Shown here: positions 1-42,369 of the stretch, one piece after another
Layout: the number at the start of each line of letters is the position of its first letter
Position numbering within the stretch: position 1 is the stretch's first letter
Assembly: GCA_025057675.1 (NCBI GenBank)
Contig: JANWVE010000002.1
Location: 2,457 to 44,825 of the forward strand
DNA from: Bacteroidia bacterium
GTDB taxonomy: Bacteria > Bacteroidota > Bacteroidia > JANWVE01
Reading direction: 5' to 3'
Length of the DNA stretch: 42,369 bases
Notes under the pieces: generated by a model
Told to the model about the DNA's origin: nothing
Database searches by the model: none
What the model saw: only the letters and a program-made list of their open reading frames with translations
Made by a program: the position numbers and the translations under genes

Positions 1-623
1 TTTTTTTGGGCGTGTCCCTCGCTGCGCTTCGGGTCGGCGTGCTACGGGCTGACGGTGCTGCGCCCCACCCGCCCACCCCCTGGTTATGGGGTTAAGAGCG
101 TGGGCGAGGGGCTTCGCACCAAGCCTGACGGCTTGCCCTTCGCATGCCTCACGCACGCTGCAAGTATACTAATCCCACTTATACAAAATGTAATCTTGTC
201 AGTACTTGAAAATGAATACTAAACAAGGTAAAACTTAATTTTAACCTTGTAACTTATTGAAAACGAATCTAAAACAAAGTAAAACATCTGTATTTCAGGG
301 TTAAGGTTCGTGTAAAGTCCATGTATTCAAGATTTAACCTTATAAGTGTTTGAAAATGAAAATGGAGTAAGATGAAGTCAGTATATTGAAAACAAGGTAA
401 AAATTTTTAACATTTTAAGTATTTGATAATCAATGTAAAACAAGGTAAAGCAAACCCATGTATAAAAACAAGGTAAAGCATTCAGAAGCTGCTGCGTGAG
501 GCATGCGGAGGGTGCGTCAGCAGTGCGTAGCGAAGCGTAGCACCGAAGCGTCAGCGTAGCCCGAAGCACGCCGACCTTGTGGGCATACGCGCAGCGTAAC
601 GCCCACAAGGACACGCCCAAAAA
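1..623 (+). repeat. Composite intergenic element, copy 1 (B end - core - A end)
   Basis: ORF-free composite element that fills the region before the M20 gene and may begin to the left of the window. The left GC-rich end (1-160) is type B, with a C-rich tract and the hairpin CAAGCC-TGAC-GGCTTG at 120-135. The AT-rich core (about 161-490) holds tandem dyads and the central motif AAGTCCATGTATTCAAG in forward orientation. The right end (495-623) has type A inner sequence (TGC-GTCA-GCA hairpin at 513-522) joined to a B-type tip with the CTTGTGGGC/GCCCACAAG stem. It finishes with ACACGCCC and an A tract 19 nt before the M20 stop codon. Open frames seen here are products of the repeat, not genes. 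Confidence 0.93.
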
Positions 624-641
624 CTAACTACTCTTCAAAAA

Positions 642-2018
642 CTATCTATCTTTAGATAAATCCGCAAAATACTGATGAAAAAGAGGAATCGTTTCTATAC
701 CTTTGAAATAGTTAAATACTCCATAGTGTTCGTTTGGGCTGTGTATTGCGTCTGACTCTAACCCAAAACCCATTAAAACGGATTTAATTCCTAACTCTCT
801 CTCAAATAGTGCTACAATAGGAATAGAACCCCCTCCTCGCGTTGGAATAGGCTTCTTACCAAAAGTATTTTCCATAGCTTTGCTTGCAGCTTGAAAACCT
901 ACACTGTCTATTGGAGTAACCGCAGGATAACCACCATGATGATAACTCACTTTAACCTTGACCGTCTTGGGTGCTATGCTAATAAAATGCTTTTCAAATA
1001 ATTGGCTAATCTCGTCAGGATCTTGATTGGGTACTAAACGCATGGAAATTTTAGCGTATGCCTTAGAAGGTAAAACAGTTTTAGCACCTTCCCCTGTATA
1101 TCCCCCCCATATTCCATTAACATCTAACGTAGGTCGGATAGAAGTCTGTTCTAATACTGTATATCCTTTCTCTCCATTAGTATCGGCAATGCCTAAAGCT
1201 TTACAGTACTCCTGATGATTAAACGGTGCTTGATTGATAAACGCCCGCTCCTCATCACTCAAATCTACTACTTTGTCATAAAAACCAGGTATAGTTATGC
1301 GATTGTTTTCGTCTTTAAGAGAAGCTATCATTGTACAAAGCACGTTGATAGGATTATCCACAGCACCCCCAAATAATCCCGAATGTAAATCTCTATTAGG
1401 TCCTGTAACCTCTACTTCCATGTAAGAAAGTCCGCGTAATCCATATTCAATAGAGGGTATATCGTTAGCGATAATATGCGTATCCGATATAAGAACAATA
1501 TCCGCTTTAAGCTTTTGTGCATTGTTTTTTACAAACCGATATAAATTCTCTGAACCTACTTCTTCCTCGCCTTCAATCAAAAATTTTATGTTACAGGGAA
1601 TACCCGTAGTATTTTTCATCACTTCGAATGCTTTGATGTGCATATAAAATTGTCCTTTATCATCTGCGGCGCCGCGAGCATAAATTTTTTCATCTTTGAT
1701 GACAGGTTCAAAAGGAGGTGACTCCCAAAGTTCTAATGGGTCAGGGGGTTGTACATCATAATGTCCGTAACACAATACTGTGGGGGCATTGGGGTCAGTA
1801 ATGTGTTCGGCATAAACAATAGGATGTCCCTCAGTAGGACATATTTCTACATAATTTACACCTACTTTGGTCAGAGCGGTGGCAACCCACTCTGCGGTGC
1901 GCTTTACCTCATTTTTATACTTTGGGTCTGCACTTACGCTCGGAATTCGTAACAATTCTAATAACTCGTTCAGCATTCTTTTTTTGTTTGCTTCTATGTA
2001 ACTTGATTGTGCATTCAT
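642..2018 (-). CDS. M20 family dipeptidase (CNDP-type metallopeptidase)
   Basis: Cytoplasmic di-zinc peptidase that probably hydrolyses dipeptides or short peptides. The 458 residues match the usual length of the M20 dipeptidase/CNDP group. The metal and catalytic motifs are intact: GHYDVQP (His86 ligand), ARGAADDKGQ (bridging Asp119), EGEEEVGS (catalytic and ligand Glu at about 151-152), ISDTHI, and a C-terminal HSPNEHY His ligand. The lid/dimerisation domain lies between DLHSGLFGG and HHGGYPAV. No signal peptide is visible. The gene stands alone, with a composite repeat element on each side. The ATG at 2018 is the natural start because the N-terminal helix typical of the family begins there. 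Substrate specificity cannot be read from the sequence; acetyl-amino-acid deacylase activity is a less likely alternative. Confidence 0.93.
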   Translation of the reverse strand: MNAQSSYIEANKKRMLNELLELLRIPSVSADPKYKNEVKRTAEWVATALTKVGVNYVEICPTEGHPIVYAEHITDPNAPTVLCYGHYDVQPPDPLELWESPPFEPVIKDEKIYARGAADDKGQFYMHIKAFEVMKNTTGIPCNIKFLIEGEEEVGSENLYRFVKNNAQKLKADIVLISDTHIIANDIPSIEYGLRGLSYMEVEVTGPNRDLHSGLFGGAVDNPINVLCTMIASLKDENNRITIPGFYDKVVDLSDEERAFINQAPFNHQEYCKALGIADTNGEKGYTVLEQTSIRPTLDVNGIWGGYTGEGAKTVLPSKAYAKISMRLVPNQDPDEISQLFEKHFISIAPKTVKVKVSYHHGGYPAVTPIDSVGFQAASKAMENTFGKKPIPTRGGGSIPIVALFERELGIKSVLMGFGLESDAIHSPNEHYGVFNYFKGIETIPLFHQYFADLSKDR

Positions 2019-2086
2019 GACTTAAAACTATGAAATAGAATTGATATAACAAAAGCAGGATTTTTTACAGATTAAGTTTTTTGATA

Positions 2087-2704
2087 TTTTGGGCGTGTCC
2101 CTTCGCTGCGCTCGGGTCGGCGTGCTGCGGGCTGCGCTATCGCTTCGGTGCTTCGCTGCGCTCCGCACTGCTGACGCACCCTCCGCATGCCTCACGCACG
2201 CTGCTTTTAGATGTTTTACCTCATTTTTATACATGCGCATACTTTACCCTGTTTAATCTTGATTATCAACTGCTTACAAGGTTAAGATTTTTTACTTTGT
2301 TTTAACTACGTTTGTTTTATCTTGTTTTGTATTGATTTTCAAGTAGGCACAAGGTTAAATCTTGAATACATAGACTTTATATACGCCCCTTCAACGTTGA
2401 TTAAATTTACTTTGTTTTGCACTCATTTTCAGATTTTTGCAAGGTTAAAATATATTTTAACCTTGTTTGCCATTTATTTTCAAGTACTTACAAGATAAAG
2501 TTTTGTATAAGTGGGATTAGTCTGCATGCCGCTTGCGTGAGGCATGCGGAGGGCGTGCGGTAGCACGGTGCGAAGCCCACTCGCACACGCTCTTAACCCC
2601 ATAACCAGGGGTTGGGCGGGTGGGGCGCAGCACCGTTAGCCCGTAGCACGCCGACCTTGCCCACACGAGCGCAGCGAGCCGTGGGCAAGGACACGCCCAA
2701 AAAA
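2087..2704 (-). repeat. Composite intergenic element, copy 2 (A end - core - B end)
   Basis: Full-length copy with the core in reverse orientation (central motif CTTGAATACATAGACTTTAT). The left end is type A (2087-2205). The right end is type B (about 2525-2704), with the inner hairpin CGTGC-GGTA-GCACG at 2554-2567 and the tip stem CTTGCCCAC/GTGGGCAAG at 2656-2664/2681-2689. This tip stem differs from that of copy 1 on both strands of the hairpin. It lies between the M20 start and the phosphopantetheinyl transferase stop codon. No gene is seen inside it. Confidence 0.95.
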
Positions 2705-2735
2705 GAGAATTAGAATTTATCAAAAGTATTAATTA

Positions 2736-3395
2736 TCAATCATACTCATTGCTTGCGATGCAATAAGCATACACATAGTTCCCATAAAAAGCATACTCCA
2801 CGATATAAAAAACAGGATTACCATCTTGTGGATAGATAACCACGTTTGCCGCATCATCTTCTATTAAGCTTTGTATATTCAGTACACGTATATTCTCTTT
2901 GAGGTAGATGTCTTTTTTACCTCGGCACTTATATGCTGCTTCTTTAACTGACCAAACTACATTACGAATAAAATACTTATGTTTTTTACTCTCCTCTATC
3001 AATTCACTCTCTGACATATATTTTCTGGCTAAGTCTATTGATACTATCCGCATTTTTTGAATATCTATGCCTACGCTGTAGGTATTACAAGTAATGGCCG
3101 CAGACATCTCTTGACTATGAGAAATAGATATATGATGGGTTGTAGGATAGATATAGGGTTTTCCATGTTCGTCGCTAAGCATTTCTACGAATTGTTTAGT
3201 AGATAGAGTTTCTTTCAAACAGCATCGGCTGGAAAGCCACTGCAAGCGCCTTTTTTTACTATTACATCTTGAAAAAGCCTCCTCTTCTCTTTTGGTGAGA
3301 GTAAGTAAATTATAGAGTTCCTCTTCGGTTTCTGTTGTTTGCCATAAACCAATTTTAACCGATGGATCAGATGTAGTAACAGGAATGTAGGGCAT
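2736..3395 (-). CDS. 4'-phosphopantetheinyl transferase, Sfp type
   Basis: Transfers the phosphopantetheine arm of CoA to a serine of acyl- or peptidyl-carrier proteins. The 219 residues show the two family signatures: SVGIDIQK (about 107-114, with the Mg-binding Asp111) and WSVKEAAYK (148-156, with Glu152 and the catalytic Lys). An ISISHS motif sits at about 89-94. The second acidic residue of the usual GIDIE motif is Gln here. Active PPTases that lack this acid are known, so function is likely kept. No carrier protein, NRPS or PKS gene is nearby, so its client is elsewhere, possibly a secondary-metabolite or fatty-acid carrier. A TAnnTTTG promoter box lies 7 nt before the ATG. Flanked by repeat copies 2 and 3. 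Confidence 0.9.
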   Translation of the reverse strand: MPYIPVTTSDPSVKIGLWQTTETEEELYNLLTLTKREEEAFSRCNSKKRRLQWLSSRCCLKETLSTKQFVEMLSDEHGKPYIYPTTHHISISHSQEMSAAITCNTYSVGIDIQKMRIVSIDLARKYMSESELIEESKKHKYFIRNVVWSVKEAAYKCRGKKDIYLKENIRVLNIQSLIEDDAANVVIYPQDGNPVFYIVEYAFYGNYVYAYCIASNEYD

Positions 3396-3402
3396 TGCTT
3401 AG

Positions 3403-3410
3403 CAAATGTA
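3403..3410 (-). promoter_or_regulatory. -7 promoter box (TACATTTG) of the PPTase gene
   Basis: Minus-strand TACATTTG matches the Bacteroidota -7 consensus TAnnTTTG and ends 7 nt before the ATG, so the transcript would be leaderless or nearly so. No clear -33 TTTG is present at the expected distance. Confidence 0.5.
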
Positions 3411-3454
3411 TTCAATATTTACGGATTTATGAAGACACATTTTAATCATTTGTC

Positions 3455-4010
3455 TTTTTGGGCGTGTCCCTCGCTGCGCTCGGGTCGGCGTGCTACGGGC
3501 TACGCTATCGCTGCGGTGCTTCGCTGCGCTCCGCACTGCTGACGCACCCTCCGCATGCCTCACGCAGCAGCTATTAAACTAAATCCACCTATTCAAATCT
3601 TAACTCTGTAAGTGTCTGAAAATCAAAACTAAACAAAGTAAAATTTAATTTTAACCTTGTAAAGCCTTGAAAATCAATTCAAAATAAGGTAAAGCTGGCA
3701 GATTCAGGGTTAAAGGGTTATCAAAAGTCCATGCATTCAAGGTTTAACATTGTACATGTTTGAAAATCAATACAAAACAAGATAAAACAAACACGGTTCA
3801 AAAAAGGTAAAAAATTTTAATCTTGCAACTGCTTGATAATCAAACTTAAACAAGGTAAAGCAAACGCGTGTATGCAAACAAGGTAAAGTATCAAAACGCA
3901 GCTTGCGTGAGGGATACGGAGCATGCCGTCAGGCAGTGCGAAGCACCGAAGCGAACGCGTAGTGCGCAGTAGCCCGACCCGAAGCGCAGCGAAGGGACAC
4001 GCCCAAAAAA
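3455..4010 (+). repeat. Composite intergenic element, copy 3 (A end - core - C end)
   Basis: Full copy with a forward core (AAAGTCCATGCATTCAAGG). The left end is type A. The right end is type C (about 3900-4010). Type C reads GAGGGATACGGAGCATGCC instead of GAGGCATGCGGAGGG and carries the hairpin TGCC-GTCA-GGCA at 3924-3935. C-type ends resemble intergenic GGGCGT...GGTCGGGCT...CCCTCACGC repeats that I recall from other Bacteroidota; this is memory and was not searched. It lies between the PPTase start and the K+ channel stop. Confidence 0.95.
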
Positions 4011-4067
4011 TAAAAAATCAAAACTGTGTTTTAGCTAATTTAACACATTCAAAGCCATCGCAAAGAG

Positions 4068-5108
4068 TTAAATTATGTTGTTGAGCAGTAAATCTCTTGC
4101 TTTTTTTAGTTCCTCTTTTGTACCCAAAAGAATCAATTTTTTTCCTTTTTGAATAAGAGTTTCAGGGTCAGGATTGATAACATAGTCTCCCGTTTCAGTA
4201 CGTATAGCAATAATATGCGCTCCTGTTTGTCTGCGCACGTTCAACTCTTTAATAGACCGATGATGTAACTCTTCGGGTAAAAGATTAGCATCTATCTCTT
4301 CCAATCCGATATTATTATCTTGTCCTGACAAGTGTGCGATAAATTCTAATATATCGGGCTTTACGACCAAAGATGCCATTTGCGTACCACCAATACGTTC
4401 AGGCATAATCACGTTATCCGCTCCTGCCCGCTTTAATTTAGCTTCGGAATTTTCGCGAGAAGCTCTGCTTATAATCAGAATATCCTTTCGTAAATAGCGA
4501 GCCGTTAATACTACAAAAACATTCTCCGCATCTTCAGGTAAAGTGGTAATAATAGCCTTTGCAGTATCAATACGAGCTTGTTTGAGTATCTCTTCATCGG
4601 TGGCATTTCCTTGAATATAAAGTTTCTGCTCCTCCTGAAGTTTCTGAATGACCTTTTCAGAACTCTCTATAACCACAAAAGGCTGGCCTGCTTTTTCTAA
4701 TTCTACGCAGACTTGTAAGCCATTTCTGCCATAACCACAAACAATAACATGATTTTGTAACATATTTACTTTTCTGAGGTTTTTGTAATCTTTGAAAAAT
4801 GAGATAAACTCCCCCCCTGCTATAAAACTTACAATAGTTGATAAAGCATACGCAAAAATACCTATATTCATTACAATAAAAATGGACGCAAATAACTTTC
4901 CATGTTCACTTAATTTTTCTACCTCGCCATACCCTACAGTAGAAAGCGTTATAATGGTCATGTAGATAGCATCTAACCATGAATATCCTTCTAGCAAAGC
5001 AAAACCTAATATCCCTGAAAATAAAGAAAAAAACAATAAAATTCCATTGATGTATAGACGTTTGAGATATTTTGCTTTTAGCTGCTCATGTACTGCTTGC
5101 GTTGCCAT
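4068..5108 (-). CDS. Voltage-independent K+ channel with RCK (TrkA-N/TrkA-C) domains
   Basis: Inner-membrane potassium channel of the two-transmembrane, RCK-gated type (Kch/MthK-like). Segments in order: a first transmembrane helix (about 18-38), a pore loop with the selectivity filter TVGYG at 57-61, a second helix (about 72-97), an RCK/TrkA-N Rossmann domain beginning at VIVCGYGRNG (121-130), and a TrkA-C domain (about 260-340). The 346 residues are typical of single-filter prokaryotic channels that assemble as tetramers. The Rossmann motif suggests gating or regulation by a nucleotide or ion bound to the RCK ring. It starts 19 nt downstream of the agmatinase-family gene and is probably co-transcribed with it. 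The two products have no obvious common pathway. Confidence 0.93.
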   Translation of the reverse strand: MATQAVHEQLKAKYLKRLYINGILLFFSLFSGILGFALLEGYSWLDAIYMTIITLSTVGYGEVEKLSEHGKLFASIFIVMNIGIFAYALSTIVSFIAGGEFISFFKDYKNLRKVNMLQNHVIVCGYGRNGLQVCVELEKAGQPFVVIESSEKVIQKLQEEQKLYIQGNATDEEILKQARIDTAKAIITTLPEDAENVFVVLTARYLRKDILIISRASRENSEAKLKRAGADNVIMPERIGGTQMASLVVKPDILEFIAHLSGQDNNIGLEEIDANLLPEELHHRSIKELNVRRQTGAHIIAIRTETGDYVINPDPETLIQKGKKLILLGTKEELKKARDLLLNNII

Positions 5109-5127
5109 AGTGTTTTATTAAATCAAC

Positions 5128-6165
5128 TTAGCTTAAAGCCAACCCGCATAGTTTGAACAGTATTCTTGCGCCTACTATACTATCCCATTCATTTTTTGAA
5201 GGGACTACCTCATTGAGGTCAAAGCCTATAATTTGTTTATTTGCTTCTTTGAGTCTTTTGAACAGAAAGACTACTTGTTCAAAGTCAAGTCCGCCGGGTA
5301 CTGGTGTTCCAGTGTTTGGACATAATCCTGGGTTGAGACCATCAATATCAAAGCTGATATAGACTTTTTCAGGTAGATACGAAATAATTTCATCGCAGTA
5401 TTGGAGCCATGTTTTACCTTGATACAATCCGTTTTTGATATCTTCATCAAAAAAAGTGTGTACGCGAGCATGTTCTTGAATAATGTTCATCTCCTCTTGG
5501 CAAAAATCTCTAATACCTACTTGAACTAGAAGGCTCACGCTTGGTATCATCAATGCGTTGTACATAATTGAGGCGTGCGAATAAGTAAAACTTTCGTAAG
5601 CTTTGCGCAGGTCCGCGTGGGCGTCTATCTGCAAAATAGCGAAATTTTGATGTATTTTACTCAAAGCACGGATAAATCCGAGTGGTGTGCTGTGATCGCC
5701 CCCTACTAAACCGACCCTTTTACCTTGTTTGAGTAGTTGTAAGGTTTCTCTTTCAACCCATTCATGAAGTTGCTCGCATGTTTGGTTAATTTCTTGTAGA
5801 ATTTTTTCATATCTGCTGCCTGTTTTGATGGATTTACCTTTTGCCAAGTGTTTAATAACACTTTCGCATTTTTTACGAGTTTCTTGATTGATTTTTTGCC
5901 ACTCTTGGGTGGCGGGACGCAGATATATTCCTTTTTTCCAAAAATCTCCAAAGGTTCTATCTAACAGGTCTACTTGAAAAGAGGCTTCAAAAATGGCTTC
6001 AGGGGCTTTGTGCGTACCAGAACGATAAGAAACTGTGGCATCCCAAGGTACAGGTACAAGGATTAAATCAGATTGCGACTCATTAAAGGGTAAGCCAAAA
6101 ATTTGAGCACCTTCAGTAGCCAGATGGTTGGGATTAAAACCTGCAATAATCTCTTCCTTCGTCAT
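5128..6165 (-). CDS. Agmatinase/arginase-family ureohydrolase
   Basis: Di-manganese ureohydrolase. All six metal ligands can be seen: GGDHS (His158), DAHADLR (Asp181, His183, Asp185) and SFDIDGLNP (Asp273, Asp275). A conserved acid follows near EVVPSKNEWD. The 345-residue protein has an N-terminal extension and an inserted helical segment (about 85-145) seen in the Bacteroidota 'agmatinase family protein' group. The substrate could be agmatine, arginine or formiminoglutamate, and the sequence alone does not decide between them. No hut or other polyamine genes are adjacent. A -7 box (TATTTTTG) lies 5 nt before the ATG. The K+ channel gene follows after 19 nt, so the two likely form one transcript. 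Confidence 0.88.
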   Translation of the reverse strand: MTKEEIIAGFNPNHLATEGAQIFGLPFNESQSDLILVPVPWDATVSYRSGTHKAPEAIFEASFQVDLLDRTFGDFWKKGIYLRPATQEWQKINQETRKKCESVIKHLAKGKSIKTGSRYEKILQEINQTCEQLHEWVERETLQLLKQGKRVGLVGGDHSTPLGFIRALSKIHQNFAILQIDAHADLRKAYESFTYSHASIMYNALMIPSVSLLVQVGIRDFCQEEMNIIQEHARVHTFFDEDIKNGLYQGKTWLQYCDEIISYLPEKVYISFDIDGLNPGLCPNTGTPVPGGLDFEQVVFLFKRLKEANKQIIGFDLNEVVPSKNEWDSIVGARILFKLCGLALS

Positions 6166-6170
6166 TAGTG

Positions 6171-6178
6171 CAAAAATA
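6171..6178 (-). promoter_or_regulatory. -7 promoter box (TATTTTTG) of the agmatinase-K+ channel unit
   Basis: Minus-strand TATTTTTG fits TAnnTTTG and ends 5 nt before the start codon, consistent with a leaderless transcript. No convincing -33 element was found. Confidence 0.45.
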
Positions 6179-6270
6179 GGAATTATTTGCTTTTTCAGTA
6201 TGATGTATAAACGTATGAGTTTGAACGTATTTTACAAAAACTGTACGGAAGATGTAATGTAAATTTATAT

Positions 6271-6864
6271 TGGCGTGTCCCTCGCTGCGCTCGGGTCGGC
6301 GTGCTGCGGGCTGCGCTATCGCTTCGGTGCTTCGCACTGCTTACGCACCCTCCGCATGCCTCACGCATCAGCCTTTTGACGTTTTACCTTGTTTTTAGCC
6401 ATATCTTTACTTTATTTGATATTGACTATCAAACACTTACAAGATTAAAATTTTTTACTTTGTTTCAAATGTTGTTACTTTACCTTGTTTTGATTTTCAA
6501 TTATTTACAAGGTTAAACCTTAAATACATGGACTTTACAGAGCGTTTTAACCTTGGATACGCAATTTTTACCTTATTTTGAATTGATTTTCAAATGTTTA
6601 CAAGGTAAAAATATATTTTGACCTTGTTTAATGTTCATTTTCAGATACTTACAAGATTAAGCTTTGAATAAGTGGGATTAGTGTACTTACCGCTTGCGTG
6701 AGGCATGCGGAGGGCAAGCCGTCAGGCTTGGTGCGAAGCCCCTCGCACACGCCCTTAACCCCATAACCAGGGGGTGGGCGGGTGGGGCGTAGCACCGTTA
6801 GCCCGTAGCACGCCGACCTTGTGGCATACGCGCAGCGTAACGCCACAAGGACACGCCCAAAAAA
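6271..6864 (-). repeat. Composite intergenic element, copy 4 (A end - core - B end)
   Basis: Full copy with a reverse core (CTTAAATACATGGACTTTACA). The left A end begins TGGCGTGTCC, one G short of the usual tip. The B-type right end has the hairpin CAAGCC-GTCA-GGCTTG and a tip stem shortened to CTTGTGGC/GCCACAAG (6828-6835/6842-6849). One base pair is missing on both sides compared with the CTTGTGGGC form. It lies between the agmatinase start and the ispE stop. Confidence 0.95.
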
Positions 6865-6920
6865 TTAACCCTTAACCCTTTGAGTATCGCTGTTTGCTTA
6901 AATAGCTTAGGTTCGTCAGT

Positions 6921-7769
6921 CTATGAGCAAGAGTTAATATAACCCTTCATTTGAATATGATAAAGATACTCTTTGGGTATCTCTCGGATAATTTTTTTAA
7001 TGCTTTTCAGATCCTGAAATATACCATAGACGGCAGATCCACTTCCGCTCATACTAGCATATAAAGCACCATAAGCATACATTTTATTTTTCACTTCTAT
7101 GATTTGCGCGTACTCTTTCCCTACTGAAACTTCAAAATCGTTATGTATGTACTCTCTCCATTTTTCAATGGGCAACGTAGTAATATCATTAAGTAGACTT
7201 TTGCCCTCATGATTTTGATAGATTATACTTTGATATGCTAACCGAGTGTCTGAATAGATAGCAGGATATATCACTATAATGGGATAAGGGATGAATAGAT
7301 TGATAGAACGTGTTTTTTCTCCTTTTTCGTAACAGAACTGGGCGGTATTGTGTAGGAACAGTGGTACATCTGACCCCAAAAGTTGTGCATATTTTAATAG
7401 ATCTGAGGTATTTAATTGCAAGTGATACAGTTTATTGAGTGCAACTAGGGCATATGCGGCATCTGCGCTGCCTCCTCCTAAACCTGCACCCATAGGAATA
7501 CGCTTGTGCAAATGTATATATGCACCTTTTACTTGTTGAGGATAATCTTTTTGCAGCAATTGAAAAGCCTTTACACACAAATTTTGGTCAGATTTTCCAC
7601 TTATGGTCAATCCTTGATAACTAAATATTAGTTCGGAGCAGGGTAAGACCTCTAAAATATCATGCCAAGATATAGGAACGCAAATTGTTTCTATATTATG
7701 ATATCCATCACTGCGTTTATCTAAAATACGAAGTCCAATGTTAATTTTACAGTTTGGGTAGACAATCAT
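6921..7769 (-). CDS. ispE: 4-diphosphocytidyl-2-C-methyl-D-erythritol kinase
   Basis: Phosphorylates CDP-methylerythritol at the 2-hydroxyl, the ATP-dependent step of the MEP (non-mevalonate) isoprenoid pathway. It is a GHMP-family kinase: the N-terminal strand NCKINIGLRIL carries the substrate Lys/Asn pair, the ATP-binding loop is PMGAGLGGGSADAAY, and the C-terminal SGSGSAVYG motif is present. The open frame reaches back to 7817. The ATG at 7769 (MIVYPNCKIN) is preferred because homologues begin right at this strand and the 16 extra residues are not family-like. No clear Shine-Dalgarno sequence is present. Downstream is repeat copy 4; upstream, scpB is 120 nt away. Confidence 0.93.
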   Translation of the reverse strand: MIVYPNCKINIGLRILDKRSDGYHNIETICVPISWHDILEVLPCSELIFSYQGLTISGKSDQNLCVKAFQLLQKDYPQQVKGAYIHLHKRIPMGAGLGGGSADAAYALVALNKLYHLQLNTSDLLKYAQLLGSDVPLFLHNTAQFCYEKGEKTRSINLFIPYPIIVIYPAIYSDTRLAYQSIIYQNHEGKSLLNDITTLPIEKWREYIHNDFEVSVGKEYAQIIEVKNKMYAYGALYASMSGSGSAVYGIFQDLKSIKKIIREIPKEYLYHIQMKGYINSCS

Positions 7770-7889
7770 GAAAATCTTAAGGGGGGTAAAAATAAAACAT
7801 TCAACGCAATAAACCACATATTTTATGTAAATTATCTACAAAAGAAAAAAATGAAGGAACATTTTATTCAAATTACAAAAGGAGTTTTC

Positions 7890-8474
7890 CTATTCATCAG
7901 GTAGTATATCCATTCCAGGTAAAGAAAAGGCGCTAACTTCATCAATATCAGGAAGCTTGGGTAACTGACTAAGGCTTTTTATGCCCAAGTATTCCAAAAA
8001 AAATGAAGATGTCCCATATAAAAGAGGTCTGCCTGGTAAATCTGACTTGCCTAATATCACAATCAAGTTTTTTTCTAACAACTTTTGTATAGCATAATCC
8101 GAATTTACTCCACGAATAAACTCAACATCGGCTTTGGTTACAGGCTGACGATAAGCAATAATAGCTAAACACTCCATTGCCGCTTGCGAAAGCTTCTTCC
8201 GATTGCGAATTAGCAAAGCTTCCTTAACAAATGTAGAATACTTTGCCTTAGATACAAATTGATAACCCTCTGCAATGTTAATAAGCTCAAAACCGTATTC
8301 ATCGCCCTGATAACGATGCATAAGAGTAGCTATGGTATCTGTAATATCGGTCAGATTTACCTCTAAGCTGAATAAGTCTTTGTTCTGCAAAAGCTTGAGT
8401 ATATCCTCCAGTTTTACAGGATTTTCAGAAGAAAAAATGATTGACTCTACAATAGGTACAATTTCCTTTTTCAT
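7890..8474 (-). CDS. scpB: Segregation and condensation protein B
   Basis: Winged-helix kleisin partner of the SMC-ScpA condensin complex, which acts in chromosome compaction and segregation. The 194 residues contain the two ScpB winged-helix domains. The diagnostic stretch is ECLAIIAYRQPVTKADVE (roughly residues 107-124), followed by RGVNSDYAIQKLLEKNLI and GRPLLYGTSSFFLEYLGI. It lies 18 nt downstream of the M16 peptidase gene, so the two are probably co-transcribed. scpA and smc are not in the window. The acidic C-terminal tail is short. Confidence 0.93.
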   Translation of the reverse strand: MKKEIVPIVESIIFSSENPVKLEDILKLLQNKDLFSLEVNLTDITDTIATLMHRYQGDEYGFELINIAEGYQFVSKAKYSTFVKEALLIRNRKKLSQAAMECLAIIAYRQPVTKADVEFIRGVNSDYAIQKLLEKNLIVILGKSDLPGRPLLYGTSSFFLEYLGIKSLSQLPKLPDIDEVSAFSLPGMDILPDE

Positions 8475-8492
8475 TTAGGTATGCTTTTTTAT

Positions 8493-9764
8493 TTATCCTC
8501 CTGCTTTGACATATAGCCATTGAGTAGGGTCAAGATAAAGTTGAGCAAGGTTGTGCAAGTCCTGCACAGTAATTTGCTTGATAGTGTCTACAAACTGATA
8601 CAGATGCTGCGTATCGTATCCGAGGGTAATTAAACTCTTGTAATAGTCTGCGGTATTAAAAGCGGTTTCAAAATCTCCTGTGAGTTGTCCTAACATGTAA
8701 TTTTTAACTATTTCTAACTCATCTTGACTAATAGGTTCATTACAAAGTTTCTCGGCTTCTATTTTTATCTGCTCAATAGCATCATTAGCTACAGATATCC
8801 CTACATCTGCACTTATACTGAGATAACTATCTTGTTTTAATCCTATCAAAGAGGCATATATGCCATAAGTATAACCTCTTTCCTCACGTAAATTGCTCAT
8901 TAAACGGGAACCGAAGTAGCCACCATACAGAGTAATCAATACTTTTAAGCTTAAATAATCAGGATGAGCGTGGTGAATCATGCGCGCCCCGATACGCAGA
9001 CTTGCTTGCATAGCATCGGATTTAGGTACATGAATAACTCCTTGTTGAGCTTGGGGCAAAGTAATAGCAGGTTTTTGAAAATATTTGCCTGATGTATACC
9101 CCCAATATTGGTTGAGCCACTTTAAGACCTTGTCTATATCATACTCATCTCCTGAAACTAAAATAAAGCTGTTCTCAGGAATATATGCATTTTTATGGAA
9201 CTGTATGAGTTCAGGTTGATGAACGGTGTTATAATCTTGTTCATCCATTACATATCCATAGGGATGCTGGGGATATAGAGCTTGTTTGAAGGTATTACCT
9301 GCCAAATAAGAAGTTTTTTGTTTATTTACTTTGAGCTGTTCAATATGGCGTTGTTTCCATAATTGAATTTCGGATTCGGGATAAGCAGGTTCGGTAACTA
9401 CTTCATAAAGAATAGGCAAAACTTTTTCTAAGTGCTTAACCGAAGTGTAGAGAGAAACATCTGCAATTTCATTAGCGCAGTAAGTTTGTAGATAAGCTCC
9501 GTAGAAATCTAGTGCATCAAAAATTTCTTGGCTGGTTTTGTGGGCTGTTCCTTCGGCAATAAGGGCATTTGCCGCAATAGGTATGTGTTTTGCAGTGCTG
9601 GCGGTATTTCCTGCGTAAAATACTACACTAATTTGTAAAATAGGTACATTTCCTTGTTGAATAAAAAATACAGGGACTTTATTATTGAGCTGCTTTTGGA
9701 TTAAAATAGGAAAACGGATTTCTTTAAGCGGTTGAACCGCAGGCATTATGCTTCTGTCTACCAT
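8493..9764 (-). CDS. M16 (insulinase/pitrilysin) peptidase homologue lacking the zinc motif
   Basis: The 423 residues match the two-domain M16B fold (mitochondrial processing peptidase-like half). They include the C-terminal signature GGYFGSRLMSNLREERGYTYG with the substrate-binding Arg/Tyr. The catalytic inverted zinc motif HxxEH, expected after the first strand, is missing: the equivalent region (about 58-75) reads KHIPIAANALIAEGT. This is therefore most likely the non-catalytic subunit of a heterodimeric M16 protease. In many Bacteroidota the catalytic and inactive paralogues are adjacent, but no second copy is seen here. No signal peptide is evident. A -7 box (TATTTTTG) lies 5 nt before the ATG, and scpB follows after 18 nt. 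Confidence 0.88.
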   Translation of the reverse strand: MVDRSIMPAVQPLKEIRFPILIQKQLNNKVPVFFIQQGNVPILQISVVFYAGNTASTAKHIPIAANALIAEGTAHKTSQEIFDALDFYGAYLQTYCANEIADVSLYTSVKHLEKVLPILYEVVTEPAYPESEIQLWKQRHIEQLKVNKQKTSYLAGNTFKQALYPQHPYGYVMDEQDYNTVHQPELIQFHKNAYIPENSFILVSGDEYDIDKVLKWLNQYWGYTSGKYFQKPAITLPQAQQGVIHVPKSDAMQASLRIGARMIHHAHPDYLSLKVLITLYGGYFGSRLMSNLREERGYTYGIYASLIGLKQDSYLSISADVGISVANDAIEQIKIEAEKLCNEPISQDELEIVKNYMLGQLTGDFETAFNTADYYKSLITLGYDTQHLYQFVDTIKQITVQDLHNLAQLYLDPTQWLYVKAGG

Positions 9765-9769
9765 TATGG

Positions 9770-9777
9770 CAAAAATA
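9770..9777 (-). promoter_or_regulatory. -7 promoter box (TATTTTTG) of the M16-scpB unit
   Basis: Minus-strand TATTTTTG fits TAnnTTTG and ends 5 nt before the ATG. No -33 TTTG was found. Confidence 0.42.
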
Positions 9778-9795
9778 GGTAATTTTTTTATTTTA

Positions 9796-9853
9796 GATGT
9801 GTCCTTTTGGGCACTTCGCTGCGCTCATGCCCACAAAACACACCCAAAAAAAC
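9796..9853. repeat. Solo tip hairpin of the composite element (copy 5, remnant)
   Basis: A lone hairpin with arms GTGTCCTTTTGGGCA and TGCCCACAAAACACAC (approximately 9799-9849) around the loop sequence CTTCGCTGCGCTCA, ending in CACCC and an A tract. It matches only the outermost stem-loop of the composite elements (GTCC, CTTGTGGGC, a GCTGCGC loop, GCCCACAAG, GACACGCCC). There is no inner hairpin, core or second end. It lies 65 nt from the sigma-54 activator stop codon. Confidence 0.75.
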
Positions 9854-9917
9854 AATTAAAATTTAGCTATTGTGATTTTGGCTTGTGTAGAAGAGAATGG
9901 ACTTAGTTAGTATACTC

Positions 9918-11150
9918 TCACTCATCTAAATTATATTGTTTGATTTTTCTGTATAAAGTCCGTTCCGATATGCCTAATTCTTGAGCAGCCTTTCGCCTAT
10001 TATGATGGTGCTTTTTCAACGCAGCAATAATAGTAGCAATTTCTTTCTGCTCTAATGAGAGAGACTCTTCTTGCACAGGCTGTGCTTCTTGTTCAATAAT
10101 AGAAAAATCGTGAAAAGTATCGGCATCAGTGAGAGAAGTGGAGATATCTTTGGTTTTAAGAAATAAATTAGGAATGTTGGCAGTAGGAATGTCTGTTCGG
10201 TTTTGTAGTAGTTGCGAAACTACTTTTTTGAGATCATTAACATCTTTTTTGAGGTCAAATAAAACTTTGTACAGAATCTCTCGTTCTGTGTAAAAGTCTT
10301 TACTATTTGAGTTGTCGGTTGCCAGGGAAGGAAGACCAGATACAGGAGTATTTTTTATGCTGTTAGCATCAAGATATTGGGATAATACCTCTGCAGAGAC
10401 ATGATTATCAGGTACAAGAATAGTCATTTGCTCTACTATATTGCGCAATTCTCGGACATTTCCTTTCCAAGTATATTTAAGCAGTATGGGTTTAGCGTCT
10501 TCTTCTAAACGGAGAGCCGTTGTACGATTGTGTTTTAAGGCAAATTCGTAGGCAAAGTATCTAAAAAGTTCAATGATATCCTCACCGCGTTGGCGTAAAG
10601 GGGGAATGTATAAAGGTACTGTATTCAAACGGTAGTATAAGTCTTCACGAAATTGTTTTTTTTCAATGGCTTGGGTAAGCATCACATTAGTAGCGGCTAC
10701 GATGCGTACGTTTGTCTTTTGGATTTTGCTACTGCCTACACGAATAAACTCCCCATTTTCTAATACTCTAAGTAATCTAGCTTGGGTCATGAGAGGCATT
10801 TCGCCAATTTCATCTAAAAAAATAGTTCCACCATTAGCTGTTTCGAAATACCCTTTGCGTGACTCTACGGCACCTGTAAAAGCACCCTTTTCATGTCCAA
10901 AAAGTTCGGAGTCAATAGTTCCTTCGGGAATAGCACCACAATTAACAGCAATGAAAGGATAGTTTTTTCTGTGGCTAAGCTGGTGAATAATTTTAGAAAA
11001 CACTTCTTTACCCGTACCACTCTCACCGAGTATGAGTACAGATACATCCGTAGAAGCTACTTGCGCTGCTGTGCGCAAAGCATGAATGAGCATAGGCGCA
11101 TTACCAATGATATTGAAACGTTTTTTTAATGCTTCTACATCTATATCCAT
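9918..11150 (-). CDS. Sigma-54-dependent transcriptional activator (AAA+ and Fis-type HTH)
   Basis: Enhancer-binding protein that remodels RNA polymerase-sigma54. The 410 residues begin directly with the AAA+ domain: Walker A GESGTGKE at 42-49, the sigma-54 loop GAFTGA at 89-94, Walker B FLDEIGE at 111-117, then RLNTVPLYIPPLRQRGEDI. A Fis-type helix-turn-helix lies at about 370-408 (HHNRRKAAQELGISERTLYR). There is no N-terminal receiver, PAS or GAF domain, so control must come from a partner or from expression level. A low-complexity linker of about 110 residues separates ATPase and DNA-binding domain, with a possible short coiled coil near DLKKDVNDLKKVVSQL. The Lys/Asn-rich linker is usual for Bacteroidota members. 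Its targets are unknown. Confidence 0.92.
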   Translation of the reverse strand: MDIDVEALKKRFNIIGNAPMLIHALRTAAQVASTDVSVLILGESGTGKEVFSKIIHQLSHRKNYPFIAVNCGAIPEGTIDSELFGHEKGAFTGAVESRKGYFETANGGTIFLDEIGEMPLMTQARLLRVLENGEFIRVGSSKIQKTNVRIVAATNVMLTQAIEKKQFREDLYYRLNTVPLYIPPLRQRGEDIIELFRYFAYEFALKHNRTTALRLEEDAKPILLKYTWKGNVRELRNIVEQMTILVPDNHVSAEVLSQYLDANSIKNTPVSGLPSLATDNSNSKDFYTEREILYKVLFDLKKDVNDLKKVVSQLLQNRTDIPTANIPNLFLKTKDISTSLTDADTFHDFSIIEQEAQPVQEESLSLEQKEIATIIAALKKHHHNRRKAAQELGISERTLYRKIKQYNLDE

Positions 11151-11163
11151 CCTTACAAAAATA

Positions 11164-11171
11164 CAAATTTA
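11164..11171 (-). promoter_or_regulatory. -7 promoter box (TAAATTTG) of the sigma-54 activator gene
   Basis: Minus-strand TAAATTTG ends 13 nt before the ATG. A TTTG (CAAA at 11187-11190 on the plus strand) lies 15 bp upstream, shorter than the usual 19-21 bp spacing. Confidence 0.42.
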
Positions 11172-11228
11172 TAGCGATTGTAATATCAAAGTAAGTAAAA
11201 ACGCTGTCAGTAAAGTAAGTACATTTAT

Positions 11229-11518
11229 ACAAGAGAAGTCCGTATATTTAAGGTCTAACCTTGTACATGCTTGAAAATGAATACAAAACAAGATAAAACG
11301 AGCGTAATTAAAACAGGATAAAAAATTTTAACCTTGTAAGTATTTGATAATCAAGATTAAATAAGATAAAGCAAAGATATGTACAAAAACAGGGTAAAAC
11401 ATGCAAACGCAGCTTGCGTGAGGCATGCGGAGGGTGCGTCAGCAGTGCGAAGCACCGAAGCGATAGCGCAGCCCGCAGCACGCCGACCCGAGCGCAGCGA
11501 AGGGACACGCCCAAAAAA
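11229..11518 (+). repeat. Half copy of the composite element (copy 6: half core - A end)
   Basis: Only the right half is present. The sequence begins at the central motif (AAGTCCGTATATTTAAGG), continues through the last two dyads of the core, and ends with a complete A end: hairpin TGC-GTCA-GCA, then the GACCCGAGCGCAGCGAAGGG tip and GACACGCCC. The left GC-rich end and the first two dyads are absent. The break coincides with the middle of the core. It is 28 nt from the Smr gene stop. Confidence 0.9.
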
Positions 11519-11546
11519 TTAAAATAAAAATCTAAGCTTATCATCT

Positions 11547-12152
11547 TTACGTTACCTTAAAAATGATTTGTGTAACCCCACCATCATTGATTATTTGATA
11601 GGAGTCAACGTTTTTTTCGTGCCTTTTAATATAGGCATGAATGTACTCCCTTAATTTACCTGAACCTATGCCATGTATGATTGTAATCATATTCAAATTG
11701 TGTATCAAAGCCTGTAAAAAGAAATTTTCAAATTCTAATCGTTGTATTCTAAATATCTCATCTGTGTCGGTTTCGGATATATTAGCATAAGTTGGATTAG
11801 ATTTTTGAAGTACTTCCCAATGTAAATCTATCTCTGTGGGTAGATTGGGCTGCTTTTTAGGTTTTTTTACATCACTAGTTTGGTAACCTATCCCCAACTC
11901 TATAAGAGTATTGATTTTTTTAGTAATATCCTCATTTTGTTGTTCTTGTACAATGTTTTGTGTTTTATTGTATGCTTGTATTGCGTTTGTAGGTGATTTT
12001 TCTATTAACATAATCAGCTTAGCATCTATTTCAATATCCATGTCCATATCCTCAATATACACGGTAACCAAGTTTTCTTGCACCTTTGTTACTATTCCTG
12101 CGGATTTTTCATGAATTAAGGCTACTTTATCGCCAACATTAAACAATGTCAT
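11547..12152 (-). CDS. Smr-domain protein (MutS2 C-terminal-like)
   Basis: Small protein of 201 residues in two parts. The N-terminal 50 residues (VGDKVALIHEKSAGIVTKVQ) look like a small beta-barrel of the DUF2027 type found in Bacteroidota. After a charged, glutamine-rich linker comes an Smr domain with both hallmark motifs, IDLH at 108-111 and HGIGSGKLR at 160-168. Smr domains have nicking or RNA-cleaving endonuclease activity in MutS2 and related proteins, so a nucleic-acid role is likely. The substrate is unknown, and without the MutS ATPase it is not MutS2 itself. A TAACTTTG promoter box lies 4 nt before the ATG. Confidence 0.88.
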   Translation of the reverse strand: MTLFNVGDKVALIHEKSAGIVTKVQENLVTVYIEDMDMDIEIDAKLIMLIEKSPTNAIQAYNKTQNIVQEQQNEDITKKINTLIELGIGYQTSDVKKPKKQPNLPTEIDLHWEVLQKSNPTYANISETDTDEIFRIQRLEFENFFLQALIHNLNMITIIHGIGSGKLREYIHAYIKRHEKNVDSYQIINDGGVTQIIFKVT

Positions 12153-12156
12153 ACAG

Positions 12157-12164
12157 CAAAGTTA
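12157..12164 (-). promoter_or_regulatory. -7 promoter box (TAACTTTG) of the Smr gene
   Basis: Minus-strand TAACTTTG followed by CTGT and then ATG. The box ends 4 nt before the start codon, implying leaderless mRNA. The same TAACTTTG occurs before the M3 peptidase gene. Confidence 0.5.
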
Positions 12165-12354
12165 AAGAATATCTCCACTACAATACACTACCCCATATTT
12201 GAAATCTGCACTTTGATTATTTTCAATGAGAAGTAAAGCATTTTTGGCAACACAAGTAAAGAATGCCCACAGAATACTCTTTTATCTAATAAATTGACTT
12301 TTAGCTGTTTACTTCATGCGATACAAGGATGTGTATGTACTTATATGAGGATTC

Positions 12355-12964
12355 TTTGGGCGTGTCCTTGTGGGCGTTATGCTGCGCATATAGCCCACAA
12401 GGTCGGCGTGCTACGGGCTAACGGTGCTACGCCCCCACCCGCCCACCCCCTGGGCAAGAGTGAAAGCGTGAGCGAGGGGCTTCGCACCAAGCCTGACGGC
12501 TTGCCCTCCGCATGCCTCACGCAAGCTGCCAATAAACTAAGTCTATTTATTCAAAACTTAACCTTGTAAGTATCTGAAAATGAACTATAAACAAGATAAA
12601 ATTCAATTTTAACCTTGTAAATCATTGAAAATCAATATAAAACAAGGTAAAACTTGCGTATTCAAAGTTAAAGGTTTATCAAAAGTCCATGTATTCAAGG
12701 TTTAACCTTGTACACGCTTGATAATCAATACAAAACAAGATAAAGTAAGCGCACTTGAAACAAGGTAAAAAATTTCGACCTTACAAGTGTTTGATAATGA
12801 ACATCAAACAAGGTAAAGCAAGGATATGTATAAAAACAAGGTAAAACGTCCAAAGGCAGCTTGCGTGAGGCATGCGGAGGGTGCGTCAGCAGTGCGAAGC
12901 ACCGAAGCGATAGCGCAGCCCGCAGCACGCCGACCCGAGCGCAGCGAGGGACACGCCCAAAAAA
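12355..12964 (+). repeat. Composite intergenic element, copy 7 (B end - core - A end)
   Basis: The clearest forward-oriented full copy. The B end carries the tip stem CTTGTGGGC/GCCCACAAG (12367-12375/12393-12401). The core has four dyads, at about 12558-12601, 12607-12652, 12701-12745 and 12773-12818, with the central motif AAAGTCCATGTATTCAAGG at 12682-12700. The A end finishes GAGGGACACGCCC and an A tract. The 200 nt between the Smr start and the element hold no gene that I can see, only a weak, decayed dyad near 12212-12240. Confidence 0.96.
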
Positions 12965-13033
12965 TAAAATCTATATCGCAAATCAGATATCAAAATTGCT
13001 TGATAGAATAAGCAGGCTTACAACAAACTACAT

Positions 13034-14728
13034 TTAGAATTTACTATCATCTATTTGGTCTAACCACTGATACGCATGCTCTACAACAGATCGAACAGTA
13101 TCTTCATCAAATGGTGAAGATAAACCCCCTAATTCTAACAACTCCAAAAAAGATTTACTTCCACCCGCTTTACATAAGGTCAGATAGCTTTGCCATGCTG
13201 CTTCGGGTTGTTCCTGGTACCACCTCCAATACTGCAACGCACAAATTTGTGCCAAAGCATAGTCTATGTAATAGAAAGGATTTGCATAAATATGACTTTG
13301 TGCTTGCCAAATTCCCCCTTGAGAAGCAAAAGGTAAATCTGCATAATCACGATACGGAAGATACTTTTTTTCTAATGTTTGCCATACCTGTTTGCGTTCT
13401 TGGGGCGTATAATTTGGATTTTGGTAGATAATATGCTGAAATTCATCTACCATAGTACTATACGGTAAAAAAGTCAAAGCACTGCTGATATGGTCAAATT
13501 TGAACTTTTCTGTGTCTTCTTTGAAAAAAAGCTCCATCCATTTCCAAGTAATAAACTCCATGCCCATAGAATGAATTTCACAAGCTTCGTACGTTGGCAT
13601 ATAGTATTCAGGTAAAGGCTGTTCTCGGCTACAATACATTTGAAAGGCATGCCCTGCTTCATGAGTAAGGACTTCTACATCATGCGCTGTACCATTAAAG
13701 TTAGAAAAAATATATGGCGCCTTATACGCACTTAAATAAGTACAATATCCACCTGATGCTTTTCCTTCTCGGTTAATGACGTCCATTAGCTCATTTTCTT
13801 GCATAAATGTAAAGAACTCGGCTGTTTCAGGAGATAACTCTTGATACATTGTTTTACCTTGTTGCAGTATCCATTGAGGGTCGCCTTTGGGAGTAGGATT
13901 GCCAGAGTTAAACTTCAACTTTTCATCATAAAAATAGAGTTTGTCTAAATGCAGCCTTTTACGTTTGCGTTCTTGTAGTATCTGAGCAATAGGGACTACA
14001 TATTTACGAATATACTCACGGTAACGTGCCACTTCTTGGTCTGTGTAGTCTACGCGTGAGAGCCTTAAATATCCTAATCGGACATAATTTTCAAAACCTA
14101 ATTTTTGAGCTATTGTTGTGCGCAATTTCACTAAGGTATCAAATAACTCATCTAATTTGTGTGCTTGTTGTACAAAAAATGAAAGATAAGCCTGATGCGC
14201 GCGCAAACGCCTATCTCTATTAACGTCCTGCATAAAAGGTACTAATCCTGTTAAGTTATAGGTTTTACCTTCAAATTCTATCTTTGCGGAGGCAATGAGT
14301 TTAGTGTATTCGCTTACTAATTGATTTTCTTGTTTAAGGTCATCAACAATATTTTTATTAAAGCAGCGAATAGCACAGTCTGCTAATTTAATAAATTGCC
14401 ATCCGTATTCAGATTTAAACTCGTATAAAGAAGGATGAGTCCATACCATCTTGTAAAATTCTACTAGCCAACTTTGATAAATGGGATAATGTACATCAAA
14501 AAAATCTTGTTCTGCTTGATATTGAGGGTTTTGGGTGTCTAATGTGTAACGAATGGAGGCTAAGGTCGCCATAGTTTCAAACTGTTTGCGAAGTTGGTTA
14601 AGTTCATCTACGCACTTGACGATATCACGAATGACAAGTTCTCTTTTAATTTTTTTGACAGTACTGAAAAATTTTTCTTCCAGGGAAGAGATATCAGGTC
14701 TTTCGTAAGGATATTGAGAGAATTTCAT
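13034..14728 (-). CDS. M3 family oligoendopeptidase (PepF-like)
   Basis: Cytoplasmic zinc oligopeptidase that degrades short peptides. The 564 residues match the M3B oligoendopeptidase F group. The zinc site is THEAGHAFQ (His356, Glu357, His360), with the third ligand in YEACEIHSMGMEF (Glu384). An all-helical N-terminal half and the C-terminal ALAQICALQYW region are typical. No signal peptide is seen. The gene stands alone between repeat copies 7 and 8. The promoter box TAACTTTG ends 5 nt before the ATG, so the mRNA may be leaderless. With Lon, M20, M16 and M61 it makes this window rich in peptidases, but they are not in one operon. Confidence 0.93.
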   Translation of the reverse strand: MKFSQYPYERPDISSLEEKFFSTVKKIKRELVIRDIVKCVDELNQLRKQFETMATLASIRYTLDTQNPQYQAEQDFFDVHYPIYQSWLVEFYKMVWTHPSLYEFKSEYGWQFIKLADCAIRCFNKNIVDDLKQENQLVSEYTKLIASAKIEFEGKTYNLTGLVPFMQDVNRDRRLRAHQAYLSFFVQQAHKLDELFDTLVKLRTTIAQKLGFENYVRLGYLRLSRVDYTDQEVARYREYIRKYVVPIAQILQERKRKRLHLDKLYFYDEKLKFNSGNPTPKGDPQWILQQGKTMYQELSPETAEFFTFMQENELMDVINREGKASGGYCTYLSAYKAPYIFSNFNGTAHDVEVLTHEAGHAFQMYCSREQPLPEYYMPTYEACEIHSMGMEFITWKWMELFFKEDTEKFKFDHISSALTFLPYSTMVDEFQHIIYQNPNYTPQERKQVWQTLEKKYLPYRDYADLPFASQGGIWQAQSHIYANPFYYIDYALAQICALQYWRWYQEQPEAAWQSYLTLCKAGGSKSFLELLELGGLSSPFDEDTVRSVVEHAYQWLDQIDDSKF

Positions 14729-14733
14729 ACATG

Positions 14734-14741
14734 CAAAGTTA
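14734..14741 (-). promoter_or_regulatory. -7 promoter box (TAACTTTG) of the M3 peptidase gene
   Basis: Minus-strand TAACTTTGCATGT, then ATG. The box ends 5 nt before the start codon. No -33 TTTG at 19-21 bp was found. Confidence 0.48.
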
Positions 14742-14793
14742 AAACAAAATGGCTATTATTAAGTTATGATAAGAACAGATGATTTGAAAACGG

Positions 14794-15348
14794 TTTTTTT
14801 GGGCGTGTCCCTCGCTGCGCTCGGGTCGGCGTGCTGCGGGCTTCGCTATCGCTTCGGTGCTACGCTTGCGCTACGCACTGCTGACGCACCCTCCGCATGC
14901 CTCACGCAGCAACCTTGGGATGTTTTACCTTCTTTTTAGACATATCGTTGTTTTATCTTGTTTAAGATTGATTATCAAATACTTACAAGGTTAAAATTTT
15001 TTACCTTGCTTGATTTGAATTCGTTTTATCTTGTTTTGTATTGCTTTTCAACCATGTACAAGGTTAAACCTTGAATACATGGAATTTACAAAATAGTTTA
15101 ACTTTGAATACACAAACTTTACCTTACTTTAATTTGATTTTCAACGTTTTACAGGGTTAAAATATGTTTTAACTTTGTTTAGTGTTCATTTTCATGTACT
15201 TACGAGGTTAGATTTTGTATAAGTGGGCTTAGCATACTTGCTGTATGCGTGAGGCATGCGAAGGGCGTGCGGTAGCACGGTGCGCAGCACCGAAGCGCAG
15301 CGCAGCCCGTAGCACGCCGACCCGAGCGCAGCGAGGGGCACGCCCAAA
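14794..15348 (-). repeat. Composite intergenic element, copy 8 (A end - core - hybrid B/A end)
   Basis: Full copy with a reverse core (CTTGAATACATGGAATTTACA). The right end is a chimera. Its inner part is the B-type hairpin CGTGC-GGTA-GCACG, but the long G-rich arm of type B is missing. The outer part (CCGACCCGAGCGCAGCGAGGGG) is the A-type tip. It ends 27 nt before the lon stop codon. Confidence 0.95.
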
Positions 15349-15375
15349 GAAATAAAATATCATTTAGATACACAC

Positions 15376-17814
15376 TTAAACATGCGTATTTTTACTTTGT
15401 GTAGGTACAACAATTTTTTTCAAAGCAAGGTCAAGAACCTGCATCATGTTTTCTACATAATGAAAAGTCAGACCTTCAAGATAATGAGGTGCTATTTCAC
15501 TTATATCCCGTTTGTTTTTATCACAAAGAATAATTTCCTTTATACCCGCACGTTTGGCAGCAAGAATTTTTTCTTTAATTCCACCAACAGGTAGAACCTT
15601 ACCTCGCAAAGTGATTTCACCTGTCATTGCTACATAAGGACGCGCAGTACGCTTGGTGAAAGCAGAAACCAAAGCACTTAACATCGTAATTCCCGCAGAA
15701 GGTCCGTCTTTGGGTACAGCCCCCTCAGGTACATGAATATGAACATCATAGTTTGAAAAGTCCTCATAAGGAATTTTTAGTTCCTCTGCATGAGTACGTA
15801 TGTAAGCCAAAGCTACATTCGCAGACTCCTTCATGACCTCCCCTAACTGACCTGTAATAGAAAGCTTACCTGTACCCTTGCTTAATGAAACCTCAATAAA
15901 CAAAATATCTCCACCTACGGGCGTCCAAGCTAATCCTACCATTACGCCAGGTATATCTACTTCGGCATATAAATCGTTTTCAAAACGAGGTTGCCCCAGT
16001 GCAGCAATAACATCTTCTTCGGTTAATTTGGATTGTATGGGTTCGCCTGAAGCAACATGCTTAGCTACATACCTGCACATAGCAGCTAAACATCGGTTAA
16101 GTGTCCTTACCCCTGACTCTTTGGTATAATGCTCAATAATATAGCCTACTAATTGGTCAGAGAGTTTGATTTGGGACTTTTTTAGTCCATTTTCTTTAAT
16201 CTGTTTGGGGATAAGATGATTTTGTGCAATTTGTATTTTCTCTTCTAATGTATAGCCGTTAATTTCAATGACCTCCATTCTATCCCTAAGTGCGGGCTGA
16301 ATGCTATCTAATGAGTTAGCTGTGGCAATAAATAAAACTTTGGATAGGTCATAATCTAATTCTACATAATTGTCATTAAAACTATGGTTTTGCTCGGGGT
16401 CAAGCACTTCTAAAAGAGCAGAGGATGGGTCGCCACGAAAAGAGTTGTTGATTTTGTCTATTTCGTCCAGCATAAAAACAGGATTACTACTTTTTGCTTT
16501 TTTGATATTTTGTAAAATTCGCCCAGGCATAGCCCCTATATAAGTGCGTCTGTGTCCGCGAATCTCGGCTTCATCATGTAGCCCACCTAAAGACATGCGA
16601 ACAAATTTTCTGCCCAGCGCTTTGGCAATAGAAGCCCCTAAGGAGGTCTTTCCTACCCCTGGAGGTCCGTAAAGGCATAAAATTGGGGCTTTCATATCGG
16701 CTTTAAGTTTGAGAACGGCTAAGTATTCTAATATGCGTTCTTTTACCTTTTCTAGCCCAAAATGGTCTTTATCTAATATCTGCCGAGCTTGTTTGAGATT
16801 AAACTTATCTTTGGTATACTCGTTCCAAGGTAGTTCTAAAAGCGTGTCAATATAATTTTGTGCTACGGTATAATCAGGTGAAGCGGGATTCATACGAGAG
16901 AGTTTGTTGAGTTCTTTTTCAAACACTTCTTGAACTTTGGCGCTCCATTTTTTACTTTTACCACGTTCGCGAAGTTTTTCAATTTCCTCCTCTGCAAAAT
17001 TTTCACCTAGCTCCTCTTGAATGGTCTTAAGTTGCTGGCGTAGATAAAAATCACGTTGATGTTGTTCAATATCACCCTGTACTTTGGTATGAATTTCATT
17101 AGCCACCTTTAATACTTCAAGTTCTTTTCTTAAAAAAACTAATAGGATTTTAGCTCGCTCGGCAAGGTTGTCAGTTTCTAACATTTCCTGTTTATCTTCC
17201 ACAGGAATAGATAAAACATTAGCAATAATATGTGTTAGTACAGATAAGTGCTGAATTTGTGCAATAAATTTTTCTGCTTCTTTGGGGATATTCGGTGAGA
17301 GTTGAATAATTTGGTAGGCTGTATCTCGGATATTTAACATTAGTGCGGCAGCTTCTTTTTCATCTATGGGAGTATCTTTGAGTAATATCCCCTTTGCTTT
17401 GAAATAAGGTTCATCAGCTATGAACTCCTCAATTTTGAACCTGTGTACACCTTTGATAATGATTGTAGTATTTCCATTAGGCAAGCGTAGAACCCGTACA
17501 ATTTTAGATAGTGTGCCAGTAGTATGTAGATGTTCGTATCCAGGATTTTCTACGTCATTTTTTTGTGAAACGACACCTATCCAGCTTTTATTTTTCTCTG
17601 CATCCTTGACTAAACGTAAAGATTTTTCTCTACCCACAGTAATAGGTAGAGTAACGTTAGGCATAAGTACTGTGTTGCGCAAAGGTAAAATAGAAATCTC
17701 GTCAGGAATGGCTGACATTTTTTCTGTTTCTTCGTCATGAAAAAGGGTTTCAGAAAAAAAAGAGTCCAAAGGATCTTGCTCATTTACAATGTGTAAAAAA
17801 GGAATTATGTCCAT
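15376..17814 (-). CDS. lon: ATP-dependent protease La
   Basis: Hexameric AAA+ serine protease that degrades misfolded and regulatory proteins in the cytoplasm. The 812 residues show the LonA order: N-terminal LON substrate domain (about 40-235), helical linker, AAA+ module with Walker A GPPGVGKT at 383-390 and Walker B FMLDEIDK at 447-454, then the protease domain with the catalytic pair Ser706 (PKDGPSAG) and Lys749 (GGIKEK). Nothing is missing. The ATG at 17814 is preceded at 48 nt by a -7 box TAGCTTTG. No heat-shock operator such as CIRCE is visible. Repeat copy 8 lies just downstream; the lipoprotein gene upstream ends 67 nt away. Confidence 0.97.
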
Positions 17815-17862
17815 ATCGTATATTAGGAATTACGTTTTAATAATGCTGTTTCAAAAACGGTG

Positions 17863-17870
17863 CAAAGCTA
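17863..17870 (-). promoter_or_regulatory. -7 promoter box (TAGCTTTG) of lon
   Basis: Minus-strand TAGCTTTGCA fits TAnnTTTG, 48 nt before the lon ATG, giving a leader of about 40 nt. The matching -33 position falls at the end of the upstream lipoprotein gene and is not TTTG. Confidence 0.4.
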
Positions 17871-17881
17871 AAAAAGCTTTA

Positions 17882-18331
17882 TTATGGCAAGCGATTAAGG
17901 CTATCTAAGGACCTAAAAAATTTTGCTCTTGTTTCAGGGTCATAATTTTTAATCTCTTCTGCAATTTTTTTATTATATGCGGACATTACTTGTGTCATAT
18001 CCACACCGAGGAGATGCGCTTGTGGGTCATTATTTTGGGAAGCTTCCATTTGTATTTCTTTATTTTTACGCCGAGCTTCCGCTAAATCCTGCACGAGTAA
18101 TTGCCAGTTGCCATCGTAGGTAGCACGGGGCATGTAATGTTGTAAAGATATTTGTGATTGTTGTAGCAAGGGTATTCGGTTTAATCCTCTTTCAACACTA
18201 TCTTTATGAGTAAGTTTGACCTGCTTTTGGGTTTGTTTTTCATTTTGGCAACTTATCATTGTTATGAGAAAAATCAGACAGGCAAAAAAAGTGAATGGAT
18301 TACGTGTATATTGGGTTGGTTTTGCTTTCAT
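17882..18331 (-). CDS. Hypothetical lipoprotein
   Basis: I do not recognise this 149-residue protein. It has a basic start, a hydrophobic stretch (FTFFACLIFLITMISC) ending in a lipobox with Cys at about 28, then a Gln/Lys-rich spacer and a mostly helical, highly charged C-terminal part. It is probably a lipid-anchored periplasmic or outer-membrane-facing protein. Its start lies 26 nt downstream of the mature 3' end of tRNA-Arg on the same strand, and no separate promoter box is visible. It may therefore be expressed by read-through from the tRNA promoter. lon is downstream. Confidence 0.75.
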   Translation of the reverse strand: MKAKPTQYTRNPFTFFACLIFLITMISCQNEKQTQKQVKLTHKDSVERGLNRIPLLQQSQISLQHYMPRATYDGNWQLLVQDLAEARRKNKEIQMEASQNNDPQAHLLGVDMTQVMSAYNKKIAEEIKNYDPETRAKFFRSLDSLNRLP

Positions 18332-18357
18332 TGGTTACTGTACTTCCTACTTTTTTG

Positions 18358-18429
18358 TAGCACCAGCAAGACTCGAACTTGCATCAAAGGCTCCGGAAAC
18401 CTCTATTCTATCCATTGAACTATGGTGCC
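18358..18429 (-). tRNA. tRNA-Arg (anticodon CCG)
   Basis: The 72 nt fold into a complete cloverleaf: acceptor GGCACCA/TGGTGCT (first pair G-U), D stem GTTC/GAAT with loop AATGGATA, anticodon stem GAGGT/GCCTT with loop TTCCGGA (anticodon CCG), variable loop TGAT, T stem GCAAG/CTTGC with loop TTCGAGT, and discriminator A. CCA is not encoded. It reads CGG codons. A near-perfect Bacteroidota promoter starts just upstream. The box ends 6 nt before the mature 5' end, so the 5' leader is at most a few nucleotides. Confidence 0.96.
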
Positions 18430-18435
18430 ATGCTG

Positions 18436-18466
18436 CAAATTTACATTTTTTGACAGAAATATCAAA
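18436..18466 (-). promoter_or_regulatory. Promoter of tRNA-Arg (TTTG - 19 bp - TAAATTTG)
   Basis: Minus-strand -33 TTTG (18463-18466) and -7 TAAATTTG (18436-18443) are separated by 19 bp, matching the Bacteroidota primary-sigma consensus exactly. It is a useful ruler: transcription must begin within 6 nt of the -7 box to include the tRNA 5' end. Confidence 0.8.
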
Positions 18467-18497
18467 AGTATATTATTGTGTTTTTTGTATTAAAAGA

Positions 18498-19103
18498 TTT
18501 TTTGGGCGTGTCCTTGCCTGCGTTTCGCTGCGCTCATGCAGGCAAGGTCGGCGTGCTATGGGCTAACGGTGCTGCGCCCCACCCGCCCACCCCCTGGGTA
18601 AGAGCAAAAGTGTATGCGGGGGCTTCGCACCAAGCCTCACGGCTTGCCCTCCGCATGCCTCACGCAAGCAGCACGCAGACTAACTCCACTTACATAAACT
18701 TTTACCTTGTAAATAACTGAAAACAAACACAAAACAAGGTAAAAGTACATTTTAACCTTGTAAACATTTGAAAATGACTGAAAAACAAGGTAAAGATTAT
18801 TTAATCAAGGTTAAAAAATCTTGTAAAGTCCATATATTCAAGGTTTAGTCTTGTACATCCTTGAAAATCAATACAAAACAAGGTAAAATGAACGCGATTC
18901 AGCAAAGGTAAAAAAATTTAATTTTGTAAATAGTTGATAATCAACCTTAAACAAGGTAAAGCAAAGATATGTATAAAAACAAGGTAAAACATCCAAATAC
19001 TGTGTGCGTGAGGCATGCGGAGGGTGCGTAAGCAGTGCGCAGCACCGAAGCGATAGCGCAGCCCGCAGCACGCCGACCCGAGCATTAGCGAGGGACACGC
19101 CCA
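18498..19103 (+). repeat. Composite intergenic element, copy 9 (B end - core - A end)
   Basis: Full copy with a forward core (AAAGTCCATATATTCAAGG). The B-end tip stem is the variant CTTGCCTGC/GCAGGCAAG (18513-18521/18538-18546), and the inner hairpin is CAAGCC-TCAC-GGCTTG. The A end has TGC-GTAA-GCA and a tip changed by a small substitution (GAGCATTAGCGAGGG). It lies between the divergently placed tRNA-Arg and the nicotinamidase-like gene. Confidence 0.95.
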
Positions 19104-19172
19104 TATTAATTTTATTATTTATTATCAATCATCTAATATTGCTATCTTAAAACCTTTTTCTATATTCGTGGC

Positions 19173-19964
19173 GTGAAAAAAACACATGCTTTTTTAATCA
19201 TAGACGCACAATTTGATTTTTGCGATCCTGAAGGCAGTTTGTATGTCCCTGGGGCAGAGCAAGATGTTGAAAAAATCAGCCGTTTTATTCTCAACCATGC
19301 AAGCAAGATTGACCACATTTGCTTAACCATGGACGCCCATCCTGTTAATGACATATCTCACCCTTCGTTTTGGCAGGATGTACAAGGTAATCCGCCTGCG
19401 CCCTTTACTCAAATTTCTTTACAAGATATAGAACAAGGCACCTGGCGACCTCGTTATTTTGTGTCCGAAGTCAGGGAATATCTTCAAAAATTGGAGGCGC
19501 AAAAAGAATTTCCCCATACCATTTGGCCAGAGCATTGTTTGATGGGTCATCACGGTAGCAGTATAGCACAGCCCCTAATGAATGCTGTAACCCGATGGTC
19601 AAGAAGTACAGGAAGGTATTACCAAGTAGTAAGCAAAGGAACTTATCCACTTACAGAACATTTTGGTATTTTCATTGCCCAAATCCCCTATCCTGATAGA
19701 CCCGAAACACAATTAAACCAACCTTTGATTGATACTTTGATGCAATTTGAATATGTATACTTGTGCGGAGAAGCTAAGTCTCATTGTGTAGCAAATAGTC
19801 TCAAACAGGCAATGATATATGCCCCTGAGTTAGCTAAAAAAATGGTGGTTTTAGAAGATTGTATGTCTGATGTCCCCAATTTAGCCCATCTTGGAGAGCC
19901 AATTTATGACAAAGCTAAAGATATGGGCGTTGTATTTGCTAAAATTGAGGAGATAAGTCTTTGA
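19173..19964 (+). CDS. Nicotinamidase-like cysteine hydrolase (isochorismatase fold)
   Basis: The 263 residues form an isochorismatase-like hydrolase with the full catalytic triad: Asp11 (LIIDAQFDF), Lys155 (VVSKGTYP) and Cys205 (KSHCVANS). Metal-site residues resemble nicotinamidases: Asp54 and His56 in TMDAHP, and His63 in ISHPSF. The WPEHC motif also points to the PncA/Pnc1 group, which converts nicotinamide to nicotinate for NAD salvage. The length is nearer to the long Pnc1-type than to the 190-210-residue bacterial PncA. Another amidase substrate cannot be excluded. The start is GTG; no upstream in-frame ATG exists. Only 7 nt separate its stop codon from repeat copy 10. Confidence 0.85.
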   Translation: MKKTHAFLIIDAQFDFCDPEGSLYVPGAEQDVEKISRFILNHASKIDHICLTMDAHPVNDISHPSFWQDVQGNPPAPFTQISLQDIEQGTWRPRYFVSEVREYLQKLEAQKEFPHTIWPEHCLMGHHGSSIAQPLMNAVTRWSRSTGRYYQVVSKGTYPLTEHFGIFIAQIPYPDRPETQLNQPLIDTLMQFEYVYLCGEAKSHCVANSLKQAMIYAPELAKKMVVLEDCMSDVPNLAHLGEPIYDKAKDMGVVFAKIEEISL

Positions 19965-19971
19965 TATTTTA

Positions 19972-20524
19972 TTTTTTTGGGCGTGTCCTTGTGGGCGTTA
20001 TGCTGCGCGTATGCCCACAAGGTCGGCGTGCTACGGGCTAACGGTGCTGCGCCCCACCCGCCCACCCCCTGGTCAAGAGTAAAAGCGTGGGCGAGGGGCT
20101 TCGCACTGCTCACGCACCCTCCGCATGCCTCACGCAAGGACCTTTGCAGATTAGCGGAGTCTATTTATTCAAAGATTTACTTTGCAAGTACCTCAAGATG
20201 AATACTAAACGAGGTAAAAATATACTTTTTACTTTGTAATTCATGGAAAAATCAATTCAAAATAAGGTAAAGTTTGCCTATTCAGTATGAAAAGGTTATC
20301 AAAAGTTGATATATTCAAGGTTTAACCTTGTAAGTACGTAATAATGAGCATCAAGTAAGGTAAAGCAAGAGTATGTATAAAAATAAGATAAAACATTGAA
20401 AAGCTGCTTGCGTGAGGGATACGGAGCATGCCGTTAGGCAGTGCGAAGCGCAGCGTAGCACCGAAGCGATAGCGTGGTGCGCAGTAGCCCGACCCGAAGC
20501 GCAGCGAGGGACACGCCCAAAAAA
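19972..20524 (+). repeat. Composite intergenic element, copy 10 (B end - short core - C end)
   Basis: Forward copy with a shortened core: one dyad after the central motif AAAGTTGATATATTCAAGG is missing. The left B end has tip stem CTTGTGGGC/GCCCACAAG and the inner hairpin TGC-TCAC-GCA rather than the usual B hairpin, so inner parts of the ends have been exchanged. The right C end has TGCC-GTTA-GGCA. It begins 7 nt after the stop of the preceding gene. Confidence 0.94.
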
Positions 20525-20579
20525 TTATTAAAAGTAAAATAAACTTAATACATAATTACAGTACAAAAAAAGAAAAAAG

Positions 20580-20587
20580 TATATTTG
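20580..20587 (+). promoter_or_regulatory. -7 promoter box (TATATTTG) of the LytTR-rsmI unit
   Basis: TATATTTGC fits TAnnTTTG and ends 28 nt before the ATG at 20616. The same TATATTTGC precedes the M61 gene. No -33 TTTG is seen. Confidence 0.5.
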
Positions 20588-20615
20588 CAAGCAAACATTA
20601 CCTTTACTCTTTGCT

Positions 20616-21644
20616 ATGGCTGCAAAAGTCTTTATCGTTGAAGATGAGTTCGCTATTGCAATGGATATAGAACTCAAACTTAGCCAGATGGGCTATAAAG
20701 TTGTTGGCACAGCAGATAATTACAAAGATTTACTCGACTTTTTATCTCATACCCCAGCTGACATACTTTTAATGGATATTCACATCAAAGGAGATAAGAA
20801 CGGCATTGATATAGCCCGAGAACTTTATCAGCGGCGGCGCATACCCATTATTTTTGTAACTGCCTTCGGCGATAGCAAAACCTTCCAAGAAGCTATGAAA
20901 ACAGAACCTTTTGGCTATCTCACCAAACCATTCAAAGACTCTGACCTACAATTTGCTATCGAAATAGCTTTACAAAAATACAAGGAACTCCACCAACAAG
21001 AGAACTACAAATCTATCCTTAACCTGTACTTTGATAAAGGTATAGTCATTTTTGATAATGACCTCAATATCCTCTACTATAACTCAAACGCACTTAAATT
21101 GCTTAAAAAACAGAACTTAAACGAAAAAAAGATTACAGCTTACATTCCTGATGTTCTTTCTTTTATCAACAAAGCAGAGCCTTCTGTTTATGATACAGAA
21201 GACAAAACTAAAATATACGTTTGTCAAATGCCGAATGATGAGCATAAATACGTTCTTTTTTTAGAACAAGAACAAAGTCTTTCTAATTTTGAAACTGAAA
21301 ATACCAGCCCCCATGACACACGCTTAAACATAGATGACCTCTTTTTTGTAAGAGATAGAGGGCGTATGATAAGTGTCAAGATAAAGGATATTCTATTCTT
21401 GGAAGCATTTGATAACTATACAACCATAGTTTTAGATGAGAAAAGAGTTCTTGCCAGCGCTTTACTCAAACGTTTTGCTGATATTTTACCTTATCCTCAA
21501 TTTTGTAGAGTACATCGGTCTTATATTGTTGCCATAGATAAAATTACTAAAATTGAAGACGGACATATATACATTCAAAATCATAGCATTCCAATAGGTA
21601 AAAACTATAAAGATGACCTTACTAAATTGGTCAAAGTGATTTAG
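20616..21644 (+). CDS. LytTR-family two-component response regulator
   Basis: DNA-binding response regulator of 342 residues. The receiver domain (1-120) has the acidic pair Glu9/Asp10, the phospho-acceptor Asp54 (LLMDIHIKG), the conserved Thr in FVTAFG and the Lys in YLTKPF. A middle segment (about 135-220) resembles a degenerate PAS domain (IVIFDNDLNILYYNSNALKL). The C-terminal LytTR domain (about 240-340) holds LFLEAFDNYTTIVL and RVHRSYIVAIDKI. The receiver-PAS-LytTR arrangement is unusual compared with the simple 230-250-residue LytR/AgrA type. No histidine kinase gene is adjacent, so the partner is encoded elsewhere. rsmI begins 6 nt after its stop, indicating co-transcription. Confidence 0.9.
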   Translation: MAAKVFIVEDEFAIAMDIELKLSQMGYKVVGTADNYKDLLDFLSHTPADILLMDIHIKGDKNGIDIARELYQRRRIPIIFVTAFGDSKTFQEAMKTEPFGYLTKPFKDSDLQFAIEIALQKYKELHQQENYKSILNLYFDKGIVIFDNDLNILYYNSNALKLLKKQNLNEKKITAYIPDVLSFINKAEPSVYDTEDKTKIYVCQMPNDEHKYVLFLEQEQSLSNFETENTSPHDTRLNIDDLFFVRDRGRMISVKIKDILFLEAFDNYTTIVLDEKRVLASALLKRFADILPYPQFCRVHRSYIVAIDKITKIEDGHIYIQNHSIPIGKNYKDDLTKLVKVI

Positions 21645-21650
21645 CTATTC

Positions 21651-22331
21651 ATGCATACAGCAGGTAAATTATATATTGTACCTACCCCAATAGGAAATTT
21701 GCAAGACATTACTTTGAGAGCTATATCTGTGCTTAAATCTGTGGATTATATTGCAGCAGAAGACACACGAGTTACGAGCATATTGCTCAAAACGTATGGT
21801 ATTACTACACAAATCATAAGCTATCATCAACATAATGAAGTTCATCAAACAGAGTATATTATCAAGCTTATTCAACAGGGGAAGAGTATTGCAGTAGTCA
21901 GCGATGCGGGTACACCCGGTATAAGCGACGCAGCTTACACAGTGGTTAATGCGGCTATTGAAAACAACATTACCGTGGAGACTTTACCAGGCGCAGTAGC
22001 GTTTGTTCCAGCGCTTATTAACAGTGGATTTCCAACACATAGATTTTGTTTTGAAGGTTTTCTACCCATAAAAAAAGGGCGTAAAGCGCGATGGTTAGAA
22101 TTACAAAATGAAAAGCGAACTATTATTTTGTACGAGTCTCCTCATAGGTTACTTAAAACCCTACAAGAGATAGAAATTTATTTAGGTGGTCAAGTTAAGG
22201 TGTCTATCAGCAGGGAGATTTCTAAGGTTTTTGAAGAAACTTTACGAGGTACAGTATCTAGTTTGATTCAGCATTTTGAGCGGCATACTCCTCGGGGCGA
22301 GTTTGTTATTGTTATTCATAAGGAAGGATGA
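21651..22331 (+). CDS. rsmI: 16S rRNA (cytidine-1402-2'-O)-methyltransferase
   Basis: SAM-dependent tetrapyrrole-methylase-fold enzyme that methylates the ribose of C1402 in 16S rRNA, at the P site of the small subunit. Diagnostic motifs: LYIVPTPIGNLQDITLRA at the N-terminus, AAEDTR, SDAGTPGISD, LPGAVAFVPALINSGF and YESPHRLLKTL. The 226 residues correspond to the conserved catalytic part; the short C-terminal helical extension of the E. coli protein is absent, as in other Bacteroidota. It starts 6 nt after the LytTR gene. A link between regulator and methylase is unexplained and may be only shared transcription. Confidence 0.95.
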   Translation: MHTAGKLYIVPTPIGNLQDITLRAISVLKSVDYIAAEDTRVTSILLKTYGITTQIISYHQHNEVHQTEYIIKLIQQGKSIAVVSDAGTPGISDAAYTVVNAAIENNITVETLPGAVAFVPALINSGFPTHRFCFEGFLPIKKGRKARWLELQNEKRTIILYESPHRLLKTLQEIEIYLGGQVKVSISREISKVFEETLRGTVSSLIQHFERHTPRGEFVIVIHKEG

Positions 22332-22367
22332 AATGTCATAAAAACCAAGTCTAAAAAATAATTTTAC

Positions 22368-22980
22368 TTTTTGGGCGTGTCCCTCGCTGATGCTCGGGTC
22401 GGGCTACTCCGCACTACGCTGACGCTTCGGTGCTACGCTATTGCTTCGCACTGCCTAACGGCATGCTCCGTATCCCTCACGCAGCAGCGTTTTGATGTTT
22501 TACTTTGTTTCTAAATATATCTTTGCTTTACCTTGTTTAAGGTTGATTATCAACTATTTACAAAATTAATTTTTTTACCTTTACTGAATCGCTGCTATTT
22601 TACTTTGTTTTACATTGATTTTCAAGGATGTGCAAGACTAAACCTTGAATATATGGACTTTACAAGATTTTTTAACCTTGATTAAATAATCTTTACCTTG
22701 TTTTTCAGTCATTTTCAAATGTTTACAAGGTTAAAATGTACTTTTACCTTGTTTTGTGTTTGTTTTCAGGTATTTACAAGGTAAAAGTTTATGTAAGTGG
22801 AGTTAGTCTGCGTGCTGCTTGCGTGAGGCATGCGGAGGGCAAGCCGTGAGGCTTGGTGCGAAGCCCCCGCATACGCTTTTACTCTTGCCCAGGGGGTAGG
22901 GCGCAGCACCGTTAGCCCGTAGCACGCCGACCTTGCTTGCATGAGCGCAGCGAAACGCAAGCAAGGACACGCCCAAAAAA
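22368..22980 (-). repeat. Composite intergenic element, copy 11 (C end - core - B end)
   Basis: Full copy with a reverse core (CTTGAATATATGGACTTTACA). The left end is type C (inner hairpin TGCC-TAAC-GGCA, followed by TATCCCTCACGCA). The right end is type B with tip stem CTTGCTTGC/GCAAGCAAG (22932-22940/22957-22965), a fifth version of the paired stem. The 22 nt just outside the left tip (AGTCTAAAAAATAATTTTAC) are shared with copy 14. Confidence 0.95.
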
Positions 22981-23077
22981 ATAAACTTAAAGTCTATCAA
23001 ATCCTTTATAGTTGTATTGTTGCATGTAATTTAAGCAATTTTATCAATTTTTGACATCTCAACGATGTAAATTGAAA

Positions 23078-23085
23078 TATATTTG
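23078..23085 (+). promoter_or_regulatory. -7 promoter box (TATATTTG) of the M61 peptidase gene
   Basis: TATATTTGC ends 24 nt before the ATG at 23110. A TTTG at 23050-23053 is 24 bp upstream, longer than the usual 19-21 bp, so the -33 assignment is doubtful. The box also contains the TTG that would be the alternative start, which argues against that start. Confidence 0.48.
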
Positions 23086-23109
23086 CACAACATATCCATT
23101 TACATATTT

Positions 23110-24927
23110 ATGAGTAACGTTTGGTTAAAGGTTATTTTGTGTTTCTGCTGTGTATCCTCCACCCTGTACGGTCAAGAAAAATACATTTGTAGTATCAACC
23201 TAAATGATGTACAAGACAAAAAAATTACAGTAACCGTACTAACTCCCAAGACCCCTAAAAGCAAACATGTTTTTCAGTTTCCAAAAACAGTACCCGGCAC
23301 CTACGCTAACCTCAATTATGGTAGATTCATCGGCAACTTCAAAGCTTTTGATGAGTCAAATCAACCGCTCTCTGTAATCAAAAAAGAACCTAATACCTTC
23401 ATTATATCTGGTAAAAATTTGAATAAAATCACTTATCAAGTAAGCCCTTCGTGGGATACCCCTGTAGATAAAGATGCCATTTTTGAACCCGCAGGAACTA
23501 ACTTTGAAAAAGATAAATGCTTTGTTCTCAATCACGGAGGGATTCTTGGCTATTTAGAAGGATATATGATGCTGCCTTATGAAATTAGCATCACGCACCC
23601 CGAAAGTCTTTTTGGTGCATCCGCTATGGAAGTACAACGTACTAACCCCACTACTGATGTATGGAAAGCCCCTGATTATGTTCGCTTAGTTGATAATCCT
23701 ATCATGTATTCGCCGTTAGATACGGCTATGCTCAAAGTAGGAAAAACTGATATTCTTATTTCATGCTACTCAACAGACAAGAGTATAAATGCCAAAGATC
23801 TTGTGCCTTCCATTGAACCTACTGTCAAAGCTTTACAAAGCTTTCTCAAAGTTTTACCTGTAAACAGGTATGCATTTTTATTCTACTTTGCTCCCTTATT
23901 CAGTAATAGTACGCGTACAGGTGCTTTTGGAGCCTTAGAGCATTCGTATAGTTCATTCTACTATTTGCCAGTAATGCCCATCTCTGCAGTGCTTAAACAA
24001 GTTAATGATGTAGCTTCCCATGAGTTTTTGCATATTATTACACCCCTGAATTTACATAGCAGAGAAATTCATGAATTTAATTTCGCGGATCCAAAAATGT
24101 CGCAGCATTTATGGCTTTACGAAGGCAGTACAGAGTATTATTCGCATCTTATTCAGCTTAAAGCCAACATGATTACATTAGATGATTTTTTCAGAGAAAT
24201 GAGAACTAAAATAGAAGCCGCAAGTATGATGCCCAAAGACATGAGTATGACCAAAATGAGTGCTAACGTATTAGAGGATAAATATCACAAAGCATATAGA
24301 CACGTGTATGACAAAGGTGCTTTACTTTGTTTAGGTTTAGACTTGGAAATTATACGACTCACGCAAGGAAAAATGACCCTCCGCAAAGTAATAGAACAGC
24401 TCTCTACAAAATATGGTCCTGAACGCCCCTTCGAAGATGATAATCTGTTCAAGGAAATTGTTGCAATTACTCACCCAGATGTCAAAAAATTTATTGATAA
24501 ACATATTATAGGTACAGAACCACTAGATTTTGCAGGTCTATTCAAAACTGTTGGCATAAGGTACGAAAGAGTAGGTAAAATAAAAGTAGCTTCCCTAGAA
24601 GCAAGTGGAATAGAACTAGGTATGCTGAGTAGCTCCAAAACTCAAATTACAAAGGATTGCCCTGAATATAATTTGAAGTATGGGGATTATGTAAAGTCCA
24701 TCAATAACATCGAAATTTCTATTTTTACAGCTATGACCATTGGTGAGGAAATTAAATCCAGTGTAGGAAAACCCATCAAAATTGTAGTAGAACGTGAAGG
24801 CAAAACTATTGAAATAGAAAAACCACTGAAAATTATTGAGGAAGACGCTTCACATGTGTTTATTTTAGAGGATACTCAAAATCCTGATATTCTACAATAC
24901 CGTAAAACTTGGATGACAAACGAGTAA
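23110..24927 (+). CDS. M61 family peptidase (glycyl aminopeptidase-like) with PDZ domain
   Basis: Exported zinc metallopeptidase of 605 residues. A signal peptide (MSNVWLKVILCFCCVSSTLYG) precedes the mature protein. An N-terminal beta domain is followed by a thermolysin-like catalytic domain with HEFLH (His304, Glu305, His308) and the third ligand Glu338 in LYEGSTEYYSH. The C-terminal part (about 500-585) is PDZ-like (GDYVKSINNIEISIFTAMTI). M61 enzymes prefer N-terminal Gly or Ala. The open frame continues upstream to a TTG at 23083, but that lies inside the promoter box and before the signal peptide, so the ATG at 23110 is chosen. The gene is monocistronic. Localisation is probably periplasmic. 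Confidence 0.9.
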   Translation: MSNVWLKVILCFCCVSSTLYGQEKYICSINLNDVQDKKITVTVLTPKTPKSKHVFQFPKTVPGTYANLNYGRFIGNFKAFDESNQPLSVIKKEPNTFIISGKNLNKITYQVSPSWDTPVDKDAIFEPAGTNFEKDKCFVLNHGGILGYLEGYMMLPYEISITHPESLFGASAMEVQRTNPTTDVWKAPDYVRLVDNPIMYSPLDTAMLKVGKTDILISCYSTDKSINAKDLVPSIEPTVKALQSFLKVLPVNRYAFLFYFAPLFSNSTRTGAFGALEHSYSSFYYLPVMPISAVLKQVNDVASHEFLHIITPLNLHSREIHEFNFADPKMSQHLWLYEGSTEYYSHLIQLKANMITLDDFFREMRTKIEAASMMPKDMSMTKMSANVLEDKYHKAYRHVYDKGALLCLGLDLEIIRLTQGKMTLRKVIEQLSTKYGPERPFEDDNLFKEIVAITHPDVKKFIDKHIIGTEPLDFAGLFKTVGIRYERVGKIKVASLEASGIELGMLSSSKTQITKDCPEYNLKYGDYVKSINNIEISIFTAMTIGEEIKSSVGKPIKIVVEREGKTIEIEKPLKIIEEDASHVFILEDTQNPDILQYRKTWMTNE

Positions 24928-25020
24928 GATTATAGACAATAGCTAATCAAACAAATATAAAAAACAGAAAATAACATATATACACATTATTGCTATTTTT
25001 TATGAGGAAGTAAGATTAAC

Positions 25021-25233
25021 ATGAGTTTTGGACACTAAAAGAATTTTTAAAAAGTCATAAGGTATTTAAGATATATCAGGGGACGTGGAGGATCAACCAT
25101 GGATTGGTTTTATAGGCTAAAACGATTTTTGGTTGCCAACTTTATGGGTACAAAAGTACAGTTTTTTTGTCTCTACCTTTGTTTCTACCAAAGACAACTT
25201 AAAGAATGTTATTCATATTGTCAATGGAAGTTA
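25021..25233 (+). pseudogene. Decayed IS982-family transposase fragment
   Basis: A short stretch between the M61 gene and repeat copy 12. One frame reads LKSHKVFK (about 25039-25070). After a frameshift the next reads GRGGSTMDWFYRLKRFLV, and a third gives TKDNLKNVIHIVNG up to 25232. From memory this order resembles the RIKSHKVFKG...RGKTSTGWFYGFKLHLV block of IS982 DDE transposases. At least two frameshifts and loss of both ends make it non-functional. It stops exactly where the composite element begins and does not continue on the other side. The 93 nt before it (24928-25020) show nothing recognisable. Confidence 0.45.
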
Positions 25234-25823
25234 TTTTTTTGGGCGTGTCCCTCGCTGCGCTCGGGTCGGCGTGCTACGGGCTGCGCTATCGCTTCGGTGC
25301 TGCGCTTGCGCTCCGCACTGCTGACGCACCCTCCGCATGCCTCACGCAGCAGTCTTCTGACGTTTTACCTTGTTTTTAGACATATCTTTGCTTTACCTTG
25401 TTTGATATTGATTATCAAATACTTACAAGGATAAAATTTTTTACCTTGTTTGAAGCGCTGTTATTTTACTTTATTTCTTATTCATTTTCAAGCATTTGTA
25501 AGGTTAAACCTTGAATACATGTACTATACAACCCTTTAACCCTGAATAAATAACTTTTATCTTGTTTCGCGTTCATTTTGAGTGAGTTGAGAAGTTAAGT
25601 TTTATTTTTACTTTGTTTATCATTGATTATCAAATACTTGCAAGGTTGCGTCTTCAATAAATGAGGTTAGCATACTTGCTGCTCGCGTGAGGCATGCGGA
25701 GGGCGTGCGGTAGCACGGTGCGAAGCCTCTCGCCCACTCTTTTACTCCTGACCAGGGGGTGGGGCGAAGCACCGTTAGCCCGCAGCACGCCGACCCGAGC
25801 GCAGCGAGGGACACGCCCAAAAA
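25234..25823 (-). repeat. Composite intergenic element, copy 12 (A end - core - B/A hybrid end)
   Basis: Full copy with a reverse core (CTTGAATACATGTACTATACA). The left end is type A. The right end has the B-type inner arm (hairpin CGTGC-GGTA-GCACG and a G-rich stretch) but an A-type tip (CCGACCCGAGCGCAGCGAGGG). It lies directly against the IS982-like remnant on the left and 59 nt from the glycosyltransferase stop on the right. Confidence 0.95.
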
Positions 25824-25882
25824 TTTTACTTATCAAATTATTTACTAAAATAGCCCATCTTTGCTAAAAATACAGCCACTTT

Positions 25883-26974
25883 TTAATATCTACGTTCCTT
25901 CCATCTTACTTTAATGGGTAAAATAAAGTATATAAACAAAATAGGAATAAGCCCCATCTGATACAAGGTATAAACAGGAACTGCCCATAACCAGTCTTTA
26001 TGCCAAATTTGCAACTTGCTAAAAATAGATATGAATAACACAGTATTAAACAAAGTTTTACCTAAAAATAAAGCAGCAAATAATGAGATAGACTTGATAA
26101 AACTTAAATACATCATTATTTCCACACATACATTGAATAGCATAAGCAGCCAAATGAAAAATGGTAACTCTATACCCCCTTTTAACCACCTTTTACGCTG
26201 CTCAAGCCACTTATACAAAGAAGAAATACCATAAGTGATATTCGTATTTAATGGGCTAAAAATCCATTTTGCAGTATAGTCTGTGCGTTTGAGTATTTCT
26301 TTGAAAAGCTTGTAATCTTCTGTTAAACTAAAAGGTATATTCTCATAACCACCTACTGCTCGGTAAGCTGCTCTATGAACAGCCATATTATTTCCTACAG
26401 CAGTAATTGGTAAACCAATATCAAGATTAGCTTTGGCTATCCCCATGTAAAATAGCCAGTCTACACTTTGTAAAATGTTAAAAAAACCCTTGGGCAAAAT
26501 ATAAGTAGTACCACACACTATTCCCACGTTGGGAGACTCAAATCCCCTTACGAGGGTATTTATCCATGTCTTGGGTGTGATAATATCTGCATCGGTAATA
26601 CATAAAATTTCTGCATCAGTTTTATGAGCAAGTTGGGCTAGTACATTTTGCTTGGCTTTGAGCTGCCCTAAATTTTGAGTAATTTTTACATAATGAAAAT
26701 TAGCTTTATCCTTAATAAAGTTCTGCACAACCAATGCAGTATTATCTGTGGAGTCATCATCGCCTATCCAGACTTCAAAGTATTCTTTGGGATAATCTTG
26801 GGTATCCAAAGACTGCAAACAAGATAAAATGTTTCTCTCCTCATTCCGACAAGCAATAAGTACCGCTACTTTCTTACAAGACCATGAATTCAATTCACGT
26901 TTTTCTATCCACAGAATTACCGCATAGCATATAATCTGTATAGCATATATTCCAAAAATAATTTCAATCCACAT
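25883..26974 (-). CDS. Glycosyltransferase family 2, membrane-bound (QxxRW type)
   Basis: Processive-type GT2 enzyme of 363 residues. An N-terminal membrane helix (about 1-22) is followed by the GT-A domain: VLIACRNEERNI near the nucleotide-binding start, the Asp cluster IGDDDSTDNT, the metal-binding TDADI motif, and EDYKLFKEIL. The QRKRWLKGG motif is typical of GT2 enzymes that polymerise or transfer sugars at the membrane. Three or so C-terminal membrane helices follow. Donor and acceptor are unknown; cell-envelope glycan or glycolipid synthesis is likely. Its start lies 15 nt downstream of cysS, so it is expressed with cysS, an unusual pairing with no metabolic logic that I can see. Confidence 0.9.
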   Translation of the reverse strand: MWIEIIFGIYAIQIICYAVILWIEKRELNSWSCKKVAVLIACRNEERNILSCLQSLDTQDYPKEYFEVWIGDDDSTDNTALVVQNFIKDKANFHYVKITQNLGQLKAKQNVLAQLAHKTDAEILCITDADIITPKTWINTLVRGFESPNVGIVCGTTYILPKGFFNILQSVDWLFYMGIAKANLDIGLPITAVGNNMAVHRAAYRAVGGYENIPFSLTEDYKLFKEILKRTDYTAKWIFSPLNTNITYGISSLYKWLEQRKRWLKGGIELPFFIWLLMLFNVCVEIMMYLSFIKSISLFAALFLGKTLFNTVLFISIFSKLQIWHKDWLWAVPVYTLYQMGLIPILFIYFILPIKVRWKERRY

Positions 26975-26989
26975 ACAACATACAAAAAG

Positions 26990-28492
26990 CTATTCCTTCC
27001 ACTTCCAGGTAGAACCTTCCTTGGTATCTTTGACTTCAATTCCCAGTTCTGATAATCTGTTACGTATTTCATCAGCTTTGGCGAAATTTTTTTGTAGCCT
27101 AATTTCGTAACGTAGTTTGAGAATTTCATCTATCAATTGATGTAAAAGTTCTGTTTGGTTTGTGTTAGTTTTTTCTTCTATTTTTATGCCCAAAATATCT
27201 ATCAAAAAAGTTTTGTAAATGTTTTGAAGTAAAGATAAGCTTTGAGTATCTACTGTTTTATTGTGATGTGTAATAGCCGTTTTGAATTCTAACCCACTGT
27301 ATAGATGAGCGATTAAAACAGGTGTGTTAAAGTCATCTTCTATGGCTTGATAGCATTTTTGTTGTAGTTGTTCAATTTCTTGCATAGATATGGAGTTATT
27401 ACTTTCGCAGGGTGTTAAGTTCATAAAAAACTGATAGCCTTCTAAAAGTCTTTGTAGTCCTTTTTCTGCGGCTTGCAAAGCTTGATTAGAAAAATCCAGA
27501 GTGCTGCGGTAGTGTGCTTGTAATATAAAAAAGCGCATGGTCATAGGTGAGTAGGCTTTTTCTAAAAGCAGATGTTTTCCTGTAAGAAATTCATCTACGG
27601 TAATAAAATTACCAAGCGATTTAGCCATTTTTTGCCCATTGATAGTGAGCATATTATTGTGCATCCAATAGCGAGCGGGAATGCACTGATGTCCTGCATC
27701 AGATTGTGCAATTTCTGCTTCATGATGAGGGAATATCAAATCCATACCTCCGCCGTGTATATCAAATGTATTTCCGAGATATTTACTGCTCATAGCTGAA
27801 CATTCAATATGCCATCCTGGAAAACCTACTCCCCAAGGTGAGTTCCATTTCATAATATGTTCAGGCGGTGCTTTTTTCCAAAGAGCAAAATCAGCAGGAT
27901 TACGTTTTTCTTGTTGCTCTTTGAGTTCTCGGCGTTCTTCACCTGCGCCAGCTAAAAGCTCCTCTAATTTTCTACCTGATAAAATACCGTATTTACCTTC
28001 TTTAGTATATTTTACTACATCAAAATAGACAGAACCATTAACTACATACGCAAAACCTGCATCTATAATTTTTTGAATGAACTCAATTTGCTCTATTATG
28101 TGTCCTGTGGCGCGTGGCGCAATAGAAGGAGGAAGTACATTCATAATATCCATTATTCTCTCGTATTGATAAGTGTATTTTTGGGCAATTTCCATAGGTT
28201 CTAATTGCTCTAATCGGGCTTTTTTTTGGAGTTTATCTTCACCTGCGTCGTTGAGTTCGTCGGTTAGATGTCCTACGTCAGTGATATTTTTAACATATCT
28301 TACTTTATATCCTTTGTGTAAAAAATAGCGATAAACAATATCAAAAGTGATAGCAGAGCGCAGATGTCCTAAATGCGTATCGCCGTATACGGTAGGACCG
28401 CAAACATACATACCTACAAAACCACTTACAATTGGTTCAAAAATTTCCTTTTTACGAGAGTATGTGTTGTATATTTGTAATGTAGAAGACAT
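26990..28492 (-). CDS. cysS: Cysteinyl-tRNA synthetase
   Basis: Class I aminoacyl-tRNA synthetase that charges tRNA-Cys. The 500 residues include the Cys31 zinc ligand (YVCGPTVYG), the HIGH-like THLGHLRS at 39-46, WHIECSAMS and FPHHEAEIAQS (the other zinc ligands), the KMSKS loop as KMAKSLGN, and a helical anticodon-binding DALR-like C-terminus. It is complete. A -7 box (TATTTTTG) ends 7 nt before the ATG. The GT2 gene follows after 15 nt. Upstream lies repeat copy 13. Confidence 0.97.
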   Translation of the reverse strand: MSSTLQIYNTYSRKKEIFEPIVSGFVGMYVCGPTVYGDTHLGHLRSAITFDIVYRYFLHKGYKVRYVKNITDVGHLTDELNDAGEDKLQKKARLEQLEPMEIAQKYTYQYERIMDIMNVLPPSIAPRATGHIIEQIEFIQKIIDAGFAYVVNGSVYFDVVKYTKEGKYGILSGRKLEELLAGAGEERRELKEQQEKRNPADFALWKKAPPEHIMKWNSPWGVGFPGWHIECSAMSSKYLGNTFDIHGGGMDLIFPHHEAEIAQSDAGHQCIPARYWMHNNMLTINGQKMAKSLGNFITVDEFLTGKHLLLEKAYSPMTMRFFILQAHYRSTLDFSNQALQAAEKGLQRLLEGYQFFMNLTPCESNNSISMQEIEQLQQKCYQAIEDDFNTPVLIAHLYSGLEFKTAITHHNKTVDTQSLSLLQNIYKTFLIDILGIKIEEKTNTNQTELLHQLIDEILKLRYEIRLQKNFAKADEIRNRLSELGIEVKDTKEGSTWKWKE

Positions 28493-28499
28493 ACGCGCA

Positions 28500-28507
28500 C
28501 AAAAATA
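28500..28507 (-). promoter_or_regulatory. -7 promoter box (TATTTTTG) of the cysS unit
   Basis: Minus-strand TATTTTTG ends 7 nt before the cysS ATG. No -33 TTTG is present at 19-21 bp. Confidence 0.42.
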
Positions 28508-28571
28508 AGATAAAACTCCTACTGTTAAGCTGCCAAGCTAGTTTTGATAAATTTTTAATAAGTGAAGTAAA

Positions 28572-29177
28572 TTTTTGGGGCGTGTCCCTTCGCTGCGCTT
28601 TGGGTCGGCGTGCTACGGGCTGCGCTTTCGCTTCGGTGCTTCGCTGCGCTGCGCACTGCTGACGCACCCTCCGCATGCCTCACGCAGCAGCTTTGGGATG
28701 TTTTACCTTGTTCCTATATATACATTTGCTTTACCCTGTTTAATGCTCATTATCAAATACTTAAAAAGTTAAAATTTTCTACCCTGTTTGATATACCCTC
28801 ATTTTATATTGTTTTGAGCTCATTTTCAAGTATGTACAAGGTTAAACTCCGAATATATGGACTTTTCATACCCTTTTAACCTTGAATACGCAAATTTTAC
28901 CTTGTTTTCAATTGATATTGAGGTATGTACAAGGTAAAAAATTTGCTTTTACCTTGTTTAGTATTCATTTTCAGGTACTTACAAGGTTAAAGTTTGAGTA
29001 GGTGGACTTAGTTAGACAGCTGCTTGCGTGAGGCATGCGGAGGGCAAGCCGTGAGGCTTGGTGCGAAGCCCCTCGCCCACGCTCAAACCCTTGCCCAGGG
29101 GGTGGGGCGCAGCACCGAAGCGAAGCGCAGCCCGCAGCACGCCGACCCGAGCGCAGCGAGGGACACGCCCAAAAAAA
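28572..29177 (-). repeat. Composite intergenic element, copy 13 (A end - core - B/A hybrid end)
   Basis: Full copy with a reverse core (CCGAATATATGGACTTTTCA). The left end is type A. The right end combines the B inner hairpin CAAGCC-GTGA-GGCTTG and its G-rich arm with an A-type tip. It lies between the cysS start and the dnaK terminator. Confidence 0.95.
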
Positions 29178-29202
29178 TTTTATCTCATAGACTCATCTAT
29201 AC

Positions 29203-29234
29203 AAACAAAAAGCCTCCCTAAAAACAGAGAGGCT
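29203..29234 (-). terminator. Intrinsic terminator of dnaK
   Basis: On the minus strand an 8-bp stem AGCCTCTC/GGGAGGCT (one G-T pair; 29227-29234 and 29211-29218) with an 8-nt T-rich loop is followed by TTTTTGTTT. It begins 28 nt after the dnaK stop and lies before repeat copy 13, so dnaK does not need the element for termination. Confidence 0.85.
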
Positions 29235-29262
29235 CATAATAATTTGTGATTGATTTGCTACT

Positions 29263-31164
29263 TTATTTTATCTCCTCATAATCTGCATCGGTTATGTTGC
29301 CATCGTTTGCAGTAGCACTTTGCTGCTGTTGCTGTGTATTATTTTGAGTGGTTTTTTGGGCATTATAGATTTCAGTAGAAGCAGCTTGCCATGCTTGGTT
29401 GAGCTTAGCCATAGCCGCATCTATACCTGCAATATTGCGGGTTTTATGGGCTTCTTTGAGTTCATTGAGTGCGGTTTCTATTGCAGTTCTGTTAGCTTCG
29501 GAGATTTTGTCTTTGTATTCATTGAGTTGTTTTTCTGTGGTGTAAATGAGATTATCTGCTTGGTTCATTTTTTCTATTTCTTCTCTGAGCCGTTTGTCTT
29601 CGGCTTCGTTAGCTTTGGCTTCGTTTTTCATGCGTTCTATCTCCTCTTTACTCAATCCTGAGGAAGCCTCTATACGAATTTTTTGTTCTTTACCTGTACC
29701 CTCATCGGTTGCTGTTACATTGAGAACTCCATTAGCGTCAATATCAAATTTTACGCGAATTTTGGGTACGCCTTTGGGGGCAGGAGGAATTCCATCAAGG
29801 TGAAATCTACCTAATGTACGGTTTTGGATAGCTAGAGGTCTCTCACCTTGTAAAACATGGATTTCGACAGAGTTTTGGTTATCCGCTGCGGTGGTAAAGA
29901 CTTCAGACTTGCTGACAGGTATAGTGGTCTGTGCTTCAATGATTTTGGTCATGACGCCGCCTAAAGTTTCAATACCGAGAGAAAGCGGAGTAACGTCTAA
30001 CAAGACCATGCCTTGAATGTCTTTGTTGAGTATTGCACCTTGTACGGCTGCCCCTAATGCTACTGCTTCGTCAGGGTTAATGCTCTTGTTGGGTTTTCTG
30101 CCAAAGAATTTTTCTACTTCTTGCTGGATACGAGGTATCCGAGTAGAGCCACCAACTAAAATAACCTCATCTATATCTTCAGGTTTTAATCCTGCGTCTT
30201 GTAATGCTTTGCGGCAGGGTTCAATGGTTCTTTGGACTAAATGTTCTGTAAGTTGTTCAAATTTGGCGCGAGTTAGGGTAGTAACTAAGTTTTTGGGTAC
30301 TCCATCAACAGGAATTAAGTAAGGTAACATGATTTGATATTGGGTGCTAGTAGAAAGTTCTTTTTTAGCTTTTTCTGCTTCATCGCGCAAGCGTTGCAGT
30401 GCCATAGGGTCTTTACGAGGGTCTGTTTTAGGGTTATCTTTCATAAATTCTTGTGCCATCCAATCAATAATTACCTTGTCAAAATCATCACCACCGAGAT
30501 GAGTATCTCCATTAGTTGCTTTAACTTCAAATACTCCTGAGCCTAGCTCTAATATGGATATATCAAAAGTACCTCCACCAAGGTCATAAACAGCAATCTT
30601 TAAATCTCTGTCTCTTTTATCCAAACCAAAAGCAAGTGCGGCCGCTGTGGGTTCATTTACAATACGCCTAACATTTAACCCTGCAATCTGGCCTGCTTCA
30701 ATAGTTGCTTGGCGCTGCGCATCATTAAAGTACGCAGGAACAGTGATGACAGCATCTTTTACTTCATGTCCTAGGTACTCCTCTGCAGTTCTTTTCATTT
30801 TTTGGAGTATCATAGCAGAGATTTCTTGGGGAGTGTATTCTCTGTCACCAATTTTTACACGAGGAGTGTTATTACTACCTCTTACTACCTTGTAAGGAAC
30901 GTTTTTTATCTCTTCTGTAACTTCATCATAAAATCTACCCATGAAACGCTTAATAGAATAAATAGTAGTTTCAGGGTACATTATTGCTTGTCTTTTAGCA
31001 GACTCACCTACTTTGCGTTCACCATTACCGTTATTGGTAAAAGAAACCACAGATGGGGTGGTAGGCCAGCCTTCCTCATTGATAATTACGACGGGCTTAT
31101 TGTTTTCAATAACAGCCACGCAGGAGTTTGTAGTACCTAAATCTATGCCGATAATTTTACTCAT
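29263..31164 (-). CDS. dnaK: Molecular chaperone DnaK (Hsp70)
   Basis: ATP-dependent chaperone that binds exposed hydrophobic segments with DnaJ and GrpE, neither of which is in the window. The 633 residues are full length. The ATPase domain begins [14 protein letters not shown] and contains [15 protein letters not shown] and [12 protein letters not shown]. The linker [14 protein letters not shown] leads to the substrate-binding beta domain and the helical lid. A Gln/Asn-rich stretch precedes a C-terminal end DADYEEIK, comparable to the EEVD-like tails of other DnaKs. AAAGGAC about 12 nt before the ATG is one of the few plausible Shine-Dalgarno sites here. It starts 27 nt downstream of the lipoprotein gene and likely shares its promoter. 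Confidence 0.98.
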
Positions 31165-31191
31165 AGTTTCTGTCCTTTCTTTGATATTAAA

Positions 31192-31701
31192 TTATTTTAC
31201 TTGTCTTTCAACTAATTCAATCTCTTCAATAACAGGCATTTTATTTTCATCTTTACCGACCACAATTCTCTCTACCAAATAGCCGCCATCTCTGCCATCT
31301 TCGTATTTTAATTTGATTTTTACTGTATAAACTCTTCCAAAACGGGCACCAAGACTTTTATCTGTGTTTGTTCCTTCGTTTACTTCATAATCTACCATTT
31401 TAGGATCGTTTAGGAAGAAGAGTTTTTCTCTTAGAACAGCTTCATTAAGTTGAGTTCCTCGACTTTTGTCATAAGGGTTTTCTATTGGAGTGTAGCGTTG
31501 TAAGAATTTTTTGCTAAGGCACGGAGTTTTATTTCTGCCATTTACAATAGTGTTAAAGTCTTGGTTAAGGCGGAGTGTCATGAGCTCTTTAATCAAGGTT
31601 TCACCTTCTTGTTTACTTACATCAGGCTTCTTAATGTCTCCGCAAGCCATTATTAAGACCAGCAACGATGTGGCGAGCATGCCCAATATGTACTTATTCA
31701 T
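31192..31701 (-). CDS. Hypothetical lipoprotein in the dnaK transcription unit
   Basis: I do not recognise the family. The 169 residues begin with a lipoprotein signal (MNKYILGMLATSLLVLIMAC; Cys20). The mature domain is about 150 residues of mixed alpha/beta character with many charged residues, including YTVKIKLKYEDGRDGGYLVE near the C-terminus, which resembles a small NTF2- or cystatin-like fold; that comparison is only an impression. It is 27 nt upstream of dnaK and is preceded by an excellent promoter, so it appears to be the first gene of the dnaK operon. An envelope lipoprotein expressed with a cytoplasmic chaperone suggests a stress role, but this is inference. Confidence 0.82.
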   Translation of the reverse strand: MNKYILGMLATSLLVLIMACGDIKKPDVSKQEGETLIKELMTLRLNQDFNTIVNGRNKTPCLSKKFLQRYTPIENPYDKSRGTQLNEAVLREKLFFLNDPKMVDYEVNEGTNTDKSLGARFGRVYTVKIKLKYEDGRDGGYLVERIVVGKDENKMPVIEEIELVERQVK

Positions 31702-31729
31702 GATAATTACAGGTTTTTGGATTGTGGGG

Positions 31730-31760
31730 CAAAGTTAAATGCCTTATTGTGTTTTTCAAA
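31730..31760 (-). promoter_or_regulatory. Promoter of the lipoprotein-dnaK operon (TTTG - 19 bp - TAACTTTG)
   Basis: Minus-strand -33 TTTG (31757-31760) and -7 TAACTTTG (31730-31737) with 19-bp spacing match the Bacteroidota primary promoter. The start codon is 28 nt downstream. No CIRCE or other heat-shock operator is seen. Confidence 0.75.
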
Positions 31761-31777
31761 TTTTTTGAGAATATTTG

Positions 31778-32188
31778 TTATTCAACAACAATAGTAGTTT
31801 CCTTTTGTTTTTCTACTTGTAGTTTTTGTAAAGTGATATAGAGGACTCCCTCTTCAAATTTCGCTTTTATGTTTTGAGGGTCTATGTCATTGTTTAGTTT
31901 GAATGTACGCTTGAAGTCTCCTTGTTGGCGTTCCACTTGTACAAGCTTTTCATCTTCATAAGATTTTCTTTGCTTTTTACCTTGTACAGTTAGGTGGTCA
32001 TCTTCAAGTGTGATTTTGATATCTTCTTTTTTTACGCCAGGGAGTTCTATCTCCACAATATAGCGGTCAGGTAAAGACACTATATTTGTATTAAGGTCTA
32101 AAACCTTATCATCGTAAAATTCTTTTTGAATTTCACTAAAAAACTTGTTGAATTTTTCGTTAATCTGTTGGAATGGGTAGTTTTTCAT
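31778..32188 (-). CDS. Small heat-shock protein (Hsp20/alpha-crystallin family)
   Basis: ATP-independent holdase that keeps unfolding proteins soluble for DnaK. The 136 residues contain an alpha-crystallin domain (about 40-130) with IVEIELPGVKKEDIKITLEDD, the FKRTFKLNNDID segment and the GVLYITL motif. A C-terminal I-x-I/V type tail (TTIVVE) is present. The N-terminal arm of about 40 residues is helical. Its neighbours on the same strand are the lipoprotein and dnaK genes, but a separate promoter lies between, so it is its own unit. A strong bidirectional terminator insulates it from the upstream gene. Co-location with dnaK fits a proteostasis cluster. Confidence 0.93.
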   Translation of the reverse strand: MKNYPFQQINEKFNKFFSEIQKEFYDDKVLDLNTNIVSLPDRYIVEIELPGVKKEDIKITLEDDHLTVQGKKQRKSYEDEKLVQVERQQGDFKRTFKLNNDIDPQNIKAKFEEGVLYITLQKLQVEKQKETTIVVE

Positions 32189-32218
32189 GCTTTATTTTAA
32201 ATCAATCAATATGCCAAT

Positions 32219-32248
32219 AAAAAAGCATGACATTTTGTCATGCTTTTT
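32219..32248. terminator. Bidirectional intrinsic terminator after the four-helix gene
   Basis: A perfect hairpin with arms GCATGACA/TGTCATGC and a 3-nt loop, flanked by A6 on the left and T5 on the right. On the minus strand it lies just after the stop codon of the four-helix gene at 32253 and before the Hsp20 gene. Confidence 0.9.
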
Positions 32249-32252
32249 CAAG

Positions 32253-32729
32253 CTAGATCTCGTAGTCAGGTCTTAGTTTGCTCTCTTCGGTGGAGGATTG
32301 TGAGTGATTGTTATTTGGGTTTTGGGGTTTGTTTCTGTGTATATGGTTGGGTTTTTGAGGAATTTTTTTGCTTAAAATACTAGTAAGTGTAGATATCTGA
32401 CGTGCAACAATTTCGTATTCTGTGGATAATTCTTGCAGTTCTACTTCGGTAGCCATACCCAGCGCGGGTAGAATTTGCAGTGTAGTGTCTATTTCTGACA
32501 CAAGATGTCTTGCTGTTTTTAAACAGGATACGTATTCAGGTAATACGCCTCTTAGAAAACCTTCGCTAATAAGAGCAGGTATTTGCAAAGATTTTTCAAC
32601 TAGATTCTTGATAATAAGGCTTTTTTGTGATAGTTCCGAGTTTTCGTATTTTGATGCAACTTGAGTTGCCAATCGAAAAGCCCTTTGCCAAACTTCTAAG
32701 TCCCTGTAGTGTTCTATTTTTGTTTTCAT
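32253..32729 (-). CDS. Four-helix bundle protein (23S rRNA-IVS / S23 family)
   Basis: The 158 residues match the four-helix family first described from intervening sequences in 23S rRNA genes: HYRDLEVWQRAFRLA at the start, then SLQIPALISEGFLRG and EYVSCLKTARHLVSEIDTTL. Helices span about residues 5-120. The C-terminal 30 residues are Asn/Pro/His-rich, low in complexity and probably disordered. Family members form pentamers with a basic surface, but the cellular role is not established. In Bacteroidota they occur as stand-alone genes, as here, not inside rRNA. The strong terminator just downstream ends this unit. Confidence 0.88.
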   Translation of the reverse strand: MKTKIEHYRDLEVWQRAFRLATQVASKYENSELSQKSLIIKNLVEKSLQIPALISEGFLRGVLPEYVSCLKTARHLVSEIDTTLQILPALGMATEVELQELSTEYEIVARQISTLTSILSKKIPQKPNHIHRNKPQNPNNNHSQSSTEESKLRPDYEI

Positions 32730-33041
32730 ATATGTATTTATGTGTTTTTTGTTGTATGCTTTTCAAGAGTAACGGCAATATTATGTATTTTGTTTCAAAA
32801 CCAAAAAAATAAGGTACAACTATTAAGACAACTGAAGTTTTTCATTAAAATACAGCACAAATCATCTTGACAATATGTTTGACATTTTATTTAGTATGAA
32901 TGATATCTGTGGGTATAATGGTGTGAATATCGGGGCGCAAAATGGTCTTCGGGTTGTTGAGAGATATATTTTAATAAATGAGCATAATTGAAAATACGCC
33001 TGGTACAAAGTTTTTATATTAAGTCTAAAAAATAATTTTAC
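32730..33041 (+). other. Gene-poor spacer with one unexplained 38-codon frame
   Basis: No supported gene. A plus-strand frame of 38 codons (32875-32991, MFDILFSMNDICGYNG...) begins after a TATGTTTG-like sequence, but nothing identifies it. It could be the tail of a lost gene. The last 27 nt (about 33015-33041) are the left half of the extended inverted repeat around copy 14. Confidence 0.35.
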
Positions 33042-33609
33042 TTTTTTGGGCGTGTCCCTTCGCTGCGCTTCGGGTCGGCGTGCTGCGGGCTGCGCTATCG
33101 CTTCGGTGCTGCGCTTCGCTCCGCACTGCTGACGCACCCTCCGCATGCCTCACGCAAGAACCTTGGCAGGTCTGCAAGCGCTATTTATTCAAAGTTCTAC
33201 TCTTTAAGTATCTGAAAATGAATACTAAATAAGGTAAAATACATTTTAACCTTGTAAATCACCGAAGAATTCAAAATAAAACAAAATCTCAACATTCAGG
33301 GCTAAATGGGTGTAAAAAGTTCATACATTCGAGTTTTAACATTCTCTAAGTAATTGAAAATGAATACTAAACAAGGTAAAACGTCATAATTAAAACAAAG
33401 TAAAAAAATTTAACCTTGTAAGTATTTGATAATAAACATCAAACAAGGTAAAACAAATGTATGCATACAAACCAAGTAAAACATCCAAACGCAGCTTGCG
33501 TGAGGGATACGGAGCATGCCGTTAGGCAGTGCGAAGCGTGAGCGTAGCACCGAGCGTTAGCGTAGTGCGCCGTAGCCCGACCCGAAGCGCAGCGAAGGGA
33601 CACGCCCAG
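33042..33609 (+). repeat. Composite intergenic element, copy 14 (A end - core - C end) with extended inverted repeat
   Basis: Forward copy with a degenerate core (AAAAGTTCATACATTCGAG). The left end is type A and the right end type C (TGCC-GTTA-GGCA). The inverted repeat continues outside the usual tips: the left flank AAGTCTAAAAAATAATTTTA (from 33020) matches the reverse complement of the right flank (33610-33640) over about 27 nt. The remaining 210 nt before the crotonase gene hold one decayed dyad (about 33658-33700) and no gene. Confidence 0.95.
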
Positions 33610-33848
33610 AAAGGTAAAATTATTTTTTAGGCCTAATATAACAGAACATACAATTTTAGTTTATATTGATTTTCAATGTTTTAAAGGATAGAAAATCAGC
33701 TTACCTTTTTGTAAATTGTTGATATCAATAATGCTCTTGGGCGTTTAGTTCGTTGTGTTCGTATGTAAAAAAACGTACCAGAGAAGTACTAAAATAAAAA
33801 AATAATTCATTTTTGGCATTTTGAAGAAAAATATTTTGATTTGCAGGT

Positions 33849-34616
33849 ATGTATCAGACATTATTAGTTACAACAGAAAATAAGACATGTATTATTACCT
33901 TAAACCGTCCTGATAAACTAAATGCATTAAATCAAACACTACTGAGTGAACTAAAAGCTGCTTTTACACAAGCCTTAGCCGATTCAGAAGTCAAATCTAT
34001 TATCATTACAGGTGCAGGGGAAAAGGCATTTGCCGCAGGTGCAGACATTCAAGAGTTTGTAGGGCTTGATGCCCAGCAAGCATCTAATTTAGCCAATAAT
34101 GGACATATTATTTTTGGAATGATAGAAAATTCCCCTAAGCCTGTTGTCGCAGCGGTGAATGGATTTGCACTCGGTGGTGGATGTGAATTAGCTATGGCTT
34201 GTCATCTTCGTATAGCATCAGAAAATGCGAAATTTGGTCAGCCCGAGGTAAAATTAGGTCTAATTCCAGGATATGGTGGTACTCAAAGATTAGTACAGTA
34301 TATTGGTAAAACCAAAGCTTTGGAACTCATTCTTACCACGGATATGATAACTGCAAATGATGCTTACATATTAGGTTTAGTAAATTATGTAGTTCCCCAA
34401 CATGAACTGCTTAATAAGTGCAAAGAAATTTTAGCAAAAATTCATGCACAAAGCCCGAATGCAGTTTATTTAGCTATCAAAAGCGTGAATGCTTATTTTG
34501 ACGACAATAAAAATGGTTTTGAGGAGGAGATTAAAAACTTTGGTCAGTGTTTTACTCACAATGATTTCAAAGAAGGTGTGAGTGCATTTTTGGAGAAAAG
34601 AAAGCCAAATTTTTAG
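33849..34616 (+). CDS. Enoyl-CoA hydratase/isomerase (crotonase)
   Basis: Hydrates trans-2-enoyl-CoA in fatty-acid beta-oxidation or a related acyl-CoA pathway. The 255 residues are typical for a bacterial enoyl-CoA hydratase and include AFAAGADIQEF (oxyanion-hole segment), NGFALGGGCELAMACH with catalytic Glu113, and FGQPEVKLGLIPGYGGTQRL with catalytic Glu133. Having both glutamates favours hydratase activity over decarboxylase or isomerase. It is the only acyl-CoA gene here besides the distant accA, and it stands alone between copies 14 and 15. No clear promoter box was found. Confidence 0.93.
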   Translation: MYQTLLVTTENKTCIITLNRPDKLNALNQTLLSELKAAFTQALADSEVKSIIITGAGEKAFAAGADIQEFVGLDAQQASNLANNGHIIFGMIENSPKPVVAAVNGFALGGGCELAMACHLRIASENAKFGQPEVKLGLIPGYGGTQRLVQYIGKTKALELILTTDMITANDAYILGLVNYVVPQHELLNKCKEILAKIHAQSPNAVYLAIKSVNAYFDDNKNGFEEEIKNFGQCFTHNDFKEGVSAFLEKRKPNF

Positions 34617-34698
34617 TTTTTTAATAGAATAACTTTTTTGAGAAGTGTGAAGATATAGGTATGAATGATATACATAAAGAATTAGTGATTTTTTGTAG

Positions 34699-35263
34699 TT
34701 TTTGGGCGTGCCCTTGCCCACGTCTTGCTTACGCTCGTGTGGGCAAGGTCGGCGTGCTACGGGCTAACGGTGCTACGTCCCACCCACCCGCCCCTGGGCA
34801 AGGGTAAAAGCGTGTGCAAGGGGCTTCGCACCGTGCTATCGCACGCCCTTCGCATGCCTCACGCAGCAGCTATCAAACTAAGTCCATCTATTCAAATCTT
34901 AACCTTGTAAATAATTGAAAATCAATTCAAAATAAGGTAAAGCTTGCGAGTCCAGGGTTAAAAGCGTATCAAAAGTCCATGTATTTGAGGTTTAACCTTG
35001 TATATGCTTGAAAGTGAATACAAAACAAGGTAAAATAACAACAATTCAAAGAGGGTAAAAAATTTTAACCTTGTAAGTATTTGATAATCAACACTAAACA
35101 AGGTAAAACAAATGCATGTATAAAAACAAGGTAAAACATCCAAGAGCTGCTGCGTGAGGCATGCGGAGGGTGCGTGAGCAGTGCGGAGCGAAGCGAAGCA
35201 CCGAAGCGTCAGCGCAGCCCGCAGCACGCCGACCCGAGCGCAGCGAAGGGACACGCCCAAAAT
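34699..35263 (+). repeat. Composite intergenic element, copy 15 (B end - shortened core - A end)
   Basis: Forward copy (AAAAGTCCATGTATTTGAGG). The left B end starts GGGCGTGCCC and has tip stem CTTGCCCAC/GTGGGCAAG. The inner hairpin is CGTGC-TATC-GCACG (34832-34845). The first dyad of the core is missing, so the core is about 45 nt shorter. The A end has TGC-GTGA-GCA. It sits between the convergent crotonase and recQ genes, 82 and 26 nt from their stops. Confidence 0.95.
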
Positions 35264-35289
35264 ATCAAATTATATCTTTTAGCATTGAA

Positions 35290-37206
35290 TTACAAAGATA
35301 TTTTCAAGTCAGGTGAGAGTTTTACCTCATTATTGTCTATAAGATAGCGCAGTACTTGCTCTCTTTGTTGTGGATTACCTGTATTGATTTTTTTAATTAC
35401 TTCATCATAGGATAAAGGTTGTTGGGCTACCAAAAGCATAACTTCAAGCTTAATTCGGTCAAAAAGATTTTGATTAAGAGTTTTTTTATGTCTACCTACG
35501 CATACATCGCACTTGCCGCAAGGTTTTGTATTCATTTCTCCGAAGTATTGAGAAATATACTCCATACGACACTGCGTGGTGTTTTGTACATAATTTAACA
35601 TTGCTTCTAACTTGTCTAAGTACCATTTTTTACGATTTTGATAACGCTCTGCGTTAATGACAAAATCTTCTGGGGGTACTCGGGGCATAAGCCACCTTAA
35701 AAAAGGTTTATCTGTGGAACGAAGATACTCTATTACATTGAGTTTATGTAGTTCATTGAGTTGCATATAAACTGTTTCTATGCTCAATTTAGCTAACTGA
35801 GCTACTTTACTCTCCTCAATGGACTGCTGCCTGCCTTCTAACGCTGTACCGCCCAGCAATCTGAACAAGGTTTTGAGTATCGCATCATATTTAGGGTGAT
35901 GAACCATAAAAGTATAAATATCCTCTAAATTGTGTAAAAAAGCCACTTTTGAATAAATGAGTTCTTTTTCTACATAAGTAAAATAACCTTCTGCTTCTAA
36001 CTGCTTGATAATCTCATACAAAACAGGCACACTGTACTGATTGAACTTTTGCACAATAGCGTCTATATCTAAAATTACTTGTTCATTAGGGGGATATTCG
36101 TAATAAGGTACTTGGTAGAATATGTTGATATCTTGGTAAGCTTGTTTAATGGTGGTTATATCTGGGAAGCGCGAGGATATCCATTTTTTGAGCACATCTA
36201 AATCGTTATGGCGATACAAGATAACTGCGTACGAGGTAAGACCATCTCGCCCTGCGCGCCCTGCTTCCTGATAGTAAGCTTCCATATCTGCGGGAGGGGA
36301 ATAGTGTATTACATAACGTACATCGGGTTTATCTATGCCCATTCCAAAAGCATTAGTTGCTACAATAATTTTTTTTTCTCCTTTTATCCACTCTTGTTGG
36401 GTTTTTTCACGCTGTAGCACTGATAAACCTGCATGATAATACGTTACAGGAAGGTTCATTTCTTTGAGCATTTTGAACACTTCTTCTACTTCTTTACGTG
36501 TGCGCCCATATACAATCCCTGTACCTCGTACCTTCTGAATAATCTCTAACATTTTAGCTAGTTTATTGTCCTCTTGTAGAGCTGCATAACGAAGATTATC
36601 GCGAGCAAAACTTTTTTGAAAATGTTTGTAATTAGACTTGAATGCTAATTTATCTGTAATATCCTGCTGTACTTTGGGCGTTGCAGAAGCGGTTAGGGCA
36701 ATAACAGGCGCGTAAGGAAAGAATGGTCTGATGTCGGCAATTTTAAGGTAAGAAGGTCTAAAATCATAGCCCCAATGACTAATGCAATGTGCTTCATCTA
36801 CTGCAATGATAGATATAGGTAAATACTTTAACTTTTCTATGAATTTAGTACTTTGTAATCGTTCGGGGGAGCAGTATAAAAAACGATATTTACCCGCCTG
36901 GCACTCTCGTAAAATGATTTCTATTTCTATTTGAGTCAAGCCACTATGAATGGATGCGGCAGGGATATTTCTCCGTAAAAGCTGCTCTACTTGGTCTTGA
37001 ATAAGTGCAATCAACGGACTAATAACTAACCCTATACCTTCTAAACACAGTATAGGTACTTGGTAGCAAATAGATTTTCCTCCTCCGGTGGGTAGAATAG
37101 CCAACGTGTCATATTTATCTAAAACAGATTGTACTATTTCTGCTTGTAAAGGTCTAAATTCAGGATATTTCCAGTACTCTTGTAGTACGGATAATGGGTT
37201 TTTCAT
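35290..37206 (-). CDS. recQ: ATP-dependent DNA helicase RecQ
   Basis: 3'-5' DNA helicase for recombination repair and fork restart. The 638 residues contain the superfamily-2 core: FRPLQAEIVQSV (Q-like motif 0), Walker A LPTGGGKSICYQVP, the DEAH box VDEAHCISHWGYDFRPSY, VATNAFGMGIDKPDVRYVIHY, and the arginine-finger segment QEAGRAGRDG. The RQC part follows, with a zinc site (Cys in TQCRMEYISQYF and CGKCDVC) and a winged helix. An HRDC domain appears to be absent or very short. The ATG overlaps the stop of the upstream pterin dehydratase gene by 4 nt (37203-37206), so translation is probably coupled. Confidence 0.95.
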   Translation of the reverse strand: MKNPLSVLQEYWKYPEFRPLQAEIVQSVLDKYDTLAILPTGGGKSICYQVPILCLEGIGLVISPLIALIQDQVEQLLRRNIPAASIHSGLTQIEIEIILRECQAGKYRFLYCSPERLQSTKFIEKLKYLPISIIAVDEAHCISHWGYDFRPSYLKIADIRPFFPYAPVIALTASATPKVQQDITDKLAFKSNYKHFQKSFARDNLRYAALQEDNKLAKMLEIIQKVRGTGIVYGRTRKEVEEVFKMLKEMNLPVTYYHAGLSVLQREKTQQEWIKGEKKIIVATNAFGMGIDKPDVRYVIHYSPPADMEAYYQEAGRAGRDGLTSYAVILYRHNDLDVLKKWISSRFPDITTIKQAYQDINIFYQVPYYEYPPNEQVILDIDAIVQKFNQYSVPVLYEIIKQLEAEGYFTYVEKELIYSKVAFLHNLEDIYTFMVHHPKYDAILKTLFRLLGGTALEGRQQSIEESKVAQLAKLSIETVYMQLNELHKLNVIEYLRSTDKPFLRWLMPRVPPEDFVINAERYQNRKKWYLDKLEAMLNYVQNTTQCRMEYISQYFGEMNTKPCGKCDVCVGRHKKTLNQNLFDRIKLEVMLLVAQQPLSYDEVIKKINTGNPQQREQVLRYLIDNNEVKLSPDLKISL

Positions 37207-37502
37207 ACATACTGATAGAGATTTTCTAAATAATGAGCAAGTTGAATATCTAAAACAGTAACTCCTTTTACTTCGTGCGTGTATAAGATTACATGAACTC
37301 TGTTATACACATTTTTCCACTCGGGGTGATGGTTAATTTTATCAATAAATGGGGCAGATTTGTACATAAACTCTATTGCATGCAGAAAGTTATCAAAAAC
37401 AAATTCTTTTTCAATAGCGGGGATACTGGGGATGTATTTCCATTGAGGTAGACAGCGCAGACAAGTTATAATTTCTGATTCGGATAAGTGTTGGTGCTTC
37501 AT
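37203..37502 (-). CDS. Pterin-4a-carbinolamine dehydratase
   Basis: Small enzyme of about 99 residues that dehydrates 4a-hydroxytetrahydropterin, recycling the cofactor of aromatic amino-acid hydroxylases. It may also act in molybdopterin or general pterin repair. The active-site block is NHHPEWKNVYNRVHVILYTH, followed by GVTVLDIQLAHYLE, as in PhhB/DCoH. The frame also allows a TTG start six bases earlier, but the ATG at 37502 is preferred. It overlaps recQ by 4 nt. Its pairing with recQ has no obvious metabolic reason, and no phenylalanine hydroxylase gene is present here. A -7 box TATCTTTG lies 16 nt upstream. Confidence 0.9.
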   Translation of the reverse strand: MKHQHLSESEIITCLRCLPQWKYIPSIPAIEKEFVFDNFLHAIEFMYKSAPFIDKINHHPEWKNVYNRVHVILYTHEVKGVTVLDIQLAHYLENLYQYV

Positions 37503-37518
37503 ATTCAAATTCCAAATT

Positions 37519-37526
37519 CAAAGATA
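37519..37526 (-). promoter_or_regulatory. -7 promoter box (TATCTTTG) of the pterin dehydratase-recQ unit
   Basis: Minus-strand TATCTTTG fits TAnnTTTG and ends 16 nt before the ATG. No clear -33 element was seen. Confidence 0.42.
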
Positions 37527-37560
37527 AGAATTGTAGTGTAATTGAAGAGTTTGGGTTTTA

Positions 37561-37973
37561 TTTTGGGCGTGTCCCTCGCTGCGCTCGGGTCGGTGCATTC
37601 CGCACTACGCGTACGCTTCGGTGCTGCGCTCACGCTTCGCACTGCCTTACGGCATGCTCTATGCCCCTCACGCATTTAACCCTGGATTTTGAGGTCTTTA
37701 TCTCATTTTATGCATAGTTTTGTTTTATTTTGTTTTTGCGTTATTTGGAGTTTATTTACAAGGTTAAACATAATATAGATAGTTTAAGATACTTGCACAA
37801 TGTTCTTGCGTGAGGCATGCGGAGGGCAAGCCGTCAGGCTTGGTGCGAAGCCCCACGCCCTTGACCCCATAACGAGGGGGTGGGCGGGTGGGGTGCAGCA
37901 CCGTTAGCCCGTAGCACGCCGACCTTGTGGGCATGAGCGCCAGCGAAACGCCCACAAGGACACGCCAAAAAAA
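37561..37973. repeat. Composite element, copy 16, with almost no core (C end - B end)
   Basis: Short copy of about 413 bp. A C end (TGCC-TTAC-GGCA) and a full B end with tip stem CTTGTGGGC/GCCCACAAG (37924-37932/37950-37958) flank only about 130 nt of AT-rich sequence, in which no more than one weak dyad can be seen. The tip on the right has lost one C (ACACGCC). It shows that the two ends can exist with the core nearly deleted. It lies between the thrS stop and the pterin dehydratase start. Confidence 0.92.
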
Positions 37974-38033
37974 TATCTAAAATCTGACCGCCTTCAAAAC
38001 AAGTCTATTTTTGACAAAAACTATGTGCATCAA

Positions 38034-39956
38034 TTAGTCTTTTATCTCATCTTGCGCTCTTTGTATAAATTCCTGTACTGAATACATTCCTAAATCGCCT
38101 TCTTTTCGCTTGCGTATAGAAATTAGCCCCTCATTTGCTTCTTTCTCTCCTATGATAAGCATGTAAGGAATTTTTTGCAGTTCCGCATCACGAATTTTTT
38201 TACCAATTTTCTCATTACGTAAGTCAGCTATTGTGCGTATGTTTGCTTGCTCTAACGTTTTTTTAACCTGTAAAGTATAGGACTCAAATTTTTCACTGAT
38301 AGGTAGCAAAATAACTTGTTCAGGAGCTAACCAAAGAGGAAAATCTCCTGCGCAGTGTTCAATCAAAACACCGATAAAGCGTTCTAATGAGCCAAAAGGC
38401 GCTCTATGTAGCATTACAGGTCGTTTTTTAGTTCCATCCGCAGATACGTACTCTAACTCAAAACGCGCAGGCAACTGATAATCCACTTGTATAGTACCTA
38501 ATTGCCATTTTCTGCCGATAGCATCTTTTACCATAAAGTCCAGCTTAGGTCCGTAAAAAGCAGCTTCGCCGTATTCAGTAACAGTTTTCATGTCTACCGT
38601 AGATACTGCATCTATAATAGCTTGTTCAGCTCTGTTCCATTGTTCATCTGTGCCAATGTATTTATCTCGGTCGGTTTTATCTCGTAAAGAAATTTGTGCA
38701 GTATATTCTTTGAACTCTAACTTATTTAAAACTTTTTGTACTAATTTAACGACAGCAATAAATTCATCTTTGACTTGCTCTTCGGTACAAAAGATATGAG
38801 CGTCATCTTGGGTAAAGCCGCGTACGCGCGTCAAGCCATTGAGTTCGCCGCTTTGTTCATAGCGGTAGACTGTTCCAAATTCAGCAATTCGTAGAGGTAG
38901 ATCTCGGTACGATCGGGGTTTACTTTTGTAGATTTCAATATGGTGCGGACAGTTCATAGGTTTGAGAAAAAATGTGTCTCCTGGTGATTGTATAGGTTGA
39001 AAGCTATCTGCACCGTATTTTTCCAGATGTCCTGAAATTTTGTATAAATCGGTTTTAGCAATATGTGGTGTTGCCACTAATTGATAACCGCCCTCGTATA
39101 ATTGTTTAGTCATAAAATCTATCAAGTTTTGTCGTAATTTGAAGCCGCGGGGCAGCCACAGGGGTAATCCTCCTCCTACATAGTCTGAAAAGGTAAAAAG
39201 TTCCATTTCTCTACCAATTTTACGATGATCTCTTTTTTTCGCTTCCTCTAATTGAGCTAAGTATTCCTCTAATTCCGATTTTTTGGGAAAGGTAATTCCG
39301 TATATGCGAGTAAGTTGTTTATTTTTTTCATCGCCTTTCCAGTATGCACCCGAGATGGATAAAATTTTAACCGCTTTAATCAAACCTGTATGCGGAATAT
39401 GCGGACCTCTACATAAATCCGTGAAATTACCTTGTGTATAAAAGGTTATTTTACCCTCTTCTAAATTTTCTAATAAGTCTAATTTATACTCATCTCCCTT
39501 CTGACGAAAATAATTTATAGCCTCCGTTTTTGAAATAGGGGTACGTTTATACTCACTGTTTTTTTTAGCACATTCTAACATTTGGTCTTCTAATCTCTTA
39601 AAATCTGCTTGTGAAAACTCTCTACCGCCTAAATCTACATCATAGTAAAAGCCTCCATTTTCCAAAGCAGGACCTACACCAAATTTAACCCCTGGATAAA
39701 GTGCTTCTAGTGCTTCTGCCATCAAATGGGCGGAGGAATGCCAAAAAGTTTGTTTACCTTCCTCATCATTCCATGTGAGGAGTTTCAAGGTACAGTTCTC
39801 TTCTAGAGGAGTATTAGCATCTACAACATTATCATTGACTTTGGCACAGAGTACGTTTCGTGCTAAACTCTCAGAAATAGATTGAGCTATCTGCATAGGC
39901 GTAATACCTTTTTGGTAGTTTCGGACGCTGCCGTCGGTCAGAGTAACTTGTATCAT
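38034..39956 (-). CDS. thrS: Threonyl-tRNA synthetase
   Basis: Class II synthetase that charges tRNA-Thr. The 640 residues are complete: an N-terminal TGS domain (1-60), the editing domain with [11 protein letters not shown] (H-x3-H) and the SAD motif, the catalytic core with motif 2 [20 protein letters not shown] and zinc ligands in [10 protein letters not shown], motif 3 near [13 protein letters not shown], and the anticodon-binding domain. The -7 box TATCTTTG ends 4 nt before the ATG, so the mRNA is probably leaderless. That leaves no room for the operator-type 5' leader that controls thrS in E. coli. Confidence 0.97.
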
Positions 39957-39960
39957 GTTA

Positions 39961-39968
39961 CAAAGATA
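39961..39968 (-). promoter_or_regulatory. -7 promoter box (TATCTTTG) of thrS
   Basis: Minus-strand TATCTTTG, then TAAC, then ATG: a 4-nt gap. No -33 TTTG is present. Confidence 0.45.
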
Positions 39969-40072
39969 TAAGATTATTGGTTGTAGTATAATATACTATG
40001 GTAATTTAGCTAAGTAAGAGAAGAGTTTTTCTTTTATCTAGGGCAGGATGTTTAAATGTTGAATTTTAATTC

Positions 40073-40695
40073 TTTTTTTTGGGCGTGTCCCTTGCTGCGC
40101 TTCGGGTCGGCGTGCTGCGGGCTACGCTTCGCTTCGGTGCTTCGCTGCGCTCCGCACTGCTCACGCACCCTCCGCATGCCTCACGCAGCAGCTTTTACAT
40201 ATTTTACCTTGTTTTTATACATACGTTTGCTTTACCTTGTTTAATATTGATTATCAAACAATTACAAAGTTAAATTTCTTTACCTTGTTTGAGAGGTTGT
40301 TGTTTTATCTTGTTTTGTATTCATTTTCAGGTATATACAAGGTTAAACCTTGAATACATAGACTTTTTGCAACCCTTTAACCCTGATTCCCAAAATTTTA
40401 CTTTATTTTGAATTGATTTTCAATGACTTATAAGGTTAAAGCATGTTTTTATCTTGTCTGATGTTGATATTCAGATACTTACAAAGTTAATTTTTAAATA
40501 AGTGGCGTTAGCATACTTGCGGCGTTCTTGCGTGAGGCATGCGGAGGGCGTGCGTTAGCACGGTGCGAAGCCCCTCGCCCACGCTTTTACCCTTGACCAG
40601 GGGGTGGGCGGGTGGGGCGCAGCACCGTTAGCCCGTAGCACGCCGACCTTGTGGGCATACGCGCAGCGTAACGCCCACAAGGACACGCCCAAAAA
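40073..40695 (-). repeat. Composite intergenic element, copy 17 (A end - core - B end)
   Basis: Full copy with a reverse core (CTTGAATACATAGACTTTT). The left A end has TGC-TCAC-GCA. The right B end has the hairpin CGTGC-GTTA-GCACG (40549-40562), an outer stem CGCCCAC/GTGGGCG enclosing CCCTTGACCAGGG, and tip stem CTTGTGGGC/GCCCACAAG. It ends 57 nt before the stop of the WD40 gene. Confidence 0.96.
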
Positions 40696-40752
40696 GATTA
40701 AATAGCGTATATTTTGAACAGAAATTCTGTGGAGTTTGTTTTGCTTTTTATA

Positions 40753-41994
40753 TTATCTTTGGATAAATAGTTTTCGACTTACCCTATTTTGATGGTACTC
40801 TAACGTACAAAGATACAGACCATGAGGTAAATAACTGATATCTAAATCGTTGTGAATTGAATTTATCTCATAACTTTGCACAAGTTCGCCAAGTAGATTG
40901 TGTATAGCCAGTTTAGCATTTTTTAGTAGAGTGGGTAAGGTTACTTGAATAGTATTTTGGGCAGGATTAGGATATATACTCCATGCAGAGAGAATATTTG
41001 AGTCATCAATATTGGAACTGACAGTAACTTTCCACATCACTACATCACTTTTTGCACTTCCTGTAACAATCTTATCGCCTAAGGGTGACCAAGCTACGGC
41101 ATTAACTACTCCACTATCTGACACGCCAAATGTATAAAGCAGATTACCTGTTGCAAAATCCCATATTTTACCTGTGCTGTCCGCAGAAACGGACACTATT
41201 TTAGTGCCATCAGGGGATACGTCAATACCATTTACGTCTTTGTTGTGGGCGTTAGTTACTTTTATGAGGGTTCCTGTATTAGCGTCCCAAATTCTTATTT
41301 TATCATCTTTTGATGCAGAAACTATTTTTGTATTATCAGGTGAAAATTTGACACTTGTAATATCTCCTGTATGACCACTTAAAGTGTGCAGTAGTGTTCC
41401 TGTACTTGTCCATATTTTGACTTTGTCATCTGTACCTCCTGTGACGATTTTTGTACCATCAGGGGAATATGCAACTGCTGTAACCCAGCCCGTATGGGCT
41501 ACGATGTTGTGCGCTAATGTACCTCCAGGGATATTATAGATTTTCAATCGGTTTGAGGAGCAGCCTACGGCAACTTTGCTATTATCGGGAGAAAAAGCAA
41601 TGCTAAATGCATACGAAGTAAGCGTTTTAATTGTATCTACTATTACAGGGGTAGCACCTGTGTTATCAAAAATGAGAATGTTGCCGAATTCCTCAACAGC
41701 TGCAATATAATTTCCACTACCACTGAATGTTACACCCATAATACACATGAAGGCGCTCCCCACAGTATAGTCCCAATCTAAATTCCCTGTATTGCTATCA
41801 AACATGCGTATAGATGCAGGATGACAATTTGTTCCACTGATTACTTTTTGACCATCTGCTTTGAAAGCTACTCCGTTGATACTATTGAGAGTGGGATTAG
41901 CTTTCATAGACCACAATTTGGTTACAGATATTTGAGCATGTACCAAATACACGGATAGGATTGACGAGAATAGAATAAAAGTTTTTTTATACAT
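40753..41994 (-). CDS. Secreted WD40 beta-propeller protein with T9SS sorting domain
   Basis: Exported protein of about 413 residues. The signal peptide MYKKTFILFSSILSVYLVHA starts at the ATG at 41994; the frame extends 13 codons further up, but those residues precede the signal. Seven WD40-like blades follow, among them GWVTAVAYSPDGTKIVTGG, GDITSVKFSPDNTKIVSAS and KDVNGIDVSPDGTKIVSVS. A C-terminal type IX secretion domain of about 75 residues begins at SIYPNPAQNTIQVTLP and ends in GLYLCTLEY...RKLFIQR. The protein is therefore sent to the cell surface or secreted through the gliding/T9SS machinery. The ligand is unknown. A good promoter lies directly upstream. Confidence 0.93.
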   Translation of the reverse strand: MYKKTFILFSSILSVYLVHAQISVTKLWSMKANPTLNSINGVAFKADGQKVISGTNCHPASIRMFDSNTGNLDWDYTVGSAFMCIMGVTFSGSGNYIAAVEEFGNILIFDNTGATPVIVDTIKTLTSYAFSIAFSPDNSKVAVGCSSNRLKIYNIPGGTLAHNIVAHTGWVTAVAYSPDGTKIVTGGTDDKVKIWTSTGTLLHTLSGHTGDITSVKFSPDNTKIVSASKDDKIRIWDANTGTLIKVTNAHNKDVNGIDVSPDGTKIVSVSADSTGKIWDFATGNLLYTFGVSDSGVVNAVAWSPLGDKIVTGSAKSDVVMWKVTVSSNIDDSNILSAWSIYPNPAQNTIQVTLPTLLKNAKLAIHNLLGELVQSYEINSIHNDLDISYLPHGLYLCTLEYHQNRVSRKLFIQR

Positions 41995-42002
41995 AATCCT
42001 TA

Positions 42003-42034
42003 CAAACATAGTAAAAATGCAACAGAGTGTCAAA
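42003..42034 (-). promoter_or_regulatory. Promoter of the WD40/T9SS gene (TTTG - 20 bp - TATGTTTG)
   Basis: Minus-strand -33 TTTG (42031-42034) and -7 TATGTTTG (42003-42010) are separated by 20 bp. The box ends 8 nt before the chosen ATG, which supports that start over the longer frame. Confidence 0.7.
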
Positions 42035-42087
42035 AATAAGATAAAAAGTTCAAGAATTTTTTGGATTTAGTTTACTTCATTATTTTC

Positions 42088-42095
42088 TATTTTTG
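42088..42095 (+). promoter_or_regulatory. -7 promoter box (TATTTTTG) of accA
   Basis: TATTTTTGC ends 7 nt before the accA ATG. A TTTG at 42060-42063 is 24 bp upstream, the same long spacing as at the M61 gene. Confidence 0.48.
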
Positions 42096-42102
42096 CATTT
42101 GT

Positions 42103-42369
42103 ATGTCTAGCGTAATTTTAGACTTTGAGAAACCGATTATTGAGCTGGAAGAAAAGCTTACCTTAATGAAAAAAATGGCTGAAGAAAGTAAATTGGACAT
42201 ATCAGGACCGATTAAGGAGTTAGAGGCTAAGATTTTACAGCTCAAAAAGAATACGTATCAGAATTTAACTCGTTGGCAGCGCGTACAACTTTCTCGCCAC
42301 CCTGACAGACCTTACACATTAGACTATATCTATGGTTTATGCAGTGATTTTGTAGAGCTACATGGGGAT
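42103..42369 (+). CDS. accA: Acetyl-CoA carboxylase carboxyltransferase subunit alpha (partial)
   Basis: The first 89 codons, cut by the window end. The protein begins [19 protein letters not shown], then shows a coiled N-terminal helix pair, [20 protein letters not shown] and the DFVELHGD motif diagnostic of AccA. With AccD it transfers CO2 from biotin to acetyl-CoA in the first step of fatty-acid synthesis. It is divergent from the WD40 gene across a spacer of 108 nt that holds both promoters. Confidence 0.95.

Follow-up and report, generated by a model that had tools for sequence, protein, structure and literature searches.

Several families of short structured repeats are scattered through bacterial chromosomes. 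REP sequences are palindromes of 20-40 bp with a GT[AG]G tetranucleotide at their 5' foot, and pairs of them (REPINs and BIMEs) are mobilized by RAYT, a Y1 transposase. A REPIN consists of two inverted structured units around a spacer; it is non-autonomous, intergenic and present in high copy, the working model is recognition of a folded single strand, and REP stems can also carry mispairs. In the Bacteroidetes, genes of TnpAREP subclass 2.6 are flanked by "atypical secondary structures" that lack GT[AG]G and have copies elsewhere in the genome (PMC6006769). CGTC-tagged REPs are palindromic repeats with an unpaired 3' tail of CCA type and are said to lack a dedicated transposase (PMC3733652). 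MITECca01 of Cardinium, also in the Bacteroidota, is an intergenic, non-autonomous element that derives from an IS982 element and is present in many copies, making up 3.5% of the chromosome (PMC9769881). Independently of these repeats, GNA and GNNA mini-hairpins with at least two G-C pairs have been described as extraordinarily stable in DNA (PMC4686876), and d(cGNNAg) is a described DNA motif (Nakano et al. 2002, cited in PMC5090098). These hairpins were described as DNA fragments and selected sequences.

Here we examined a 42,369-nucleotide stretch from a Bacteroidia bacterium (the window), in which the first-pass annotation had noted an inner hairpin with a changing stem and a constant GNNA loop. 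We find that this hairpin uses the identical grammar of C-G closure, G and A at the loop ends, free middle bases and two G-C pairs, but in a natural repeat that occurs genome-wide. The hairpin, which we call P3, caps one part of a branched unit of about 95-165 nt (the arm). Two inverted arms around an AT-rich core of about 340 bp form elements of about 600 bp. The arrangement of two inverted units separated by a spacer is that of a REPIN, although the unit is larger than a REP and branched. The 5' foot is T|GCGTGAGG, with T in 369 of 377 arms of this genome (G000), and neither GT[AG]G nor a CGTC tag is present; with no Y1 transposase in the three genus members and no arm near 37 Y1 genes as well, the arm does not qualify as a REP. 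Most arms end in CACGC-CCA followed by A-rich sequence, though where the true end lies is uncertain. In contrast to MITECca01, no parent IS is known for this element.

A GTNA-capped hairpin within a covarying arm

At positions 2554-2567 the window reads CGTGC-GGTA-GCACG. The complete element that contains this hairpin is arranged as follows.

2092-2698, one complete element of about 607 bp, with two inverted GC-rich arms around an AT-rich core and termini GGCGTGTCC...GGACACGCCC flanked by a T-run and an A-run
2535-2698, plus strand, right arm read core to tip (5' to 3'), the strand that carries the GNA/GNNA loops and contains the hairpin
2554-2567, plus strand, P3 hairpin CGTGC-GGTA-GCACG
2535-2539, plus strand, P1 5' strand GCGTG
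2692-2696, plus strand, P1 3' strand CACGC, pairing with 2535-2539
2541-2547, plus strand, P2 5' strand GGC-A-TGC, in which A2544 is the conserved mismatch
2646-2652, plus strand, P2 3' strand GCA-C-GCC, pairing with 2541-2547 around an A.C mismatch
2548-2550, plus strand, GGA side of the GNA/GNA internal loop (partner GTA 2643-2645)
2643-2645, plus strand, GTA side of the internal loop, whose middle base is hypervariable among copies
2551-2553, plus strand, P2c 5' strand GGG
2640-2642, plus strand, P2c 3' strand CCC
2655-2690, plus strand, P6 side hairpin near the tip, CCTTGCCCAC...GTGGGCAAGG with apex GA-GC-GCA-GC-GA (the same architecture is seen in a related arm)
2091-2197, minus strand, left arm of the same element (P3 at 2169-2178, TGC-GTCA-GCA)
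2198-2534, AT-rich core with TTTAACCTTGT / ACAAGGTAAA repeats

A script located 28 further arms in the window, each listed with its P3 stem and loop.

8-154, minus strand, P3 120-135 CAAGCC-GTCA
494-618, plus strand, P3 513-522 TGC-GTCA
3460-3565, minus strand, P3 3537-3546 TGC-GTCA
3905-4004, plus strand, P3 3924-3935 TGCC-GTCA (GGGATAC/GTAGCCC allele of P2)
6271-6366, minus strand, P3 6338-6347 TGC-GTAA
6696-6858, plus strand, P3 6715-6730 CAAGCC-GTCA
11416-11512, plus strand, P3 11435-11444 TGC-GTCA
12358-12522, minus strand, P3 12488-12503 CAAGCC-GTCA
12863-12958, plus strand, P3 12882-12891 TGC-GTCA
14801-14907, minus strand, P3 14879-14888 TGC-GTCA
15247-15345, plus strand, P3 15266-15279 CGTGC-GGTA
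18504-18665, minus strand, P3 18631-18646 CAAGCC-GTGA
19006-19102, plus strand, P3 19025-19034 TGC-GTAA
19979-20135, minus strand, P3 20107-20116 TGC-GTGA
20410-20518, plus strand, P3 20429-20440 TGCC-GTTA
22373-22482, minus strand, P3 22452-22463 TGCC-GTTA
22821-22974, plus strand, P3 22840-22855 CAAGCC-GTGA
25241-25347, minus strand, P3 25319-25328 TGC-GTCA
25685-25818, plus strand, P3 25704-25717 CGTGC-GGTA
28578-28685, minus strand, P3 28657-28666 TGC-GTCA
29026-29170, plus strand, P3 29045-29060 CAAGCC-GTGA
33048-33155, minus strand, P3 33127-33136 TGC-GTCA
33498-33607, plus strand, P3 33517-33528 TGCC-GTTA
34704-34864, minus strand, P3 34832-34845 CGTGC-GATA
35152-35258, plus strand, P3 35171-35180 TGC-GTGA
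37808-37967, plus strand, P3 37827-37842 CAAGCC-GTCA
40081-40186, minus strand, P3 40158-40167 TGC-GTGA
40530-40690, plus strand, P3 40549-40562 CGTGC-GTTA

In all 30 arms of the window the hairpin has a GNNA loop. To ask whether this holds beyond the window, we parsed 418 anchors in 747 kb of G000 and found GNNA in 382, of which 366 are GTNA. The loop is GNNA in 101 of 102 arms of one congener (G002) and in 20 of 25 arms of another (G001). Pooled over stems of at least 3 bp with a 4-base loop, 503 of 523 loops are GNNA, 520 of 523 are closed by C-G, and 16 of 17 distinct stem sequences have a GNNA majority loop. A pattern search for the adjoining anchor found 1231 exact matches in the 2.89-Mb genome and none for the reversed control. 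The observation of a fixed loop on changing stems is thus confirmed, and frequent non-GNNA loops or broken stems, which had been named beforehand as grounds for rejecting it, were not found.

Two details of the original description require correction. First, the loop is better written GTNA, because position 2 is almost always T while position 3 takes all four bases. Second, the stems were said to vary freely in sequence and length, but they fall into about ten discrete sequences (TGC, TGCC, CAAGCC, CGTGC, TGGGC, TGCCC, AGGGC, TGTGC, TATGC and AGTGC). Within each of the four large G000 classes, substitution is 0.2-0.5% per stem position and there are almost no broken pairs.

Entropy along arms of equal length showed that most strongly variable positions sit at the N of GC-GNA-GC or GC-GNNA-GC, the remainder being a few positions next to those loops and two correlated blocks. 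The correlated blocks proved to be stem strands. The anchor GGCATGC pairs with GCACGCC and its allele GGGATAC with GTAGCCC, with an A.C or A.G mismatch at the fourth pair, and GGG/CCC pairs against GCA/TGC beyond an internal loop of GRA against GNA. In 379 G000 arms with exact starts, the nine P2 and P2c pairs are Watson-Crick in nearly every cell, with 6 G-T cells in 3411, and the internal-loop ends are G.A and A.G in about 98%. On the core-to-tip strand of G000 arms, GCGNAGC occurs 3.46 times per arm, compared to 0.01 for the complementary word and 0.14 in shuffles; arms from other families have 1.53 against 0.00. Thermodynamic folding of four natural arms predicts P1 (GCGTG/CACGC), P2 and P6 in three of them with DNA parameters (z -2.9 to -4.9) and in all four with RNA parameters. 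The fourth and shortest arm keeps only P1 as DNA and scores no better than shuffles (z -0.61).

We then counted covariation in the P1, P2 and P6-base pairs against controls. In an alignment of 39 arms from the genus (A1), 99.2% of 624 cells are standard pairs, compared to 87.9% in shuffles and at most 49.1% when the partner was slid. A covariance model built from A1 found related arms in 30 of 395 sampled Bacteroidia genomes, representing 18 of 197 genera. Nineteen such arms from other families (A2) pair in 95.0% of cells against 82.6% in shuffles, with 10 of 16 pairs changed on both sides, which none of 500 shuffles reached. Although A2 was fitted to the model and its absolute pairing therefore leans to the structure, the changes on both sides in P1 and P2 are visible in the raw sequences. 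The mismatch is A.G in 16 of the 19, and P3 with a GTNA loop is not seen in most of the other-family arms. A GC-rich (58%) genome of another family (G019; loci L178 and L180-L183) carries longer arms with P2 GGGGCCC/GGGGCCC and a G.G at the mismatch position, containing nested hairpins such as CTTCGACAAGCTCAG. P6 sequence and length change freely between and within species, and the tip hairpins of G001 use CCTGAACCCTGAGCTTGCCGAAGGGTGAAGG (for example in loci L155 and L157).

Distribution of the element and searches for an enzyme

Mobility is supported by distribution. Elements make up 13.7% of the sampled sequence in G000, about a seventh, compared to 2.9% in G002 and 0.8% in G001. A two-armed element in locus L035 is missing at the orthologous site in both G002 and G001, and a single-arm copy in locus L018 is missing in G001, although these empty sites do not give clean junctions. 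Relatives carry single arms, so the arm is likely the basic unit and the 600-bp element a paired form around an AT-rich core, as in REPINs. Elements lie in 73% of convergent gaps, 40% of divergent gaps and 27% of tandem gaps, which fits insertion where promoters are not harmed. A subset (13 of 219 tips in G000) is preceded by the shared sequence TTAAGTCTAAAAAATAATTTTACTTTTTT (window 22340-22375 and 33015-33050; L019 8585), perhaps a preferred target or a longer subfamily.

The core is made of diverged units with TTTAACCTTGT ... TTGAAAATCAA ... ACAAGGTAAA, themselves inverted repeats, and diverges far more than the arms. In close element pairs with similar cores, loop N positions differ at 32%, about four times more often than the core (7%), while other arm positions differ at 5%. 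Free loop bases with constrained neighbors would explain part of this; hypermutation in loops could add to it, but this suggestive result cannot be told from exchange of arms between elements. G002 also carries derivatives of about 111 bp (L133:4798-4908, L134:131-242, L134:12278-12388 and L135:4289-4400) that keep only the two tips and P2 3' strands joined. They lack P3 and the core and look like deletion products between inverted arms; because they persist, P3 is not needed for retention.

The first-pass annotation suggested that a protein or RNA receptor recognizes the shape and proposed testing for binding to HUH/Y1 transposases or lysate proteins. We tested Y1 mobilization in three ways, and none supported it. 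A search with Y1_Tnp (PF01797) gave no match in the three genus genomes, although 16 of the 18 other relatives searched have it. None of 37 Y1 loci from the class has an arm within about 1.5 kb, including at least seven loci with subclass-2.6-like motifs. Additionally, arm-bearing genomes are not enriched for Y1 (15 of 30, compared to 244 of 365 others; Fisher p 0.07). Plasmid and phage collections gave no match, and of 16 viral contigs with the anchor word, none gave a convincing arm (best E 0.078). A text search of papers for the arm words returned only unrelated hits.

Interpretation and alternatives

Taken together, these results partly support the earlier interpretation. A conserved shape on changing stems is supported and extends to the whole arm, since P1 and P2 also covary. 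An RNA GNRA receptor is not supported, because position 3 is C or T in most loops and only 107 of 503 GNNA loops are GNRA, and because G-U pairs are rare. Recognition by Y1/HUH proteins is likewise not supported, although a different single-strand DNA-binding protein is not excluded.

We consider it somewhat more likely than not that the arm is the unit of a REP/REPIN-like non-autonomous mobile element recognized as folded single-stranded DNA. The sequences themselves show the architecture, namely P1 closing a three-way junction, P2 with one conserved A.C or A.G mismatch and a G-N-A/G-N-A internal loop, side hairpin P6, P3 inside and further GC-GNA-GC and GC-GNNA-GC mini-hairpins; they also show that at least one two-armed and one single-arm copy occupy sites that are empty in congeners, and that genome share differs about 17-fold inside the genus. 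What we infer is that the single strand, exposed for example during replication, folds into this shape and is recognized and copied or cut by an unidentified trans-acting protein; single-strandedness itself, and any extra thermal stability of the loops as DNA, belong to this inference. A sheared G.A pair makes the GAA loop compact (PMC4686876), and sheared G.A pairs make such loops and internal loops compact in DNA. In this view, GNA/GNNA caps are kept because they are compact and stable, which would leave their inner bases free to vary. The absence of any identified mobilizing enzyme, the lack of target-site duplications in 40 element flanks read by eye, empty sites without clean junctions, the fold of the shortest arm, the success of RNA parameters, the persistence of the G002 derivatives that have lost P3 and the lack of a GTNA-looped P3 in most of the other-family arms all weigh against this reading.

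The best surviving alternative, which we consider unlikely, is that the arms are transcribed at gene ends and act as structured RNA (a 3' end stabilizer, protein-binding site or regulatory RNA), with covariation reflecting RNA folding. RNA parameters do reproduce the P1/P2/P6 fold, and elements are concentrated in convergent gaps. However, G-U pairs are 3 of 619 paired cells in A1, compared to 11 of 199 in tRNA acceptor stems of the same genomes, the loops are mostly not GNRA, and two inverted arms make each element strand-symmetric. No Rfam family apart from tRNA reached its threshold in the window, the only other result being a sub-threshold hit. The convergent bias also fits tolerance of insertion away from promoters. 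Single-stranded DNA is therefore the better reading, though it is not proven.

Less likely still is that these are resident chromosomal elements acting as double-stranded DNA (cruciform or supercoil buffers, nucleoid or topoisomerase sites) and kept by purifying selection at each copy. Non-loop arm positions vary little within a class while N positions are close to saturated, elements fill most convergent gaps, and inverted arms suit cruciform extrusion. On the other hand, there are empty orthologous sites and large differences in genome share between congeners, selection on each of about a thousand copies is a heavy demand, and a symmetric cruciform does not require strand polarity of GNA/GNNA.

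A classic MITE moved by a DDE transposase that recognizes the TTTTTGGGCGTGTCC terminal inverted repeat is also unlikely. The element does have terminal inverted repeats, a non-coding interior, high copy number, an intergenic location and empty sites, but no target-site duplication was seen in the flanks inspected, and single-arm copies without a second terminus occur in relatives. Additionally, the neighboring ORFs of 17 arm loci from other families, judged from their translated starts in short loci and not by a profile search, looked like ordinary cellular genes. Finally, the idea that a few ancestral stem cassettes share a functionless loop by descent and recent spread fits the near-invariance of each stem class but is already disfavored, because about ten stem classes in three species share the loop, loop position 3 and the N of GCGNAGC are highly variable while their neighbors are not, the AT cores diverge far more than the arms so that the copies are not simply young, and P1 and P2 covary across families.

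A broader possibility, which we regard as tentative and less likely than not, is a class-wide family of mobile DNA whose functional form is a folded single strand built from GNA/GNNA caps and GNA/GNA internal loops, with natural compensatory evolution of a DNA fold across the Bacteroidia and spread by an enzyme other than the Y1 transposases that serve REPs. If our preferred reading is right, this is a natural, evolution-tested DNA fold, in which hundreds of copies give a readable map of the bases that a branched single-stranded DNA structure needs and those that are free. It would make the biological use of GNA/GNNA DNA mini-hairpins directly testable, and it would point to an unknown single-strand DNA-processing enzyme in the Bacteroidia that can fill about 14% of a genome with repeats.

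Follow-up and report, generated by a model that had tools for sequence, protein, structure and literature searches.

A dyad-bearing intergenic repeat of a Bacteroidia genome and its relation to arm-flanked rpn-like gene cassettes

What is the array of tandem palindromic modules that occupies an intergenic gap of this Bacteroidia bacterium, and which molecule, if any, recognizes it? The preliminary description of the 42,369-nt stretch of DNA analyzed here (the window) proposed either a protein-binding array, such as a nucleoid-associated or SMC-loading site, or a chain of RNA hairpins. The window lies on contig 222 of a 2.89-Mb draft genome (G000; 336 contigs, 91% complete) and carries ordinary chromosomal genes (lon, dnaK, cysS, thrS, a recQ-like gene and others). 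Copy statistics were drawn from a 754-kb sample (26% of G000), the contigs of which often end in 610-bp repeats and of which the first-round contigs were picked for strong element matches.

Anatomy of the element and its dyads

The dyad array is the core of a non-coding element of about 610 bp, which consists of a left arm (GGGCGTG...CCTCACGC), an A+T-rich core of about 335 bp with four dyads and two lone half-sites, and a right arm (GCGTGAGG...CACGCCC) inverted with respect to the left one (Table 1). The arms are about 95-165 nt long, and in the copy at 12352-12966 their inner 27 nt are 100% complementary. Sixteen copies were recovered in the window as profile clusters, and no long ORF was found in them. 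The terminal hairpin of the arms keeps its pairing while its sequence varies, and the arms are thus unlike the dyads in kind; co-evolution of the two arms as one hairpin was not seen, within-element arm identity being not above between-element identity. Both core-bearing species also have short-core elements, in which there is a single dyad and the right arm is of another kind (GCGTGAGGGGCATGGAGCATGCC); examples are the one in the window, L039:4270-4657 and L010:1648-2022.

Each module has the layout TTTAACCTTGT-N23-ACAAGGTAAA with a start-to-start offset of 34 nt, or, written as a palindrome, [ACCTTGT-N6-TTGA]-N3-[TCAA-N6-ACAAGGT], which is a consensus description and not a contact map. Each dyad half carries two conserved patches about one turn apart, and the half-sites lie about three helical turns apart. 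The four modules and the extra half-sites described previously were found again, the modules within a base or two of their earlier positions and the extra half-sites as two lone ones. The inner gap, put earlier at about 20 nt, does recur and measures 23 nt. In this copy, the centre of module 1 is CTGAAAATGAA and not TTGAWAATSAA, and module 4 has a degenerate left half (TTCGACCTTAC). The non-palindromic motif said to fix the orientation corresponds to AAGTCCATGTATTCAAGG, which is asymmetric and conserved and does fix it. The estimate of about 100 half-sites in the window was close to the 114 counted at ≤1 mismatch (shuffled mean 5.7, maximum 10), about 95 of which fall within elements. Order and spacing recur in other copies as proposed: across the 754-kb sample the offset was 34 nt in 349 of 370 half-site pairs spaced 15-53 nt, and in 349 of the 354 pairs at offsets 33-35. 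Dyads are confined to the elements (613 inside vs 5 outside).

Table 1. Features of the window, with the copy at 12352-12966 given in detail
Feature	Positions	Strand	Basis
Element copy	2..625	+	profile cluster
Element copy	2084..2705	-	profile cluster
Element copy	3453..4012	+	profile cluster
Element copy	6266..6866	-	profile cluster
Truncated copy: modules 3-4 and right arm	11233..11520	+	profile cluster
Whole element copy, T-tract at left end, A-tract at right end	12352..12966	+	profile cluster; sequence
Left arm GGGCGTG...CCTCACGC, with hairpin 12366-12402	12358..12522	+	sequence; class-wide arm family member
A+T-rich core with dyads	12523..12862	+	
Module 1: CTTAACCTTGT ... ACAAGATAAA	12557..12600	+	
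Module 2: TTTAACCTTGT ... TTGAAAATCAA ... ACAAGGTAAA	12608..12651	+	
Conserved asymmetric motif AAGTCCATGTATTCAAGG	12683..12700	+	
Module 3: TTTAACCTTGT ... TTGATAATCAA ... ACAAGATAAA; homologue of the dyad upstream of rpn-like genes elsewhere	12701..12744	+	
Lone right half-site ACAAGGTAAA	12760..12769	+	
Module 4, left half degenerate (TTCGACCTTAC)	12774..12817	+	
Lone right half-site ACAAGGTAAA	12836..12845	+	
Right arm GCGTGAGG...GGACACGCCC, inverted vs left arm	12863..12958	+	
Element copy	14795..15353	-	profile cluster
Element copy	18497..19106	+	profile cluster
Element copy, more diverged	19970..20526	+	profile cluster
Element copy	22366..22983	-	profile cluster
Element copy	25233..25825	-	profile cluster
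Element copy	28570..29177	-	profile cluster
Element copy	33040..33613	+	profile cluster
Element copy	34697..35265	+	profile cluster
Short-core element, one degenerate dyad	37559..37974	-	profile cluster
Element copy	40074..40697	-	profile cluster

Constraint, copy number and distribution

Dyad columns were more conserved than spacer columns (0.903 vs 0.781, p = 1e-12; 0.909 vs 0.782 in the larger set of 141 copies), also when A/T and G/C columns were taken separately, and the core consensuses of G000 and its congener G002, the other core-bearing genome, differed at 3 of 148 dyad columns vs 26 of 191 other columns (p = 1e-4). The tree of 86 copies is star-like, with 84% of its length on terminal branches, and on these branches dyads change half as often as spacers (A/T sites, 3.29 vs 8.59 changes per site); drift of the dyads at the neutral rate, which the preliminary description had set against its own proposal, was not borne out. 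The constraint ratio did not depend on the arrangement of the neighbouring genes (co-directional 0.42, convergent 0.42, divergent 0.44). The ratio of 0.53 (0.43-0.64) for truncated copies says little, since several of these proved to be halves of gene-bearing elements. Singleton counts and the slope of dyad-on-spacer divergence were set aside because of saturation and sampling noise. The covariation check on the dyads gave compensatory changes at expectation, with 52 pair-restoring double changes vs 45.2 expected in the larger set, and with 30 compensatory double changes in the smaller set, where 46.5 is the expectation for double changes of any kind. The constraint, the near-invariant offset of conserved half-sites and centres, the independence from gene orientation and the lack of covariation together argue for the dyads as putative protein-binding sites and not RNA hairpins, in line with the first of the two earlier proposals.

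The sample of G000 holds 283 elements, of which 141 are full length (orientations 73:68), and extrapolates to 1,084 copies in the genome. They cover 15.8% of the sample (14.3% in second-round contigs). To our knowledge, it is very unusual for a non-coding repeat to fill about a seventh of a bacterial chromosome and to occur nearly always singly in an intergenic gap. The copies are intergenic, with one element in 195 gaps and two in 5 gaps; by the simple ORF calls behind these gap statistics, the share of gaps ≥30 bp long that hold an element is 77% between convergent genes, 55% between divergent genes and 54% between co-directional ones. With respect to genes they show no preferred orientation (32:23, p = 0.28), and the median distances are about 40 bp from the upstream stop and 90 bp to the downstream start. 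A promoter box separates the element from the start codon in 50 of 87 cases (6.2 when shuffled), and the elements were rejected as promoters, because these -7 boxes are the genes' own. Within this set of 50 of the 87 gaps, the box (TAnnTTTG) frequently stands precisely 12 nt ahead of the called start, and many transcripts may therefore be leaderless. The form of the box suggests a member of Bacteroidota. No two sampled copies were more than 96.7% identical, and nothing thus indicates that the repeat is still spreading.

In a search of 395 genomes of the class, the core was found in G000 and G002 only, 12 further matches being short and marginal. G001, a member of the same genus, carries arms singly and lacks the core. 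The arm pattern is present in 48 of the 395 genomes (reversed control, zero), with 909 arms in G000, 304 in G002, 47 in G001, 41 in G039 and at most 11 in any other genome. These arms form a REP-like family (GCGTGAGG...CCGACC...CACGCCC) whose internal hairpins vary (e.g. L119-L128), and the copy tested had no Rfam match. Neither core nor element was found in plasmids, phages or viral contigs, and the lone pattern match among genome contigs, on a Desulfurivibrionaceae contig, was nothing like the element and was taken as chance. The order of genes across transcription units has been largely rearranged among G000, G001 and G002, with elements present or not. Adjacencies that carry an element were almost never conserved (0 of 29 in G002 and 3 of 42 in G001), and a role of the elements as rearrangement breakpoints was rejected as not specific, wide element-free gaps being also mostly broken. 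No target-site duplication or precise empty site of a full element was found; there were two single-arm candidates, the flanks of which had diverged. A literature search of partial coverage did not find the repeat family, which may still be described.

Cassettes of rpn-like genes between the arms

Facing arms lie 300-349 nt apart in 119 pairs of the G000 sample, and a search for facing arms at larger distance revealed cassettes that carry rpn-like genes. All six complete readable rpn-like genes of the core-bearing genomes (three in G000 and three in G002) lie between inward-facing arms; within 500 bp this holds for 6 of 6 rpn-like genes and for 10 of 457 other ORFs in G000 and 2 of 341 in G002. 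Dyads flank the gene on both sides in four of the six loci, and in two the upstream flank equals modules 1-3 of the 610-bp element. In these four loci the upstream dyad begins 85-96 nt ahead of the start codon, with the promoter box TAnnTTTG at -12, and a second dyad-like match begins 12-28 nt past the stop; L023 has arms and no dyads, and L114a a downstream dyad only. L154 (rpn-like gene at 5948-6847) and L174 run from the left arm through modules 1-3, the promoter, the ORF and a dyad-like region to the right arm, and L106 (G002) runs from an arm through one dyad, the promoter, the ORF and one dyad to the other arm. The element profile matched L174 with 409.5 bits on the left (arm and modules 1-3) and 159.5 bits on the right (module 4 and right arm), and the flanks of L154 matched likewise. 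Each of the 141 full-length non-coding copies can be matched to the left flanks of the cassettes (median identity 81-82%, best 85-86%); at the level of sequence, the homology of the cassette flanks with all 141 gene-less copies is direct.

The rpn-like ORFs share invariant D58 and E76-x-Q78-K79 and have variable C-terminal repeats. Their assignment to Rpn is weak: the TIGR01784 match was 28.6 bits, below the cut-off of 52.1, and appeared in two of the six members, no convincing Pfam match was found, and solved structures, searched by sequence with an alignment of the rpn-like proteins, yielded no relative of note. The predicted model, of low confidence (pLDDT 66), had weak fold matches including McrBC, EndoMS and MspJI, with Z up to 5.8 and tied with unrelated chains, and Foldseek returned nothing at E 0.001 or better. 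Nine of eleven arm-bearing genomes are without rpn-like genes, so the arms are in general independent of rpn. Two further ORFs were observed in similar surroundings: one with AAA-ATPase_like and PDDEXK_9 domains between two inverted right-arm ends with dyad remains (L178:1750-4550), and an arm-bracketed ORF of 291 aa with a coiled-coil tail, the main domain of which had no convincing family match (L168:13300-15450).

Origin of the repeat and rival explanations

We consider it the best explanation, at a probability of roughly 0.58, that the 610-bp repeat is a high-copy, non-autonomous, MITE- or REPIN-like gene-less relative of the arm-flanked rpn cassette, whose dyads bind Rpn or a regulator of rpn. 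Two arms of the class-wide REP-like family stand inverted around the A+T-rich core, and the same core is found split by the Rpn-like nuclease gene in the cassettes, with dyads a little upstream of the promoter and just past the stop. Loss of the rpn gene from cassettes would have produced the 610-bp repeats, which would then have spread to about a thousand intergenic sites; that the gene-less form derived from the cassette, and not the reverse, is suggested by the simpler G002 cassettes. The dyad would be bound by a protein as a symmetric complex, which may serve in mobilising or controlling the cassette. Least certain are the identity of the binder, where Rpn itself is a guess, and whether binding still acts at gene-less copies. 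The stronger statement, that Rpn-like PD-(D/E)XK nucleases of this lineage mobilise the DNA enclosed by REP-like arms and dyads, with the approximately 1,000 repeats as their MITEs, we consider quite unlikely.

It is doubtful, if conceivable, that an rpn-like gene entered a pre-existing dyad-bearing repeat as a passenger, while another enzyme mobilises the repeat and uses the dyads. Arms do occur in genomes without rpn, other ORFs also lie between arms, and G001 has many rpn-like matches, of which the three readable copies have no arm nearby (all three are near contig edges); but the G002 units have one dyad per side and not a split four-dyad core, and the unit common to both species includes dyads and promoter. 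An array maintained by the host, in which the dyads would be operator- or insulator-like sites of a chromosomal protein (a nucleoid organiser or boundary factor) selected at transcription-unit boundaries, appears unlikely. It would agree with constraint on the long terminal branches, with the absence of recent copies, with one copy per gap, with positions just upstream of promoters and with equal constraint in all gene contexts. However, the terminal branches may hold changes older than insertion and the single copy per gap may reflect limited room, while the genus does not need the element, which is absent from G001, and dyads are not found outside elements. No result points to the nucleoid or SMC-loading role suggested earlier, and the flanking of rpn-like genes points to a putative mobile-cassette origin instead.

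That the element is a true REPIN, moved by a REP-associated tyrosine transposase (RAYT), is very improbable. Two inverted REP-like arms whose terminal hairpins keep pairing would fit it, and RAYT subclass 2.6 of Bacteroidetes is described as having atypical flanking structures that recur at other places in the genome (PMC6006769); yet Y1_Tnp (PF01797) was not found in G000, G001 or G002, where positive controls were found, and none of the 20 loci of Y1 transposases in seven genomes with arms had an arm nearby. One Y1 transposase of G039 (L130:1-300) is preceded by repeats with CTATCCCGTTAGGGATTA that bear no relation to the arms. That the dyads act in transcripts as a chain of RNA hairpins is barely credible: the core folds at -58 and -63 kcal/mol vs -45 when base-shuffled, as any palindromic sequence would, but covariation, an orientation bias and an Rfam match are absent, and copies between convergent genes are equally conserved.

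Like REPINs and BIMEs (PMC3116915), the element has two structured repeats in inverted arrangement and hundreds of intergenic copies, whereas its arms enclose a core with conserved dyads and do not covary within an element, and no RAYT was found. It resembles MITEs as a non-coding, high-copy sequence with inverted ends and a homologous gene-bearing relative, but a conventional transposase is absent, the core itself is constrained and no target duplication was found. The intergenic TAACTGA repeats of marine Beggiatoaceae are likewise abundant motifs of unknown role, but are short direct repeats, for which neither arms nor a nuclease cassette are described (PMC4679880). The cassette genes share with published rpn genes a multi-copy PD-(D/E)XK-like nuclease gene and variable, coiled C-terminal repeats (PMC5350276, PMC10327210).

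An earlier study of E. coli rpn genes left their self-mobility open (PMC5350276), and a later comparison stated that rpn genes, though widespread, lack terminal or flanking inverted repeats and judged a transposase role unlikely (PMC10327210). The arm- and dyad-flanked cassettes bear on this open question: judged by their sequences, they are an exception to the published statement on terminal repeats and not proof of transposition, and their flanks are well defined and assayable. If Rpn-like nucleases do mobilise them, this would be a form of transposition without a conventional transposase.
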